Positions 1 to 64,000 of a stretch of DNA of 64,000 bases are shown here, in pieces. The stretch comes from Actinopolymorpha singaporensis (GTDB lineage: Bacteria > Actinomycetota > Actinomycetes > Propionibacteriales > Actinopolymorphaceae), in the NCBI RefSeq assembly GCF_900104745.1, contig NZ_LT629732.1, positions 1,116,001-1,180,000 of the forward strand. The letters run 5' to 3'. A model generated the notes under the pieces. That model made no database searches, had not been told where the DNA came from, and saw only the letters and a program-made list of their open reading frames with translations. The translations under genes were made by a program, and so were the position numbers. Numbering within the stretch: position 1 is the first letter of the stretch; each line of letters opens with the position of its first letter.

Positions 1-1868
1 CCGTCGGCCGGCCGGGTGAGGTGGCCGTACGGAATCTCGTACGCCGCCGAGGGATCCTGCAGACCGACCGGGAACCGCAGCTTCAGCAGCCGGAGCTTCT
101 CCTGCCAGTCCAGGTCGACCCGCACCTCGAGATGCCGGGCGTCCGCACCGAGCATGATCTCCTCGACCAGCCTGGAGCGTTCGTACGTGCTCTCCACCCG
201 GACGACGGTGCGCACCGGCCCGCTCTCCACGATCCGGGCCGAGGTGCAGGTGAACGGCGTACCCGGGCCGGCGTAGGAGACCACCCGGTGACCCCAGGTG
301 TCGGTGGGGTCGTCGGTGACCACCGTGTGCGGCGCGTCCACTCCGGCCATCAGGTCGACGCCGGTCGCCTTGTCCAGCAGGGTGCGCAGCCAGCCGGTCG
401 CGGGATCGACCTCGGCCCGCAGGTGAGCGTTCTCCAGCACCGGCGCGGAGGCGGGCCCGCGCACCGCGGAGCCGTGATCGCCAACGGAGCCAGGCGCCTG
501 CGAGCCCGGCCGGATCCAGTACAGCCGGTGTCCCAACGGTGGAAGGTCTGCCGGGAACGCGATCCGCTTCGGGTTGGAGGTGGTGGCCAGCGGGCGGGTG
601 GACTGCGAGGGCACCGGCTGTCCCGCGTCGTCCTCCACCCACGGACGCTCGATGGCCAGGCCGAACTCGCACTCGACGTCGGCGCGGACCCGCCACGGAT
701 GAGGGTTGAACACCAGCACCGGCTGGGTGCCCTCACGGAACGGGATATCCGTGTCACGCGCCAGCGTCTGCAAGGCGAGGTTGACAGTACGCCGCGCGAT
801 GGACCGGGCCTCGCCGAGCTGGTCGCGGGCGTCGTCGTAGGCAGGCTCGATCGACGTACCGGGCAGGATGTCGTGGAACTGGTTGAACAGCACCTGCTTC
901 CACGCGTGCGTGAGCGACTCGTGTGGATACGGCGTGCCCGCGACGGCCGAGGCCACGCTCGCCCAGCGTTCGGCCACCACCAGCGCGTGCTCGGCGGACC
1001 GCATCCACGCCTTGATGCCGGAGTGCGCGGCGTAGCAGCCGGCCGCGTGGTGCTGGAGGTCGCCGCGCCACACCGGAAGCTCCACCCCGGAGGCGAACAC
1101 GTCCTCGACGTACGCGAGCGGGCTGGACAGCCGGAGTTCGCCGTACGCACCGAGCCGGTCCAGCCGGTGCACGCTGTCGATGTTGTCCTTGGTGGGGCCG
1201 CCGCCGTGGTCGCCGACGCCGTAGAAGACCATCGCCGAGTCGAGCCCCGGCGGTAGCTGGGCCATCGCCTTGTCGGTGTGGTGGGCGATGTCGGCCCGCG
1301 GGCTGCAGTACTCGTGGGGAATGCGGTAGGCCAGCACCCGGGATCCGTCGGCTGCCTCCCACCAGAACGGGTTGCCGGGCAGCTGCGCCTCGTGCGGGCC
1401 CGGGCGCAGGAAGCAGTACGCCTCCAGCCCCTGCTTGCGCAGGATCTGCGGAAGGGTCGCGTTGTGGCCGAACGGGTCGGCGTTCAGCCCGACCGTGGCG
1501 GCGACCCCGAACTTCTCCCGCAGGTAACGCTGGCCGAGCAGGCCCTGGCGTACGAACGACTCACCGGTGGGCACGTTGCAGTCGGGTTCGACCCACCAGC
1601 CGCCGACGTTGACCCACCGCCCGTCCGCGACCCGCTTGCGGATCTCCTCGAACAACGCGGGGTCGGCCTCCTCCACGAAGGCGAGCAACGCCACCTGATC
1701 ACAGGTGAAGACGAAGTCGGGATACTCCGCCATCCGGTGGATCGCCGACCAGAACGTCGCCCGGGCCTCCTGGAACCCCTCCGGCCACTGCCACAGCCAC
1801 ACCGGGTCGATGTGGGCGTTGCCGATCATGTGCAGGAGCCGCGCGGGCGCGGCCGCTGGTCGAGACAT
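1..1868 (-). CDS. GH38 alpha-mannosidase, C-terminus beyond the left edge
   Basis: Retaining glycoside hydrolase that would release terminal alpha-mannose from mannosides or glycan fragments. The frame is open from the ATG at 1868 to base 1, giving 622 codons; the end lies outside the window. Residues 17-26 read NAHIDPVWLW, the family zinc-site motif (His19, Asp21). A second family motif, NADPFGHNATLPQIL, lies near residue 125. The start follows a GAGGAG ribosome site about 9 nt upstream. No signal peptide is seen, so it is probably cytoplasmic and works on imported oligosaccharides (inference). The LacI-type gene just upstream on the same strand probably controls it. Family assignment is firm; linkage specificity is not readable from the sequence. 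Confidence 0.9.
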   Translation of the reverse strand, partial: MSRPAAAPARLLHMIGNAHIDPVWLWQWPEGFQEARATFWSAIHRMAEYPDFVFTCDQVALLAFVEEADPALFEEIRKRVADGRWVNVGGWWVEPDCNVPTGESFVRQGLLGQRYLREKFGVAATVGLNADPFGHNATLPQILRKQGLEAYCFLRPGPHEAQLPGNPFWWEAADGSRVLAYRIPHEYCSPRADIAHHTDKAMAQLPPGLDSAMVFYGVGDHGGGPTKDNIDSVHRLDRLGAYGELRLSSPLAYVEDVFASGVELPVWRGDLQHHAAGCYAAHSGIKAWMRSAEHALVVAERWASVASAVAGTPYPHESLTHAWKQVLFNQFHDILPGTSIEPAYDDARDQLGEARSIARRTVNLALQTLARDTDIPFREGTQPVLVFNPHPWRVRADVECEFGLAIERPWVEDDAGQPVPSQSTRPLATTSNPKRIAFPADLPPLGHRLYWIRPGSQAPGSVGDHGSAVRGPASAPVLENAHLRAEVDPATGWLRTLLDKATGVDLMAGVDAPHTVVTDDPTDTWGHRVVSYAGPGTPFTCTSARIVESGPVRTVVRVESTYERSRLVEEIMLGADARHLEVRVDLDWQEKLRLLKLRFPVGLQDPSAAYEIPYGHLTRPAD

Positions 1869-1932
1869 TGGCGGGTGACTCCTCGGGGGGCGGGGTTGTG
1901 CGGGCGCAGCAGCTGGCATCGTTCCCACACGA

Positions 1933-1958
1933 ACGTAGATGGCTCCCGCGATCTACGT
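1933..1958. promoter_or_regulatory. Inverted repeat upstream of the mannosidase gene
   Basis: ACGTAGAT and ATCTACGT form a perfect 8-bp inverted repeat with a 10-bp spacer, 65 to 90 bp upstream of the mannosidase ATG and between it and the LacI gene. It could be an operator for the LacI protein or a stem in the leader. The long spacer is atypical for LacI operators. Confidence 0.4.
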
Positions 1959-1994
1959 CAACGCGCCGGCTCGGCGTCCACGTATCAGCCGGAT

Positions 1995-3128
1995 CTACGC
2001 CGGTGAGGGCGTACGCCGGCGGCCCGGCCGGGCGGTGGATCCGCGCACGATCAGCGGGCAGTCCAGCCGGGTGGTGCGCGGGCGACCGGGTTTGGCCATC
2101 CGGTTCAGCAGCAGCCGGGCGGCCCGGGCACCCAGCTCCACCGACGGCTGGGCGACCGTGGTGATGCCGGGACTCACCATGCTCATCCACGGCGAGTCGT
2201 CGAACGCCACGAACGACAGGTCGTCGGGGATGCGCAGGCCCAGCCTGGCCGACTGCCGCCAGACCGCCTCCGCCACGACGTTGTTGGCCGCGAACACCGC
2301 CGTCGGCCGGCGCCGGCGCGACAGCAGTTCGCCCACCTTCCCCTCGATCTGGGCGGGCTCGAAGCCCACCGCCTCCACCCCGTCGGCCGGCACCTCCCTG
2401 CCCGCGGCCGCCCAGGCCTGGTGGTAGCCCCTGATCCTGCCCGCGCTGGTCGTCCACCCGGTCTCGTTGACCAGCAGGGCGATCCGCCGGTGGCCGAGCC
2501 CGAGCAGGTGCTCGGTGAGCTCGCGCGCGCCGGTGACGTTGTCGACCAGGACCGCGTCGCACTCACCCCGGCAGAACTGCCGGTCGATCTCGACGAGGGG
2601 TACGCCGTGGCGGGCGACCAGCCGGCTGGCCGCCGCCGACACCGGCGTGACCAGCACACCGGCGACCCGCATCGCGAGCACCGTACGCGCCGCGGCCACC
2701 TCCTCGGAGTCGCTGCCGGTGTCGTCGACCAACACGATCGTGTAGCCCTGTTCCCGCAGCACCGAACTCGCCCCCGCGGCGACCTCGGCGTAGAAGCGGT
2801 TGCGCAGGTCGGACACCAGCAGGCCGACGGCGGGGGTGTGCCGGGCCTTGAGGCTGCGGGCGTTGCCGTCGGGTACGTAACCGAGTTCCTCCGCCGCGAG
2901 CTGGATGCGTTCGCGGGCGGCCGGCGCGACGTACCCACGGCCGGTGAGCCCGCGCGAGGCCGTCGAGCGGGACACCCCTGCCCGCTGGGCGACGTCGGCC
3001 AGCGTCGCCCGGCCCGGCGCCTCCGGGATGACCGGTGGCGTGGGCACGGCCGGCGCGGTGGCGCTCGGGACGGCGGCCGGGGCGACCTCCAACGCGGCGG
3101 CATCGGCGCGTCGACGCGACTGGGGCAC
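1995..3128 (-). CDS. LacI-family transcriptional regulator
   Basis: Sugar-responsive repressor of 377 residues. After about 42 residues of Ala/Pro-rich extension comes the LacI helix-turn-helix (ATLADVAQRAGVSRSTASRG), then the hinge helix, then a periplasmic-binding-protein-like effector domain to the C-terminus. The GTG at 3128 is chosen because an AGGAGG sits 4 nt upstream; the longer frame starting at 3212 has no ribosome site and begins inside a palindrome. It is co-directional with the GH38 gene 126 bp downstream and most likely controls it and itself. The effector is unknown; a mannose- or mannoside-derived sugar is the natural guess from context. Confidence 0.9.
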   Translation of the reverse strand: MPQSRRRADAAALEVAPAAVPSATAPAVPTPPVIPEAPGRATLADVAQRAGVSRSTASRGLTGRGYVAPAARERIQLAAEELGYVPDGNARSLKARHTPAVGLLVSDLRNRFYAEVAAGASSVLREQGYTIVLVDDTGSDSEEVAAARTVLAMRVAGVLVTPVSAAASRLVARHGVPLVEIDRQFCRGECDAVLVDNVTGARELTEHLLGLGHRRIALLVNETGWTTSAGRIRGYHQAWAAAGREVPADGVEAVGFEPAQIEGKVGELLSRRRRPTAVFAANNVVAEAVWRQSARLGLRIPDDLSFVAFDDSPWMSMVSPGITTVAQPSVELGARAARLLLNRMAKPGRPRTTRLDCPLIVRGSTARPGRRRTPSPA

Positions 3129-3194
3129 AAAACCTCCTGAGGGAGCGGGTGGCCGCAGGTGGACGCCCTCCCACGTTCCCCCGCAGCCGGAAAA

Positions 3195-3229
3195 ATGCCG
3201 ACATCTCGGCATGGACTACCGGACGGTAG
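3195..3229. promoter_or_regulatory. Two palindromes upstream of the LacI gene, candidate autoregulatory operators
   Basis: ATGCCGA-CATC-TCGGCAT (3195-3212) and CTACCG-GA-CGGTAG (3216-3229) are adjacent inverted repeats 67-101 bp upstream of the LacI start codon. Neighbouring palindromes in the promoter of a LacI-family gene are typical of autoregulation. Which one is bound is not determined by the sequence. Confidence 0.45.
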
Positions 3230-3248
3230 CCACCGGCTCGATGGAGCG

Positions 3249-4238
3249 TCAACGTTCGGTGACCGGCGACGGCGACTTTGTGGCCTGCCGATCGCGCAGT
3301 TGGGCGGTGCCTCCCCCGTCCCGGAAGGCGCCCGGCGGAACTCCCCAGTGCCGGCGGAACGCGGTCGTGAAGTGACGGACATCGGGGTAGCCGCACTGCC
3401 GGGCGATCTCGGCGACGGCGGCGTACTCCCCGTCGGCGGAGTGTTCGAGCAGCCGCTGGGCCGCGATCTCCAACCGGAGCCGGGTGAGGTACGCGTGCAC
3501 CGTCGTGCCCGTCTGGGCCCGGAACAACCGGCCTACCTGCCGCTCACCCAGGTGCACCTGGGCGGCGACGTCGCGGACGGACACCGTCCGGTCGTAGTTG
3601 TCCTGCAGGTAGCGCACCATCGTGGCGACGGTCCGCTCGTCGCGGCCGGCCGGGTCCGCGGTGGGCCGCGGGCGCAGGTGGGGTTCGTCCACCACGGCCC
3701 GCGCCGTCTCCACCACCAGGGCGCCGGCCAGCGCCGACAGCAGTTGCTCGTACGCCGGACCGGGCGCGGCAGCCTCGGCGGCGAGCAGGCCGAGGACCGC
3801 CGGGATCCGCTCCGTCGCCTGCGACAGCGCCCGCGTACCCGGCGCCGCGAACAGCTCCAGCACCTCGCGCCCCTCACTCCGCTCCGGGATGACCGCCGGG
3901 GGTCGGCGGGTGCGGGCCGGCACCAGCGTGTACGACCAGAAGTGGATGCACAGCGGGTCGTCGGTGTCGGACACGATCTCGTGCACGTCGCCGGGACGCG
4001 CGACGAACAGCGTCCCCGGGACGACCACGTGCTCCTGCTCACCGGCCCGGAAGACGCCCGTGCCGGCGTAGGCGTAACAGATCTCGAAGAACGAGTGCGT
4101 GTGCAGGTAGTTACGCCACGGGCGCGGTTCGTAGTAGCCCCAGTAAAGGAACTCGGCGCGATGCCCGGCCACGTCCACACCGACGCGCGCGGAGGTCAGC
4201 GACGCGAGCGCCCGGCCGTTCGCCGGCGGACCGCTCAC
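3249..4238 (-). CDS. AraC-family transcriptional regulator with cupin sensor domain
   Basis: Predicted ligand-responsive activator of 329 residues. The N-terminal half is a cupin-like AraC sensing domain (HTHSFFEICYAYAGTG; PGTLFVARPGDVHEI). The C-terminal 100 residues hold two helix-turn-helix motifs (SVRDVAAQVHLGERQVGRLF and AVAEIARQCGYPDVRHFTTAFRRHWG). The GTG start at 4238 overlaps the TGA of the upstream dioxygenase gene as GTGA, so the two are translationally coupled. Its targets probably include this two-gene operon and perhaps the divergent aldolase/kinase pair 1.2 kb away (inference). Confidence 0.9.
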   Translation of the reverse strand: MSGPPANGRALASLTSARVGVDVAGHRAEFLYWGYYEPRPWRNYLHTHSFFEICYAYAGTGVFRAGEQEHVVVPGTLFVARPGDVHEIVSDTDDPLCIHFWSYTLVPARTRRPPAVIPERSEGREVLELFAAPGTRALSQATERIPAVLGLLAAEAAAPGPAYEQLLSALAGALVVETARAVVDEPHLRPRPTADPAGRDERTVATMVRYLQDNYDRTVSVRDVAAQVHLGERQVGRLFRAQTGTTVHAYLTRLRLEIAAQRLLEHSADGEYAAVAEIARQCGYPDVRHFTTAFRRHWGVPPGAFRDGGGTAQLRDRQATKSPSPVTER

Positions 4239-5014
4239 ATCGCTGCCGCGGCCGTGCCGCGCGAGGTCGGGTCCACGCCGCGAAGGATCATGCCCTGGCC
4301 GAGCGAGTGGGTGTGCAGGTCCTCGGTCGGCCGGTCGGCCGGGTCGCGGTACTGCACCAGCAGCGTCGTACGTGCCTCGGAGGTCGTGTTCACGCCCGAG
4401 CCGTGCACCGTGAGGTAGGTGAAGAACAGCACGTCGCCGGCCTCCGCCTCGCACGGCACCGCCTTGTCCAGCGGCCATTCAGCGAACGGCAGGTGCCAGC
4501 TCCCCTCCGCCTGGTGGACCAGTGGGCCGTCGCGGTGGCTGCCCGGCACCACGCGTACGCAGCCCTTCTCCAGCGGGGCGTCGTCGAAGTGGAAGATCGC
4601 CGCTCCCACCGAGTGCTTCGCGTGCGGGAAGAACGGGTGGTCCTGGTGCATCGGGAACGGCGAGCCCTTCTCCGGCGGCTTCACGAACAGCTTGGTGTGG
4701 TGCAGCTGGACGTTCGGCGTACCCATCACCGCGGCGGCGACGTCGGTGAAGCGCGGGTCGACCAGCAGCTTCGAGAACGCCGCGGCGTGGAACTGCACGT
4801 CGTGGCAGTGCTTCAGCTCGGTGCGCTCCCCCATGCCGAGGTGCCGGGCGCTCTCCCAGGTGGGGTCGGCGTCGCGGTTCAGGCGTTCGATCAGCGCGTG
4901 GCTCTCCTCGCGGTAGGCCCGCGCCTCCGCCCTGTCGAGCAGGCCCTTGACGAGCACGTAGCCGTTTTCGGCGTACGCGGCGGCGTAGGACGCGAGCTGG
5001 GGCTCGTCCACCAT
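4235..5014 (-). CDS. PhyH-family Fe(II)/2-oxoglutarate dioxygenase
   Basis: Non-haem iron oxygenase of the phytanoyl-CoA dioxygenase family, 259 residues, the usual length for bacterial members. The iron triad is visible as the H-x-D pair in MHQDHPFFPH and the distal His in LTVHGSGVN. The Arg of RTTLLVQYRD is placed to bind 2-oxoglutarate. The ATG at 5014 follows an AGGAGG. It is coupled to the AraC gene through a GTGA overlap. Substrates in this family range from lipids to small alcohols, osmolytes and secondary metabolites, so the substrate cannot be stated. The genes nearby concern sugar catabolism. Confidence 0.88.
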   Translation of the reverse strand: MVDEPQLASYAAAYAENGYVLVKGLLDRAEARAYREESHALIERLNRDADPTWESARHLGMGERTELKHCHDVQFHAAAFSKLLVDPRFTDVAAAVMGTPNVQLHHTKLFVKPPEKGSPFPMHQDHPFFPHAKHSVGAAIFHFDDAPLEKGCVRVVPGSHRDGPLVHQAEGSWHLPFAEWPLDKAVPCEAEAGDVLFFTYLTVHGSGVNTTSEARTTLLVQYRDPADRPTEDLHTHSLGQGMILRGVDPTSRGTAAAAM

Positions 5015-5244
5015 GGGGGTTCCTCCTGCGGTTCGGGTGGGAGTACGTACGCATCTGCGACGCGTCCGACGGTAGGCGTCACGCGCTCGGCGTCCGCAGG
5101 GCCTGGACGGACATCCTTGTTGAAAAACCGGACACGCCGCGGCCCGCCCGCCGGTCCCGGACGGGTCGCACACCACCCGATCAAAGCGTCGGGGAGAGCA
5201 GAGCGTGTCAGCGCGATGTCGGTGGGTATCTCCAGCCTCCCGGT

Positions 5245-5350
5245 GTGCACCCCCAAGACGCCTGGGCCGACGAGTCCTTTGCCGAGTCTGGTGACGGCAA
5301 GGGCGTCTACGTGGTGGCCGCCGCATTGTTCGAGGGCGAACTGAATCATG
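5245..5350 (+). pseudogene. Possible 5' remnant of a DUF3800-like gene
   Basis: Within the 440-bp divergent spacer 5015-5454 the + strand encodes DAWADESFAESGDGKGVY followed by VVAAALFEG. This looks like the N-terminal ADES...G-YVVAAAL signature of DUF3800-like proteins. The similarity then stops and the frame runs open into the aldolase gene. It could be the remnant of a lost gene, or chance. The rest of the spacer should hold the promoters of the PhyH and aldolase genes, but no clear hexamers were picked out. Confidence 0.3.
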
Positions 5351-5454
5351 TCCAGCACATCCCGACAGCCGGTGAAACCAGGCCTGGCATGATCGCCCGA
5401 GAACGAGCTGCCCGAACGACCATGGGGGAACGATCCCAGGACTGTGAGGCACCG

Positions 5455-6354
5455 ATGCCGGATCCCGGCCTGCGCGGGCTCGCCCGCCCCGACGGAACGT
5501 TCGTGATGGTCGCCATGGACCAGCGGGAGTCGCTGCGCGGCATGCTCGCCCAGACGTCCGGCCGCACCCCGGACGCGGTGCCGGACAAGGAACTACGCGA
5601 GTTCAAACAGGACGTGGCGGTCACCCTGGGCCCGGAGGCGTCCGGGTTCCTCGCCGACCCGGAGTTCGGCGCGGAGATCCTCGCCGGCAGTCCGTCGCCA
5701 GGACCGGACACCGGGCGGATCGTCGCCGCCGACCGGTTGTCGAGCCGACCCGGTGAGGTGGTCGGAGACGCGGTGTTCGACGAGACACTGGACCTGCCGG
5801 GGTACGCCGCGCAGGGAGTGGTCGCCGCGAAGTTGCTGATCGTGTGGCGCGAGGACGGACGCTCCGACGAACGCGTGGCCGACGCGGCCCGGTTCGTCGC
5901 CGCGTGCCGGGACGCGGGGATGCCCAGCATCGTCGAGGGTGTCGTACGCCCGACGGAGGAGCAGCAGGCGAGCGGCACCTTCGACCGGGAGGCGACGCTG
6001 CTGCGGTGCGCGCGGGAGCTGGGCGTGGCCGAACCCTCCCTGTACAAGGCGGAGGTTCCGTACTTCGGCCGCGGCGACGCCGACCGGATCACCGCGGCCG
6101 CGGCCGAGCTCACCGGCTCCATCGGCTGCCCCTGGGTGGTGCTGTCCTCCCACGTCGAGCGCGCCGATTTCCCGGCCGCGGTGGCGGCGTGCTGCCGAGG
6201 CGGCGCCTCCGGGATGCTCGCCGGCCGTGCCCTGTGGACGAACGCGCTGCCGGCGGCGGACAGGACGCGGCTGCTGCGCGAGGAGTCCGTGCCGTACCTC
6301 CGCGAACTCGCCGCGATCGTGTCCGCGAACGCCCGCCCCTGGACGGACGCATGA
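5455..6354 (+). CDS. Class I aldolase, sulfofructose-phosphate aldolase (YihT)-like
   Basis: Predicted Schiff-base aldolase of 299 residues that cleaves a ketohexose 1-phosphate-type substrate to dihydroxyacetone phosphate and a three-carbon aldehyde. Collinear resemblance to E. coli YihT, recalled from memory, includes VAMDQRESLRGM near residue 22, AKLLIVWREDG near 125 and SLYKAEVPYFGRG near 200; the Lys there matches the Schiff-base lysine. It also matches GASGMLAGRALW near the end. The frame is open upstream to 5245, but the family N-terminus fits the ATG at 5455. The PfkB kinase follows with an ATGA overlap. Tagatose-bisphosphate-like aldolases are the alternative. No isomerase, sulfolactaldehyde enzyme or transporter is in the window. 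Confidence 0.85.
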   Translation: MPDPGLRGLARPDGTFVMVAMDQRESLRGMLAQTSGRTPDAVPDKELREFKQDVAVTLGPEASGFLADPEFGAEILAGSPSPGPDTGRIVAADRLSSRPGEVVGDAVFDETLDLPGYAAQGVVAAKLLIVWREDGRSDERVADAARFVAACRDAGMPSIVEGVVRPTEEQQASGTFDREATLLRCARELGVAEPSLYKAEVPYFGRGDADRITAAAAELTGSIGCPWVVLSSHVERADFPAAVAACCRGGASGMLAGRALWTNALPAADRTRLLREESVPYLRELAAIVSANARPWTDA

Positions 6355-7247
6355 GCAGGCTGGTCTTCGTCGGTTCGGTGAACGACGACGCGATCGCGGT
6401 CGTACCCCACCTCCCGGGGCCCGACCAGCGGCTGCTGGCCGAGGCGCTGGTCCACGCGGGCGGCGGCAACTCCGCCACCGCCGCGGTGGCCGCCGCCCGG
6501 CTCGGCGGGGACGTCGCGTTCGTCGGGCCGATCGCCGAGGACCCGACCGGCGAGCGCATCGTCGCCGACCTGACCCGCGAGGGCGTCGACGTGTCCGGAG
6601 TCGTTCCCGTCCCCGCCGGTGCCGGCGGCGCGAGCGTTGTCCTCGTCGACCGCTCGTCGGGTACGCGCGCCATCTGCACCCGGCCGCTGCCGGCGTTCGA
6701 GCTGGGCCCGCGCGCACGGGACCTCGTGGCGGGAGCCGCATGGGTGCACCTGGACCACCTGGGCTGGCCGGCGACCCGGGACGTGCTGATCCAAGGCTCG
6801 GACGGCTCCGGGCGGCCGAGGATCTCGGTGGACGCGGGCAACCCGATCCCGGGCTTCCACCCGCGCGGCGTGGATCTCTACGGCCCGACGGTCGACCGTC
6901 TTCGACTGACGTACGGCGACCAGCCGGTGGACGCGCTGCTGGAACACGCCCGGGCCGACGGTGCCGGCCTCGTGGTCGCCACCGCCGGTGCCGGGGGCGC
7001 ACACCTGCTGCCCGCGAGCGGTCCGCCGGTGCACGTGCCCGGATTCGCCGTCGAGGTGGTGAGCACGCTGGGAGCAGGCGACGTGTTCCACGGTGCGTTG
7101 CTGCTCGCCGTCGACCGCGGGCTGGACCTGCCGGACGCCGTACGGTACGCCAACGGCGCGGCGGCCCTGGCCTGCCGGGCGATCGACGGGCGTTCGGGCA
7201 TCCCCACCCACGACGAACTGACGAGTTTCCTCACGTCTCGGCCTTGA
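6351..7247 (+). CDS. PfkB-family sugar kinase, sulfofructose kinase (YihV)-like
   Basis: ATP-dependent ketose kinase of the ribokinase/PfkB superfamily, 298 residues. The N-terminal GGGNSATAAVAAARLGG and the C-terminal STLGAGDVFHGALL (catalytic Asp, anion hole) are the two PfkB signatures. The C-terminal region continues with VRYANGAAAL and GIPTHDELTSFL, very like E. coli YihV as recalled from memory. It overlaps the aldolase by 4 bp (ATGA), so kinase and aldolase act in sequence: phosphorylation of a ketose, then cleavage. Sulfofructose is the attractive substrate. The sulfonate-contacting residues do not look obviously conserved by eye, so another ketose remains possible. Confidence 0.87.
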   Translation: MSRLVFVGSVNDDAIAVVPHLPGPDQRLLAEALVHAGGGNSATAAVAAARLGGDVAFVGPIAEDPTGERIVADLTREGVDVSGVVPVPAGAGGASVVLVDRSSGTRAICTRPLPAFELGPRARDLVAGAAWVHLDHLGWPATRDVLIQGSDGSGRPRISVDAGNPIPGFHPRGVDLYGPTVDRLRLTYGDQPVDALLEHARADGAGLVVATAGAGGAHLLPASGPPVHVPGFAVEVVSTLGAGDVFHGALLLAVDRGLDLPDAVRYANGAAALACRAIDGRSGIPTHDELTSFLTSRP

Positions 7248-7857
7248 AGGTCCGTCCGAGCCGCGGCCCCGCACCGAAGTAGTGCCGGAACACGTACAGC
7301 AGCGGGTGCCACCGCCTGGTGTCCACGTGATTCGTCCCCGGGACGGTGATGTCGTCGGCGGCATGCACCCGGCGGACGAGCGTCTCCACGATCCGGAAGC
7401 CGCCCTCGGTCCCCGGCCTGATCGAGACGACCTCGGCCTCCAGGTGCAGCGGGCATTCGGCGACGCGCGGCGGGCGGACCGTCTCGGCCGGGAGCGGGGT
7501 CAGCCCGGAGGCGCCGAACTTGTCCGGCTCGTGGCGGTATCGGTCGGCCTTCGCGTCCGGGACCGGGTGGCGGCCGGTCAGCGGAGCCAGCCGTTCCACG
7601 CTTTCCCACAGGTCCGCCGAGGGGAGGTTGAGGACGCACTCGCGTTCGCGTTCGAGGTTGGGGACCGCCTGACCGGTGTCGCTCAGACCGAGGACGACGG
7701 TGGAGCCGAGTGACCACGCCGACGACATCGGCGTGATGTTGGCCGATCCGTCCGGGTTGGTCGTGGTGACCAGGACGACGGGAGTGCCGAAGTACAGAAC
7801 CGAGGGCGTGATCGTCCGGTGGGCGGACATTGCGAGCTGGGTCGACTGGACGGACAT
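7231..7857 (-). CDS. Flavin reductase-like (split-barrel FMN-binding) protein
   Basis: Predicted FMN-binding flavoprotein of 208 residues of the flavin reductase-like family, often NAD(P)H:flavin reductases or partners of monooxygenases. The N-terminal VVLVTTTNPDGSANITPMSSAWSL and the VLNLPSADLWESVERLA region are typical of the split barrel. The start at 7857 lies 7 nt from a TAGCGT hexamer, which suggests a leaderless transcript. The 3' end overlaps that of the PfkB gene by 17 bp, convergent. It is divergent from the ArsR-type gene with a 16-bp palindrome between them, so it is the likely target of that regulator. No monooxygenase partner is nearby. Confidence 0.82.
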   Translation of the reverse strand: MSVQSTQLAMSAHRTITPSVLYFGTPVVLVTTTNPDGSANITPMSSAWSLGSTVVLGLSDTGQAVPNLERERECVLNLPSADLWESVERLAPLTGRHPVPDAKADRYRHEPDKFGASGLTPLPAETVRPPRVAECPLHLEAEVVSIRPGTEGGFRIVETLVRRVHAADDITVPGTNHVDTRRWHPLLYVFRHYFGAGPRLGRTFKAET

Positions 7858-7864
7858 GGCAGGG

Positions 7865-7870
7865 ACGCTA
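7865..7870 (-). promoter_or_regulatory. -10 hexamer of the flavin reductase gene
   Basis: TAGCGT on the minus strand, 7 nt before the ATG at 7857, fits a leaderless promoter in which transcription starts at the start codon. Confidence 0.6.
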
Positions 7871-7882
7871 GGGCCGGGTCTG

Positions 7883-7898
7883 TTCGGGCCGGCCCGAA
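7883..7898. promoter_or_regulatory. Perfect palindrome between divergent promoters, candidate ArsR operator
   Basis: TTCGGGCCGGCCCGAA is a perfect 16-bp palindrome. It lies between the two opposed -10 hexamers at 7865-7870 and 7911-7916, so binding could block both promoters. This is the expected arrangement for an ArsR-family repressor controlling itself and its divergent neighbour. Confidence 0.6.
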
Positions 7899-7910
7899 AC
7901 GTGTCGTGGG

Positions 7911-7916
7911 TACGGT
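7911..7916 (+). promoter_or_regulatory. -10 hexamer of the ArsR-type gene
   Basis: TACGGT lies 6 nt before the ATG at 7923. There is no ribosome-binding sequence in between, so the mRNA is probably leaderless. Confidence 0.6.
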
Positions 7917-7922
7917 GGCGGC

Positions 7923-8615
7923 ATGCCCGCCGAAGTGGACCTCGCCCGGATCGCCGGCCTGCTCGCCGACCGCAGCCGCGCGGCCATGCTCCTGGCGATG
8001 TTCGACGGGCGAGCCTGGACCGCCGGCGAGCTCGCCCGGGCCGCCGAGATCGCCCCGTCGACCGCCAGCGAACACCTCGCCCGGCTGCTCACCGGTGGCC
8101 TGACGACGGTCGTGACGCAGGGCAGGCACCGGTACTTCCGGCTGGCCGGCACCGAGATCGCCGAGGCGATCGAGCCCCTCCTGCAGATCGCGCCGCCGAC
8201 GCCGGTCACCAGCCTGCGTGCCGCCTCCCGCGGCCGGGCGCTCGCCGCCGGGCGTACCTGCTACGACCACCTCGCCGGACGAGCCGGCGTCGCACTGGCC
8301 GACGCACTGCGTGCCCGCGGCATCGTCACCGACGATCCGGCGCTCACCCCGGTGGGCCGGGACGCCCTCACCGAGTTCGGCGTCGACGTGGCCGACCTGG
8401 CCCGCGGGCGCCGCCCGCTCGTCCGCGACTGTCTGGACTGGACCGAACGCCGCAGCCACCTCGCCGGCGCGGTGGGCGCCGCCCTGACCGAGCGGCTGTT
8501 CGCGTTGGAGTGGCTCACCCGGGTGGGCAGCGGACGCGGAGTCCGGGTTACCGAGGCAGGCAAGGACGGGTTGCGTACGACGTTCGGCATGGCGCCGCTG
8601 CCCGAGGTCGCCTGA
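7923..8615 (+). CDS. ArsR-family winged-helix regulator
   Basis: Predicted repressor of 230 residues. Residues about 5-80 form the ArsR winged helix (LLADRSRAAMLLAMFDGRAW, TAGELARAAEIAPSTASEHL, RHRYFRLAGTEIAEAIEPLL). The remaining 150 residues form the C-terminal half found in longer actinobacterial members, with RTCYDHLAGRAGVALADAL. No metal-binding Cys cluster of the classical arsenic sensors is seen. It is divergent from the flavin reductase gene and has the 16-bp palindrome in its promoter, so autoregulation plus control of the reductase is likely. Confidence 0.88.
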   Translation: MPAEVDLARIAGLLADRSRAAMLLAMFDGRAWTAGELARAAEIAPSTASEHLARLLTGGLTTVVTQGRHRYFRLAGTEIAEAIEPLLQIAPPTPVTSLRAASRGRALAAGRTCYDHLAGRAGVALADALRARGIVTDDPALTPVGRDALTEFGVDVADLARGRRPLVRDCLDWTERRSHLAGAVGAALTERLFALEWLTRVGSGRGVRVTEAGKDGLRTTFGMAPLPEVA

Positions 8616-8717
8616 CCGCGCGCGGGTGACCACGTGATCACCCGCCCGGCCGGTCCACGCCGTTTCCCCCACCTGTTTCTCCCACCTGTCTCCCTACCTG
8701 CGAGCGCGAAGATGGGT

Positions 8718-8723
8718 TAGGCT
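8718..8723 (+). promoter_or_regulatory. -10 hexamer of the trp leader transcript
   Basis: TAGGCT is followed by 7 nt and then the ATG of the leader peptide at 8731. The leader peptide is therefore probably translated from a leaderless mRNA, with the start codon at or next to the 5' end. Confidence 0.65.
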
Positions 8724-8730
8724 GCCGCGC

Positions 8731-8799
8731 ATGCAAAGTCACGTGCTGCAGTGGTGGTGGCGCCCCCTTCCGGCGGCCGCCCCGACCTGCGCATCCTGA
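8731..8799 (+). CDS. trpL: trp operon leader peptide with three consecutive Trp codons
   Basis: A 22-codon reading frame too short for standard gene calls. It begins MQSHVLQWWWRPLP and ends at TGA 8797-8799. The three TGG codons at 8752-8760 are in a row, the hallmark of a Trp-sensing leader peptide. It is followed by an intrinsic-terminator-like hairpin at 8814-8837 and then the anthranilate synthase gene. Ribosomes that stall at the Trp codons when Trp-tRNA is scarce would leave 8772-8779 free to pair with 8815-8822 and prevent the terminator. Trp leader peptides with WWW are known in Streptomyces and in rhizobia before trpE(G). Confidence 0.9.
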   Translation: MQSHVLQWWWRPLPAAAPTCAS

Positions 8800-8822
8800 C
8801 GCATTCGCAAGCGACGACCGCC
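8772..8822 (+). promoter_or_regulatory. Predicted antiterminator pairing of the trp attenuator
   Basis: GGCGGCCG at 8772-8779 can pair with CGACCGCC at 8815-8822 (8 positions, one mismatch). That uses up the 5' arm of the terminator hairpin. The first element starts 12 nt after the last Trp codon and would be covered by a ribosome that reaches the leader stop codon. This matches the stall-versus-complete logic of transcription attenuation. The pairing is my inference from the sequence. Confidence 0.55.
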
Positions 8823-8845
8823 CTCACCGGCGGTCGTTTCTCGTT
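8814..8845 (+). terminator. trp attenuator terminator hairpin
   Basis: ACGACCGCC (8814-8822) and GGCGGTCGT (8829-8837) form a perfect 9-bp stem with a 6-nt loop, followed by TTCTCGTT. It lies 14 nt after the leader stop codon and 63 nt before the trpEG start. Confidence 0.8.
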
Positions 8846-8908
8846 GTCCGGCACGTAGTACGCGGACACAGAGCCACCGGTGCGGGCCCTCCCGAGAGGC
8901 CGACCGAC

Positions 8909-11137
8909 GTGCTCGAAACACCCAAGCCCGCCACGACCGCATACGTCACCGCCGGCGGCGTGGCGGTCACCCGTACCGACACTCCCGTCGAGGAGAGCGT
9001 CCTCACCGAGCTGGTCGCCGACCTCGACAACCGCCGTGGCGCGGTGCTGTCGTCCGGCGTCGACTATCCGGGCCGCTACAGCCGTTGGCACCTCGGCTAC
9101 GTCGACCCGCCGATCGAACTCGTCGCGTACGCCCGGCGGATCGAGGCGCGCGCACTCAACGAACGCGGCATCGTCCTGCTGCCCGTGGTGGCCAGCGCGA
9201 TGGCCGGCACCGGGGAGGTCGTCCTCGACGAGAAGTCGCGCTTCGCGGTCGACGTTCCCGAGTCGGCCGGTTCCTTCACCGAGGAGGAGCGCAGCCGGCA
9301 GTCTACCGTCTTCTCCGCATTGCGCGCGGTGGTCGCGGCGTTCGCCAGCTCGGTCGACCAGCATCTCGGGCTGTACGGCGCGTACGGCTACGACCTCGCG
9401 TTCCAGTTCGAGCCGGTACGGCTACGACACGACCGCACGACCGACCCGCACCGGGACCTCGTCCTGCACCTGCCGGACCAGCTCGTCGTGGTGGACCGCA
9501 AGCGGGAGACGAGCGTGCGGTACGCGTACGACTTCGAGGTGGACGGACGGACCACGGCCGGTCTGGCGCGGCAGACCACTCCCACGCCGCGGGCCGCCGC
9601 ACGGCCGGTGCCCCCACCGCCCGAGCCCGGCCGCTACGCCGGCATCGTCCGCACCGCACGGGAACGCTTCCGGCGCGGCGACCTGTTCGAGGTGACTCCG
9701 AGCCACGTGCTCAGTGGTCGCTGCGACTCGCCGGCCGCCTTCTACGAACGTCTGCGTACGCAGAACCCCGCGCCGTACGAGTTCTTCTGCAATCTCGGCG
9801 AAGGCGAGTACCTCGTCGGTGCCTCACCGGAGATGTACGTCCGCGTGAGCGGCGACCGGGTGGAGACCTGTCCGATCGCGGGGACGATCCGCCGGGGCCG
9901 GGACGCCCTGGAGGACGCCGGCCAGATCGCGACCTTGCTCAACTCCACCAAGGACGAGAGCGAACTCACCATGTGCACCGACGTGGACCGCAACGACAAG
10001 GCGCGGGTGTGCGTACCTGGCAGCGTACGGGTCATCGGCCGTCGTCAAGTCGAGCTTTACAGTCGGCTGATCCACACGGTCGACCACATCGAGGGCAGAC
10101 TGCGGCCGGGCATGGACGCGTTCGACGCGTTCCTGACCCACATGTGGGCGGTCACCGTGACCGGCGCACCGAAGCAGTGGGCGATGCAGTTCATCGAGGA
10201 CGCCGAGTCCGCGCCCCGGCGTTGGTACGGCGGCGCGGTCGGGTTCGTCGGCTTCGACGGATCGATGAACACCGGGCTGACCCTGCGTACCGCTCACGTC
10301 GAGAACTCCATCGCGAGCGTGCGCGCGGGCGCCACGCTGTTGTACGACTCCGACCCGGACGAGGAGGAACGCGAGACCCTGCTCAAGGCGCAAGCTCTCC
10401 TTGACACGATGTCCGAGCCGGATCCGGGTCCGCGCAGTGGGGCCTGCGGTGATGGCCCGGCCGCTGCCGTGACCGATGGGGGCGACGCCGTCGGTGCCGG
10501 CACGCGCGTACTGCTGGTGGACCACCAGGACTCCTTCGTCCACACGCTCGGCGACTACTTCCGCCAGCACGGCGCGGACGTGGTGACGTTGCGGTACGGC
10601 TTTCCTGCCGAGCAACTGGACTCACTCGCGCCCGACCTCGTGGTGCTGTCACCAGGCCCGGGCCGGCCCGCGGACTTCGACTGCACCCGCCTCCTGGCGG
10701 CGGTGGAGGCTCGCGGACTTCCGGTGTTCGGTGTGTGTCTCGGCCTCCAGGCGATGGTGGAGTACGCCGGCGGCACTCTCGACCTGCTTCCCCGGCCTGC
10801 GCACGGCAAGCCGGGGTCGGTGCGGGTCGTGACCGACGGCGCGGGCGAAGGAATGCTTGCAGGGTTGGGCTCGTCGTTCACCGCCGGGAGGTACCACTCG
10901 CTGTACGCGTCGCCGGCGAACGTTTCCGGATTCGAAGTCGTGGCGGTCACCGACGATCCGGGTGGGGCGCAGGTCGCGATGGCCATCGCGGACGACGTTC
11001 GACGACGCTGGGCGGTGCAGTTCCACCCGGAGTCGATTCTCAGCGCGACCGGACGCGCGGGCCATCAACTGGTGGCGAACGTTCTGCGTCTGGCTCGTTC
11101 CTCGGACCGCCGCCCACTGGGAGTCGGACCCGCCTAG
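8909..11137 (+). CDS. trpEG: Fused anthranilate synthase, TrpE-TrpG
   Basis: Single-chain anthranilate synthase of 742 residues that converts chorismate and glutamine to anthranilate, the first step of tryptophan synthesis. Residues 1 to about 500 are the chorismate-using TrpE part (GDLFEVTPSHVLSG; CPIAGTIRRG; VTVTGAPKQWAM). After a Gly/Ala/Asp-rich linker, residues from about 530 are the class I glutaminase TrpG part, with Cys610 in GVCLGLQAM and the His/Glu pair in VQFHPESI. The GTG start has GAGAGG 9 nt upstream. The fusion resembles TrpE(G) of rhizobia and some actinomycetes. No other trp gene is adjacent, so it is a stand-alone step under its own attenuator. Confidence 0.95.
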   Translation: MLETPKPATTAYVTAGGVAVTRTDTPVEESVLTELVADLDNRRGAVLSSGVDYPGRYSRWHLGYVDPPIELVAYARRIEARALNERGIVLLPVVASAMAGTGEVVLDEKSRFAVDVPESAGSFTEEERSRQSTVFSALRAVVAAFASSVDQHLGLYGAYGYDLAFQFEPVRLRHDRTTDPHRDLVLHLPDQLVVVDRKRETSVRYAYDFEVDGRTTAGLARQTTPTPRAAARPVPPPPEPGRYAGIVRTARERFRRGDLFEVTPSHVLSGRCDSPAAFYERLRTQNPAPYEFFCNLGEGEYLVGASPEMYVRVSGDRVETCPIAGTIRRGRDALEDAGQIATLLNSTKDESELTMCTDVDRNDKARVCVPGSVRVIGRRQVELYSRLIHTVDHIEGRLRPGMDAFDAFLTHMWAVTVTGAPKQWAMQFIEDAESAPRRWYGGAVGFVGFDGSMNTGLTLRTAHVENSIASVRAGATLLYDSDPDEEERETLLKAQALLDTMSEPDPGPRSGACGDGPAAAVTDGGDAVGAGTRVLLVDHQDSFVHTLGDYFRQHGADVVTLRYGFPAEQLDSLAPDLVVLSPGPGRPADFDCTRLLAAVEARGLPVFGVCLGLQAMVEYAGGTLDLLPRPAHGKPGSVRVVTDGAGEGMLAGLGSSFTAGRYHSLYASPANVSGFEVVAVTDDPGGAQVAMAIADDVRRRWAVQFHPESILSATGRAGHQLVANVLRLARSSDRRPLGVGPA

Positions 11138-11207
11138 GCGGGAACCCCCCTTTCCTGTAAGGGAAATCGCGCCTGTGGACGAGGGGGTTGTTGTCGGTGG
11201 TGGCCGG

Positions 11208-11213
11208 TAGGGT
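11208..11213 (+). promoter_or_regulatory. -10 hexamer of the DUF222-HNH gene
   Basis: TAGGGT lies 6 nt before the ATG at 11220, which implies a leaderless mRNA. Confidence 0.55.
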
Positions 11214-11219
11214 TCGAAC

Positions 11220-12878
11220 ATGTCTTCGAGGTTCCAGGTGTCTTCCGGTGTTGGGGGTGGCGGTAGGCCGCCGCATCCGTTGCTGGCTGCCCTGGAGTTG
11301 CTGGCCGCTGCCAACGACGTGGTGTTGTCGACGTCTGTGGCGTCGCTGACCGAGGAGCAGGCCGGTCAGGCGCTGGAGGTACTGGGTAGGGAGATCGCCC
11401 GGCTGCAGGCGGCCCAGCTGAAGGTCGTCCGCCAGGCCGAGGCCTGCGACGTCGGCAAGATCACCGGTGCGCCTAACGCGGCGGTGTATTTGCGGACGGC
11501 CCTGCGGATGAGCAAGCACGAGTCCTCGGCTGTGGTGGGGTTGGCCCGCGACCTGGACAGGGAGGTGCCGTCGACCGGGGAGGCGTTGGCTCGGGGTGCG
11601 GTGTCGGTGCGGCAGGCGCAGGTCATCGCCGATGCGGTCAAGAAGCTCCCCGACTACGTGGGTCCGGAGGAACGGGTCGAGGCGGAGGGGTTCCTGATCG
11701 GCAAGGCCCGGTTCCACAACCCCGACGAGCTGCGGGTGCTGGGTACGAAGCTTCTGGAACGGGTCGCGCCGGAGGAGTACTACCGGCAACTGGGCGAGGA
11801 ACTTGCCAGGAAGGACCGCACAGCCGAACAGAAACGCTCCCTGCGCTACTCCCCGAACGGGGTCCAGCAGTCGGAGTCGGTGCACATCACGTTGCCGGCG
11901 TGGGAGATGGAACTGCTCCGCAAACTCATCGAACCCCTCGCCGAACCCGTCAAGGGAGCAGACCCAGACAGGCGGCCCATCGACCAGCGCCGCGGCGACG
12001 CGTTCGCGGAGTTGTTGAGCCTGCTCGCCGCTGCGGCGAAAGCGCCCGTCCGTGGCGGCAGACCACCACAGGTCGCGGTCACCATCCCACTCGACACCCT
12101 CCTGAAGGGCACCGGTGCAGGGACGGTCGACGACACCGCCACCGTGATCCGTCCCAGGCCCTGCACCTGCCCCTGCACAGACCCCAGGTACGCCAAACAG
12201 AGCACCAAGAAGCCCGCCAACACCGAAGAGCCGACATCAACGGAAGCCGGAGGTCAGGAGGAAGGCCAAGTAGGTAAGGAGAAACGACCATCGTCCGGCA
12301 CCGGCGCGCTCGCGGACGGGATACCACCACCGCGAGAACCCGGCCAGCACCCACAATCAGATATCGGGGATCCGGAGAGTGACGCCGAACCCGAGAAGGG
12401 TGCTGCGGGCCCGGGGACTGCCATCGACCCGCACGACGGGTGCCCGACGTGCGGAGGTGGCGGGTCAGCCCGCTACCTCGGTGTCGACGGCAAACCCATC
12501 TCGGTCGCCACCGTGCGCCGGCTCGCCTGCGAGGCCGACCTGATCCCCGTCGTACTCGGCGGGGACGGGCAGGTGCTCGACCTCGGCCGCTCCGACCGTT
12601 TCTTCAAAGAACACCAACGCCGTGCACTGGCCATCCGCGACGGACACCACTGCAACTTCCCCGGCTGCCAGATCCCCGAACCACGCTGCGTCACCCACCA
12701 CATGACCGCCTGGGACCACGGCGGCCCGACAGACCTCGCCAACGGCGTACTCCTGTGCCGCCACCACCACGTCACCGTCCACCACAAAGGCTGGCAAGTC
12801 CGCATGGGCACCCACGGCCACCCCGAATACACACCCCCGGAATGGTCCGACCCGCAGCGACGCGTCCTCCGCCCCTGA
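11220..12878 (+). CDS. DUF222 / HNH endonuclease domain protein (13E12-like)
   Basis: Protein of 552 residues of the actinobacterial DUF222-HNH family, often present in many copies per genome. Residues about 15-300 are DUF222. Residues about 300-410 are a low-complexity, Glu/Gly/Pro-rich linker. The C-terminus holds an intact HNH nuclease motif: CNFPGCQIPEPRCVTHHMTA followed by WDHGGPTDLANGVLLCRHHH. Cys pairs around the motif suggest structural zinc. The family is thought to be mobile or defence-related, but its biological role is not settled. It stands alone here, without a recognisable intron, intein or terminal repeats around it. Confidence 0.88.
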   Translation: MSSRFQVSSGVGGGGRPPHPLLAALELLAAANDVVLSTSVASLTEEQAGQALEVLGREIARLQAAQLKVVRQAEACDVGKITGAPNAAVYLRTALRMSKHESSAVVGLARDLDREVPSTGEALARGAVSVRQAQVIADAVKKLPDYVGPEERVEAEGFLIGKARFHNPDELRVLGTKLLERVAPEEYYRQLGEELARKDRTAEQKRSLRYSPNGVQQSESVHITLPAWEMELLRKLIEPLAEPVKGADPDRRPIDQRRGDAFAELLSLLAAAAKAPVRGGRPPQVAVTIPLDTLLKGTGAGTVDDTATVIRPRPCTCPCTDPRYAKQSTKKPANTEEPTSTEAGGQEEGQVGKEKRPSSGTGALADGIPPPREPGQHPQSDIGDPESDAEPEKGAAGPGTAIDPHDGCPTCGGGGSARYLGVDGKPISVATVRRLACEADLIPVVLGGDGQVLDLGRSDRFFKEHQRRALAIRDGHHCNFPGCQIPEPRCVTHHMTAWDHGGPTDLANGVLLCRHHHVTVHHKGWQVRMGTHGHPEYTPPEWSDPQRRVLRP

Positions 12879-12901
12879 AGTGCCCAGGCCGCACAGCAAT
12901 C

Positions 12902-12907
12902 TAGGCT
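12902..12907 (+). promoter_or_regulatory. -10 hexamer of the YciI-like gene
   Basis: TAGGCT lies 8 nt before the GTG at 12916, without a ribosome-binding site in between; probably leaderless. Confidence 0.55.
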
Positions 12908-12915
12908 GAGCGACC

Positions 12916-13470
12916 GTGCAGTACTTCGTCTACGGCCGTGACCGCCCGGGCGCGTACCCGCTCAAGGTCCGTCTGAGCAACGAGCACTGGGATTTCATGG
13001 ATCGGTACGCCGATCGGCTGATCGCCCGTGGCCCCACACTGACCGGCCACGACGACGAGGCGGAGTCCACGGGCAGCCTGCACATCGTGGACCTCCCGGA
13101 CGCAAGGGCTGCCCGCGACTTCGCGTACGAGGAGCCGTACTTTCGCGCGGGGGCCTTCGAGTCGGTCCTGCTGTGCCGGTTCGACAACGTCCTCGGACGC
13201 ACGATGTGGGACTTCACCGGCGCCACCAAGGGCTACGCCCGGTATCTCCTGATCGCCATGGACGCCTCCGAGCCGGCGCCGATCACCTCGCCACAGCTGA
13301 TCGTGTACGGCGGGCTGTCGACTCTGGACGGCGAGACCCGGCTCGGCCGGGCGGCGGCCGTGGAGGCACCGAACCCCCAAGCCGCGGGAGCCCTGCTCCC
13401 CGCCCAGAGCGGCGTCCACACCGAGGTACGTCCCTGGCGCTTCGGCGGCAGGCCGGTCGGCACAGCGTGA
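12916..13470 (+). CDS. YciI-like (YCII domain) protein
   Basis: Protein of 184 residues. The first about 95 residues resemble the YciI ferredoxin-like fold (MQYFVYGRDRPGAYPLKVRL, RYADRLIARGPTL, GSLHIVDLPDARAARDFAYE, EPYFRAGAFESVLLCRF). The second half is a continuation without a recognised domain. YciI proteins are small dimeric enzymes or binding proteins of mostly unknown substrate, with a conserved His/Asp pair. The transcript is probably leaderless. It is convergent with the TetR gene 12 bp away. Confidence 0.75.
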   Translation: MQYFVYGRDRPGAYPLKVRLSNEHWDFMDRYADRLIARGPTLTGHDDEAESTGSLHIVDLPDARAARDFAYEEPYFRAGAFESVLLCRFDNVLGRTMWDFTGATKGYARYLLIAMDASEPAPITSPQLIVYGGLSTLDGETRLGRAAAVEAPNPQAAGALLPAQSGVHTEVRPWRFGGRPVGTA

Positions 13471-13482
13471 GCAGCCCCGGCC

Positions 13483-14055
13483 CTACCCGGAGAACCGGCT
13501 GATCAGGGCGGCCATCCGGATGTCGTGATCCTCAGCACGTAGCCGGCCGTTGCGCATCAGGGTGACCAGCCCGTGCAGTGCGCTCCAGAAGGTCTCGGTC
13601 AACACGTCCGGACTCTCCTCGCCCGCGAGTGGCCGCAAGGTCTCGCGGAGTTCGGCGAAGCCCTCCTGCAGGGGAGGCGGCGACTTGGGGCTGGCGAACG
13701 GCAGGTCGACAGGGAGGGTGAACATCGCGTCGTACAGCGCGGGGCGACGTTCGGCGAAGGCGGCGTACGCGGCGGCGACGTCAGCGAGGGCATCCCGCGG
13801 ACTCGGCGCCGACGTACGAGCGGCGCGAAGCTCGGCCGCCAGCTCGGCGAAGCCCTCCACCGCCACCGCGGCCATGATGGCGTTCTTTCCCTTGAAATGG
13901 CTGTAGAGGACGGGCTGGCTGTACTCGATCTCGTCGGCGAGCCGCCGAGTGGTCACCGCGTCCCAGCCCTCGGACTCGGCCAACTCACGCGCGGCCGTGA
14001 CGATCAGGCGTTCCCGCTCGGCCCGCTCGCGTTCCCGGCGCTCCTGGATCGGCAT
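13483..14055 (-). CDS. TetR-family transcriptional repressor
   Basis: Repressor of 190 residues. The N-terminal helix-turn-helix is clear (RLIVTAARELAESEGWDAVT then TRRLADEIEYSQPVLYSHFK). The C-terminal ligand-binding part (DALADVAAAYAAFAERRPAL, TFWSALHGLVTLMRNGRL) is of the WHG/TetR_C_13 kind. It is divergent from the DUF4267 membrane protein. Two near-identical 13-bp inverted repeats lie in the 87-bp spacer, so it most likely represses both itself and the membrane protein. The inducer is unknown. Confidence 0.92.
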   Translation of the reverse strand: MPIQERRERERAERERLIVTAARELAESEGWDAVTTRRLADEIEYSQPVLYSHFKGKNAIMAAVAVEGFAELAAELRAARTSAPSPRDALADVAAAYAAFAERRPALYDAMFTLPVDLPFASPKSPPPLQEGFAELRETLRPLAGEESPDVLTETFWSALHGLVTLMRNGRLRAEDHDIRMAALISRFSG

Positions 14056-14064
14056 ACCCGAAGG

Positions 14065-14127
14065 CTAGCACCGCTAGCAATCCTGCCGCTGGCATGTTAG
14101 CGTCACTCTGAAATCTAGCGGCGCTAG
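14065..14127. promoter_or_regulatory. Paired TetR operators
   Basis: CTAGCACCGCTAG (14065-14077) and CTAGCGGCGCTAG (14115-14127) share the form CTAGC-n3-GCTAG. Their centres are exactly 50 bp apart, about five helical turns, so the two sites face the same side of the DNA. A weaker CGCT...AGCG repeat (14088-14103) lies between them. The second site ends 15 bp before the DUF4267 start and the first begins 9 bp before the TetR start. Confidence 0.7.
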
Positions 14128-14142
14128 CAGAAGGAAGTCGCC

Positions 14143-14514
14143 ATGCTCACCTACCTCGCCTACGGGCTCGCCATCGTTCTCGACCTGTTTGTCGTCTTCA
14201 TCGGCGCGCGGTTCCTCCTGGTGCCTCGCGCGGCGGCGGCCGGTTACGGCGTCCCGGCCAAACAGGACGGCGATCCGGCGTACCTCACCATCAAGGGGCT
14301 GCGCGACGGAACCTTCGGCCTCGTTGGCCTCGCGCTGCTCGCGTTCGTGGGTGCGCAGGCCGAGGCGTGGTTCATGCTGGTGGTCGCCATCGCGCCGATC
14401 GGAGACATGCTGATCGTGCTCCGCCACGGCGGAAGTCGGGCAATCGCGTTCGGCGTCCACCTCGCCACGGCCGTGGTCGTCCTCGTCAGCGCGGCGCTCC
14501 TGTTCGCGGTCTGA
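14143..14514 (+). CDS. DUF4267 family small membrane protein
   Basis: Integral membrane protein of 123 residues with four hydrophobic segments (about 5-25, 50-67, 70-87 and 100-121). It contains the family stretch KGLRDGTFGLVGLALLAF. An AGAAGGAAG ribosome site precedes the ATG. It is divergently transcribed from the TetR gene and carries a TetR operator in its promoter, so it is induced when the repressor is released. The biochemical role of DUF4267 is unknown. Confidence 0.82.
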   Translation: MLTYLAYGLAIVLDLFVVFIGARFLLVPRAAAAGYGVPAKQDGDPAYLTIKGLRDGTFGLVGLALLAFVGAQAEAWFMLVVAIAPIGDMLIVLRHGGSRAIAFGVHLATAVVVLVSAALLFAV

Positions 14515-14587
14515 GTGCCTGCGATCCTCGAACCCCACAAGGTTTTCCGCACTGCTCGAAACCCCGCCAGACTCCCTGACGTTCTGA

Positions 14588-14887
14588 AAGGACCACGCGC
14601 ATGTCGCCCAACTGCTCTGCGGTGAGCAGGTCGTCACCGCCGACCGCGGCGACCTGGTCGTCGTACCGCCCGGTCTTCCACATGCCTTCGCCGCCGCGCC
14701 GGGAGCGGACGCCGACATCCTCATCGTCATCACCCCTGGGGTCGAGCGGTTCGAGTACTTCCGCCACCTCGAGCGCATCGCCTACGGGAAGGTGCCACCG
14801 GAGAGTCTGCTGGAGGTCCAGGAGCTCTACGACACCTACTTCGCAACCAGCGCGAGCTGGGAGGACGCCAGATCCGGGCGCTCTTGA
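14588..14887 (+). pseudogene. 3' fragment of a cupin-domain gene
   Basis: The frame ending at TGA 14885-14887 encodes cupin C-terminal sequence: CGEQVVTADRGDLVVVPPGL, PHAFAAAPGADADILIVITP, then FEYFRHLERIAYG and ELYDTYFATSASWED. An in-frame TGA at 14585-14587 and the lack of any ATG/GTG start cut it off after the first strands; the metal-binding N-terminal half is missing. The 70 bp upstream do not encode the missing part in any frame, so this is a deletion remnant, not a simple frameshift. It follows the DUF4267 gene and may once have been co-regulated with it. Confidence 0.7.
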
Positions 14888-14901
14888 TTCGCGGGACCCG
14901 G

Positions 14902-15939
14902 TCAGGCAAGCCAGTCGTACGACGTGCCGAGTCCCGAGGCGCGCGCTGCGTCGTAGGCCAGCCAGCTCAACGCGAGGTCCTGCCACGGCAGGCCGACCGG
15001 CGCGTACACCGTGACCTGCTCCGGCGCCGATCGACCGGCAACGCGTCCGGTCAGCACCTCGCCGAGGGTTCCGGCGGCTTCGTCGGGGCCGAGCCCGACG
15101 TTGCCCAGCGCGCCGGCAGCGACCGCGAGGTCCACGTCGTCCACGAACACCCGGGCATGCCGTAACAGGTCCGCCGTCAACTCCGCCTTGCCCGGTTCGT
15201 CGGCACCGAGCGAGCTGAGGTGCGTCCCGGACGGCACGTCGGCCCGCGACAGCAGCGGCGACCGCGCCCAGGTGGCGAGCACGACGATGCCGCACCGCCG
15301 GGCCACCTCGGCGGGGTCGGCCGCGACCACGACCTCCACCGCCGCGCCGTCCCCGGTTCCCCTCCGAACATGTGCCTCACCGAAAGCGCGGGCCCGATCC
15401 GGATCCACGTCGTGCACGGCCAGGCCGCGCACGGTTCGCAGAACGGACAGCCCGCGGACCACGAGGTCGGCCTGCGCACCGGCGCCGACCACGCCAACCC
15501 GGGCGACCTCCGGCCGGGCCAACAGGTGCGTACCCAGCGCGGCCGCCAGTCCGGTTCGCCACGCGGTGACGGTCGCGGAGTCCAGGACGGCCAGCAACTC
15601 GCCGGAGCCGAGGTCGTGCAGGCACACCAGGCCGCGCAGGGCGGGCCGTGCACCGGGGAACTTCGCGTTGACCTTCACGGTGTACGCCGGAACGCCGGGC
15701 ACGAGGCCCGGCATCAACGCGGTCGCCGTGCCCGGCCCGGGTAGGTCGGTCCGCACCCTGCGCGCAGAGATGTCCTGCTCCCCGGACCCGCCCTCACCGG
15801 ACCCGCCCTCACCGGACCCGCCCTCACCGGACCCGCCCTCACCGGACCCCACCGTCGCGAACCCGTGCCGCAGCGCGTCCAGGCAGGTGGGCACGTCGAG
15901 CACACGCTCCAGGTCGGAGCGGCCGAGCAGCAACGTCAC
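14902..15939 (-). CDS. Ornithine cyclodeaminase/mu-crystallin family protein
   Basis: NAD(P)-dependent enzyme of 345 residues related to ornithine cyclodeaminase, alanine dehydrogenase and ketimine reductases. The Rossmann motif VGVVGAGAQADL is near residue 140, preceded by the family signature DSATVTAWRTGLAAAL. Other family elements are LMPGLVPGVPAYTVKVNAKF and FVDDVDLAV. The start is taken as the GTG at 15939 because the N-terminus then reads MTLLLGRSDLERVLDV, typical of the family; the longer frame to 16110 overlaps the next gene. A five-fold GSGEG repeat is inserted near residue 37. Exact substrate unknown. Confidence 0.88.
   Translation of the reverse strand: MTLLLGRSDLERVLDVPTCLDALRHGFATVGSGEGGSGEGGSGEGGSGEGGSGEQDISARRVRTDLPGPGTATALMPGLVPGVPAYTVKVNAKFPGARPALRGLVCLHDLGSGELLAVLDSATVTAWRTGLAAALGTHLLARPEVARVGVVGAGAQADLVVRGLSVLRTVRGLAVHDVDPDRARAFGEAHVRRGTGDGAAVEVVVAADPAEVARRCGIVVLATWARSPLLSRADVPSGTHLSSLGADEPGKAELTADLLRHARVFVDDVDLAVAAGALGNVGLGPDEAAGTLGEVLTGRVAGRSAPEQVTVYAPVGLPWQDLALSWLAYDAARASGLGTSYDWLA
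15782..15850. repeat. In-frame 15-bp minisatellite inside the cyclodeaminase gene
   Basis: Four exact head-to-tail copies of CCGGACCCGCCCTCA (15782-15841) and a 9-bp partial copy. Being a multiple of three, they add Gly-Ser-Gly-Glu-Gly units to the protein without a frameshift, between the first helix and the substrate-side strand. Copy number is likely to vary between strains. Confidence 0.9.
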
Positions 15940-16073
15940 CGGCCAAGTGCACCACAGGAGCTGACCGGAACCACCACCCGAACCAGTACCAAACCGGCGC
16001 CGCGACCCGAAGCGCCCGGCCGAGCCCCACCCCTCGTCGCGACCGGCGGGACAGCGCGTGGAAGGCTCGGACC

Positions 16074-19055
16074 GTGCAGAGTTCCGCCCAGACCCAGAAC
16101 AGCACGGCACAGCGGCCGAGGTCGGCGGGCGCCGGCGGCACCGGCACCGACCTGGCCGAGTCGGTACGCCGCGAACTCGCGAAGGTCGTCCGCGGCGCGG
16201 TCCGGTTCGACGCCGGCTCCCGCGCGATGTTCTCCGTCGACGCCTCCAACTACCGCCACATTCCGGTCGGCGTCGTACAGCCGGTCGACGTGGACGACGT
16301 ACTCGCCACCGTCGACGTGTGCCACCGGCTTGGCGTGCCGCTGCTTCCGCGCGGCGCAGGTACCAGCATCGCCGGTCAGGCGGTCAACACCGCGGTGGTC
16401 ATGGACTTCAGCCGGCACCTCGACGCGATCGTCTCCGTCGACCCGGACCGGCGGCGGGCCCGGGTGCAGCCCGGTGTGGTGCTGGACGACCTGCGGAAGG
16501 CGGCGGCGCCGTACGGCCTGACGTTCGGACCGGATCCGTCCACCCACAACCGCTGCACGCTCGGCGGCATGATCGGCAACAACGCCTGCGGCTCGCACTC
16601 GGTGGCCTGGGGCAAGACGGTCGACAACGTGGCCGAGCTCGACGTCGTACTCGCCGACGGCACCCGGCTCACCGCCGGCCCCACCAGCGAGGACGAGCTG
16701 ACCCGCCTGTGCGCCGACCCGGGCCGGGTGGGCCGCCTCCATCGCGACCTGCGCGCGGTACGGGACACCTACGGCGACCTCGTGCGTACCGAGTTCCCCG
16801 ACCTGACCCGCCGGGTCTCCGGCTACAACCTCGACCAGCTCCTGCCCGAGCAGGGCTTCCACCTCGGCAGGGCGCTGGTCGGCACCGAGGGCACCTGCGC
16901 GACTCTACTCGAGGCCGAGGTGGACCTGGTCGAGTCGCCGCCGGTGCGGGCGCTGACGGTGCTGGGGTTTCCGGACCAGTTCGTGGCCGCCGACAACGTC
17001 GTACCGCTGCTAGATCTGCGCCCGCTCACCATCGAGAGCGTCGACTCGAAGATCGTCGCCATCGTGCGCGCCCGCAACCCGTCCAACCCCGCCCTGGAGG
17101 CGCTGCCGGACGGAGGCGCGTGGCTGTACGTCGAGACCGGCGGCGAGTCGGTCGCCGAGGCCGAGGCTCGCGGCCGGGAGGTGGCCCGGGTGATGGCCGG
17201 CCACGGCGCGACCAGCGTGGTGGTGAGCGATTCCGGCCGGATGAAGGCGCTGTGGCGGGTACGCGAGGACGGCGCCGGCAGCACCACCCGGCTGCCGGAC
17301 GGCAGTGAGGCGTACCCCGGCTGGGAGGACGCGGCGGTCCCACCGCAACGGCTCGGCGGCTACCTGCGCGGCTTCGACGCTCTGCTCGCCGAGCACGGGC
17401 GCCAGGGCATCTACTACGGTCACTTCGGCGACGGCTGCATCCACGTCCGGATCGACTTCGACCTGCTCTCGAAGGAGGGCGTGGCAGGGTTCCGGCGGTT
17501 CATGGAGGAGGCGGCCGACCTGGTGACCTCCCACGGCGGCTCGCTGTCCGGCGAGCACGGCGACGGGCAGGCCCGGGCCGAACTCCTCGACCGGATGTAT
17601 CCGCCCGCGATCCTGGATGCGTTCGAGAAGTTCCGGTCCGCATGGGACCCGGCCGGCCTGATGAACCCCAGGCGGATCGTTTCGCCCGCCAAGCTGGACG
17701 AGGATCTGCGGGTGTTCGTCGCACCGCCCACCATCCGGGCGGACACGACGCTGGCGTTCTCCCACGACGAGGACGGCTTCTTCGGGGCGACCCGGCGCTG
17801 CATGGGCGTGGGCAAGTGCCTGTCCGCCGACGGCGGCGTGATGTGCCCGAGCTACCGCGCCACCCGGGAGGAGAAACACTCCACGCGTGGCCGGGCGCGG
17901 CTGCTGTTCGAGATGGCCAACGGTGAGGTGGTCAAGGACGGCTGGCGTTCGGAAGAGGTACGCGAGGCGCTGGACCTGTGCCTGTCCTGCAAGGGCTGCA
18001 AGACCGACTGCCCGGTCAACGTGGACATGGCGAGCTACAAGGCGGAGTTCCTCAGCCAGCACTACAAGGGACGCGTGCGACCGGCTTCGCACTATTCGAT
18101 GGGCTTCCTGCCGCTGTGGCTGCGGCTGGCCGCACCGTTCGCCCGGCTGGCCAACGCGGCGACGAAGGTCCGGCCGCTGGCCGCGCTGGCCAAGCGGCTC
18201 GGCGGCATCGCTCCCGAACGCACCATCCCGGAGCTCGCGCCGACGACGTTCGTACGCCGCTTCCGGTCCCGTCCGGCGCCTGCGCTGCCGGCGGACGCGC
18301 CGCGGGTGCTGCTGTGGCCGGACTCCTTCACCAACGCGTTCGACCCCGACCTCGGCATGGACGCGGTGGCGGTGCTGGAGTCGCTGGGCTACCGGGTGGA
18401 GATCCCGGACAAGCCGGTGTGCTGCGGACTCACCTGGGTGTCGACCGGCCAGCTGGGCACCGCCAAGCGGGTGTTGCGCCGCACTCTGCGCACGCTGCAA
18501 CCCTGGCTTGACGCCGGCATCCCGGTCGTGGGGCTGGAGCCGAGCTGCACGGCGTTGTTCCGCGGCGAGCTCACCGACCTGCTGCCCGACGAGCCGGCCG
18601 CGGCCACGCTCAAGGACCGGACGCGCACGCTCGCCGAGGTGCTGGCCGAGCACGCCGACCAGCTCGACGTACGCCGGCCGGGCCAGCGGGCGCTCGTGCA
18701 GGTGCACTGCCACCAGCACGCCGAACTCGGCTTCGTCGCGGACCGGAAGGTGCTCGGCGCGCTCGGTGTGGAGGCGGAGGTGCTCGACTCCGGATGCTGC
18801 GGCCTGGCCGGCAACTTCGGCTTCGAGAAGGGCCACTACGAGGTGTCGATGGACTGCGCCGAACGCAAGCTCCTACCGGCGGTGCGGGCGGCCGACTCCG
18901 ACGTGGTGATGCTCGCCGACGGGTTCAGCTGTCGTACGCAGGTACGCCAGGCAGGCGAACGCGAACCCGCCCACCTCGCCCAGCTGGCCGCCCGCGCCCT
19001 CGGCGTCGGCTCCGCCGCCTCCGGCGAGGCGGATCCGTCCGCCCCTCGCGGCTGA
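16074..19055 (+). CDS. FAD-linked oxidase with Fe-S and CCG domains (YdiJ/D-2-hydroxyacid dehydrogenase type)
   Basis: Large D-2-hydroxyacid dehydrogenase of 993 residues. Residues about 45-280 form the FAD_binding_4 domain (LLPRGAGTSIAGQAVNTAVV; TLGGMIGNNACGSHSV). Next comes the vanillyl-alcohol-oxidase-type cap with YYGHFGDGCIHVRIDFDL and GSLSGEHGDGQAR. A 2x[4Fe-4S] module follows near residues 580-660 (CMGVGKC, CLSCKGCKTDCPVN), then two CCG heterodisulfide-type domains (CCGLTWVSTGQLG; CCGLAGNFGFEKG). Length and order match E. coli YdiJ, a D-2-hydroxyglutarate dehydrogenase. It probably passes electrons to the respiratory chain. It is divergent from the cyclodeaminase gene. D-lactate is an alternative substrate. 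Confidence 0.92.
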   Translation: MQSSAQTQNSTAQRPRSAGAGGTGTDLAESVRRELAKVVRGAVRFDAGSRAMFSVDASNYRHIPVGVVQPVDVDDVLATVDVCHRLGVPLLPRGAGTSIAGQAVNTAVVMDFSRHLDAIVSVDPDRRRARVQPGVVLDDLRKAAAPYGLTFGPDPSTHNRCTLGGMIGNNACGSHSVAWGKTVDNVAELDVVLADGTRLTAGPTSEDELTRLCADPGRVGRLHRDLRAVRDTYGDLVRTEFPDLTRRVSGYNLDQLLPEQGFHLGRALVGTEGTCATLLEAEVDLVESPPVRALTVLGFPDQFVAADNVVPLLDLRPLTIESVDSKIVAIVRARNPSNPALEALPDGGAWLYVETGGESVAEAEARGREVARVMAGHGATSVVVSDSGRMKALWRVREDGAGSTTRLPDGSEAYPGWEDAAVPPQRLGGYLRGFDALLAEHGRQGIYYGHFGDGCIHVRIDFDLLSKEGVAGFRRFMEEAADLVTSHGGSLSGEHGDGQARAELLDRMYPPAILDAFEKFRSAWDPAGLMNPRRIVSPAKLDEDLRVFVAPPTIRADTTLAFSHDEDGFFGATRRCMGVGKCLSADGGVMCPSYRATREEKHSTRGRARLLFEMANGEVVKDGWRSEEVREALDLCLSCKGCKTDCPVNVDMASYKAEFLSQHYKGRVRPASHYSMGFLPLWLRLAAPFARLANAATKVRPLAALAKRLGGIAPERTIPELAPTTFVRRFRSRPAPALPADAPRVLLWPDSFTNAFDPDLGMDAVAVLESLGYRVEIPDKPVCCGLTWVSTGQLGTAKRVLRRTLRTLQPWLDAGIPVVGLEPSCTALFRGELTDLLPDEPAAATLKDRTRTLAEVLAEHADQLDVRRPGQRALVQVHCHQHAELGFVADRKVLGALGVEAEVLDSGCCGLAGNFGFEKGHYEVSMDCAERKLLPAVRAADSDVVMLADGFSCRTQVRQAGEREPAHLAQLAARALGVGSAASGEADPSAPRG

Positions 19056-19154
19056 GTCAGCGCCGGGGCCCGACCCGGGCCAGGTCTGGTATGTCGATCT
19101 CCAGTGGCCACGGCTGCCGGGTGCTGAAGGTGTCGGTCACCGGTGCGGGCGAGT

Positions 19155-22430
<3,276 letters not shown>

Positions 22431-22678
22431 GCCTGGATGACCCCCTGTCGAACGACTGTGGTCCTCGGGTTCCGTCCTGGGACGGACCCTCCGCCCGCGT
22501 CGTCGCCGCGGCGCGGGAGTTTCCGAGCCTATGCCGTCACTCCGACACCCGTGATCGGCATGTCCGCGGGAGATGGATCGGCCGAACGTGGGGGACGAGG
22601 CCGGGCGGGATGCGCCGACGGGCAGGCGAGTGCGGCACGTGGACGGCGTTCCCAGCAGGAGGTGGGCGGAACAGAGTA

Positions 22679-22885
22679 CCGGCGAGACGCTCCCCTCCAG
22701 CGTCTCGCCGGCACGACCCCCCGTCACCGCTTGCCCGGCGCGACAGCGGCCGGACTCCGTACGAACAGGTCAGTACGGAATCCGGCCGCGTCGCCCCGTC
22801 CCCCGAAAAGTGGCGCGGCCGGGCCTCCCGATCCCGACCGCGCCGTCCCCCCGACGTTGGCTTGGCCGAGCCCCCCCGCTCAGCC
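22679..22885. other. Four consecutive stem-loops in a 637-bp gene-free spacer
   Basis: The spacer 22431-23067 separates two divergent genes, yet holds four tandem hairpins. The first has a 13-bp perfect stem (22679-22691 with 22699-22711). The second has a 17-bp stem with one mismatch, extended by 5 more pairs past a bulge (22740-22794). The third has 12 bp with one mismatch (22812-22823 with 22833-22844). The fourth has 8 bp with one mismatch (22864-22871 with 22878-22885). No protein-like frame of credible composition was found. It may be a structured RNA, terminators of a lost gene, or repeat elements. The promoters of both flanking genes should also lie in the spacer. Confidence 0.6.
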
Positions 22886-23067
22886 GCGCCGCCCCCCCAG
22901 TTGCTGTGGAAGAGCATGCTGGCTCGGCGTCAACGGAGCGTGAACAAGGTACGGAGCGTCAGGGCGCCTCCGTCAACTCAGTGACTTGACGTCACCGTCA
23001 CGGCCGGGCGCGAGGCTGTTCCGCGTTCCGGCCGATCGTCGGCCGACGTCAGGAGGAGCACGTCCAC

Positions 23068-24144
23068 ATGTTGGGAGTTTCGCCCGCCCACGTCCTTGGC
23101 AGACCGGCAGAACCGGTCTACGGCGAGGAGGCCAGGCGGCTCGTCGCAGGTCGCCGCGTCCTCGTCACCGGCGCCGGCGGCTCGATCGGCGGCGAGATAG
23201 TCAGGCAGTTGTCGCGACTGGGAGTAGGCGAGCTGTTCTTCGTCGACAACGACGAGTACGCGTTGTACTCGCTGCAGCGGGAGTTGTCCGGCACCGCACT
23301 GCTGGACGACTCGCACTTCGTCCTGGCGGACGTCGCCGACGAGGCGAAACTGAACCGCGTACTCGCCTGGGCCCGGCCGAGCATCGTCTACCACGCGGCT
23401 GCGCACAAGCATCTGCCGTTGCTGGAGAACTCCCCGGAGGCGGCCGTGCGGACGAACGTCCTCGGCACCGCGGTCGTGCTGCAGGCGTCGGTCGCACACG
23501 GGGTGGAACGGTTCATCAACATCTCCACCGACAAGGCCGCCCGGCCCACCTCGGTGCTCGGGATGTCCAAGCGGTTGGCGGAGATGGTCGTCGCCGACAG
23601 GGCCGGCTCGGCCGACCCCGGCATCACCGTCGCCTCGGTGCGCTTCGGGAACGTACTCGGAAGCCGCGGTTCCTTCGTCGAGACCCTGCGCTGGCAACTC
23701 GCCGCCGGTCGGCCGGTCACCCTCACCCACCCAGGGGCTTCGCGCTACTTCATGACCATCCCGGAGGCCGCCGGGCTGGTCATCGAGGCGTCCGTGCTGG
23801 CCCAGGCCGGCGAGACGTACGTGCTGGACATGGGTGAGCCGGTGCGCATCCTCGACCTCATCCAGCGGTTCGCCGCCCTGTCCGGCATGCCCGAACCTCC
23901 GATCGTGGTCACTGGTCTGCGTCCGGGCGAGAAGTTGCACGAGGAGCTGTTCGACCCGTCCGAGGCGCAGAGGCCCACCGCGCACCCCCGGATCCGGGAG
24001 GTCGACGTGGCCGAGAACGGTGCCGCGTCCTGGGCGGCGATCAGGTCGCTGTGCGCCCGGGCCGCCACCGCCCGCCCGGACGAGGTACGCCGGGCGATGG
24101 CCGAACTGCTGGCGGGCGCCGACCTCGCCGTCCTGGCGAGCTGA
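23068..24144 (+). CDS. CapD/FlaA1-type UDP-sugar 4,6-dehydratase family protein
   Basis: Nucleotide-sugar-modifying short-chain dehydrogenase of 358 residues, likely acting on UDP-N-acetylglucosamine to give a 4-keto-6-deoxy sugar for surface polysaccharide. The NAD-binding motif VLVTGAGGSIGGEIVRQL is near residue 31. The family block VERFINISTDKAARPTSVLG followed by MSKRLAE carries the Lys and the Thr/Asp that replace the usual Tyr. RFGNVLGSRGSFVE and LRPGEKLHEELF complete the signature. It lacks the N-terminal membrane segments of the long CapD forms. An AGGAGG lies upstream. The glycosyltransferase gene follows 12 bp downstream, probably as one operon. Confidence 0.9.
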   Translation: MLGVSPAHVLGRPAEPVYGEEARRLVAGRRVLVTGAGGSIGGEIVRQLSRLGVGELFFVDNDEYALYSLQRELSGTALLDDSHFVLADVADEAKLNRVLAWARPSIVYHAAAHKHLPLLENSPEAAVRTNVLGTAVVLQASVAHGVERFINISTDKAARPTSVLGMSKRLAEMVVADRAGSADPGITVASVRFGNVLGSRGSFVETLRWQLAAGRPVTLTHPGASRYFMTIPEAAGLVIEASVLAQAGETYVLDMGEPVRILDLIQRFAALSGMPEPPIVVTGLRPGEKLHEELFDPSEAQRPTAHPRIREVDVAENGAASWAAIRSLCARAATARPDEVRRAMAELLAGADLAVLAS

Positions 24145-24156
24145 GGGCCGGAAGCC

Positions 24157-25407
24157 ATGACAACGAGCCTGGCCGCCCTGTCGGCCGCCACCCTGACAGC
24201 CGCCCCGACAGCCGCCCCGACAGCCTTGGTCTTTCTCGCGGTGGTCGCCGTGCCGGTCCTCGCGGTGGCCGTGGACGCACTGGCGAGCCTGCGGGCTCGC
24301 GGGCGGGTCTACGCGTTCGCCGGCACCCGGGTGAACTCCGACTTCGAGGTGCTGGTCCCGATCTGGGGCAGCATCCGGTACCTGGAGAACGCCGACCACC
24401 TCGCGGCACACGGCAACCGGGTGGTGCTGTGCACGCCCGCGGGTGAGAGCGACGACTTCTACACCGACCTGTACGCGCTGGCCCGCGAGCACGGGTTCCG
24501 GGTGTTCGTCGCGTCGTTCACCGCTCCTCGGACCGGCGGGCGCCGGGCCACGTCCGGCACCGTGCGGGACCGGCTGATCCGGGACGCGCTGAACCTCGTA
24601 CGCGCGAGGTACGTCGTTCCGCTCGACGCCGACACCACGACGGCACGGCCGCTCGAGGTCCTGGTCGGCGAACTCGAACGCCAGGGCGCCGATCTCGCGT
24701 CGGTACGGCTCGTTCCACTCAACTCCGACACCCTGCTCGCGAGACTCCAGCACTATGAGTACCGGCTGGCGATGCAGTTCCGCTTCCTCGCGTCGTGGCT
24801 GGTCTCGGGCGCCTGCCACGTGGCCCGCACCGAGGTCCTCACCGACGTGATGAGCCGGCACTCGCTGTTCTTCCAGGGCAACGACGTGGAGGTGGGCCTG
24901 ATCGCCCGCGCCCTGGGCTACCGCGTGGCGCACATCCCGTTCGAGGTGCCGACGACGGTGCCCGGCTCGCTGCGGGGTTGGCTCCGGCAGCGGCTGGCCT
25001 GGGCCGGTGGGGAGTTCCGGCTGTTCGTGGTGAACGCGCGGTTCGTGACCCGGCACCCGTGGTTCTGGGTGTACGGCGGCGTGGTCACCATCGCGCTGGC
25101 GCCGTTTCGCTGGCTCGCGCTGGACGACGCGGCCGCGGGCGTGGCCCTGGTGTCGTCGCTCACGGTGGCGCTGGTGTTGTACGTCGTTCTGGTGGCGTAC
25201 CTGCACTGGGACCACCGCGGGCCCGCGCTGTTTCTCGTCCCGTTCTACATGACGTTCGTCAGTCTGGTGATGCCGCTGCTCGGCGGCCTGTGGTACGTGC
25301 GGATGGCGTGGCAGGACCGCAACCTGGGCGTCATCCGGCCGCACCTGGTGCGAGTCGAGCCCAGGGCAGCCGAACCCGAAGCCGGTCGGGTAGGGCAGTA
25401 CGTCTGA
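24157..25407 (+). CDS. Membrane glycosyltransferase, family 2-like
   Basis: Predicted processive or single-transfer GT-A glycosyltransferase of 416 residues. An N-terminal membrane segment (about residues 22-45) is followed by the cytosolic catalytic domain with VPLDADT near residue 154 as the DxD metal site, FFQGNDVEVGLIARALGY, and RQRLAWAGGEFRLF in place of the QxxRW motif. Three or four membrane helices follow (about 310-395). The architecture resembles hyaluronan or cellulose synthase relatives. It probably uses the sugar nucleotide made by the dehydratase encoded just upstream to build a surface polysaccharide. A 12-bp repeat (24193-24228 region) duplicates Thr-Ala-Ala-Pro near the N-terminus. 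Confidence 0.85.
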   Translation: MTTSLAALSAATLTAAPTAAPTALVFLAVVAVPVLAVAVDALASLRARGRVYAFAGTRVNSDFEVLVPIWGSIRYLENADHLAAHGNRVVLCTPAGESDDFYTDLYALAREHGFRVFVASFTAPRTGGRRATSGTVRDRLIRDALNLVRARYVVPLDADTTTARPLEVLVGELERQGADLASVRLVPLNSDTLLARLQHYEYRLAMQFRFLASWLVSGACHVARTEVLTDVMSRHSLFFQGNDVEVGLIARALGYRVAHIPFEVPTTVPGSLRGWLRQRLAWAGGEFRLFVVNARFVTRHPWFWVYGGVVTIALAPFRWLALDDAAAGVALVSSLTVALVLYVVLVAYLHWDHRGPALFLVPFYMTFVSLVMPLLGGLWYVRMAWQDRNLGVIRPHLVRVEPRAAEPEAGRVGQYV

Positions 25408-25469
25408 GTCGCCCGCCGTGCCGCCGTGCCCCAATGCCCCCGTGGCCCCGGGCCCGAGGACTCGCCGGC

Positions 25470-28400
25470 TCAGCCGACCGGGCGCTCGCCGACGGCGTTG
25501 GTCCGCGGCGCGGACGCCGTGGCGGATTCCGCTGCCCGGGCCAGATGGTCCAGGCCGGCCGAGCGGAACGCGCGCCCGGCGGCCGCCGCCGCGAGCCGGG
25601 CGTCCACCCAGGACCCCGCGGCGGCGAGATGCCGTGCTCGGTCGAGCTGGGCCCGGCCGGCGAGCAGGACGAGGCCGGCCGACTCCGCGACGTGCGCGGC
25701 GAGCGCACTGGCGCCGGCGGCCGCGGCGGGCCGGCCGTCCGCGGTGCGGATCGCGGCCCGGGCAAGCAGCCGCCAGCAACTCTCCCGCGCCAGGTCGCCC
25801 TCGGACCCGATAGCCCAGTCGAGCAGGTCGAAGTACTGGTGCGCGGCCCGCAGGTCGGCCGGTGACCGCAGCACCACCAGCCGGGCGGCGGCCTCGGGCA
25901 CCATCAGGATGCAGCCGTCCTCGGTCGCCTGGTCCAGCAGCGACTGGGTGACCCGGGCGGCGTCGTCGAGCCGGCCGAGCGCGATCAGCAGGTCGGCCCG
26001 AGCGCTCGCGTGCAACTGCGTCAGCAGCGGCCCGGACGCGGCCGGCAGGTCCACCCGGTCCGCGATCTGCGCGGCCTCGAGGTCGCCGCGTTCGGTGTGG
26101 ATCCGGACCCGCGCCCACCCGAACGACGGGTCGTCCTCGGGCCGTGGATACGCGGCGAGGTACTCGGCCCACATCGTCTCGAACGCAGGGGACCCGGCGT
26201 CGTGCGCGGCCAGGCAGCGCATCAGGTTGATCCGGCCGAGCAGGGACGGATGGATGCCCTCACCGGCGGCCAGCTCCGCCGCCTCCGCCAGCGGTCGTTC
26301 CACGACGGTCGGGCTGCCCAGCACGACGTCGGGAAGGTTGGCGATCAGCAGGGCCTGTGCCCGCAGGTCGGGACGGGTCGCGAGCGCGAGCGCCTCCCGC
26401 GCCAGGTGCCGGCCCTGGTGGAGCCTGCGCCGGGGGAACGCCACGAGGCGGGCGAGCAGCAGCCGCGCGTGTGTGCCGACGTCGGCGTCGCCTGCCCGGT
26501 CGGCCTCCTCCAGAGCGGCCCGCAGAACACGCTCGGCCTCGGCGGTCGGCGGCGAGCCGGGTTCGATCCCGAACTCGCCGTTGCCGCCGGCCGGAGGCGG
26601 TGCCGGAAGGTGCTGGACGGATCGGCCGACCCCGTCCGGTCCGCCGGGGGCGATCAGGCCGCCCCCTCCCGCCGGACCGGCTTCGCGGCCGGGCGGGTCG
26701 TCCAGGGACCGCAACTTGCGGACGATCCGGCCCTCCACCGGCAGGTCGTGCGCACGGGCGATCCGCAGCGCACTCGCGTAGGTCTCCCGGGCCTCCTCCC
26801 GCCGGCCGATCCTCGCCTCGGTGTCGGCGATCCGCTCGTCCAGGTCGGCGCGGTCGAGGGCGTCGGAGTCGGACGGGCCGAGTGCGCGGGCGCGCAGGAG
26901 GAAGTCCCGCGTCTGCTCGAGGAGACCTTCGGCCGCCGCCTCGTTGGCCGCGTCCACGGCGGCCAGGTAGGCCAACTGCGGCTCGCCGGCCCGCAGCCAG
27001 TGGTGCACCCGCTCGCCGGTCGGGATCGGGGCCTGCGCGGCGATCCGGCCGTGCAGGCGCTGGCGCACGGTGGGCCGCAACCAGTACCGGACCGCCGACC
27101 GCCGCAGCGGGTCCCGGAACGCCGCCGCGCCCCGGGCGTCGCGGACCAGCAGGCCCAGGTCGATGAGCCGGTCGAGGCGCGCCTGCACCCGGCGGCGTTC
27201 GGCGGCGTCCGCCGCTCGCCCGCCGGCCGGGTACGCGCTGCCGACCGCGGAGCCGGCCGGGGTGCCGGGGTCGGCGGCCTGGCCGTCGGGCCGAAGCAGC
27301 GGTACGAGGAGTTCCGGGCTCAGCGGGCGCTCCAGCAGTGCGGCGTACTGCAGAACCTCCAGCGACTCCGCGTCGAGCTGGTCGAAGGCCCGGGCGAGGA
27401 TCGACTGCGGCGCCGACTGCGGCGCCGGCTTCGGGACAGACCCCCAGGCCGAGCCGCCGTCGTCGTACCCGTCCCCGGTCCGGCCGACGGGATCCTCCAC
27501 GTCCGGCAGCGTGGGTACGCCGAGTTCACGCGCGGGCATCAGCGCCAGGCCGTCCGGAGTGGAGACGATCCGCCCCAGCCGCGACCAGGTGTTCAGCGTG
27601 GCCATCGCCCGGCCGGGCAGCCCGCCGCTGACCTTCAGCAGCTCCGCGACCAGTGCCTCGGCCGGCGCACCAGCGAGCAGGCCCTCGGCGAGCTCGCTGA
27701 TCTCGGCCGCGTCCAGGGGAGGCAGGTCCAGCCGGTGCACGCGGTCGGCCTCGGTGCCGTCCCGGTGCACGTAGAGCAGCTCGCAGGTGTCCCTGGCGGT
27801 GCCGGCGACGAGTACGACGACGACCGGGCCGGTCGCCCGGAGCACCGCCCGGCACAGGGAGTTCCGGTACGCCGGCGGGGCGTCCTCGCTCTCCCGGAGG
27901 AGCACGACGGCCGGCGCCGAGCCGGACATCGCGGCGGCCAGGCGTTCGGGCGCCTCGCCGTCCTCCGGTCGCCGGTCGAGGCTCGCCACGATCCGGTCGA
28001 CCAGGTCGGCTCGGCCGGCGTTCGGGCCGTCGCCGTCGGCGCGGACCAGCCGCACGTCGAGGGCCCGGCACACCTCCGCAACCAGCGCGGACCGGCCGAC
28101 GCCGGGCTCACCGCCGAGGTGCACGATGCTCGGCAGGCCGTTGGTGACGGTGGACCGCACGATGTCGCCCAGCCAGCGCAGCTCCGCCGTACGCCCGACG
28201 AACGGGCACTCGGTGTGGGTCACCGGGTCGGCCGAGAGCAGATGAAGATGTACCGCCCGCGTCTGGGGCGAGGGGTCGGCCCCGAGCTCCTCGGCCAGGA
28301 CCGCTCGGCATCGCTCGAACGCGCGCAGCGCCCGCGCCGTCTGCCCGAGGCCGCCGTAGCCGTACATCAGGGCGCGGTACGCCCGCTCGGACCAGCTGTC

Positions 28401-29003
28401 GATGGCGAGCACCCGGGACGCGAACTCCACGGCGTCGTGCATCCAGCCCAGCGCGACCGCGGCGTCCGCGGCGTCCGACAGCAGCGACAGGTAGGCCACC
28501 GCGAGCCGCTCCCGGTGCTCGCTCGCCCACACCGAGTCGACGTCGTACGCGCGGAAATCGTCGACGTAGAGCGCCTCCGCCTCGCGGGTGGCGGTCAGGC
28601 AGTCGGCGTGCCGTCCCTCGCGGTATGCCCGGGCGGCCTCCGCGGCGAGCCCGGTGAACGCGACGGCATCGACCCAGGCGTCCAGCAGCACCAGTCCACC
28701 GGAGCGGCGGCCCACGCAGTCGACGCCGACGGCCTTGCGAATCTGGGACGCCGCGGTGCGCAGGCTCGCCCGGGCCCGGTACTCGTCCACCGAGGGCCAG
28801 AGGGTCTCGGTCAGCGTCATGGCGGGGACCGGCTCACCCGCGTTCAGCGCGAGCAACCGGAGCAGGTCGGTGGTCTTGCCGGTGCGCCACGCACCGCTGG
28901 GGACGATGGAGCCGTCGGGCCGCCGGACTCGCAGGGGCCCGAGCAGGCGCACCTCGATCCGATCGACGCCGAGGTCTCCGCTTTCCAGCAGGCCTGTCCC
29001 CAT
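25470..29003 (-). CDS. SARP-type (BTAD) regulator with degenerate ATPase and TPR-like region
   Basis: Large AfsR-like regulator of 1177 residues. Residues about 15-100 form the OmpR-like winged helix (VRLLGPLRVRRPDGSIVPSG; LTETLWPSVDEYRARASLRT). Residues 100-255 are the bacterial transcriptional activation domain. An ATPase-like domain begins near 265 (CPFVGRTAELRWLGDIVRS). Its P-loop reads GGEPGVGRSAL, with Arg in place of the catalytic Lys, and the Walker B region VVLLRESED is also poor, so hydrolysis is doubtful. The rest is alpha-helical, TPR-like. The ATG at 29003 has a GGGGGTGG upstream. No biosynthetic cluster is adjacent; its targets are unknown. Confidence 0.87.
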   Translation of the reverse strand: MGTGLLESGDLGVDRIEVRLLGPLRVRRPDGSIVPSGAWRTGKTTDLLRLLALNAGEPVPAMTLTETLWPSVDEYRARASLRTAASQIRKAVGVDCVGRRSGGLVLLDAWVDAVAFTGLAAEAARAYREGRHADCLTATREAEALYVDDFRAYDVDSVWASEHRERLAVAYLSLLSDAADAAVALGWMHDAVEFASRVLAIDSWSERAYRALMYGYGGLGQTARALRAFERCRAVLAEELGADPSPQTRAVHLHLLSADPVTHTECPFVGRTAELRWLGDIVRSTVTNGLPSIVHLGGEPGVGRSALVAEVCRALDVRLVRADGDGPNAGRADLVDRIVASLDRRPEDGEAPERLAAAMSGSAPAVVLLRESEDAPPAYRNSLCRAVLRATGPVVVVLVAGTARDTCELLYVHRDGTEADRVHRLDLPPLDAAEISELAEGLLAGAPAEALVAELLKVSGGLPGRAMATLNTWSRLGRIVSTPDGLALMPARELGVPTLPDVEDPVGRTGDGYDDGGSAWGSVPKPAPQSAPQSILARAFDQLDAESLEVLQYAALLERPLSPELLVPLLRPDGQAADPGTPAGSAVGSAYPAGGRAADAAERRRVQARLDRLIDLGLLVRDARGAAAFRDPLRRSAVRYWLRPTVRQRLHGRIAAQAPIPTGERVHHWLRAGEPQLAYLAAVDAANEAAAEGLLEQTRDFLLRARALGPSDSDALDRADLDERIADTEARIGRREEARETYASALRIARAHDLPVEGRIVRKLRSLDDPPGREAGPAGGGGLIAPGGPDGVGRSVQHLPAPPPAGGNGEFGIEPGSPPTAEAERVLRAALEEADRAGDADVGTHARLLLARLVAFPRRRLHQGRHLAREALALATRPDLRAQALLIANLPDVVLGSPTVVERPLAEAAELAAGEGIHPSLLGRINLMRCLAAHDAGSPAFETMWAEYLAAYPRPEDDPSFGWARVRIHTERGDLEAAQIADRVDLPAASGPLLTQLHASARADLLIALGRLDDAARVTQSLLDQATEDGCILMVPEAAARLVVLRSPADLRAAHQYFDLLDWAIGSEGDLARESCWRLLARAAIRTADGRPAAAAGASALAAHVAESAGLVLLAGRAQLDRARHLAAAGSWVDARLAAAAAGRAFRSAGLDHLARAAESATASAPRTNAVGERPVG

Positions 29004-29300
29004 GCCACCCCCATGGCGCAGACGATGCAGTTCTTGTCCGAAACGGCTTTGCCCGATGAGTGTCGGTCTCTTTCAGCTTGATGATGCTATTCGCCGGGGC
29101 TCCCATACGCAGATTCGCGCGAGCCACCCAGTCTGGTTGCCCGATGGCCCCAACCGGCCACGTCCCCAAACCAAGCGGCAGGCATCGGGAACAACGAGCC
29201 GACGCCGGGAACGTCACGGGGCGGAACGCTCCGGTCGCACGAACGGCCGGGATCGGGCGTACGACCGTGGCGGATCCGAGGTCGGGCGCGACCCTGCGCG
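29004..29300. other. Gene-free spacer upstream of the SARP-type gene
   Basis: The spacer holds no credible gene on either strand. It should hold the promoter of the SARP-type gene; a TAGCAT on the minus strand near 29085 is a candidate -10. The stretch around 29070-29100 is richer in A/T than its surroundings. Confidence 0.4.
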
Positions 29301-29354
29301 GGTCACGACAGCGGGGTCACGACAGCGGGGTCAACAGCGGAGTCACGACAGCGG
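29301..29354. repeat. 14-bp tandem repeat running out of the 3' end of the GntR gene
   Basis: Units GGTCACGACAGCGG at 29301-29314 and 29315-29328, a 12-bp version at 29329-29340 and AGTCACGACAGCGG at 29341-29354. The last copy contains the last codons and TGA of the GntR gene, so the gene end has been copied about three times into the downstream spacer. Confidence 0.8.
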
Positions 29355-30068
29355 GCGGTACAGGTCGGCCTGGAAGCGGTAGGCGTCTCCGCGGTAGAGC
29401 GTGGTGCCGCACAGCACCGGCAGGTCGTCGGTGTCGTAGGTGACCTCCGAGCCGACCAGCACGGGCGCGCCGACCGGCAGGTCGAGCAGCCGGGCAGGCT
29501 CCCGTTCGACCGCGTGCGCCTGGACTGTGTAGGAGCTTCGGGCCACCGTCACTCCGCACAGCGTGTGCAGTGCCTCGTACAGCGACCGGTCGGTCAGGTC
29601 CGCGTCGGCCAGCGCGCCGGCCCGGTCAGCGGCGAGGACGGTGGTGTCCAGGCAAACGGGCGCATCGTCCAGTCCGCGCAGCCGGCGGACCTCCAGCACC
29701 TTCGACGCCTCGGCCATCCCGAGCCGCTGGGCCTCCTCCGGCGTGGCCGGACGCGACGTGGTACTCAGCACCCGCGACGTCGGGCGAAGGCCGCGCGCCC
29801 TCGCCATCTCGGTGAAGCTCTGCAGCACGCTCGGCGGTTCCCCGACCATCCGCCGGGCGACGAACCAGCCGCGCTGCGCGGAGCGTTCGAGCTGACCCTC
29901 GCCGGCGAGGCGGGCAAGGGCCTGGCGCAACGTCATCCGGCTGACGCCGACCTGGGCGGCGAGGTCGCGTTCGCCGGGCAGCCGGGTCCCTTCGGGGTAG
30001 ACGCCGCGTCGCAACGCGTCGGCCAGCTTGGCGTACGCCAGTGCCGCCGCGCTCTCGTTCGTACTCAT
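29343..30068 (-). CDS. GntR-family (HutC-type) regulator of the amino-sugar operon
   Basis: Repressor of 241 residues. The N-terminal winged helix is clear (YAKLADALRRGVYPEGTRLP; LAAQVGVSRMTLRQALARLA). The C-terminal UTRA effector domain is typical of the HutC/DasR branch (RVLSTTSRPATPEEAQRLGM; LYRGDAYRFQADLYR). The ATG at 30068 is 11 bp after the kinase stop codon, so it is the last gene of the nagB-like/GH4/kinase operon. UTRA repressors of such operons sense phosphorylated amino sugars; the likely operator is before the nagB-like gene near 33460. Confidence 0.9.
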   Translation of the reverse strand: MSTNESAAALAYAKLADALRRGVYPEGTRLPGERDLAAQVGVSRMTLRQALARLAGEGQLERSAQRGWFVARRMVGEPPSVLQSFTEMARARGLRPTSRVLSTTSRPATPEEAQRLGMAEASKVLEVRRLRGLDDAPVCLDTTVLAADRAGALADADLTDRSLYEALHTLCGVTVARSSYTVQAHAVEREPARLLDLPVGAPVLVGSEVTYDTDDLPVLCGTTLYRGDAYRFQADLYRPLS

Positions 30069-30079
30069 CGCCGAGTCGC

Positions 30080-31171
30080 TCAGGTGGCCAGGAACGCCGG
30101 GGGCGGCGCGGTGGTCCGGAGCCGCTCGTACACCGCCGGTCCGAGATCGACGCCGGCGTCGGCCAGTGCGTCGAGCACCGCTCCGGACACCGGGGGCACA
30201 GTGGCAAGACGCGGCCGGGCGGCCGGGAAGACCCGCGACAACGCGTCCAGCAGCGCGGCGGTCACCGGCGAACCCGGCGCACACAGCACCGGTCCGGCGA
30301 GCACGACCGGTACGCCGGCGCCGCCGTCCGCGCCGTTCCCACCGCTCCCACCGTCCACGGGCACCGCGTCGACGGCGAAACCGACCCGCCGGGCGGTGAC
30401 CCGGGCGTAGTCGGCCAGGTGCCGACCCTGGTCGCGGACCAGCGTCGCGGCGACCTCGTCCCCGTCGCCCGCCGCCGCGACCACCTCCCGCGCGGCGGCG
30501 GCCTGCCGAGCCCAGCCGTGGCCGGTCTCCCGCCCGGTGAACGAGTGCAGCAGGGCCTCGACATCGGTGGCGCCGAAGAACGCCAGCAGCCGCGCCGTCA
30601 GCGTCGTCGCCGGCCCGAGGTCGAGCTCGGCCCGGTAGACCGCGCGCAACGCACTTCCCACCAGACCGGAGGCACCGTGCGCGTCCTGGATCCAGAAGCT
30701 CATGCTCCACTCCGTACCCGTCGGACCGCGTCCGGCGACCGCCGAGCCGGTACCAGCGATCACGGCGACGCCGGCCCCGTAGTCACGGCGTCCAGCCTCA
30801 CCGGCAGCCGGCTCGGCGCCGGCTGGTCCCCCACACCGAATGGCCGCGAACCCGTCGTTGAGCACCGACGGTGCGTGCAGGCCGGGCAGCCGCCGGGCCA
30901 GCGCGTCCATCCAGTACGCGTGGTCCTCCGGCCAGTCCACCCCGGCCAGCCGGAACGCCGACGCACGCACGTCGGCCTCCCGCGCACCGGCCGCTGTCAA
31001 TGCTTCCTTGACAGCGGCGACGACCGCGTCCACGGCGGCCGACGACGACTCCGCGCCGTAGATGTCGCCGTTGCCGGACCGGCCGTACCCGACGACACGA
31101 CCGTCCTCGTCGCACAGCAGGGCGACCGTCTTGCTGTTCCCGGCGTCCACGCCGAGGTGCAGTGGCTCCAT
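30080..31171 (-). CDS. BadF/BadG-type sugar kinase, N-acetylglucosamine kinase-like
   Basis: ASKHA-fold kinase of 363 residues that would phosphorylate an amino sugar, probably N-acetylglucosamine or glucosamine. The first phosphate motif LGVDAGNSKTVALL is at residues 6-19 and the second at AVIAGTGSAVAGRG. The middle LNDGFAAIRCG supplies the catalytic Asp region. The ATG at 31171 is directly next to the GH4 stop codon (zero spacing) and the GntR gene follows after 11 bp, so these are co-transcribed. The product would feed the nagB-like deaminase of the same operon. Confidence 0.87.
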   Translation of the reverse strand: MEPLHLGVDAGNSKTVALLCDEDGRVVGYGRSGNGDIYGAESSSAAVDAVVAAVKEALTAAGAREADVRASAFRLAGVDWPEDHAYWMDALARRLPGLHAPSVLNDGFAAIRCGGPAGAEPAAGEAGRRDYGAGVAVIAGTGSAVAGRGPTGTEWSMSFWIQDAHGASGLVGSALRAVYRAELDLGPATTLTARLLAFFGATDVEALLHSFTGRETGHGWARQAAAAREVVAAAGDGDEVAATLVRDQGRHLADYARVTARRVGFAVDAVPVDGGSGGNGADGGAGVPVVLAGPVLCAPGSPVTAALLDALSRVFPAARPRLATVPPVSGAVLDALADAGVDLGPAVYERLRTTAPPPAFLAT

Positions 31172-32473
31172 CTACGGCAGCAGCCGCTCGGGCAGGTGGG
31201 CGGCGTGGGCGTACGCCATTTCGGTGTACAACTCCTCGGCCACCGGCAGGGAGGGCACCAGCGGGTGGGCGGCCAGCGCGCGGACCCCGTCGTTCCGGTC
31301 ACCTTCCCAGCCCGCCTTGGCGGCCAGCACCTGGTGTTCGGCCAGCGCCTGGACCAGCCCTCGGACCGCGTGCGGAAGCGGTTGCTGCGGAAGCGCCCGG
31401 AAACCGTTCGCGTCGACGTGGGTCGGCACCTCCACCACGACGTCCTCGTCGAACCCGGGCAGGACGCCGCCGGTGTTGGGCAGGTTGACCGGGAGCACCT
31501 CGCCGGTGTCGTTGTAGAAGGCGTTCATGGCGTCGATGGCGAGCTCGAGCTCGTGGATGCCGCCGCGCGAGCGCGCCGGGTCGAGCTCGGGCGCATCCGA
31601 CGTCGCCTGCTCGGTGTAGTGCCGCCAGTACCCCGGCACCTCGGCCAGGATGTCCTCCGCACGGGTGGTCGGCTTGCCCTGCAGCTGACGCAGCACCTCG
31701 TCGCGGAAGTAGTAGTTGAGGAAGTAGTAGGACGGCACCGACTCCATCGTGACCGCGAGCTGCAGCAGCCGCTTGGTGTCCGCGCCCACACTCGGGTCGT
31801 CGCGGCGCGCCTCGTAGGAGTCGCGCAGCAGCGGGATCAGGTCCTTGCCCTCGTAGGTGTGCTCGGTGCTCCAGCAGTTGTGGTTGATCCCCACCATGGT
31901 CGTCCTCACCAGGTCGGGGTCCAGGCCCGCCGCCTCGGCGACGCCGCGCGGGAAGATGATCGGGCCCTCGCACAGTGACACGATCGGGATGTCGGTGTAG
32001 CTCGTCATCGCCTGGGCGACGATGTTGACCGGGTTGGTGTAGTTGAAGATGCGGGCGTTCGGCGCGACGGCGGCGAGGTCGTCGGCGACGGCCTTCATCA
32101 CCGTGATCGACCGCAGCGCCATGAAGAAGCCGCCGGGCCCCTGCGTCTCCTGGCCGATCACGCCGTGCTTGAGCGGAATCCGCTCGTCGAGGGCGCGGGC
32201 CTCGAAGCCGCCGGGGCGGAAGCTGGAGAGTACGGCGTCGCAGTCGCGCAGGCCCTCGCGCCGGTCGGTGGTGGCGGTGATGGTGAGGTCGAGGCCGGCG
32301 TTGCGTGCCATCCGCTCGGCCAGCTGCTTGATCAGCGCCAGCCGGTCGGCGTCCAGGTCGACGAGGACGACCTCCGACCCGTCGAACTCCGCGCCGTGGT
32401 GTACGAACGACGCCATCGTCCCGGCGGCACGTGTCGAGCCGCCACCGAGGTAGGCGAGTTTGATCCGGGCCAT
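31172..32473 (-). CDS. GH4 family NAD-dependent glycosidase (6-phospho-beta-glucosidase-like)
   Basis: Glycosidase of 433 residues using the unusual NAD+/Mn2+ oxidation-elimination mechanism of GH4. The N-terminal LAYLGGGSTR binds NAD. NYTNPVNIVAQAM and the metal ligands Cys in IVSLCEGP and His in VGINHNCWS are the family signatures. An ATG at 32473 with CGGAGGA upstream sets the start. It lies between the nagB-like and kinase genes, so its substrate is probably a disaccharide or glycoside containing an amino sugar. Specificity within GH4 (alpha or beta, phosphorylated or not) cannot be told by eye. Confidence 0.9.
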   Translation of the reverse strand: MARIKLAYLGGGSTRAAGTMASFVHHGAEFDGSEVVLVDLDADRLALIKQLAERMARNAGLDLTITATTDRREGLRDCDAVLSSFRPGGFEARALDERIPLKHGVIGQETQGPGGFFMALRSITVMKAVADDLAAVAPNARIFNYTNPVNIVAQAMTSYTDIPIVSLCEGPIIFPRGVAEAAGLDPDLVRTTMVGINHNCWSTEHTYEGKDLIPLLRDSYEARRDDPSVGADTKRLLQLAVTMESVPSYYFLNYYFRDEVLRQLQGKPTTRAEDILAEVPGYWRHYTEQATSDAPELDPARSRGGIHELELAIDAMNAFYNDTGEVLPVNLPNTGGVLPGFDEDVVVEVPTHVDANGFRALPQQPLPHAVRGLVQALAEHQVLAAKAGWEGDRNDGVRALAAHPLVPSLPVAEELYTEMAYAHAAHLPERLLP

Positions 32474-32529
32474 CAGTGGTCCTCCGAGTTTCGTACTGTC
32501 TGGGACTTCTCGTGAGCCGCGAGGGGGCG

Positions 32530-33399
32530 TCAACCCGACGTTGCGGGATCGTCGTGGTGCCATTCCTCGCGACCGATCAGCGGGTGCGCGGGATCACCGC
32601 GGCCGAGCCCGACGGCGGCCGCCAGGTCGACGTACAGACCGGGGTCGTCACACTCGCTGACGATCGTGGCCGGCCACGCCGGGTCGTAGCGGTCGGCCGC
32701 GGCCACCCGGGCGGCGGCACGCGCCTTGTCCGCGCCGTGCACGATCATGACCGCCCGGCGGGCCTGCGTACGAATGGTGGCCACCCCGACGCCGACGCCG
32801 TGGGTCGGCACCCGGTCCAGCGTCCGCAGGTGTGGGAACGTCACCAGGTTGTCCCGGCGGGTGCTCTGCGCGAGCGGCACGATCCGGGTCACCGCCTCGG
32901 CGGGAGTTCCGGGCGGATTGAACGCCACGTGCCCGTCGGAGGCGCCGGAGGCCAGGATGAACAGGTCGATGCCGCCGGCCGCCGCGAGTTGCCGGTCGTA
33001 CGCGGCGGGGTCGGCAGGGTCGGGCACCCACAGGTGATCCTCGCGTACGCCCCGGCCCGGGCCCGCGGCGGCGGAGAGCGCCCCCGCGATCACGTCCCGG
33101 CCGAAGCCGCGACAACTGTGCGCAAGGTCGTCGGGGACGCTCCTGAACGAGCCGCGTGTGGGCCCGGCCTCGACGTACTCGTCCATCATCACGATCACCA
33201 GGCGGGACAGGTCCAGCCGCCGGATGCACACCTGGTCGGCGAGCGCGGCGTACGTCGTCATCGCGCTGCGCCCGCCCGGGCAGCCTAGGAGATAGCGCCG
33301 GCCTCTGGAGTTCGCCGCCTCGATGCCATCGGCGATCTCGGCCGCGAGCGACCTGCCGAGTGCGTCGGCGTCGGTGAAGAGCGTCGGCCGGATCCGCAC
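32530..33399 (-). CDS. Glucosamine-6-phosphate deaminase/isomerase-like protein
   Basis: Predicted sugar-phosphate isomerase-deaminase of the NagB fold, 289 residues. Family elements are LLGCPGGRSAMTTYAAL (sugar-phosphate site), VIVMMDEYVEAG with the catalytic Asp, and FILASGASDGHVAFNPPGT with the Asp-Gly-His of the active site. The wording GCPGGRS differs from the usual GLATGSTP, so it is a divergent member and may act on another amino-sugar phosphate. The GTG at 33399 has GAGAGGGTGG upstream. It is the first gene of the four-gene operon that ends with GntR. Confidence 0.85.
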   Translation of the reverse strand: MRIRPTLFTDADALGRSLAAEIADGIEAANSRGRRYLLGCPGGRSAMTTYAALADQVCIRRLDLSRLVIVMMDEYVEAGPTRGSFRSVPDDLAHSCRGFGRDVIAGALSAAAGPGRGVREDHLWVPDPADPAAYDRQLAAAGGIDLFILASGASDGHVAFNPPGTPAEAVTRIVPLAQSTRRDNLVTFPHLRTLDRVPTHGVGVGVATIRTQARRAVMIVHGADKARAAARVAAADRYDPAWPATIVSECDDPGLYVDLAAAVGLGRGDPAHPLIGREEWHHDDPATSG

Positions 33400-33451
33400 G
33401 ACACACCACCCTCTCGGCTTCCCGTACCGCCACGTCTTGTCACCGCCGTTC

Positions 33452-33479
33452 GGACCCTAATTGGTCCAACTGGTCTATT
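33452..33479. promoter_or_regulatory. Candidate GntR operator before the nagB-like operon
   Basis: GGACC-CTAATT-GGTCC (33452-33467) is an inverted repeat. The overlapping TTGGTCCAA (33461-33469) and a following ACTGGTCTA carry the TGGTC half-site known from HutC/DasR-type repressors. The cluster is 53-80 bp upstream of the GTG at 33399 and close to the start of the divergent acyltransferase gene. Confidence 0.5.
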
Positions 33480-33492
33480 CAAGCCGGAAGGA

Positions 33493-34923
33493 GTGGAAAG
33501 GATCACTTTGGTCTCAGCCGTTGTTCAGGTTCCTTTTGGTGTCCGCTCAGCCGTGGTCGGTTGGGTGGCGGCGATGCCTTCCCCAGCGCCGCCTCCCGCC
33601 CGGACCGCCGACATCTCGACGAAGGACGCGCGCTCCGCGACCGGCGCGGCTACCCCACCGCTCGATCCAGCTCCAACATCGGCTCGACCGTCGGCCCAGG
33701 CTCGACCGTCGGCCCAGGCTCGACCGCTCGACGTCCGCAGCGCGGGGGTGGACGGGCTGCGCGCGGTCGCGGCCGGCGCGGTCATCGCCTGTCATTTGCG
33801 CCCGGACCTGCTGCCCGGCGGCTCGGTCGGCGTGGACGTCTTCTTCGCCATCAGCGGGTTCGTCATCACCACGCTGTTGGTCGACGAGTTCGAACGGACC
33901 GGCCGGATCCGGCTGCGGCGCTTCTACACCCGGCGGTTCCTGCGACTGGTGCCGGCGCTGATGGTGCTGTGCGGACTGGTCGCGTTGCTCGCGCTGGCGA
34001 CCCCGCTGCGGGCGTTCGAAGGACAGTGGCTGGCCGCGCTGCTGGCCGCGACCTACGTCGCCAACATCGTCCGGGCCGGCCAGTCGGGCTCGTACGACAA
34101 CACCATGGGATCCTTGCCACACACCTGGTCGCTGGCCGTCGAGGAGCAGTTCTACCTGGCCTGGCCGATCGCGCTCAGGGCGCTGCTGGGCAGGCTGACG
34201 TCCCGGGCCGTACTCGCCGTCGTCGGCGCCCTCTGCCTTGCGCCGACGGTCCTCCGGCTGCTGATCTGGGACGACGACGCCGCGCACCGCATCTACAACG
34301 GCTTCGACACCCGCGCCGACCAGCTCCTGGTCGGCTGCCTGCTCGCCCTGGTGCTGTGGCACCTGCGCGACGACGAGGCGGCGCTCGCCCGGATCCGCAC
34401 CTGGGCCGGCCGGCTGGCCTGGGTCGCCGCGGCCGTGCTCGGCCTGGTCGCCTGGCGGCTGCGGATCACCGGCTGGGTCGACGGGTGGACCCCGGCGTGG
34501 TACACCTTCGGATTCCTCGCCGTCGCACTGCTCACCGCCACGGTGCTCGCGGTCCTGGTGCTGGACCGGCGTCACCCGTTGAACCTGCTACTGGCGCTGC
34601 CGCCGCTGGCCTGGGTGGGGCAGCGGCTCAGCTACGGCCTCTACCTGTGGCACTACCCGATCCTCGCCTACTCCGGGACGCTGCACCTGGTGCCGCAGGT
34701 CGAGGCGATGCTGGTCGTCGCCGGGGCGTTCGTGATGGCCGGCCTGTCGTACCTGGTGGTCGAGCGTCCCCTGCTGCGCCGCAAGCAGAGGTACACGTCG
34801 GCTCGGAGTCCGTACTGCGCTGTCGAGGGCGACGTCGGGTGCGAACCGCCGGGACGGCGACCGGCGCGATCCGGTGATTACCGGCAAGCGGAACTCCGGC
34901 GGAGACTGGATTCGTGCGGCTGA
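33493..34923 (+). CDS. OafA/AcrIII-type membrane acyltransferase
   Basis: Acyltransferase family 3 protein of 476 residues that would transfer an acyl group to a cell-surface glycan or other acceptor. The family His lies in VDGLRAVAAGAVIACH near residue 99, followed by GGSVGVDVFFAISGFVITTL, RRFLRLVPAL and TWSLAVEEQFYLAWP. About ten membrane helices follow, then a 60-residue hydrophilic tail. The start is uncertain: the GTG at 33493 has its purine-rich site too close, and the first 80 residues are low complexity with an 18-bp duplication. A later start such as 33574 is possible. The YccF gene overlaps its end. Confidence 0.85.
   Translation: MERITLVSAVVQVPFGVRSAVVGWVAAMPSPAPPPARTADISTKDARSATGAATPPLDPAPTSARPSAQARPSAQARPLDVRSAGVDGLRAVAAGAVIACHLRPDLLPGGSVGVDVFFAISGFVITTLLVDEFERTGRIRLRRFYTRRFLRLVPALMVLCGLVALLALATPLRAFEGQWLAALLAATYVANIVRAGQSGSYDNTMGSLPHTWSLAVEEQFYLAWPIALRALLGRLTSRAVLAVVGALCLAPTVLRLLIWDDDAAHRIYNGFDTRADQLLVGCLLALVLWHLRDDEAALARIRTWAGRLAWVAAAVLGLVAWRLRITGWVDGWTPAWYTFGFLAVALLTATVLAVLVLDRRHPLNLLLALPPLAWVGQRLSYGLYLWHYPILAYSGTLHLVPQVEAMLVVAGAFVMAGLSYLVVERPLLRRKQRYTSARSPYCAVEGDVGCEPPGRRPARSGDYRQAELRRRLDSCG
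33681..33726. repeat. 18-bp tandem duplication in the acyltransferase N-terminal region
   Basis: GGCTCGACCGTCGGCCCA occurs twice in tandem (33681-33698, 33699-33716) with a 10-bp partial third copy. It lengthens the low-complexity Ala/Pro/Arg/Ser stretch before the first membrane helix in frame. Confidence 0.85.
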
Positions 34924-35312
34924 TCCTGAACGTCATCTGGCTGATCTTCGGCGGACTGGTGCTGGCACTCGGATACGCGGTGGTCGGAGTGGTTCTGTGC
35001 GTCCTGATCATCACCATTCCGTTCGGGGTCGCGGCGTTCCGGATGGCGAACTTCACCCTCTGGCCGTTCGGCCGCACGCTGGTGGACAAGCCGGGTGCCG
35101 GAGCCGGATCGCTGATCGGCAACGTGCTCTGGCTGATCCTCGCCGGCTGGTGGCTGGCCCTCGCCCACATCGTCACCGGTGTCACGCAGTGCCTCACGAT
35201 CATCGGGATTCCGCTCGGGCTGGCCAACTTCAAGCTGGTGCCGGTCTCGCTGTTCCCGATGGGCAAGCAGATCGTGGACGTCGACGACCCGATGGCGTTC
35301 ACCCAGCGCTGA
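34914..35312 (+). CDS. YccF domain membrane protein
   Basis: Small integral membrane protein of 132 residues made of two YccF units: WLIFGGLVLALGYAVVGVVL with IPFGVAAFRMANFTLWPFGR, and WLILAGWWLALAHIVTGVTQ with IPLGLANFKLVPVSLFPMGK. The internal duplication is typical of the family. The GTG at 34914 has GGAG upstream and overlaps the acyltransferase stop by 10 bp. Function unknown. Confidence 0.88.
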   Translation: MRLILNVIWLIFGGLVLALGYAVVGVVLCVLIITIPFGVAAFRMANFTLWPFGRTLVDKPGAGAGSLIGNVLWLILAGWWLALAHIVTGVTQCLTIIGIPLGLANFKLVPVSLFPMGKQIVDVDDPMAFTQR

Positions 35313-35463
35313 GGCCGGGCCGGCCGAGGCCGGACCGGGCGGATCGAGGCCGGACCGGGGCAGATGGGCAGACTGAGATCGGTCCGGATAATGGATACGC
35401 GCCGTCGTACCCGGCTGGTAGCTTCCGACACCACACCTCAGGCAATCCGACCCCGGAGCTCTT

Positions 35464-35844
35464 TTGAAAACCCGCATCCGCACGTTCTCCATCGACTGCG
35501 CCGACCCGTACACGCTCGCGCAGTTCTGGAGCAAGCTCCTCGACGCCCCGCTCGGCGAGGAGGACTTCCCCGGTGACCCCGAGGTCCTGGTGCAGCTGCC
35601 CGAGGGGCCGCCGCTGCTGTTCATCCAGGTGCCCGAGCCGAAGACCGTGAAGAACCGCCTGCACATGTGCCTCGAGCCGGGGACCGCCCGCGACGTCGAG
35701 GTCGAACGCGTGCTCGAGCTCGGCGGCACGATCGTCGACGACCGGCGCAACGCCGACGGCACCGGCTGGGTGGTCTTCGCCGACCCTGAGGGCAACGAGT
35801 TCTGCGTCCTGCGCAGCGAGGCCGAGCGCGCCGCGACCTCCTGA
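35464..35844 (+). CDS. VOC-family (glyoxalase-like) protein
   Basis: Single vicinal-oxygen-chelate protein of 126 residues: two beta-alpha-beta-beta-beta modules with FSIDCADPYTLAQFWSKLLD at the start and the closing GWVVFADPEGNEFCVLRSE typical of glyoxalase-like proteins in actinobacteria. The start is read as the TTG at 35464, since family N-termini begin right before this sequence. Possible roles are resistance or small-molecule metabolism; the substrate is unknown. The 151 bp before it contain no gene. Confidence 0.82.
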   Translation: MKTRIRTFSIDCADPYTLAQFWSKLLDAPLGEEDFPGDPEVLVQLPEGPPLLFIQVPEPKTVKNRLHMCLEPGTARDVEVERVLELGGTIVDDRRNADGTGWVVFADPEGNEFCVLRSEAERAATS

Positions 35845-35903
35845 TCGGGCCCAGCGCATTTGCCCGACCCCCGAAAACTCCCGCGGACGACGACAACGGG
35901 ACG

Positions 35904-36294
35904 GTGACGCGGATGCGACCCGCATCCGGTGAGGTGCTCCACTTCTCCGAGAACCCCACGATCGAACGGTTCGTGCCGCAGGCCGTGGCGACCAGGCCCG
36001 ACGAGCAGCCGTACGTCTGGGCCGTCGACGCCGAACTGGCGCCGGCGTACTGGTTCCCGCGGGACTGTCCCCGGGCGATGGCATGGGCCGGTGCCGGTAC
36101 GACACTCGCGGACCGGGAGCAGATCCTCGGCCCGGGTGGCGGGGTCCGGGTGCACGCGGTCGAGTACGCCTGGCTGGAACGCATCCGCACCGTCCGGTTG
36201 TACGCTCTGGGACACGGTGATCTCCAGCACCCTGGAGTTCAGCGGCATCCGGCTGCGTAACGCCATCCCCCGTACCACGCCAACCCGGACCTGA
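35904..36294 (+). pseudogene. DUF6886-like gene with internal deletion and frameshift
   Basis: The first frame encodes the family N-terminus: VLHFSENPTIERFVPQAVAT, YVWAVDAELAPAYWFPRDCP, VEYAWLERIRTVRLYA. It then runs into nonsense and stops at 36260. In the next frame, from about 36209, the sequence reads LWDTVISSTLEFSGIRLRNA, the expected C-terminal end of such proteins, which stops at 36294. About 40-60 residues that should separate the two parts are missing. This is best explained by one out-of-frame deletion near 36205. The joined part is short and conserved, so the decay looks recent. Confidence 0.65.
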
Positions 36295-36350
36295 CGAACG
36301 CCAACCTCGACTTGACGAACGCCAAGCGCGGGTTGACGGCAAACAACCAC
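36288..36350. repeat. Degenerate 21-bp tandem repeat
   Basis: Three successive units of 21 bp begin GACCTGACGAACGCCAAC (36288), GACTTGACGAACGCCAAG (36309) and GGGTTGACGGCAAACAAC (36330). The first two differ at only a few bases. The array starts within the last codons of the DUF6886-like remnant and ends before the AarF stop codon. Confidence 0.75.
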
Positions 36351-36369
36351 CACGTCCAGGCGGGTCGGG

Positions 36370-38346
36370 TCAGGCCGGGTCCCGCCGGAACACCACCACC
36401 AGGACCCGCAGCACCAGCACCACGGCCACGATCAGCAACGCGTACGCCAGCAAGCCGAAGAGGCCGAAGGTCTCGGTGACCTGGGGTCCGCCGTCGGTGC
36501 CCAGCAACATGACCGCGAGCACCCCCGCCGCCGCACCGACGAAGGCCAGCAGCGCCTGGTGCACGAGGTCGGTCACCACCCGGCGGTCGCGGGCGTCGGC
36601 GAACAACCGGACGTTGACGGTGAACCGTCCGTGTTCGACGGCGTCAGCGATCCGGTCCACCCGCCGCGGCAGCCGGCGCAGCATGGGCAGCAGGGTCACG
36701 AGTTCGTCCTCGAGCGACTGTCGCAGGCGTACCGGCTCCACCGACTCGGCGAGCTGGGCACGCCCGGCCTCGCGAGCACCGGCCACCAGATCGAACTCCG
36801 GGTCCACCACGGTGAGCGTGCCCTCCAGGGTGGCGAACGTACGGAAGATCGCCGCCACCTGCGGCGGTATACCGAGCCGGTGCGCGGTCACGAGGCGGAA
36901 CAGCTCGGCGAACGCGGCGGCGCCGGCGTTCGCACCGGGCGAGGCGTACCGAACAATCAGCACACCGAGCGCGCGTTCCAGGGTGCGTTCGTCGATCTCG
37001 TCCGGCCGGTCGACCAGCTCCAGCAGCGCGTCGCAGGCCGCCATCGAGTCGGCCCGCCCCAGCGCTGCCAGCAGCCGGCCGACGGCCAGCCTGGTCGTCC
37101 CGTCCAGCCTGCCCACCGACCCGAGGTCCAGCATCCCTAGCGAACCGTCGGCGGCGACGAGGACGTTGCCGGGATGCAGGTCGACGTGGAACATGCCGCG
37201 GACCAGCACCTGGTCGAAGACCGTCTCCAGCAGGGCGTTCGCCACCTGCCGCCGGCGCTCGGTGCCGAGGGCGGCAAGGGCTTCCTCCGCCGCGCCGAGG
37301 GGTGTGCCGTGGAGGCGTTCCATCACCAGGACGCGTTCGGTGGCGAGCCCGGCGTGGGGTACGGGCACCCGGACTTCGCGGGCCGGCCCGTCGGCGAGTG
37401 CGGCGGCCATCGCCTGCAGGTTGTCGCGTTCGACGGTGAAGTCGAGCTCCTCACGCAGCGCCTCGGCGAAACCACCGGCGAGGTCTGCAACCCCCAGGGA
37501 CCGCCCCCAGTCGGTGCGGGACTCGAGCGTGCGGGCCAGCCGGAGCAGGATGTCGAGGTCACGTTCGACGGTCCGCTCGATGCCGGGGCGCTGGACCTTC
37601 ACCACGACCGGCCGGCCGTCGGGCAGCCGGGCGCTGTGCACCTGGGCGACCGAGGCCGCCGCGAGCGGGGTGTGGTCGAACTCCGCGAACACCTCGCCGA
37701 CGGGGCGACCGAACTCGGCGACCAGCACCTCCTCCACCTGCGGCCAGGCGATCGGCGCGGCGTTGTCCTGCAGCTGGGTCAGCTCGGTCACGAACTCCGG
37801 CGGCAGCAGGTCGCGCCGGGTCGACAGTTGCTGGCCCAGCTTGACGAACGTGACCCCGCCCTCGTCCAGCGCCAGGCGCACCGATCTGGCCAGGTGACGA
37901 CGCGAGGTCGGTGACTCCAGCCCGCTGTGCCGGTAGCCGCGCAGGAACCGGCCGAGCCCGTGCCGCGCCGCGATGCGCACGATCTGGGAGTACCGCCGCG
38001 CCCGGACCATCCGTGACCGCCAGCCGCGCCAGAGTTCGACCGGCCCGGGCAGCGAGCCGTCGGGGACGAGCACCTCGCCGATGACCAGGACGATCATCGC
38101 CACCAGGCTGGCGCAGCAGGCGGCGAGCACGGTGAGCAGGATCCCGGACCCCGTGTCGATCGCCTCGGGCCGGCGCACCATCGCGGTCAGCAGCGGGCCG
38201 GAGACCGTCAGAGCCAGGGCGGCGGCGAGGACCGTCCGGACCAGGCCGATCCGGACGCCGAGCAGCCGGCGGATGGCCACGGCGAAACCCAGGCCGACGA
38301 GGAACAGGGTCGGCAGGAAGAACACGGTCCCCAGCAGCTTCTGCAC
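36370..38346 (-). CDS. AarF/UbiB (ABC1) family atypical kinase, membrane-anchored
   Basis: Atypical protein-kinase-like ATPase of 658 residues. Three or four membrane helices precede the kinase domain and two close the protein (LLAYALLIVAVVLVLRVLVV). Family motifs are GVTFVKLGQQLSTRRDLLPP (KxGQ), LAAASVAQVHSARLPDGRPV with VVVKVQRPG, and FHVDLHPGNVLVAADGSLGM followed by LDLGSVGR. The members help quinone or lipid metabolism, but the actinobacterial type is little studied. The GTG at 38346 has AGGATGAG upstream. It stands alone downstream of dnaB. Confidence 0.9.
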   Translation of the reverse strand: MQKLLGTVFFLPTLFLVGLGFAVAIRRLLGVRIGLVRTVLAAALALTVSGPLLTAMVRRPEAIDTGSGILLTVLAACCASLVAMIVLVIGEVLVPDGSLPGPVELWRGWRSRMVRARRYSQIVRIAARHGLGRFLRGYRHSGLESPTSRRHLARSVRLALDEGGVTFVKLGQQLSTRRDLLPPEFVTELTQLQDNAAPIAWPQVEEVLVAEFGRPVGEVFAEFDHTPLAAASVAQVHSARLPDGRPVVVKVQRPGIERTVERDLDILLRLARTLESRTDWGRSLGVADLAGGFAEALREELDFTVERDNLQAMAAALADGPAREVRVPVPHAGLATERVLVMERLHGTPLGAAEEALAALGTERRRQVANALLETVFDQVLVRGMFHVDLHPGNVLVAADGSLGMLDLGSVGRLDGTTRLAVGRLLAALGRADSMAACDALLELVDRPDEIDERTLERALGVLIVRYASPGANAGAAAFAELFRLVTAHRLGIPPQVAAIFRTFATLEGTLTVVDPEFDLVAGAREAGRAQLAESVEPVRLRQSLEDELVTLLPMLRRLPRRVDRIADAVEHGRFTVNVRLFADARDRRVVTDLVHQALLAFVGAAAGVLAVMLLGTDGGPQVTETFGLFGLLAYALLIVAVVLVLRVLVVVFRRDPA

Positions 38347-38487
38347 CGGCTCATCCTGTCAGCGACGGTTTCGTCCTGTGAGTCCTGGTTCTCACCCGGC
38401 AACCACCGTGCTCGACCTGGAGGGCAGTGCCGCGCTGCTCGCTGTAGCGGAGGCCGCGTAATCGGTCGACTTCAAGGCCTGTTCGGG

Positions 38488-38508
38488 AAGGCGCGGAAGG
38501 TACGCCTT
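38488..38508 (-). terminator. Weak hairpin just downstream of dnaB
   Basis: AAGGCG and CGCCTT form a 6-bp stem with a 9-nt loop, just past the dnaB stop codon on its transcript. There is no U tract, as is common in actinobacteria. The 167 bp between dnaB and the AarF gene hold no credible gene. Confidence 0.35.
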
Positions 38509-38513
38509 GGCGG

Positions 38514-39875
38514 TCAGCCCTGGGCCATGTCGACGAAGCGGGAGTAGTGGCCCTGGAAGGCGACGGTGATGTTGGCTGTGGGCCCGTTGCGGTGCTTGGC
38601 GACGATGAAGTCGGCCTCGCCGGGACGGGAGGATTCGCGTTCGTAGGCGTCCTCGCGGTGCAGGAGGATCACCATGTCCGCGTCCTGCTCGATGCTGCCC
38701 GATTCGCGAAGGTCGGAGAGCATCGGGCGCTTGTCGGTGCGCTGCTCAGGACCGCGGTTGAGCTGGGACAGCGCGACGACGGGGACGCCGAGCTCCTTGG
38801 CCAGCAGCTTGAGGTTTCGGGAGAACTCCGCGACCTCGACCTGGCGGCTCTCCACCCGCTTGCCGGACGTCATCAGCTGGAGGTAGTCGAGGACGATCAA
38901 CCGCAGGTCGTGGCGCTGACGCAGCCGCCGGCACTTGGCCCGGATCTCCATCAGCGTCATGTTGGGCGAGTCGTCGATGTAGAGCGGCGCGCCGGAGACC
39001 TCACCCATCCGCCGGGCCATCCGCGCCCAGTCGTCGTCGGTCATGCTGCCCTGCCGCATGTGGTGCAGCGGGACCCTCGCCTCCGCCGACAGCAGCCGCA
39101 TGGTGATCTCGGTGCGGCTCATCTCCAACGAGAAGATCACCGACGCAAGGCCGTGCTTGACCGACGCCGCGCGGGCGAAGTCGAGCGCCAGCGCGCTCTT
39201 GCCGACACCGGGACGGGCCGCGACGACGATCAGCTGGCCGGGGTGCAGGCCGTTGGTCAGCGCGTCGAGGTCGGTGAACCCCGTGGGCACGCCGACCATC
39301 TGCCCGCCACGGGAGCCGATCGCCTCGATCTCGTCGAGGGCAGACTCCATGATCTCGCCGAGGACGGCGTAGTCCTCGCTGCTGCGCTTGTCGGTGACGC
39401 TGTAGATCTCCGCCTGCGCCCGGTCGACCACGTCGTCGACGTCACCGTCGCCTGCGTACCCGATCTGGGTGATCTTGGTGCCTGCCTCGACCAGCCGGCG
39501 CAGGATCGCCTTCTCCCGCACGATCGCGGCGTAGTAGCCGGCGTTGGCCGCCGACGGCACCGAGGCGATGAGGGTGTGGAGGTAGGGCGCGCCGCCGATG
39601 CGCGCCAACTCGCCCTTGCGCTGTAGCTCGGCCGCCACGGTCACCGCGTCGGCAGGCTCGCCCCGGCCGTAGAGGTCGAGCACCGCCTCGTAGACGGTCT
39701 CGTGCGCGGGACGGTAGAAGTCGGGGCCGCGGATCTCCTCCACGACGTCGGCGATGGCGTCCTTGGACAGCAGCATGCTGCCGAGCACGCACTGCTCCGC
39801 GGCGAGGTCCTGCGGCGGCATCCGGTCGGGTGCACCTTCGACCGCGCGTGGGACAGGGAACTCACTGACACTCAC
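38514..39875 (-). CDS. dnaB: Replicative DNA helicase DnaB
   Basis: Hexameric 5'-3' replication fork helicase, 453 residues. The N-terminal primase-interacting domain covers about residues 20-120 (EQCVLGSMLLSKDAIADVVE). The RecA-like motor has Walker A ARPGVGKSALALDFARA near 221, Walker B LIVLDYLQLM near 328, and the DnaB motifs SLEMSRTEI, SQLNRGPEQR and LSDLRESGSIEQDADMVILL. Inteins are frequent in actinobacterial dnaB; none is inserted here. It is separated from the rpsF operon by the MATE gene on the other strand, and its promoter region carries DnaA-box-like sequences. Confidence 0.98.
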   Translation of the reverse strand: MSVSEFPVPRAVEGAPDRMPPQDLAAEQCVLGSMLLSKDAIADVVEEIRGPDFYRPAHETVYEAVLDLYGRGEPADAVTVAAELQRKGELARIGGAPYLHTLIASVPSAANAGYYAAIVREKAILRRLVEAGTKITQIGYAGDGDVDDVVDRAQAEIYSVTDKRSSEDYAVLGEIMESALDEIEAIGSRGGQMVGVPTGFTDLDALTNGLHPGQLIVVAARPGVGKSALALDFARAASVKHGLASVIFSLEMSRTEITMRLLSAEARVPLHHMRQGSMTDDDWARMARRMGEVSGAPLYIDDSPNMTLMEIRAKCRRLRQRHDLRLIVLDYLQLMTSGKRVESRQVEVAEFSRNLKLLAKELGVPVVALSQLNRGPEQRTDKRPMLSDLRESGSIEQDADMVILLHREDAYERESSRPGEADFIVAKHRNGPTANITVAFQGHYSRFVDMAQG

Positions 39876-40056
39876 TGCCGCACTACCTCCGACGCTCCAC
39901 CCGTGACGAACACCTGTGCGACAGTTCTAGCGGCGACCACCGACAACGCGACAAAGGTCGTGCGCGAGCGGACAGGGGTTCGACGTGAGAGGCGACCGTA
40001 CGCCGGGCAGGGCGGTGAGCGGCAACCCGGTCGTACACAGGGGTTGTGGGTAGCCG

Positions 40057-40096
40057 GGGGATTGCCTGGGGATTCGCTGTGCACAGCCTGGGGATT
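40057..40096 (+). repeat. Helically phased GGGGATT iterons
   Basis: GGGGATT occurs at 40057, 40068 and 40090, that is 11 and 22 bp apart, on the same face of the helix. The two right copies sit in a longer GCCTGGGGATT unit. They lie directly beside the short A/T-rich stretch 40101-40116 and the DnaA-box cluster. Confidence 0.6.
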
Positions 40097-40100
40097 TCTC

Positions 40101-40298
40101 TGTGGAGAAAATTTCGGGGAGCGCGGGATCAGGCGGTTCGCCTGCGAATTCGGCGTCCCCACGCTGTGGACACAACAGCGGTCCGGAGAAAGTGCCCGGC
40201 AATTGCTTGCCCGGGCGTGTCGTCCACACCGGGCGCGCCGTGCCCGGTGTCCACACCACGGTCCCCACACCGCCTTGTCCACACCGAGGTGTGGACAG
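40101..40298. promoter_or_regulatory. Cluster of DnaA-box-like 9-mers
   Basis: Against the actinobacterial box TTGTCCACA, one exact match lies at 40275-40283. Single-mismatch forms lie at 40220-40228 and 40247-40255 on the same strand. On the opposite strand single-mismatch forms lie at 40101-40109, 40165-40173 and 40290-40298. Six boxes in 198 bp is far above chance even in GC-rich DNA. It could regulate dnaB by DnaA, titrate DnaA or act in origin control. The main oriC is expected next to dnaA, outside the window. Confidence 0.65.
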
Positions 40299-40464
40299 CC
40301 GGAAGCCGGAAGCCGGGCCGCGCCCGTAGCGACCCGGTCCACCGGCCCCGGGCCGACGGTCAGCCGCACTCGCGGTACCCGCATCATGGGGACGGCCACT
40401 CCCACCCGAGCCACACCCACATCTGCCCGAACCGTGCCGCGATGTCCCCGGAGGTCTCCTGCCC

Positions 40465-41796
40465 GTGTCCCTCATCCGGCTCCGGAGCGCCCACGACCGG
40501 GAGATCCTGCGCTTGGCGGTGCCGGCGTTCGGCGCGCTGATCGCCGAACCCGTCTACCTGTTGGCCGATTCCGCGATCGTCGGCCACCTGGGAACCCCGC
40601 AACTCGCCGCCCTCGGCCTGGCCGGCACGGCCCTGCAGACTCTGGTCGGCGTGTTCGTCTTCCTCGCCTACGCCACCACCGCGTCCGTCGCCCGTCATCT
40701 CGGCGCGGGCGACCGCCGGTCGGCGCTGGCGTACGGCATCGACGGGCTGTGGCTGGCGCTCGGGCTCGGGGTCCTGCTCGCGCTGGTCGGCACGCTGGCA
40801 GCACCGGCCGTGGTCAGCGCCTTCGGGCCCTCACCGCAGGTGCACGAGTTCGCGGTCAGCTACCTGCGGGTGGCGGTGCTCGGCATGCCAGCGCTGCTTC
40901 TGACGTTCGCGGGGACGGGCGTGCTGCGCGGGCTGCAGGACACCCGTACGCCGCTGTGGATAGCGGGCGCGTCCTACGTCGGTAACGTCGTGCTCAACGT
41001 CCTCTTCGTGTACGGCCTGCACCTGGGGATCGCCGGCTCGGCGTTGGGAACGGTGCTCGCCCAGACTGCCGGAGCCGTGGCGCTGGTCGTCGTGGTGGTC
41101 CGGGCCGCCCGCCGGTACGACGCGCCCCTGCGGCCGGACCTGACCGGCATCCGGGCGAGCGCGCACGCCGGCGTACCGCTGATCGTCCGCACGCTGACGC
41201 TGCGGGCCGCGCTGCTGGTCACCGCGTACGTCGCCACGTCGTTCGGTGACGTGCCGCTGGCCGCACACCAGGTGGCGTTCACCCTGTGGAACACCCTCGC
41301 CATCGCCCTGGACGCGATCGCGATAGCCGGTCAGGCCATCGTGGGACGTTACCTCGGCGGGTCCGACGTGGCCGGTACGCGGGCGGCGACCCGCCGGATG
41401 ATGGAGTGGGGCGTCGGCGCGGGCGTGGTGTTCGGCGCGGTGGTGGTGCTGGCGCGACCGGCGTACGTGCCGTTGTTCAGCGCCGACCCGGCCGTCCAGG
41501 CACTGCTCGCCCAGGCCGTCCTCGTCTTCGCCTGCTTCGAACCGGTCGCGGGGATCGTATTCGTGCTGGACGGCGTTCTCATCGGCGCGGGGGACGGGAA
41601 GTACCTCGCCTACGCGGGGCTGGTGACGCTGGTGGCGTTCCTGCCGCTCGCGCTGCTGGTGTACGCCGCCCACGCGGGCCTGCTCGCGCTGTGGTGGGCG
41701 TTCGGGGGGTTCATGGTGGCCCGGCTCGCGACTCTCGCGGTGCGGGCCCGAGGCGACGCCTGGCTGGTGACCGGGACCGGCGCAGCCCGGCGCTGA
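40465..41796 (+). CDS. MATE family efflux transporter (DinF-like)
   Basis: Cation-coupled multidrug/organic-compound exporter of 443 residues with twelve predicted membrane helices. Diagnostic parts are LAVPAFGALIAEPVYLLADS, IVGHLGTPQLAALGLAG, GVLRGLQDTRTPLWIAG and AHQVAFTLWNTLAIALDAIA with IAGQAIVGRYLGG, as in the DinF subgroup. The GTG at 40465 follows a GGAGG. A MATE gene between rplI and dnaB is also found in Streptomyces, so this is conserved context. A shared terminator hairpin separates it from rplI. Confidence 0.93.
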   Translation: MSLIRLRSAHDREILRLAVPAFGALIAEPVYLLADSAIVGHLGTPQLAALGLAGTALQTLVGVFVFLAYATTASVARHLGAGDRRSALAYGIDGLWLALGLGVLLALVGTLAAPAVVSAFGPSPQVHEFAVSYLRVAVLGMPALLLTFAGTGVLRGLQDTRTPLWIAGASYVGNVVLNVLFVYGLHLGIAGSALGTVLAQTAGAVALVVVVVRAARRYDAPLRPDLTGIRASAHAGVPLIVRTLTLRAALLVTAYVATSFGDVPLAAHQVAFTLWNTLAIALDAIAIAGQAIVGRYLGGSDVAGTRAATRRMMEWGVGAGVVFGAVVVLARPAYVPLFSADPAVQALLAQAVLVFACFEPVAGIVFVLDGVLIGAGDGKYLAYAGLVTLVAFLPLALLVYAAHAGLLALWWAFGGFMVARLATLAVRARGDAWLVTGTGAARR

Positions 41797-41850
41797 CGGC
41801 GCTGACGCCGGCCCGCCCGCCGACGGCCCACTCGTACCGGAGAATGACCG

Positions 41851-41884
41851 AAGGGGCGGCCCCGAGACTTCGGGACCGCCCCTT
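41851..41884. terminator. Bidirectional terminator between the MATE gene and rplI
   Basis: AAGGGGCGGCCCCG (41851-41864) and CGGGACCGCCCCTT (41871-41884) form a 14-bp stem with one mismatch and a 6-nt loop. It lies between two convergent genes and works for either strand. Confidence 0.85.
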
Positions 41885-41932
41885 CGGGCAGCAACGCACT
41901 CAGACGCGGCGGGCGGCCGCCGCCTGAGCTGC

Positions 41933-42379
41933 TCAGGCCGAGACGACCTCGAGCGAGAGCGTGGCGCTCAGCTCCTGGTGCAGGCGAACCGACACCTGAT
42001 GCGAGCCGAGCGTCTTGATCGGCGTGCCGATCTCGATCCGCCGCTTGTCGATGTCGGGGCCGCCGGCCTCCTTGACCGCCGCCACGATGTCGGCGACGGT
42101 GACCGAGCCGAACAGCCGGCCGCTCTCGCCGGACCGCGCCGGCAGCTTCACCGACAGGCCCTCGAGCTGGCTCTTGATCTGCTCGGCGTGCCCGAGGTCG
42201 CGGATCTCCCGGACCTCGCGCGCCTTGCGGATCGAGGCGACCTGCTTCTCGCCGCCCTTGGTCCAGCGCATGCCGAGACCACGCGGGATGAGGAAGTTAC
42301 GGCCGTAGCCGTCCTTGACCTCGACGATGTCGCCCGGAGTGCCCAGACCGGACACTTCCTGGGTGAGGATGAGCTTCAT
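41933..42379 (-). CDS. rplI: 50S ribosomal protein L9
   Basis: Large-subunit protein of 148 residues binding 23S rRNA near the L1 stalk. The N-terminus [20 protein letters not shown] and [20 protein letters not shown] are the L9 signature, with the long connecting helix and the C-terminal domain complete. Last gene of the rpsF-ssb-rpsR-rplI operon, 18 bp after rpsR, with GAGGAGG before the ATG. It is followed by the shared terminator hairpin. Confidence 0.98.
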
Positions 42380-42397
42380 AGCGTGTCAACCTCCTCG

Positions 42398-42634
42398 TCA
42401 GCGCGCGGTGCTGGTGTAGGGCAGCAGGGCGACTTCGCGCGAGTTCTTGATGGCAACCGCGACGTCCCGCTGGTGCTGGGTGCAGTTGCCGGTCACCCGG
42501 CGGGCACGAATCTTGCCGCGGTCGGAGATGAACTTCCGCAGCAGAGTCGTGTCCTTGTAGTCGACGTAGGAGATCTTCTCCTTGCAGAACACGCAAACCT
42601 TCTTCTTGGGCTTGCGTACAGGGGGCTTGGCCAT
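42398..42634 (-). CDS. rpsR: 30S ribosomal protein S18
   Basis: Small-subunit protein of 78 residues that pairs with S6 on the platform. It has the family core [20 protein letters not shown] and [20 protein letters not shown]. The N-terminal CVFCKEK and the later Cys keep the zinc-binding (C+) form. AGGAG precedes the ATG. The 76-bp gap from ssb contains a small CCCGCG-TCA-CGCGGG hairpin (42656-42670). Confidence 0.98.
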
Positions 42635-42710
42635 CGTGGTGCTCCTCCAGGAAGCCCCGCGTCACGCGGGAATGGTCGCGGATGGGAAAGAACGGGATGA
42701 CGTCGGTGAA

Positions 42711-43226
42711 TCAGAACGGTGGCTCGTCCTGGGATCCGCCGGACTGCTGTCCGCCGCCCCAGGGGTCGTTTCCGCCGGACTGCTGGCCGCCCTGCCGGGC
42801 GCCACCGCCGCCACCTTGCTGCGTCTGCCACGGGTCGTCGCCACCGAAGCCGCCCTGTGCACGGCTGGTCCTGGTGACCTTGGCAGTCGCGTTGCGGAGG
42901 CTGGGTCCCACCTCGTCGACCTCGACCTCGAAGACCGTCCGCCGCTCACCCTCACGGGTCTCGTACGAACGGGACTTCAGCCGGCCCTGGACGACGACCC
43001 GCATACCGCGCTGCAGCGATTCGGCGACGTTCTCCGCCGCCTGCCGCCACACGTTGCAGGTCAGGAACAGCGTCTCGCCGTCCTTCCACTCGTTGCTCTG
43101 CCGGTCGAAGGTGCGAGGGGTGGACGCGAGACGGAAGTTGGCCACTGCCGCCCCGGACGGGGTGAAACGCAACTCGGGGTCGTCGACGAGGTTGCCGACG
43201 AGTGTGATGACTGTGTCGCCTGCCAT
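42711..43226 (-). CDS. ssb: Single-stranded DNA-binding protein
   Basis: Homotetrameric ssDNA-binding protein of 171 residues used in replication and repair. The OB fold covers residues 1-110 ([40 protein letters not shown]). A Gly/Gln-rich disordered linker follows and the acidic tail DEPPF binds partner proteins, as in the essential SSB. It lies in the conserved rpsF operon between rpsF (16 bp) and rpsR. Confidence 0.98.
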
Positions 43227-43242
43227 GAACGCCTCCCGTGAA

Positions 43243-43533
43243 TCAGCGGGTGTCGGGGCGGATGACCTTAGTCCGCAGCACCGACTCGTTCAGGGTCAGC
43301 TGACGGTCCAGCTCCAGGACGACCGAGGGCTCGGCAGTGAGGTCGATCACCGAGTAGATGCCCTCGGACTTCTTGTTGATGTCGTACGCCAACCGGCGAC
43401 GGCCCCAGATGTCGACCTTCTCCACGGTCCCGCCGCCCTGGCGGACGAGCGAGAGGTACTGGTCGAGGGACGGGCCTACGGTGCGTTCCTCAAGATCGGC
43501 ATCGAGGATCACCATGACTTCGTAACGACGCAT
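43243..43533 (-). CDS. rpsF: 30S ribosomal protein S6
   Basis: Small-subunit protein of 96 residues. [39 protein letters not shown] and [20 protein letters not shown] are typical. The ATG at 43533 is preferred because GAGGAGG lies 11 nt upstream and S6 proteins begin MRRYE; the GTG four codons earlier touches that ribosome site. First gene of the rpsF-ssb-rpsR-rplI operon. Confidence 0.97.
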
Positions 43534-43563
43534 GCGGAACTCCACCTCCTCTGGACTCGGGCG

Positions 43564-43582
43564 GTCACGGTCTTTCCGTGAC
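43564..43582 (-). promoter_or_regulatory. Hairpin in the rpsF leader
   Basis: GTCACGG and CCGTGAC form a perfect 7-bp stem with a 5-nt loop, 31-49 nt before the rpsF ATG. The S6:S18 complex represses its own mRNA in several bacteria through a leader structure; this hairpin could be part of such a site, but the known motif was not confirmed. Confidence 0.35.
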
Positions 43583-43651
43583 AGGAGGGCTTGCGTCAGG
43601 TCCGGGTGCCTTCCGCGCCATGGGGCGGGCTCTTTCCAGCGGACCAGGCGC

Positions 43652-44698
43652 TCAGGTTACCAGGCCGAGGTCGGCGTACAGCGCGGCCAGGGTCGCCGGC
43701 TGCCGGAGGGCCCCGAGGTCGGTGTCGGCCGTGCCGTTCCAGTACACCGCGGCGGCCAGCCCGTGGGCTGGGTCGGCGAGGCCGACGCACCAGCTTCGTC
43801 CGCCGTGTCCGTATGTGTCCGGTGACGCGTGCGGGCCGTACGTGTGCCCGGCGTACGACGTCCGGAGCAGGAAGCCGAGCCCGCGGTCGACCGTCGCGAG
43901 CAGGTACTCGTCGTACGCGCCCGAGACCTGTGGCCGGGTCATCTCCGCGACGGCCGCCTCCGAGCACAGCCGCCCGTCGAGGAACGCCTCGTAGAACCGC
44001 CCGAGCTCGCGGATCGGTCCGTGGCCCCCGCCGGTGGGGCGTTCCCAGGTGACCCAGTCCCGGGTGCCGGAGCGGGTGAATCCGGCGATCACCGCGAGTT
44101 CGTCGCGCCGAGCGTCGTACTCCTCCTCCGGCATGCCGATCCAGGCCTCCTCGATCCCGGCCGGGCCGAACACCTCCGTACGCACGAACTCACCGAAGCG
44201 CCGCCCGGACAGCCGGGAGACCAGCGCGGCGACGATCCACATGGCGACCGAGTTGTAGGCGCTGCGGGTGCCCGGCCGCCACCCCGGCGCGAGCGGCGAC
44301 GCGCAGATGTCGGCCACCATCCGCTCCGGCGCCACCACCCCGGTGACCGTGCTGGTGAGCCCGGCGGTGTGGGTGAGCAGGTGGCGGACCGTGACGTGTT
44401 CCTTGCCGCGGGCGGCGAACTCCGGAAGGTACTTGTGGACCGGGTCGTCGAGGCCGAGCAGGCCGGCATCAACCAGCCTCATCAGGGCCACGCAGGTCAC
44501 CGGCTTGGTCGCCGAGGCCCACTCCACGACGGTGGAGGTCCGCATGGGTACGCCCGGCCGGGCCTGCCCGAGGGCGAGGTCGAGGACCGTCCGGCGGTGC
44601 CCCGGGCCGAGCACCGAGGCGTACACCTGGGCACCGGTGTGCCGGCCCGCCTCGATGCCGCGCCGGATCTCCAGGACGGTACGTGGCGCTGCGTCCAT
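43652..44698 (-). CDS. Serine hydrolase, beta-lactamase/PBP4-like family
   Basis: Class C-type penicillin-recognising serine hydrolase or esterase of 348 residues. The catalytic SxxK is SATK in [19 protein letters not shown]. The second motif is YNS in [16 protein letters not shown], and YGHGG near the end stands for the KTG/HxG motif. No signal peptide is seen, so it is probably cytoplasmic and more likely an esterase than a beta-lactamase. ATG 44698 has AAGGAAGG upstream. It is divergent from nfo. Confidence 0.88.
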
Positions 44699-44758
44699 GG
44701 CGCCTTCCTTTCTCGCGGCGGACCGCGGGCCGTGGCGGGCGGTGTCGGTGGACCCTCG

Positions 44759-44764
44759 TAGGGT
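44759..44764 (+). promoter_or_regulatory. -10 hexamer of nfo
   Basis: TAGGGT lies 7 nt before the ATG at 44772; leaderless arrangement. Confidence 0.6.
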
Positions 44765-44771
44765 GCGGTGC

Positions 44772-45578
44772 ATGACCAGCCTGCCGCTCGGAGCGCACGT
44801 CGACCAGGAGGACCCGATCGCCGAGGCGCGGGCCCGTTCGGCCGACATCGCACAGTTCTTCCTCGGTGATCCACAGGGGTGGAAAGGCCCGAAGTTCGCC
44901 TACGACGGCGGCGCCGAAGCACTGGTGGCCGCCGCGAACGACGCCGGGGTGGGGCTCTACGTCCACGCGCCGTACGTCATCAACGTCGCCACCACCAACA
45001 ACCGCATCCGCATCCCGTCCCGCAAACTGCTCCAGCAGACGGTGACCGCGGCGGCCCAGATCGGTGCGCTCGGCGTGATCGTGCACGGCGGGCACGTCTC
45101 CAAGAGCGACGACCCCGAGGTCGGCTTCGACAACTGGCGCAAGTGCATCGAGCGGATGGACATGCCCTGCCCGGTGCTGATCGAGAACACCGCCGGCGGC
45201 GACAACGCGATGGCCCGCCACCTGGACCGGATCGAGCGCCTGTGGGCGGCGGTCACCGACGCCGAGGGCGGGGCCACCGTCGGGTTCTGCCTGGACACCT
45301 GCCACTTCCACGCGGGTGGTGAGGAGCTCGGCACGGTCGTCGACCGGGTGAAGGCGATCACCGGGCGTATCGACCTCGTGCACGCCAACGACTCCCAGGA
45401 CGCCTTCGACTCCGGGCGCGACCGGCACGCCAACTTCGGCTCCGGCAAGATCGCCGGCGACGACCTGCTGGCCGTTGTCCGGGCGGCCGGGGCGCCGGTG
45501 ATCGTGGAGACGCCCGGCGGCGCCGACGGTCAGGGCGCCGACATCGACTGGCTGCGCCGGCACCTGGACGGTCGGTAG
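44772..45578 (+). CDS. nfo: Endonuclease IV (AP endonuclease)
   Basis: Metal-dependent apurinic/apyrimidinic endonuclease of 268 residues for base excision repair. The TIM-barrel metal ligands are seen in [50 protein letters not shown] and [20 protein letters not shown] followed by FGSGKI. The length fits the family (about 280). The mRNA is probably leaderless. Confidence 0.95.
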
Positions 45579-45652
45579 CGGTCCCGGCGGCGGCCGGATT
45601 CCTGCTTCCCGGGAAGCCAGCCCGGCCGGGCGCGCGGGCGGCCAGGGACCGG

Positions 45653-45658
45653 TAGCCT
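45653..45658 (+). promoter_or_regulatory. -10 hexamer of the femX-like gene
   Basis: TAGCCT lies 7 nt before the GTG at 45666; leaderless arrangement. Confidence 0.6.
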
Positions 45659-45665
45659 CGCCTGC

Positions 45666-46802
45666 GTGGTCCTGCGCGTACGAACTCTCACCCCTGCCGA
45701 GCATCTGGCCTTCCTGGAGTCCCGGGAGTCGGCCAGCTTCCTCCAGACCCCTGCCTGGGGCGAGGTGAAGCGCGAGTGGCGAGCGGAGTCGGTCGGCTGG
45801 GTGGACGCCGGCGACGAGGGTGAGAAGGTCATCGGCGCGGGCCTGGTCCTCTACCGCCGGCTGCCCCGGATGCGCCGGTCGCTCGCCTACCTCCCCGAGG
45901 GCCCGGTGATCGACTGGACCGACGGCGACCTGAGCCGGTGGCTGACGCCGCTCATCGAGCACGTGGGTGCGCAGGGCGCCTTCGGGATCCGGATGGGCCC
46001 GCCGGTGATCACCCGCCGCTGGTCCGCCGCCACCGTCAAGGCCGCGTTGGCGGAGGAGGGCTCGGCGCCACGCACCCTCGGTGAGGTGACCCCCGACCAC
46101 AGCGACCACACGGCGCTCGCCGTGGCCGACCAGCTGCGGTCCCTGGGCTGGCGCCCCCCGGCCGAGAACGCCTCCGGCTTCGCAGCCGGGCAGCCGCGTT
46201 ACGTCTTCCAGCTGCCGCTGGAGGACCGCGACGAGAAGGCCGTCCTGGCCGGGATGAACCAACTGTGGCGGCGCAACATCAAGAAGGCCACCAAGGCCGG
46301 CGTCGAGGTCAGCCGAGGCACGGCCGACGACCTGCCCGCCTTCCACCAGTTGTACGTCGAGACCGCCCGGCGCGACCACTTCACCCCGCGCCCGCTTGCG
46401 TACTTCGTGACGATGTTCCGCGCCCTCAACGCAGAGAACCCCGAGCGCGCCAAGCTCTACCTCGCCCACCACGAGGGCGAGCTGGCCGCGGCCACCATCG
46501 GCGTCCAGGTGGGCACCCACGCGTGGTACTCCTACGGCGCGTCGTCCACGGCCAAGCGCGACGTCCGACCGTCCAACGCGCTGCAGTGGGAGATGATCCG
46601 GGACGCCCTGTCCTCGGGCGCGCGGGTGTACGACCTGCGCGGCATCACCGACACGATGGACGAGTCCGACTCCCACTTCGGGCTGCTGCAGTTCAAGCTC
46701 GGCACCGGCGGGGAGGCCGCGGAGTACCTCGGCGAGTGGGACCTGCCGATCTCCCGGTTGCTGTACTCCGCCTTCGACCTCTACATGCGCCGACGGGGGT
46801 AG
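45666..46802 (+). CDS. femX: FemX-like peptidoglycan bridge aminoacyltransferase
   Basis: Fem-family aminoacyl-tRNA:lipid II transferase of 378 residues that adds the first amino acid of the peptidoglycan cross-bridge on the cytoplasmic side of the membrane. Two GNAT-like halves are visible, with FLQTPAWGEVKREWRAESVG at the start, WRRNIKKATKAGVEVSRGTA in the middle and YDLRGITDTMDESDSHFGLL near the end. The Alr-like gene follows after 7 bp and is probably co-transcribed. A femX gene at this place near rpsF is also known in Streptomyces, where it charges glycine. The amino acid used here is inferred only. Confidence 0.92.
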   Translation: MVLRVRTLTPAEHLAFLESRESASFLQTPAWGEVKREWRAESVGWVDAGDEGEKVIGAGLVLYRRLPRMRRSLAYLPEGPVIDWTDGDLSRWLTPLIEHVGAQGAFGIRMGPPVITRRWSAATVKAALAEEGSAPRTLGEVTPDHSDHTALAVADQLRSLGWRPPAENASGFAAGQPRYVFQLPLEDRDEKAVLAGMNQLWRRNIKKATKAGVEVSRGTADDLPAFHQLYVETARRDHFTPRPLAYFVTMFRALNAENPERAKLYLAHHEGELAAATIGVQVGTHAWYSYGASSTAKRDVRPSNALQWEMIRDALSSGARVYDLRGITDTMDESDSHFGLLQFKLGTGGEAAEYLGEWDLPISRLLYSAFDLYMRRRG

Positions 46803-46809
46803 CCCGCAG

Positions 46810-47844
46810 ATGTCGCTGACGCTGCACGTCGACTCGGCCCGCTGGCGGGGCCACCTGGACTCCGTCGCCGCGGCGTACCCACGGCTGGTCCCGGTGGTCA
46901 AGGGCACCGGCTACGGCTTCGGGCACGCGCTGCTGGCCGCCGAGGCGAGCCGGATGGGCGTGGAGACTCTGGCCGTCGGGACGTACGAGGAACTGGCAGC
47001 GGTCCGCGACGAGTTCGCCGGTGACCTGCTGGTCCTGACCCCGATCCGGCCCTTCGACGAGGTGCCGGACGACCCGCGGGTGGTCTCCACCGTGAGCCGG
47101 GTGGCCGACCTGCGCTCCCTGGCCGACGGTCCCGGACGCCCCCGCGTGGTCGTCGAGCTGTTCACCTCGATGCGCCGGCACGGTGTGCCCGTCGGCGAGC
47201 TCGCCGACGTTGTGAAGCTGCTGGAGGGTGTGCGCTGCGAGGGTTTCGCGCTGCACCTGCCGCTGCCGTCGGCCGGGCAGCACGGGCCGGAGGTCACCAC
47301 CTGGATCGAACGACTCGCCGACGCCGGGGTGGCGTACGACCGGCTGTTCGTCTCCCACGTGACGGCGGAGGAGCTCGGCACGCTCGCCGCCGCCCATCCC
47401 GGCCTGGAGATCCGGTCGCGGATCGGCACCCGGCTGTGGCTGGCCGACCGCGAGGCCTACGCCGCGCGGGCGCACGTGCTCGACGTGCACCCGGTGAGCA
47501 AGGGCGACCGGTTCGGCTACCGCGGGCGCCGGGTGCCCGGCGCCGGACATCTCGTCGTCGTCAGCGGGGGCACCGCCCACGGCATCGCGCTGGAGGCGCC
47601 GAGCCACGTCGCCGACCTGCGCACCAGAGCCCGGGTGCTGGCCGCCAGCGGGCTGGAGGCGTCCGGCCGGGCGTTGTCGCCGTACACCGTGGCCGGGAAG
47701 CGGCGGTGGTTCGCCGAGCCGCCGCACATGCAGGTGAGCGTGCTCTTCCTGCCGGAGTCGGTCGGCCCGCCCGAGGTGGGTGCCGAGCTTGCGGTCAACG
47801 TCGGCATGGCGATCACGAAGTTCGACCGCGTCGTTCTCGACTGA
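46810..47844 (+). CDS. Alanine racemase-like PLP protein
   Basis: PLP-dependent protein of 344 residues related to Alr. The PLP lysine is Lys31 in LVPVVKGTGYGFGHALLAAE, which differs from the usual AVVKADAYGHG. VVVELFTSMRRHGVP and SRIGTRLWLADREAYAARAH are other family parts. The canonical C-terminal active-site wording of Alr is not present, although DRFGYRGRRVPGAGHLVVVS lies at that place. It is tightly linked to femX, so a role in wall-peptide amino acids is likely. It may not be the main alanine racemase. Confidence 0.82.
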   Translation: MSLTLHVDSARWRGHLDSVAAAYPRLVPVVKGTGYGFGHALLAAEASRMGVETLAVGTYEELAAVRDEFAGDLLVLTPIRPFDEVPDDPRVVSTVSRVADLRSLADGPGRPRVVVELFTSMRRHGVPVGELADVVKLLEGVRCEGFALHLPLPSAGQHGPEVTTWIERLADAGVAYDRLFVSHVTAEELGTLAAAHPGLEIRSRIGTRLWLADREAYAARAHVLDVHPVSKGDRFGYRGRRVPGAGHLVVVSGGTAHGIALEAPSHVADLRTRARVLAASGLEASGRALSPYTVAGKRRWFAEPPHMQVSVLFLPESVGPPEVGAELAVNVGMAITKFDRVVLD

Positions 47845-47871
47845 TCCTCGGCTTCGCTCCCGGCTGTCCGC

Positions 47872-47877
47872 TAGGCT
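47872..47877 (+). promoter_or_regulatory. -10 hexamer of the tyrS leader transcript
   Basis: TAGGCT, then exactly 7 nt, then the GTG of a short leader frame at 47885. Hexamer and spacing are the same as at the trp leader (8718). Confidence 0.5.
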
Positions 47878-47884
47878 TCCTCGC

Positions 47885-47917
47885 GTGATCGGGACCCAGC
47901 AGCGATATCGGCGCTGA
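47885..47917 (+). CDS. Possible leader peptide of tyrS with one Tyr codon
   Basis: A 10-codon frame VIGTQQRYRR ends at TGA 47915-47917, 67 bp before tyrS. It contains one Tyr codon, TAT (47906-47908), a rare codon in such GC-rich DNA. Its Gln-Gln-Arg codons, CAGCAGCG (47897-47904), can pair fully with CGCTGCTG (47957-47964) near the tyrS ribosome site. A ribosome waiting at TAT would disrupt this pairing. Control of tyrS by Tyr-tRNA supply is plausible, but no strong terminator was found, so this is tentative. Confidence 0.4.
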   Translation: MIGTQQRYRR

Positions 47918-47984
47918 CGCGCCGTCCCCGGGCCGCCCTCGTCAGGGTGCGCCCTCCGCTGCTGACCTCGAAGGATCCCGACCC

Positions 47985-49262
47985 GTGTCTGCCACCATGG
48001 GCGGCTCTGCCGCCGACCGCTCCGGCCTGCTCGCCGACCTCGCCCGCACCACCGACGAGGTGGTGAGCCGTCCCGAGCTCCAGGCCCTGCTCGACTCCGG
48101 CCGCCCGTTGCGGATCAAGTACGGCGTCGACTGCACCGCGCCGTTCCTCCATCTCGGCCACGCGGTCAACCTGTGGATGATGCGCCGCCTGCAGGACGCC
48201 GGCCACACGGTGGTCTTCCTGCTGGGTGACGTGACCACCCAGGTCGGCGACCCGACCGGCCGCACGGAGACCCGTCCGGTCCTGCCCTGCGCGGAGATCG
48301 AGGCGAACGCCGGGGCGTTCCTCGAGCAGGCCGGCATGGTGCTGCGTACCGAGCCGGAGGTGTTCGAGGTACGCCGCAACTCCGAGTGGTACGACACCCT
48401 CACCACGCGGGACTGGCTGACCCTGCTCTCCCACGTCACCCACGGCCAGCTGATGGCCCGGGACATGTTCCGCCGCCGGGTCGCCGAGGGCCGCGAGATC
48501 GCCATGCACGAGCTCGTCTACCCCGTCCTGCAGGGCTACGACTCGTGGGCAATGCGCTCCGACCTCACCATCGTGGGCAGTGACCAGCTCTTCAACGAGA
48601 TGCTCGGCCGGCACTACCAGCAGCGGCTCGGCGGCAAGCCGCAGGTGGTGATCACCACGAGGATCACGCCGGGGATCGACGGCCGGGCCAAACAGTCCAA
48701 GAGCCTCGGCAACTACGTCGCGCTGACAGACCCGCCGCGGGAGAAGTTCGGCAAGCTGATGAGCATCCCGGACGCGCTCGTCCCCAGCTACCTCGAGGTC
48801 TACACGACCGTGCCGATGGCCAGAGTGGATCAGGCGCGGCAGGCGGTGGAACGCGGTGGCCGGGAGGTCCGGGACGCCAAGCTCGGCCTCGCCGAGGCAG
48901 TCGTCGCGCGCTACCACGGAGCGGAGCGGGCGGCGGCCGAACGCGAGTGGTTCAGCTCGACGTTCTCCGCCCGGCACGAACCCACCGACGTACCGGTGCT
49001 GCCCGTCGCCCCCGGCCGTGCGGACGGTGCGGACAGTGCGGGCGGTGGCGGGCTCACCGTGTGGGACCTGGTCTGCCTCGCCCAGCCGGACCTGAGCCGC
49101 AGCGCCGCCCGGCGGCTGGTCGACCAGGGCGGCGTACGCCTGGACGAGCGCGTGCTGGCCGATGTGGACGAGGTGCTGCCGGCCGGCACCGGGGAGGGCG
49201 CGCTGCTCCGGATCGGCCGGCGGCGGTGGTTCCGGCTCACCTGGAACGCGGAGTCAGCCTGA
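47985..49262 (+). CDS. tyrS: Tyrosyl-tRNA synthetase
   Basis: Class I aminoacyl-tRNA synthetase of 425 residues that charges tRNA-Tyr. The HIGH motif reads HLGH in CTAPFLHLGHAVNLWMMR near residue 54. The KMSKS motif is KQSKS in GRAKQSKSLGNYVALTDPP near 235. VGSDQLFNEMLGRHYQQRLG marks the tyrosine pocket side. The C-terminal S4 RNA-binding domain (LSRSAARRLVDQGGVRLDER) is complete. The GTG at 47985 has AAGGAT 8 nt upstream. It converges on the mannosyltransferase-like gene with a 9-bp overlap. Confidence 0.97.
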   Translation: MSATMGGSAADRSGLLADLARTTDEVVSRPELQALLDSGRPLRIKYGVDCTAPFLHLGHAVNLWMMRRLQDAGHTVVFLLGDVTTQVGDPTGRTETRPVLPCAEIEANAGAFLEQAGMVLRTEPEVFEVRRNSEWYDTLTTRDWLTLLSHVTHGQLMARDMFRRRVAEGREIAMHELVYPVLQGYDSWAMRSDLTIVGSDQLFNEMLGRHYQQRLGGKPQVVITTRITPGIDGRAKQSKSLGNYVALTDPPREKFGKLMSIPDALVPSYLEVYTTVPMARVDQARQAVERGGREVRDAKLGLAEAVVARYHGAERAAAEREWFSSTFSARHEPTDVPVLPVAPGRADGADSAGGGGLTVWDLVCLAQPDLSRSAARRLVDQGGVRLDERVLADVDEVLPAGTGEGALLRIGRRRWFRLTWNAESA

Positions 49263-51332
49263 CCAGCGGCCGGTGAGGTAGGCGGCCGCCCAGATCCCGA
49301 ACAACGGCACAGCGAGGATGGCGTACGCCCGCCACACCCACGGCCGCCGGACCGCCAGCGCACCCAGGCCGATCCACAGCGGGAACCACAGCAGCGTGGA
49401 GCGGGGAACGGAGAAGAACCAGTACGACGTCGCGAACGCCGCCACCTGCACGCCCACCCAGGTGGCCTCGCCCCACCGGCGCAGCGTCAGCAGGACGACC
49501 GTGACGACCAGGCCGAGCAGCATGGCCACGAGCTCGGCCCGGAACATCCACTCGAAGTTGGCCCGCAGCGCGTCGCTCACGTCACCGAACGCGGTGTGCC
49601 CGATCGCGGCGTTCCACGTGTTGAAGTACGCGTCCCACGGCGGGGTGAACCCGCGGTACCACCCCTGCGACTGGGCGTGGTACCACCGCAGCCAGTCGCC
49701 GGTGTTCGCCTGGAGGAAGGCCATGTAGCCGAGCACCGGTACCGCCGGCAGCGCCAGCCACAGCCCGGAAAGCCACTGCTTCCGGCGCCCGGAGGTGAGG
49801 AACTCCACCGCCAGCGCGACGACCAGGAAGATGCCCGACACCCGGACCGAGCACGCGCCCGCGGCGAGCACGCCGGCGAGCCACCAGGTGCCCCGGCGGG
49901 CGGACAGCCAGGCGGGGATCGCCAGGGCGAGGAACAACGCCTCGGTGTACGGCGCCGCGAGGAAGATCGCGGGCGGGGCCAGCATCCACATCGCCGCGGC
50001 GTACCGTCCCGCACCCGGTCCCCACTCGCGGTCGGCGAGCCGGGCCAGCGCGACCGCGGCGACACCTCCGGCGACGAACGACACCACCACGCCACCCACC
50101 ACGGTGGGAATCCCGACCAGGGCGCCGAGCCGCAACACCATCGGGAAGCCGGGGAAGAACGCCTCGATCGGCGTGCTCCAGCCCGGTGCGAAGTAGCCGA
50201 ACGTCGCGATCCGGTCGAAGTGCCAGAAGTCCCACTGCTTCCAGGAGTCCCAGAAGCCGGGAATCTTCCCGGTGCCGTGGAACAGCCATGGTCCGGTCAT
50301 CGCGACCAGCAGGATGCCGACGCGGGTCAGCGCCCACCAGGCCAGCACCCGCAGGTCACCGGGTGCCGGCCGAAGGCGTTCGGGCAACCACCCGAGCCAG
50401 GAGGAACCCCGCGGCTCACGCGCGGGCGAGGTGGCGCGGGGTTCGGGCTGCGTGCCCGACGCCGCCCCGGCGGATTCGGCCTGGCCGGCCCGGCCGGCCT
50501 GGCCGGACCTCGCGGTGGGCTCGGCCGGACCGGAGCGACCGGCCGCCGGCTCGTTCGCCGGCTCCGACCCGCCCTGCCGGCTCGCCTGGCTCGCCTCGTC
50601 CCGCCGGCCCTGCTGGACGGGCCGGTGCGCCTCGCGGTCGGCCGGGGCGGACGTCGGCGCCGGGGTGCCACCCATCGGCGTCAGCGGTGGGGACGGCTCG
50701 CCGTACGCAACGCTTCCCGGGCCGTCCAGTTCGTCCGTCCACCAGGGTCGCGGCCGGTGGCCGCGGCCCTGCCCATCCTCGCCGACGCTGTCGCCCGAAC
50801 GGTTGTCCCGGCCGCTGCCACCGGCCGCCCGGTCGTCGGGTCCGGCGTCGAGCGCCCACTCCGGAGTACTGCGTTCCGGCATGGTCCAGTCCGGTGAGTC
50901 CCAGTCCGGCGTGTCCCACGGCGGCGCACCGCCGGCATTGCCCGAACCGCCTGAAACGCCGGCACCTCCGCTGCGCCAGAGGTCCCCTTCGGCTTCGGGC
51001 GGGACGTTCTCCCGACGGCGGCGGCCGGGCGCCGGCGCACCTGGCTGGGGCGTCCGGGCGCCCGCCGGCTCGCCAGGACGCGGTGGCGCCAACGCCTCCT
51101 GCCAGTCCGGGCCGCCCTCGGCGCGCCGCCTGGCCGGCCGGCTCGGAAACCGGTCACCGGACCGGGACCGCTCGTCCCACCGATCGGGTCCAGCAGGGCC
51201 ACCGGAACCGCCGCGACCCGCGGCTCGGCCACCGCCAGGACCGCCGTCACGACGGCCACCCTCACCACGACGGCCGCTACCGCGGCCGGGTCCGTCCGGC
51301 GGGTCCTCGGTCCACCTGCGTCGGTTGCTCAC
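49254..51332 (-). CDS. PIG-V/GT76-like membrane mannosyltransferase with long disordered N-terminus
   Basis: Protein of 692 residues. The first about 310 residues are low complexity (Gly, Pro, Arg, Ser, Glu) without hydrophobic stretches, probably cytoplasmic and disordered. The last about 380 form a polytopic glycosyltransferase of the GT-C type: RVGILLVAMTGPWLFHGTGK, DSWKQWDFWHFDRIATFGYF with the Asp of the first loop, and WSTPIEAFFPGFPMVLRLGA. It would use polyprenyl-phosphate mannose outside the membrane. The GTG at 51332 overlaps the TGA of the GT87-like gene (GTGA), so they are coupled. Confidence 0.83.
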   Translation of the reverse strand: MSNRRRWTEDPPDGPGRGSGRRGEGGRRDGGPGGGRAAGRGGSGGPAGPDRWDERSRSGDRFPSRPARRRAEGGPDWQEALAPPRPGEPAGARTPQPGAPAPGRRRRENVPPEAEGDLWRSGGAGVSGGSGNAGGAPPWDTPDWDSPDWTMPERSTPEWALDAGPDDRAAGGSGRDNRSGDSVGEDGQGRGHRPRPWWTDELDGPGSVAYGEPSPPLTPMGGTPAPTSAPADREAHRPVQQGRRDEASQASRQGGSEPANEPAAGRSGPAEPTARSGQAGRAGQAESAGAASGTQPEPRATSPAREPRGSSWLGWLPERLRPAPGDLRVLAWWALTRVGILLVAMTGPWLFHGTGKIPGFWDSWKQWDFWHFDRIATFGYFAPGWSTPIEAFFPGFPMVLRLGALVGIPTVVGGVVVSFVAGGVAAVALARLADREWGPGAGRYAAAMWMLAPPAIFLAAPYTEALFLALAIPAWLSARRGTWWLAGVLAAGACSVRVSGIFLVVALAVEFLTSGRRKQWLSGLWLALPAVPVLGYMAFLQANTGDWLRWYHAQSQGWYRGFTPPWDAYFNTWNAAIGHTAFGDVSDALRANFEWMFRAELVAMLLGLVVTVVLLTLRRWGEATWVGVQVAAFATSYWFFSVPRSTLLWFPLWIGLGALAVRRPWVWRAYAILAVPLFGIWAAAYLTGRWSG

Positions 51333-52783
51333 CGTGCCACACCCTCCTCGTGCAGGGCCCGTTCGGTCGGCTCCGGCCTCCAGGAGCGTCCTCCCCGCCA
51401 CCAGTCCGCGTCGGCCGCCTCGTCGAAGGGCCCACCGGTCGGGTCGTCGACCAGGTCGCCGGCCCGCACGACGTCGGCGGACGGCCGCAGGATGTCGCGG
51501 ACCACCAGCACGCACAGGTAGCCGGTGGTCGCCACCCGGACCACGACGGCGAGCCAGTAGAGCCGTCCCGCGCCCCCGGCGGCCAGGCTGCCGGACAGGT
51601 GGAGCCAGATGGCCAGCCAGTAGAGGAGTTCGCCGACCTGCCAGATGGTCCAGTCCCGCCACCGCGGCCGGGCCAGAGCCACGAGAGGCAGCAGCCAGAG
51701 GACGTACTGCGGTGAGTAGACCTTGTTCACCAGCAGGAACGCCGCGACCGTCAGGAACGCGAGCTGCGCCAGCCGGGGTCGCCGGGGCGCGAACATTCCC
51801 AGCGCGGCGATCCCGGCGCAGGCCAGCCCGAACAGCCCGAGGGAGAGCGTGTTCACCGCCTTGACCGGGTGCCCGGCCAGCCCGAGGACGTACCAGATCG
51901 ACCCGAAGTCGCCCATCCGCGCGGTGTTGAACGACCAGAACACCGCCCAACTACTCTCCGCGAGCAGCATCACCGGCAGGTTCACGACCAGCCACGCGGC
52001 CAGCGCCGACAGCGCTGTCGTCGCCCACAACCGCATCCGGCCGGTGCGCAGGGCGAGCACCAGCAGCGGGCCCAGCAACAGCAGCGGGTAGAACTTCGCC
52101 GCCACGCCGAGGCCGATCAGGATGCCGGCGAGATACGGGCGTGACCGCGACCAGGCCAGCAGCGCACAGGTGGTGAGGGCGACCGCGGCGAGGTCCCAGT
52201 TGATGGTGCCGGCCAGCGCGAGCACCGGTGCGGCCGCGAAGAACAACACGTCGTACGGCCGGCGCAGGCACAGCCGGGCGAGCGCCCACACGGTCACCAG
52301 CGCACAGGCGAACAGGAACACGACGGTGAGATCGAAGTACAGCACGCTGTCGCGCATCGCGTCCCCGGACCCGAACGCCTGGGTCAGCCAGGCGGTCACC
52401 TGCATCACCACGCCGGTCAGGACGGGGTACTCCAGCGGCGGGTAGTTGCCGGTGTCTAGGTAGGCGAGGTTGCCCTGGGCGAAGCCGCGCTCGCGGTAGA
52501 GGTACGGCACGTCGGTGTAGCAGAGATGGCTGAAGGCGAAGCCGGACTCGCGCGGCCAGCCGACGCCGTGACACGGCACCTTCTGGAGTACGCCGAGAAC
52601 GAACATCCCCGTCGTCACCGCGAACGCCACCGCCAGCGGCGTCCACCGGGTGCCACCCAGGCGTGCGTGCAGACCGACCGGTCCGCCGAGCCAGGTCGTG
52701 GCCAGGCGGGCCAGGGGATCCTCCCGGGAGGGACTCCTGCTCACCTGCGCCTCCGTTGGGTCCGGCGTCACGTCGGAGCCCAT
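51329..52783 (-). CDS. GT87/DUF2029-like membrane glycosyltransferase
   Basis: Polytopic GT-C protein of 484 residues with about ten membrane helices. Typical parts are CYTDVPYLYRERGFAQGNLA, GNYPPLEYPVLTGVVM, WDLAAVALTTCALLAWSRSR, and LVNKVYSPQYVLWLLPLVAL, as in the actinobacterial DUF2029 family that includes arabinan/mannan polymerising enzymes. A DUF2029 gene next to the PBP gene is also found in Mycobacterium. It is transcribed with the PIG-V-like gene. The acceptor is probably a cell-envelope glycolipid or polysaccharide. Confidence 0.88.
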   Translation of the reverse strand: MGSDVTPDPTEAQVSRSPSREDPLARLATTWLGGPVGLHARLGGTRWTPLAVAFAVTTGMFVLGVLQKVPCHGVGWPRESGFAFSHLCYTDVPYLYRERGFAQGNLAYLDTGNYPPLEYPVLTGVVMQVTAWLTQAFGSGDAMRDSVLYFDLTVVFLFACALVTVWALARLCLRRPYDVLFFAAAPVLALAGTINWDLAAVALTTCALLAWSRSRPYLAGILIGLGVAAKFYPLLLLGPLLVLALRTGRMRLWATTALSALAAWLVVNLPVMLLAESSWAVFWSFNTARMGDFGSIWYVLGLAGHPVKAVNTLSLGLFGLACAGIAALGMFAPRRPRLAQLAFLTVAAFLLVNKVYSPQYVLWLLPLVALARPRWRDWTIWQVGELLYWLAIWLHLSGSLAAGGAGRLYWLAVVVRVATTGYLCVLVVRDILRPSADVVRAGDLVDDPTGGPFDEAADADWWRGGRSWRPEPTERALHEEGVAR

Positions 52784-52911
52784 CGTGCCCTATCGCGCTG
52801 ACCGGGTGGGCACCCTCCCGGCGGCGCGCCGAACGACCCACCCCGGGTCAACGGGTCCGAACGCCCCCTCGACTCCGGTCCGCGGGGGCCGCCTCCGGTC
52901 CGGGCCCAGGA

Positions 52912-55158
52912 TCAGGGGAACGGCCTGTGGGGTCCTTTGGTCTTGGTCGGGCTGGGCGACGAGGTGGGCGTCGGGATGGGGAGAGTGTTGGTCGGCTTGG
53001 GTTTCGGACCCGGCGGCTTCCGGGTGAAGGTCGGGGTCGGCGTGGGCGTGTCCGTGGGAGTCGGAGTCGCCGTAGGTGTCGGCGTCGGGGTGGGGGTCGG
53101 CGTCGGGGTGAGCGTCGGCCGGGGTTGACGCGGCGGCGGGGTGAAGGTCGGCTTGGGGTTGACGACCTTCCCGAGCTTGGCCGGCGGCGGGAACTGGCGT
53201 ACCGGCTGGCCGGCCAGTGCCTCACGCATGAACTGCGCCCAGATCCGCGCCGGGTAGCCGCCGCCGAAGAACGTGTTCATCCCGCCCACGTTGTCCAGCG
53301 ACTCCTTCTTCCCGTCGCCGTTCGCGTCCTTGTAGAACGCCACCGACGCGGACAACTGCGGGGTGTAGCCCACGAACCACGCCGTCTGGTCCTCGTGGGT
53401 GCCGGTCTTGCCTGCGGCGGGGCGGCCGAGGTTCTGCGCCGCCTCCTCCGCGCTGCCGTGCTTCACGACGTCCTGCAGCGCGTAGTCGACGTCGCGGACC
53501 ACCGGCTTGGAGAACTCCCGCTTGTCCTGCACCTTCGTCTCGTGCAGCACGTTGCCGCCCGGCGCGGTGACCTTGTCCACGAGGTGCCACGGCGCGCGCC
53601 TGCCCTCGGCCGCGAACGTCGCGTAGGAGTTGGCCATGTCCATCGGGGACACCGACGCGAAACCGAGTGCGATCTTCGCGTGCTTCTCCAGGCCGGGAGA
53701 GTTCGCCGGGACGCCTGCGCGCACGGCCGCGTCGTACACCGCCGGCGGGCCGATCTTGTTGACGGTGAGATCGACGTAGGCGGTGTTGATCGAGTCGCGG
53801 GTGGCCTTCATCAGGTCGACGTAGCGGCCGTAGTCGCGGTTGAACTCGTTGCGCACCTCGTCACCGTTGTCGAGCTCGAACGGCGAGTTGCCGGCGAACC
53901 GGCTGCGCAGGGACACACCGTCCTCCAGCGCGGCGGCCAGGGCGAACGACTTGAACGTCGAGCCCGGCTGCAGCTTGGCCTGGGTGGCGTCGTTGAACTG
54001 GCGCTTGATGTAGTCCTTCCCGCCGTACATCGCGACCACCTCGCCGGTGCCCGGACGCACGGCGGCGCCGCCCGCGTACACACCCTTGGCGTTCTTCTTC
54101 GGGAAGTTCTTCGCGAACGCGTGCTGCATGGCGCGCTGAGCCTTGGCGTCGACGGTCGTGGTGACCTGCAGGCCGCCGGTCTCGATCTGCTGCTCGCTGT
54201 AGCCGAGCTTGACCAGTTCCTTGCGTACCTGCGTGACGAGATAACCGCCCGGCCCGGCGTAGTTGCTGCTCTTGCGGATCGGCTTGATCTTCGGCAGCGG
54301 CTCCTGGGCGGCCTGGGCGGTGGACAGGTGCCCGAGCTTGGCCATCCCGCCGAGCACGTAGTGGTAGCGCGCCTCGAGCCGCGGACGATTGGTCGGGTCG
54401 ACCGCCGGGTCGTAGATGGACGGTGCCCGCAGCAGGGACGCCAGCACCGCCGACTCCGGGGGCTTGAGCTCCTGCACATGCTTGCCGAAGTACGCCTGCG
54501 ACGCGGTCTCGATGCCCCACGCGCCGCGGCCGAAGTAGCTGGTGTTGAGGTAGTTCTGCAGGATCTCCTGCTTGGACAACTGCCGCTGGACCTTCAGGGT
54601 GATGAAGAGTTCCTTGACCTTGCGGGTCCAGGTCTGTTCCTGGGTCAGGTAGTAGTTCTTGACGTACTGCTGGGTGATCGTGGAACCACCCTGGACGTTC
54701 TGACCCCGCGCGGTGTTCCACGCGGCGCGGACGATGCCGCTCGGCGAGACGCCGCGGTCGGTCCAGAAGCTGCGGTTCTCCGCCGCGATCACCGCGTCCT
54801 GGGTGTTCTTGGGCACCTGGTCCAGCGGCACGGAGATGCGGTTCTGGGCGTGGAAGGAGCCCAGAATGTTCCTGCCGTCGTTGTAGTAGATCGTCGTGGT
54901 GTTCGAGTCCAGCATCGCGTTCGGGTCCGGGACGGACGTACGCGCGTAGCCGATCACGAACGCCGCGACGCCCAGGATGGCGAGCCCGAGGAAGGCGAAC
55001 AGGCAGCCGAGCAGAAAGCGCCGCAGGCGCCGCCTGGGTCGCCTGGGTCGCCTGTGGGCTTGGCGGTGCCCGCGAGGTCCCCGTTCCCCGCGTTGCTCGC
55101 CGTAGACGTCCACTGTGGTGTGGTCGTCGGCATACCTGTCTTCGTGTCTGCGTGTCAC
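52912..55158 (-). CDS. Class A penicillin-binding protein (transglycosylase/transpeptidase)
   Basis: Bifunctional peptidoglycan synthase of 748 residues (PonA type). A basic cytoplasmic head is followed by one membrane anchor (about residues 48-71). The GT51 domain has ENRSFWTDRGVSPSGIVRAA near 126 and NVQGGSTITQQYVKNYYL. The transpeptidase has SxxK in QPGSTFKSFALAAAL near 398, SxN in RDSINTAYVDLT, and KTG in GKTGTHEDQTAWFVGY near 583. The tail (about 660-748) is a Thr-Pro-rich stalk. The GTG at 55158 lacks a clear ribosome site. The gene corresponds by position to ponA1 of Mycobacterium. Confidence 0.93.
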   Translation of the reverse strand: MTRRHEDRYADDHTTVDVYGEQRGERGPRGHRQAHRRPRRPRRRLRRFLLGCLFAFLGLAILGVAAFVIGYARTSVPDPNAMLDSNTTTIYYNDGRNILGSFHAQNRISVPLDQVPKNTQDAVIAAENRSFWTDRGVSPSGIVRAAWNTARGQNVQGGSTITQQYVKNYYLTQEQTWTRKVKELFITLKVQRQLSKQEILQNYLNTSYFGRGAWGIETASQAYFGKHVQELKPPESAVLASLLRAPSIYDPAVDPTNRPRLEARYHYVLGGMAKLGHLSTAQAAQEPLPKIKPIRKSSNYAGPGGYLVTQVRKELVKLGYSEQQIETGGLQVTTTVDAKAQRAMQHAFAKNFPKKNAKGVYAGGAAVRPGTGEVVAMYGGKDYIKRQFNDATQAKLQPGSTFKSFALAAALEDGVSLRSRFAGNSPFELDNGDEVRNEFNRDYGRYVDLMKATRDSINTAYVDLTVNKIGPPAVYDAAVRAGVPANSPGLEKHAKIALGFASVSPMDMANSYATFAAEGRRAPWHLVDKVTAPGGNVLHETKVQDKREFSKPVVRDVDYALQDVVKHGSAEEAAQNLGRPAAGKTGTHEDQTAWFVGYTPQLSASVAFYKDANGDGKKESLDNVGGMNTFFGGGYPARIWAQFMREALAGQPVRQFPPPAKLGKVVNPKPTFTPPPRQPRPTLTPTPTPTPTPTPTATPTPTDTPTPTPTFTRKPPGPKPKPTNTLPIPTPTSSPSPTKTKGPHRPFP
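53036..53118. repeat. Thr-Pro coding microrepeat in the PBP tail
   Basis: Alternating near-identical hexamers (GGCGTG, GGAGTC, GGGGTC on the + strand) encode a run of about fifteen Thr-Pro dipeptides in the C-terminal stalk of the penicillin-binding protein. Length is likely to vary by slippage. Confidence 0.8.
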
Positions 55159-55222
55159 GGTGTCGTTCCAGGGGTTGCCCGACAGCGGATTGGCGATGCC
55201 GAGGGTACGGCAGATAGCCGGG

Positions 55223-55639
55223 CTAGGAGTACTCGTCCTCGACTGTGCGCTGCCGGCGCGGCGGTCGCCGTGGCACACCGTCACCGAGGACGTACGAAAG
55301 TGTGAGGTGGTTCCACGAGCAACTCTGGCAGACCTCGATGACGTAGACCCGGAACTCGCCGTGTTCGCGGGCCATCCGCTCCAGTTCGGGCGTCTGCCGA
55401 ATCCGGCCGGAGTACTGGCCGAGCTCGTCACCGAAGACGTAGGTGACGTGGGTCAGCTTCTCCTTCCGGCAGATCGGGCAGGGCCGGTCGGTTGGTTCCC
55501 CGTGAAACTTCGCCGCTCGGAGAAGGTAGGGATCGGCGTCGCACACGTCCTCCATCACGGTCGCGTGGCCACCACGTAGCGCCCGCAGCGTCGCCTTCCT
55601 CTGCAGGCTGTAATCGACCACCGACCGTTGGGACCACAT
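55223..55639 (-). CDS. DUF5318 zinc-ribbon-like protein
   Basis: Protein of 138 residues of the actinobacterial DUF5318 family. Two Cys pairs, CPICRKEK and CQSCSWNHL, suggest one zinc site. Other conserved parts are [18 protein letters not shown] and [19 protein letters not shown]. It lies next to the PBP gene on the same strand, as in Mycobacterium and Streptomyces. The ATG at 55639 is preceded at 7 nt by TACTCT, so the mRNA is probably leaderless. Function unknown. Confidence 0.88.
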
Positions 55640-55646
55640 GCCAACG

Positions 55647-55652
55647 AGAGTA
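55647..55652 (-). promoter_or_regulatory. -10 hexamer of the DUF5318 gene
   Basis: TACTCT on the minus strand, 7 nt before the ATG at 55639; leaderless arrangement. Confidence 0.55.
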
Positions 55653-55899
55653 CGGCCTTCGGCTGGAGCGTCGAGTGCCGCGGCGCGAGTGCGGCGATCA
55701 AACCTGCCGATCGGCCCGGCCACCATCGGTCCCGGGACGGCCACCTCTTGCGCTGCCGTACCGCCCGGCTCTATCGTCCGAACATCTCGGCACGATGTAT
55801 CAGTTCGATATGTGCAAAGGGTGCGAGTCCGGCAGACCGGACATCGCGGTGCGGCGCCACCTGGAGGCGCCGAACAGGGAAACAGGGACGGTGAGACGT

Positions 55900-56601
55900 A
55901 TGGCACGCCGCGGCGGCGTCCTCGAGCTCGCGGTCCTTGGCCTCCTGCACGAGGCGCCGATGCACGGGTACGAGCTGCGCAAGCGCCTCAACGCGAGGTT
56001 CGGATGGGGACGCGCGCTGTCCTACGGCTCGCTCTACCCCTGCCTGAAGTCCCTTCTCGCCCGGGACTGCGTCCGCGAGGACTCCCCCGCCGACGGCGAC
56101 GACCGGACCACCGCCGGCACCGCCGCCCGGCGACGGGCGCGGATCGTCTACCGCCTCACCCCTGCCGGAGAGCAGCGCCTCACCGAACTGCTGGCCGAGG
56201 GGGGTCCGTCCGCCTGGGACGACGACAACTTCGGCGTCCGCTTCGCGTTCTTCGCGCGTACGGACGCGGCCGTGCGACTGCGCATCCTGGAGGGCCGGCG
56301 CCGGCGGCTGGAGGAGCGCCTGGACCGCACCCGGGCCCAGCTTCACCGTACGCAGGAACGCCTCGACACCTACGCCGTCGAACTCCAGCGACACGGCGTG
56401 GAGTCCGTCGAGCGGGAGGTGCACTGGCTCAGCGACCTGATCGCCTCCGAACGCGTGGGCCGCCCGGCCGTCACAGACCGGGCCGCTCCTGGGTACTACC
56501 CCACCGAAGAGCACCGCACCGAAGAGCACCGCACCGAAGACCACCACATCCAGGTGCACCGCACCCAAGAGCACCGACCAGACCGAGGAGAGGGTTCATG
56601 A
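55900..56601 (+). CDS. PadR-family regulator coupled to ino1
   Basis: Regulator of 233 residues. The PadR winged helix covers residues 1-95 ([40 protein letters not shown]). A coiled-coil part follows ([20 protein letters not shown]), then a His/Glu-rich tail of about 25 residues with TEEHR repeats. The ATG at 55900 has GGTGAG close upstream; the GTG at 55891 is an alternative. It overlaps ino1 by 4 bp (ATGA), a linkage also known in Mycobacterium and Streptomyces. It probably controls ino1 expression. Confidence 0.9.
56502..56577. repeat. Tandem repeats encoding the His/Glu tail of PadR
   Basis: ACCGAAGAGCACCGC and diverged 12-15-bp copies are repeated about five times, giving Thr-Glu-Glu-His-Arg units in frame. 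They form the extreme 3' end of the padR gene, just before the ino1 ribosome site. Confidence 0.75.
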
Positions 56602-57683
56602 GCCCGCAGTCGATCCGGGTTGCCATCGTCGGCGTGGGAAACTGCGCGACATCACTGATCCAGGGAGTCCACTACTACCGCGACGCCGACCCCTCCCAGA
56701 AGGTGCCGGGGCTGATGCACGTGCGGTTCGGCGACTACCACGTGCGGGACGTGGAGTTCGTCGCCGCGTTCGACGTCGACGCCAAGAAGGTGGGCCTCGA
56801 CCTCGCCGACGCCACCCGGGCCAGCGAGAACAACACGATCAGGATCTGTGACGTACCGCCGACCGGGATCACGGTGCAGCGCGGTCACACCCTGGACGGC
56901 CTCGGGAAGTACTACCGGGAGACGATCAGCGAGTCCGAGCAAGAACCGGTTGACATCGTGGCCGCACTGCGCGAGGCCGAGGCCGACGTGCTGGTCTCCT
57001 ACCTGCCGGTGGGTTCGGAGGCGGCGGACAAGTTCTACGCGCAATGCGCCATTGACGCGGGGGTCGCGTTCGTCAATGCCCTGCCGGTGTTCATCGCCAC
57101 CGACCCGGAGTGGGCGGCGAAGTTCACCGAGGCCGGGCTGCCGATCGTCGGCGACGACATCAAGAGCCAGGTCGGTGCGACGATCACACACCGCGTGCTG
57201 TCCAAGCTGTTCGAGGACCGCGGCGTCGTGGTGGAGCGCACGTACCAGCTCAACTTCGGCGGCAACATGGACTTCATGAACATGCTGGAGCGGGACCGGC
57301 TGGAGTCGAAGAAGATCTCGAAGACCCAGTCCGTGACGTCGCAGATCCCGCACCATCTGGAAAAGCGCAACGTACACGTGGGTCCGAGCGACCACGTGCC
57401 CTGGCTGGACGACCGCAAGTGGGCGTACGTACGGCTGGAGGGCCGGGCGTTCGGCGACGTCCCGCTCAGCCTGGAGTACAAGCTGGAGGTCTGGGACTCG
57501 CCCAACTCCGCCGGCATCATCATCGACGCGATCCGGGCGGCGAAGATCGCCAAGGACCGCGGCATCGGCGGGCCGATCCTGTCGGCTTCATCGTACTTCA
57601 TGAAGAGCCCGCCGGAGCAGTACTCCGACGACGTGGCGCGGGAGCTGGTGGAGAAGTTCATCCGCGGAGAGGTCGAGCGCTGA
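56598..57683 (+). CDS. ino1: Inositol-3-phosphate synthase
   Basis: Converts glucose 6-phosphate to 1D-myo-inositol 3-phosphate with NAD, for phosphatidylinositol and mycothiol. It has 361 residues, the usual actinobacterial size. The NAD site is [25 protein letters not shown]-type [35 protein letters not shown] and [20 protein letters not shown] are diagnostic. GAGGAGAGGG precedes the ATG, which overlaps the padR TGA (ATGA). Its 3' end has been duplicated into the downstream spacer. Confidence 0.97.
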
Positions 57684-57790
57684 GCGAGCGGAGTGGCCGG
57701 CGAGGAACGAGCCGTCCGCGCAGCAAGCGAAGCCGAGACCTCGACCATAGGACCGGAGGTCGAGCGCTGAGCGAGCGGTCGAGCGCTGAG
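57669..57790. repeat. Duplicated 3' end of ino1
   Basis: The 23-bp sequence beginning GAGGTCGAGCGCTGAGCGAG, which contains the last codons and stop of ino1 (57669-57691), recurs exactly at 57756-57778. A shorter copy, GGTCGAGCGCTGAG, follows at 57777-57790. An inverted CTCGACC at 57739-57745 can pair with the GGTCGAG of the second copy to form a stem. The repeats end 15 bp before the MFS gene's -10 hexamer. Confidence 0.85.
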
Positions 57791-57804
57791 CCGGCTGCTC
57801 CACC

Positions 57805-57810
57805 TACCCT
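57805..57810 (+). promoter_or_regulatory. -10 hexamer of the MFS gene
   Basis: TACCCT lies 6 nt before the GTG at 57817; leaderless arrangement. Confidence 0.5.
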
Positions 57811-57816
57811 GCTGGA

Positions 57817-59133
57817 GTGCGGCTTCTGCGCGACCTCACGACCCTGCTGAGGCACCGCTTCTTCCGGCGGCTGTTCGCCGTCCGGCTGGTCTCGCAGTTC
57901 TCCGACGGGGTTTTCCAGGTCGCGATCGCGTCGTACGTCCTGTTCTCTCCCGAACGCCAGCCGTCCGCCACCGCGATCGCCGTCGGTTTCGCGGTGTTGT
58001 TGTTGCCGTTCTCCCTGCTCGGACCGTTCTGTGGTGTGCTGTTGGACCGCTGGTCGCGGCGACAGACCATGGTGTGGTGCAACGCCGTTCGCGCGGTGGT
58101 GGTGCTGCTCGTCCTGGCGGTGACGCGTGGGGGCGGCGAGGGACCGTTGTTCGTCCTCGCCGTCCTCGCCTGTCTGTCTGTCAACCGCTTCTTGCTCGCC
58201 GCGCTCTCGGCGGCCCTCCCTCACGTGGTCTCGAACGAACGCCTGGTGCTGGCCAACGCGGTCACGCCGACCTGTGGGACGCTCGCCTACCTCGTCGGCC
58301 TGGGCGTGGGCTCGACCGTGGCCGCCCTGGGGTGGGGAGCCCCGGCAACCGCGGAGTACGTCGTGCTGGTCCTCGCCAGTCTGGGCTATGCCGCCGGCGC
58401 GCTGCTGGTGCTGCGGATCCCGCGACCGATGCTGGGTCCCGACCTCGCGGCGGCACACGCCGAGGTCGCCGCGACGGTCCGGCACGTGCTGCACGGCCTG
58501 GCCGACGGGGCGCGGCACGTGGTGGCGTGCCGGCCGGCCGCCTTCGGCCTGGCCGCGATCGCGGTCCAGCGGTTCTTCTTCACCTTATGCACGGTGGCGA
58601 TCATCCTGCTCTACCGCAACTACTTCGGCGCGGGTGACGCCGCCGCGGGGATCGCGGGCCTGGGCACCGCGGTGCTGGTGTCCGGGCTGGGGTTCGGTTC
58701 GGCGGCGCTGCTCACGCCGATCGCGGTCCGGCGGATTCGGAAGGAGGCCTGGATCGCGGTGCTCCTCCTCGTCGGGGCCGTCGCGGTGGTCGTGCCGGGC
58801 ACCTTCTTCACCGTGCCCGCGGTCCTGGTGACCGCGTTCGTCCTCGGGCTGTGTGCCCAGGGCGTGAAGATCTGCGTGGACACACTGGTGCAGGAGTCCG
58901 TCGCCGACGTCTACCGCGGCCGGGTCTTCTCGTTGTACGACGTCTTGTTCAACGTCGTCGTCGTGCTCGCCGCCACCTGCGCCGCGCTCACGCTGCCGCC
59001 GACCGGGCGGTCGTACACCGTGCTTGCCGTCACCGCGGTGACCTACGTCGCCGCCGCGGTCGGCTACGCCCGGCTCACCGGCGTCGGCCTGCGCCCGCGT
59101 ACCCCGGCCTCCTCCGAGTCAACCGCAGATTGA
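57817..59133 (+). CDS. Major facilitator superfamily transporter
   Basis: MFS permease of 438 residues with about twelve hydrophobic segments. It has the signature GVLLDRWSRRQTMVWCNAVR between helices 2 and 3 and a basic central loop. SQFSDGVFQVAIASYVLFSP at the start is typical of the actinobacterial members found next to ino1. Substrate unknown; drug or metabolite export is likely. It converges on cca with a 21-bp spacer. Confidence 0.88.
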   Translation: MRLLRDLTTLLRHRFFRRLFAVRLVSQFSDGVFQVAIASYVLFSPERQPSATAIAVGFAVLLLPFSLLGPFCGVLLDRWSRRQTMVWCNAVRAVVVLLVLAVTRGGGEGPLFVLAVLACLSVNRFLLAALSAALPHVVSNERLVLANAVTPTCGTLAYLVGLGVGSTVAALGWGAPATAEYVVLVLASLGYAAGALLVLRIPRPMLGPDLAAAHAEVAATVRHVLHGLADGARHVVACRPAAFGLAAIAVQRFFFTLCTVAIILLYRNYFGAGDAAAGIAGLGTAVLVSGLGFGSAALLTPIAVRRIRKEAWIAVLLLVGAVAVVVPGTFFTVPAVLVTAFVLGLCAQGVKICVDTLVQESVADVYRGRVFSLYDVLFNVVVVLAATCAALTLPPTGRSYTVLAVTAVTYVAAAVGYARLTGVGLRPRTPASSESTAD

Positions 59134-59154
59134 CAAAGGGGCCGCTGGCAACGG

Positions 59155-60603
59155 TCAGGCCCTGGCTTCCGGCTGCTCCGACCACCAGCGCAGCAGCTCG
59201 GCGCGGACCGCTTCCTTGTCCAGCCGGCCGTGGTCCAGGCGGACCTCCAGCAGGTGCTTGTACGCCCGGCCGACCACCGGACCGGGCGGGACCCCCAGCG
59301 TCTCCATGATCTCGTTGCCGTCGAGGTCGGGCCGGATGCTGGCAAGCTCCTCCTCCTCGGCCAGCCGCGCGATCCGCTCCTCCAGCTGGTCGTACGTGCG
59401 CTGCAGGGCGGCTGCCTTGCGCCGGTTGCGGGTGGTGCAGTCGGCCCGGGTGAGCACGTGCAGCCGGTTCAGCAGCGGACCGGCGTCGCGGACGTAGCGG
59501 CGTACGGCGGAGTCGGTCCACTCCCCGCCGCCGTACCCGTGGAAGCGCAGGTGCAGCTCCACCAGCCGGGACACCGCGTCCACCTGGTCACCGGAGAACC
59601 GCAGCGCACGCATCCGCTTGGTGGTAATCCGGGCGCCCTTGACCTCGTGGTGGTGGAAGGTGACCCGGCCTCCGTCCTCGAACCGCCGGGTCGCCGGCTT
59701 GCCCACGTCGTGCATCAGCGCGGCGAACCTGGTCACGAAGTCCGGGCCGCCGTTGCCGATCCGCCCCTCCATGGCGATCGCCTGGTCGAGGACGGTGAGG
59801 CTGTGTTCGTACACGTCCTTGTGCCGGTGGTGCTCGTCGAGCTCCAGCCGCAGCGCGGGCAGCTCGGGCAGGACGTGGTCGGCCAGCCCGGTGCCCACGA
59901 GGAGCTCCAGCCCGGCACGGGGGTCGGCGCCGAGGACCATCTTCACCAGCTCGTCCCGGACCCGCTCGGCGGACACGATGGTGATCCGGTCGGCCATCGC
60001 GTGGATCGCCGCCACCACCTCCGGCGCCACCGAGAAGCCGAGCTGGCTGGCGAACCTCGCCGCCCGCATCATCCGCAGCGGGTCGTCGGTGAAGGAGTCC
60101 TCCGGCCGGCCGGGTGTACGCAGGACCCCGGCGGCCAGGTCGGTCAGCCCGCCGAACGGGTCGACGAAGGCCCGGTCGGGGAGGTTGACCGCGAGCGCGT
60201 TGACGGTGAAGTCGCGCCGGCCGAGGTCCCCCTCCAGGGTGTCACCGAACGTGACCGCGGGCTTGCGGCTGTCGGGGTCGTACGCCTCCGCGCGGAACGT
60301 GGTGATCTCGATCGTCCAGTCGCCCTTGCGGGCGCCGATCGTCCCGAACTCGCGGCCGATGTCCCATACCGCGTCGGCCCAGCCGGTGAGCAGGCGTTCG
60401 ACCTCGACGGGCCGGGCGCTGGTGGTGAAGTCCAGGTCGAGGCCGAGGCGGCCGAGCAGCGCGTCACGGACGGAGCCGCCGACGAGCGCGAGCTGGGCTC
60501 CGGCCGCCTGGAACCGGGCGCCGAGTTCGTCGATCACGGGGGCGATTCGCAGGAGTTCTCGTACTCCGCGTTGCTGGGCCTCGCTCAGGTGGTCGGTCGA
60601 CAC
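59155..60603 (-). CDS. cca: CCA tRNA nucleotidyltransferase
   Basis: Adds or repairs the 3' CCA of tRNAs; 482 residues. The nucleotidyltransferase head has LALVGGSVRDALLGRLGLDL with the catalytic DLD and RRDFTVNALAVNL. The poly(A)-polymerase-type neck DPLRMMRAARFASQLGF follows. An HD domain (HRHKDVYEHSLTVLDQAI; ALMHDVGKPATR) closes the protein. The GTG at 60603 is chosen over the TTG at 60612, because TACGCT at 60612-60617 would be the -10 and overlaps that TTG. Position next to DUF6049 and murJ is conserved in actinobacteria. Confidence 0.95.
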   Translation of the reverse strand: MSTDHLSEAQQRGVRELLRIAPVIDELGARFQAAGAQLALVGGSVRDALLGRLGLDLDFTTSARPVEVERLLTGWADAVWDIGREFGTIGARKGDWTIEITTFRAEAYDPDSRKPAVTFGDTLEGDLGRRDFTVNALAVNLPDRAFVDPFGGLTDLAAGVLRTPGRPEDSFTDDPLRMMRAARFASQLGFSVAPEVVAAIHAMADRITIVSAERVRDELVKMVLGADPRAGLELLVGTGLADHVLPELPALRLELDEHHRHKDVYEHSLTVLDQAIAMEGRIGNGGPDFVTRFAALMHDVGKPATRRFEDGGRVTFHHHEVKGARITTKRMRALRFSGDQVDAVSRLVELHLRFHGYGGGEWTDSAVRRYVRDAGPLLNRLHVLTRADCTTRNRRKAAALQRTYDQLEERIARLAEEEELASIRPDLDGNEIMETLGVPPGPVVGRAYKHLLEVRLDHGRLDKEAVRAELLRWWSEQPEARA

Positions 60604-60611
60604 GGGAGGCA

Positions 60612-60617
60612 AGCGTA
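60612..60617 (-). promoter_or_regulatory. -10 hexamer of cca
   Basis: TACGCT on the minus strand, 8 nt before the GTG at 60603. It supports the shorter start of cca. Confidence 0.45.
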
Positions 60618-60687
60618 CGGCCTCGGGTGTGCCGGTACGCCGTGGCGGGCGCGGACCGAGTCAGGCACCCCGCATAGGGACATGCCC

Positions 60688-60693
60688 TAGCAT
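60688..60693 (+). promoter_or_regulatory. -10 hexamer of the DUF6049 gene
   Basis: TAGCAT lies 6 nt before the GTG at 60700; leaderless arrangement. It drives DUF6049 and probably murJ. Confidence 0.55.
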
Positions 60694-60699
60694 CGAGGC

Positions 60700-63042
60700 G
60701 TGTTGGCGGGTCGAGCAAGGTCGGCGACCGCCGTCGTGGCGGTGCTGGCGTTGCTGGCCTGCGTCGGCGGCCTGGTCACGGCTGCCGCGACGCCCGCGTC
60801 GGCCCAGGTGCCGGGAGTACGCATCCAGATCGACTCCGTGACGCCGTACGCCACCAAAGGGACGAAAAACCTTCGCATCACCGGCCGGGTGGTCAACTCC
60901 GGCGACGTGGCGCTGTCGACCGTCAACGCGATGTTGTGGTTCGATCAGTCGCCCCTCACGTCCCGTGACGAGCTCACCGCCGCGGCCGCCGAGGAGCCGG
61001 GCGAACGCCTCGGCACCCGCATGGACCAGCCGTGGAACCTCGTGGACCAGGTGGCCCCGAGGCTGCGGCCGCACGCCTCGGCACGGTTCGACGTCAAGGT
61101 GCCGATGCAGCAACTCGGACTGGACACGGCGGGTGTGTACGTCGTCGGCGTCGACATCCGGGCCACCACGCCGGATTCCAGCCTGCGGGAGACCTGGCGG
61201 GCTCGCACCTTCCTGCCGTACCTCCCGGCGGGCACCAAGCTGACGCCGGTCGAGGTGGCGTTCGTCCTGCCCGTCACCGACCAGCCGCGCCTGGTCGACG
61301 GCGACGTCATGCGCGGCTCCTCCGTGAGCAACGACGCCGGTGACACCCCGGCGCTCGGGGAGTTCGCACCGACTGGGCGGCTGAGCCGGCTGCTCGAACT
61401 CGGCGCCGACCACGGTCTCAGCTTCCTCGTCGACCCGTCCCTGCTGGACGAGGCACGGCGGATGTCCGACGGATTCACCACCTCGGCGGGCACCAGGGTC
61501 GGCGCCGACCAGACCGCCGACGTGCGCCGGTGGCTCAACCGAGCCCGGGGGGTGCTCGCTGCCGGTGACGCGAAGATGCTGCCGTACGCCGACCCCGACC
61601 TCCCCGCCCTGCAGCGCTACCACCTCACCGACCGTTTCCCCCAGGCGGTCCGGGCCGCCGACCAGGCCTCGGACGAGTACCAGTCCGGCGGCACCCTCGT
61701 CTGGCCCGGTGCGGGCTACGCCGACGCGGGCACCCTGGAGACGATCGCCGCCAGCAAGGCCCACACCGTGCTGCTGTCCCAGCGGGCCCTGCCCGGGCTG
61801 CCCAAGGACGGGTCCAGCCCGGTGGCGTCGTTGGCCACCCCCGAAGGCGCGGTGACCGCGCTCGTCGCCGACCCGGCCCTGACCGCCGGCGGACCGGGCG
61901 GGCGGTCCTCACCCGTGAGCATCCAGCAGCGGTTCCTGAGCGAGACCGCGCTGGCGGCGATGCAGGGCGGCAACCCGGCCACCACGCTCCGGAGGATGGT
62001 CGCCGCGATGCCGCGCGACTGGAACCCAGGTGCCTCCGGCGCCACGTTGTTCCGCACCGTCGAGTCCGTCTCCTGGCTGCGACCCCTCTCGGTCGGCGCG
62101 CTGCTGTCCCAGGCGCCCACGGCCTACGGCGGCCCGCTGCGTACGTCTCCCAGCGACACCCGGGCCGAGCTCAGCCGGAGCCAGGTCGAGCATCTGCGCG
62201 AGCTCGCGGCCACCTCGGCCATGCTGCTGGACATGCTGGCCGAGCCGGAGCGGTCCCGCCCGGCCCTGGATCGGGAGTTCCTGCGCGGAGCCTCCACGTC
62301 GTGGCGGCGCGACGACGCCGACGCGGTCGACCTCATCGACACCATGACCTCCCGGATCCGGGCGGCCATCGGCCGGGTCGAGGTCGTCCCGCCGCGCCTG
62401 GTGACCCTGTCCAGCCAGACCGGCCGCTTCCCGGTGACGATCTGGAACCGCGGCAGCCAGCCGGTGGAGGTACGCCTCGAGGTGCGCCCCCGCGACCCCA
62501 AACTGCTCAAGGTGGCCCCCATCGACCCGGTGCGCGTCGACCCCAACCGCAAGGCGACGGTGAGCGTGACGGCGCAGGCTCCGTCGGACAGCGCGGTCCG
62601 GTCCGCGGTGCAGATGGAGGCGCGGGTGACGACCCGTTCCGGTACGTCGTTCGGCGCCACCCAGCCGTTCTTCGTCAGGGTCACCGGCTACGGTCAGGTC
62701 GGCTGGGTGGTCATCTTCGTCGGCCTGGGGCTGTTGCTGTTGGCGGCCGGTACGCGTATCGTCCGGCGGCTGCGGTCGGCCGCGGCAGCCCGGAGGGCCA
62801 CGGCCGGCGGTCAGGGCGAGGCGGCCACCGAGGTCGACGAGCCCGGCGCGGCGACCGAGCCCGGCACCGAGCCCGGCGAGCCCGCTCCGGACGAGACGCC
62901 GGGCGACCCGGCACGGTCCAACGGCCAGGCCGCGCAGCCGAACGACGAGGATCCCGGCACCCAGCCTGGTTCCGAACCCGGCTCCCAGCCCGGCTCCCAG
63001 CCCGGCTCTCCTGGCCCCGACATGACGAAGGCGAAGCGGTGA
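60700..63042 (+). CDS. DUF6049 secreted, membrane-anchored protein
   Basis: Protein of 780 residues of the actinobacterial DUF6049 family. An N-terminal signal peptide (about residues 1-29, ending ASAQ) precedes a large extracytoplasmic part. One membrane helix, VGWVVIFVGLGLLLLAAGTR, near residue 670 leads to a cytoplasmic tail of about 100 residues rich in Gly, Pro, Glu and Gln, with repeated GSQP units. It overlaps murJ by 4 bp (GTGA), and this pair is conserved, so it probably assists MurJ or wall synthesis. Its biochemical function is unknown. Confidence 0.9.
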   Translation: MLAGRARSATAVVAVLALLACVGGLVTAAATPASAQVPGVRIQIDSVTPYATKGTKNLRITGRVVNSGDVALSTVNAMLWFDQSPLTSRDELTAAAAEEPGERLGTRMDQPWNLVDQVAPRLRPHASARFDVKVPMQQLGLDTAGVYVVGVDIRATTPDSSLRETWRARTFLPYLPAGTKLTPVEVAFVLPVTDQPRLVDGDVMRGSSVSNDAGDTPALGEFAPTGRLSRLLELGADHGLSFLVDPSLLDEARRMSDGFTTSAGTRVGADQTADVRRWLNRARGVLAAGDAKMLPYADPDLPALQRYHLTDRFPQAVRAADQASDEYQSGGTLVWPGAGYADAGTLETIAASKAHTVLLSQRALPGLPKDGSSPVASLATPEGAVTALVADPALTAGGPGGRSSPVSIQQRFLSETALAAMQGGNPATTLRRMVAAMPRDWNPGASGATLFRTVESVSWLRPLSVGALLSQAPTAYGGPLRTSPSDTRAELSRSQVEHLRELAATSAMLLDMLAEPERSRPALDREFLRGASTSWRRDDADAVDLIDTMTSRIRAAIGRVEVVPPRLVTLSSQTGRFPVTIWNRGSQPVEVRLEVRPRDPKLLKVAPIDPVRVDPNRKATVSVTAQAPSDSAVRSAVQMEARVTTRSGTSFGATQPFFVRVTGYGQVGWVVIFVGLGLLLLAAGTRIVRRLRSAAAARRATAGGQGEAATEVDEPGAATEPGTEPGEPAPDETPGDPARSNGQAAQPNDEDPGTQPGSEPGSQPGSQPGSPGPDMTKAKR

Positions 63043-64000
63043 ACGGTGACGTCGCTGTCCCCCAGAAGAAGGAACCACGAAACGAGCAGACCAGCCTGCT
63101 GCGCGCCAGCGCGGTCATGGCGGCCGGCACCGTGGTCTCCCGGGTCACCGGCTTCGTCCGCAGCCTGGTCCTAGTCTGGGCCCTCGGCACGGCGTTCTTC
63201 GCGGACACGTTCAACCTCGCGAACACGATCCCGAACTCGCTCTACATCCTGATCGCCGGCGGCGCGCTCAACGCGGTCTTCGTACCCCAGCTCGTCCGGG
63301 CGATGAAGAACGACCCGGACGGCGGCGTGGCGTTCGCCCAGCGGCTGCTCACCCTCGCGGCGCTCGTTCTGGCCGGCATGAGCGTGGTGGCAGTGGTCTG
63401 CGCCCCGCTACTGGTGCGCGCCTACTCCGGTGCGGCGATGAACGCTCCCGCCAACCGGCCGTACTTCGACCTCGCGGTGACGTTCGCGTGGTACTGCCTG
63501 CCGCAGATCTTCTTCTACGGCCTGTACGTCATCCTCGGCCAGATGCTGAACGCCCGCGGGCGGTTCGGGCCGATGATGTGGTCGCCGATCCTCAACAACA
63601 TCGTCTCGATCCTGGTCTTCGTGGCGTTCATCGTGGTCTCCGACGCGGACACCCCGCAGGAGATCACCGGCGCGCAGATCCTGTTGCTGGGCCTCGGCTC
63701 GACCCTCGGCATCGCCGTCCAGGCTCTGGTCCTGTTGCCGGTGCTGCGCAGCGCGGGCTTCCGGCTCCGCCCGAGGTTCGACTTCCGGGGCGGCGGCATC
63801 GGCAAGTCCGGCCGGCTGGCGATCTGGACCGTCGGGTTCGTCCTGGTCAACCAGGTGTGGTTCATCGTGGCCACCCGGCTGACCACCGCGGTGAGCGCGC
63901 AGGCGCTGGAGAGGTTCGGGCACGACAGCGGGTACGGCCTCACGCCGTACCTCAACGCCTACCTCATCCTGATGCTCCCGCACGCGGTGATCACGGTCTC
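63039..64000 (+). CDS. murJ: Lipid II flippase MurJ, 3' end beyond the window
   Basis: MOP-superfamily flippase that moves lipid II across the membrane; 320 codons are in the window and the rest lies to the right. The N-terminus reads SAVMAAGTVVSRVTGFVRSL and ADTFNLANTIPNSLYILIAG, followed by GALNAVFVPQLVRAMKNDP, the MurJ/MviN signature. FYGLYVILGQMLNARGRFGP marks the central helices. The GTG start overlaps the DUF6049 stop (GTGA). In mycobacteria the protein carries a C-terminal pseudokinase; this part cannot be seen here. Confidence 0.95.
   Translation, partial: MNGDVAVPQKKEPRNEQTSLLRASAVMAAGTVVSRVTGFVRSLVLVWALGTAFFADTFNLANTIPNSLYILIAGGALNAVFVPQLVRAMKNDPDGGVAFAQRLLTLAALVLAGMSVVAVVCAPLLVRAYSGAAMNAPANRPYFDLAVTFAWYCLPQIFFYGLYVILGQMLNARGRFGPMMWSPILNNIVSILVFVAFIVVSDADTPQEITGAQILLLGLGSTLGIAVQALVLLPVLRSAGFRLRPRFDFRGGGIGKSGRLAIWTVGFVLVNQVWFIVATRLTTAVSAQALERFGHDSGYGLTPYLNAYLILMLPHAVITV

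Follow-up and report, generated by a model that had tools for sequence, protein, structure and literature searches.

A helically phased DnaA-box array precedes dnaB in Actinopolymorpha singaporensis and across Actinomycetes and probably belongs to a DnaA-controlled promoter

Several described systems bear on a DnaA-box cluster that lies beside a replication gene. The E. coli nrdAB promoter and the DnaA targets of Caulobacter crescentus are DnaA-activated promoters, and in other bacteria DnaA represses its own gene. The low-affinity DnaA-site arrays of E. coli oriC are built of 9-mers placed 2 bp apart. In Streptomyces coelicolor the DnaA-box clusters H69, H24 and D78 have reportedly been found (work said to have appeared in J. 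Bacteriol. in 2006), and D78 is said to affect initiation frequency.

The closest described system is mycobacterial. Hicks et al. (2020, PMC7738170) report that DnaA binds upstream of dnaB in vitro and in vivo in Mycobacterium tuberculosis (the Rv0057 region) and Mycobacterium smegmatis, that this is one of only five strong DnaA sites, together with oriC and the dnaA promoter, and that the homologues of all five sites are DnaA-bound in M. smegmatis in vivo. The article also describes less binding upstream of dnaB and lower dnaB expression in the DnaA I282T mutant, a link that is a correlation from one mutant, and cites Caulobacter dnaB as a DnaA target. DnaA binding upstream of dnaB is thus already known in mycobacteria. 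The mycobacterial site is like the one studied here in that it is DnaA-bound and holds the same position upstream of the same gene, whereas the parts of PMC7738170 consulted describe neither a phased array nor its geometry towards the promoter, and neither the GCAGGTCAG element nor conservation wider than mycobacteria. Nor did the searchable literature yield the array architecture, promoter anchoring, class-wide conservation or an element shared with oriC. The mycobacterial binding data are taken here as evidence from relatives rather than as proof for this organism.

The window, that is, the whole stretch of 64 kb analysed here, covers bases 1,116,001-1,180,000 of the 6.40-Mb, single-contig genome of A. 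singaporensis. Around the spacer the gene order is dnaB (minus strand), a divergent MATE gene (plus strand), then rplI, ssb and rpsF. The two genes flanking the spacer are:

38514..39875, minus strand: dnaB, replicative DNA helicase (453 aa, no intein; NCBIfam TIGR00665, 537.9 bits against a cut-off of 385)
40465..41796, plus strand: divergent MATE-family transporter gene (TIGR00797), which the array does not need

Since dnaA is at 1,201,986-1,203,572 with dnaN next to it, in the usual dnaA-oriC-dnaN arrangement, the dnaB spacer lies about 46 kb from that origin region. An earlier note on this DNA had placed the cluster in the dnaB/MATE spacer and not between dnaA and dnaN, and this holds, the true oriC being about 46 kb away. 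The genes identified around the spacer by profile matches are chromosomal housekeeping genes. An open reading frame of 182 aa that covers the spacer (39872-40420, minus strand) was rejected as a gene and is probably spurious, because close relatives differ by 1-bp indels in the alignments. The same may hold for M. tuberculosis Rv0057, a frame annotated across the DnaA-bound site that corresponds to this one. As a separate observation, dnaB of three genomes of the same genus (G001-G003; loci L136, L137 and L138) breaks off after about residue 400 inside a longer open frame, which is what an intein would produce, and dnaB of this genome and of G004 is uninterrupted.

The conserved core of the box cluster is 40031-40173. 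The elements of the cluster are as follows, the six direct slots being given in their minus-strand order from 40109:

40220-40228 (plus strand), 40247-40255 (plus strand), 40275-40283 (plus strand, exact TTGTCCACA) and 40290-40298 (minus strand): four distal boxes, which vary within the genus
40165..40173, minus strand: conserved outer box GTGTCCACA, which precedes slot -56 by 64 bp, or six turns
40138..40145, minus strand: GCAGGTCAG element in its local form GCAGGCGA, between outer box and array
40101..40109, minus strand: slot -56, TTCTCCACA, TCCACA core invariant in the alignment
40089..40097, minus strand: slot -44, AAATCCCCA, holding the GGGGATT copy at 40090-40096 (alignment and slot scoring)
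40078..40086, minus strand: slot -33, CTGTGCACA, CCTGTGCACA core invariant in the alignment
40067..40075, minus strand: slot -22, GAATCCCCA, holding the GGGGATT copy at 40068-40074 (slot scoring)
40056..40064, minus strand: slot -11, CAATCCCCC, holding the GGGGATT copy at 40057-40063 (slot scoring)
40045..40053, minus strand: slot 0, CTACCCACA, the last sense box (alignment and slot scoring)
40031..40039, plus strand: terminal array box TCGTACACA, antisense to dnaB, head-to-head with the next box and 5 bp from it

The slots follow one another in steps of 11 bp and once of 12 bp and score 8, 6, 7, 6, 5 and 7 of 9 against the DnaA consensus, where a score of at least 6 is found at 1.8% of positions in the spacer (P(>=6) = 0.018). 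All six boxes with at most one mismatch that had been counted in 40101-40298, including the exact TTGTCCACA at 40275-40283, are present, and GGGGATT indeed occurs at 40057, 40068 and 40090 with spacings of 11 and 22 bp. What did not stand is the reading of GGGGATT as a separate iteron motif; its copies are instead degenerate DnaA boxes on the minus strand in the 11-bp register, occupying the second, fourth and fifth slots with 6, 6 and 5 of 9 consensus matches. The 64-kb window has no copies beyond these three, a count not above chance (3.6 expected). One relative, G006, has TCATCCACA at the second slot (-44), where this genome has GGGGATT, and two others, G017 and G009, have TTATGCACG at the fifth slot (-11) and TTGTCCACA at the sixth (slot 0). 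The array is like those of E. coli oriC in having weak boxes at 11-bp spacing between stronger ones, but differs from them in that it is without an unwinding element and is positioned against a promoter.

In the 400 kb scanned around the origin, four or more one-mismatch boxes fall within 250 bp at the dnaB spacer and nowhere else. Under a Poisson model with the local background rate, at least seven boxes would fall in 222 bp with a probability of 7e-14 per site, or about 2e-9 over the whole genome. Close pairs of TCCACA are chained in threes here and at the dnaA promoter, and no longer chain occurs genome-wide. In the dnaA-dnaN region of this genome (G000:C1:1203576-1204066) three one-mismatch boxes are seen by the common consensus, fewer than in the dnaB spacer, and most of the boxes there are further from consensus.

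At least three boxes are found within 700 bp upstream of dnaB in 120 of the 127 upstream regions from Actinomycetes. Among 52 genus representatives, 600 bp of upstream sequence contain 185 sense and 92 antisense boxes against 7.3 expected per strand, and a control stretch 900-1500 bp upstream in the same representatives contains 8, both strands together. Their same-strand box spacings show a 10.75-bp period (R = 0.71, n = 247), and adjacent pairs alone, in 35 genomes, give R = 0.68, which none of 2000 jittered sets reached. Relatedness makes these sequences non-independent, but the phase persists through changes in box sequence and spacing. In a sample taken across the phylum, the genomes of the same class carry the array, and Streptomyces has a corresponding one upstream of dnaB, which answers in part the question whether the cluster has a counterpart there. 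The array is absent upstream of dnaB in 23 genomes from other classes of the phylum (0-3 boxes) and from five plasmid-borne dnaB genes (0-1 boxes). It is kept with or without the divergent MATE gene; an element belonging to that gene was considered and rejected, as the array persists in genomes without a MATE gene between rplI and dnaB.

When dnaB upstream regions of the genus are aligned with those of two further genera in its family, of another family and of Nocardioides, they share TCCACAG, CCTGTGCACA, CCACA-N5-TGTG and, with minor changes, GCGTACGGTCG. The 64-bp spacing from outer box to array recurs in G004, G003 and G001 and, in other genera of the family, in G007 and G006. Comparison of dnaB upstream regions in relatives, the check that the earlier note had proposed, thus gave a divided answer: the core boxes are kept, but the four distal boxes (40220-40298) vary within the genus, with none in G004 and just the 40220 box in G003 and G001. 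The array is a real and ancient regulatory region, a helically phased series of DnaA boxes before the dnaB promoter.

Two elements of that promoter are placed on the minus strand:

40018..40025, minus strand: weak -35 region, GCCGCT (17-bp spacer) or TTGCCG (19-bp spacer), a choice of spacer that we infer
39995..40000, minus strand: TACGGT, the putative -10 hexamer of the dnaB promoter, which lies within GCGTACGGTCG, a stretch nearly invariant in the family

Across the genomes compared, the array typically ends in a head-to-head box pair, 14 bp apart, and most relatives have TTRTCCACA at this same +14 offset, the terminal box being degenerate in this genus. By the pattern used, a recognisable terminal pair is absent in about a third of genomes. 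In 71 of the 86 genomes that have the pair, and in 21 of 28 representatives, TAnnnT starts 28-30 nt after the terminal box, and in those 86 genomes it is rare elsewhere in the 90 nt that follow this box. The boxes are therefore held at a constant distance from a promoter element, as expected of a DnaA-controlled promoter, and the terminal box comes to lie near -45 of the dnaB promoter. Judged from the sequence, this would be a position where activators contact RNA polymerase. At the position of the -35 and -10 elements, 5 nt beyond the box, Streptomyces has TTGGCT-N17-TACCGT. This genus has a degenerate terminal pair (7 and 5 of 9 matches) and a weak -35, and in this genome the distance to the -10 is 30 nt, at the edge of the 28-30 nt range. 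Scans of the spacer for a strict sigma-70 consensus and for terminators gave no match, the former as expected because the -35 is weak.

We consider it likely that the spacer is a DnaA-controlled, and probably DnaA-activated, dnaB promoter. In such a promoter, DnaA would bind the outer box (40165-40173) and the contiguous array of seven 9-mers (40109 to 40031 in minus-strand reading). As the six direct boxes lie 11-12 bp apart and mix stronger with weak sites, they favour a DnaA filament that would form cooperatively along a single face of the helix and may depend on ATP. The seventh, inverted box would end just upstream of the -35 of a sigma-A-type promoter (TACGGT at 40000-39995), with a predicted transcription start near 39988. 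Bound DnaA would most likely touch RNA polymerase from about -45 and activate dnaB, and the supply of helicase would thereby be coupled to the level of active DnaA. The E. coli nrdAB and Caulobacter targets are like this locus in that DnaA acts as a transcription factor from boxes upstream of -35, but differ from it in the array, which here is long and helically phased, has an inverted pair at its end and is kept class-wide. A DnaA-controlled promoter was one of two possibilities raised in the earlier note, and it is supported by the fixed promoter geometry, by conservation with dnaB and not with the neighbouring gene, and by the DnaA binding published for mycobacteria; this binding and the I282T data support a DnaA-controlled, more likely activated, dnaB promoter (PMC7738170). 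The same layout across Actinomycetes suggests that DnaA itself controls the amount of helicase; the initiator appears to set helicase supply through the same fixed architecture in nearly every genus examined. Replication timing in Actinomycetes, including Streptomyces and mycobacteria, is poorly understood, and the dnaB control region offers a directly testable link. The array may also explain why DnaA binds at the annotated frame Rv0057 in M. tuberculosis.

A second reading, unlikely but deserving of weight, is that the cluster is a DnaA reservoir or inactivation-reactivation site, like datA, DARS or Streptomyces D78, which tunes initiation and lies next to dnaB incidentally. It is the densest of the three regions compared in the same genomes (7.5 boxes per 700 bp at dnaB, where oriC has 3.3 per 900 bp and the dnaA promoter region 1.6 per 700 bp), and it resembles S. 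coelicolor H69, H24 and D78 as a cluster outside oriC in the origin-proximal region, where, at about 46 kb from oriC, it is duplicated early. A pure sink, however, needs neither a fixed distance to a -10 element nor the same partner gene where the neighbours differ between genomes. One cluster can do both jobs, and the role may coexist with promoter control.

We find it improbable that DnaA instead represses dnaB, with the bound array blocking the promoter and tying helicase synthesis to low free DnaA. The terminal box adjoins the -35 and could also serve repression, for which the autorepression of dnaA in other bacteria is a precedent, but the boxes lie upstream of -35 and not over the -10 or the start, and the mycobacterial mutant that binds less at this site under-expresses dnaB (PMC7738170).

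A second or ancestral replication origin is very improbable. Weak and strong boxes in phase are origin-like, and the GCAGGTCAG element is common to the dnaB array and the oriC of relatives. Against this, no conserved A/T-rich unwinding region was found in the spacer, where A+T reaches at most 42% per 50 bp; the cumulative GC-skew minimum in the 400 kb analysed is near 1.22 Mb (1.20-1.24 Mb), close to dnaA (1.202 Mb), with no inflection at dnaB (1.156 Mb); and dnaA-oriC-dnaN is in its usual place. On the strength of GC skew and the lack of a conserved unwinding region we reject this origin, and with it the origin module that had been proposed here as the other possibility. The A/T-rich stretch reported with it does exist, at about 40106-40115, but is weak and not conserved outside the genus. 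Least credible of all are iterons of plasmid or phage type that serve a different initiator, or repeats arisen by chance: the GGGGATT copies do lie at 11 and 22 bp, but in the 11-bp DnaA-box register with clear boxes in some of these slots in relatives, none of the genes identified near the spacer is a replicon gene, the identical direct repeats with a nearby Rep protein that mark a plasmid iteron origin are not what the locus has, and conservation in the alignment contradicts chance.

The GCAGGTCAG element was compared between dnaB loci and the oriC and dnaA-promoter loci of different families (L182-L211). Upstream of dnaB, GCAGGTCA is present in 70 of 127 regions against 1 in shuffles. It stands at fixed distances to the boxes, most commonly 25 bp beyond one box core and with 39-40 or 63 bp to the next. 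It also occurs between dnaA and dnaN in G005, G007 and most genomes of family f3 examined; in several f4 genomes it lies ahead of dnaA. In this genus the element has drifted, to GCAGGCGA at dnaB and GCTGCTCAG at oriC. It is about twofold or more enriched genome-wide over reversed controls in most genomes tested, and many of the copies elsewhere are probably unrelated. We recognised no known binding protein for GCAGGTCAG. A class-wide module of two proteins, in which DnaA and a hypothetical GCAGGTCAG-recognising factor would act both at dnaB and at oriC or the dnaA promoter, is a tentative possibility. If true, it would link initiator activity, helicase supply and origin firing in Actinomycetes. 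To our knowledge Actinomycetes are without the known E. coli regulators of DnaA, and the shared element gives a sequence handle on a possible missing regulator.

A further promoter element lies closer to dnaB:

39924..39945, minus strand: PafBC-type motif TGTCGGTG-N8-TAGAAC (whole: TGTCGGTGGTCGCCGCTAGAAC), imperfect at the last base, between the promoter and dnaB

The RecA-independent DNA-damage promoter of PafBC has the motif TGTCGG-N10-TA-N3-T, and in M. tuberculosis the induction of dnaB by mitomycin C is partly PafBC-dependent (PMC8151990). The present element is a near-match to this motif: it has TGTCGGTG-N8-TAg directly upstream of dnaB, but the final -10 base differs in this genus. A relaxed form of the motif is found in 82 of 127 dnaB upstream regions (0.65 in shuffles) and the strict form, with TAnnnT, in 35 of 127 (0.15 in shuffles), this genus having TAGAAC instead. 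A second, PafBC-type promoter near dnaB would add induction by DNA damage to the control by DnaA. Exact matches to TGTCGG-N10-TAnnnT also occur elsewhere in the window, at 44743-44764 (plus strand), 11192-11213 (plus strand) and 22526-22547 (minus strand), where 0.18 are expected; of these, the copy at 44743 immediately precedes a gene resembling endonuclease IV (named by eye).

Apart from the dnaB locus, we observed a genus-conserved motif, TCCACA-N10-CGGC-N7-TCCACA, which consists of two DnaA-box-like halves 27 bp apart and is nearly absent outside the genus. There are 8 exact copies (G000:C1:5601466, 5754923, 1950519, 3804102, 3865238, 4925766, 5747910 and 3130178; loci L256-L263) and about 5 near copies, mostly in apparently noncoding DNA. 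The motif is found just upstream of recA and of yraN-comM, and near homologues of recR, rpsB and dinB, these genes having been named by eye.
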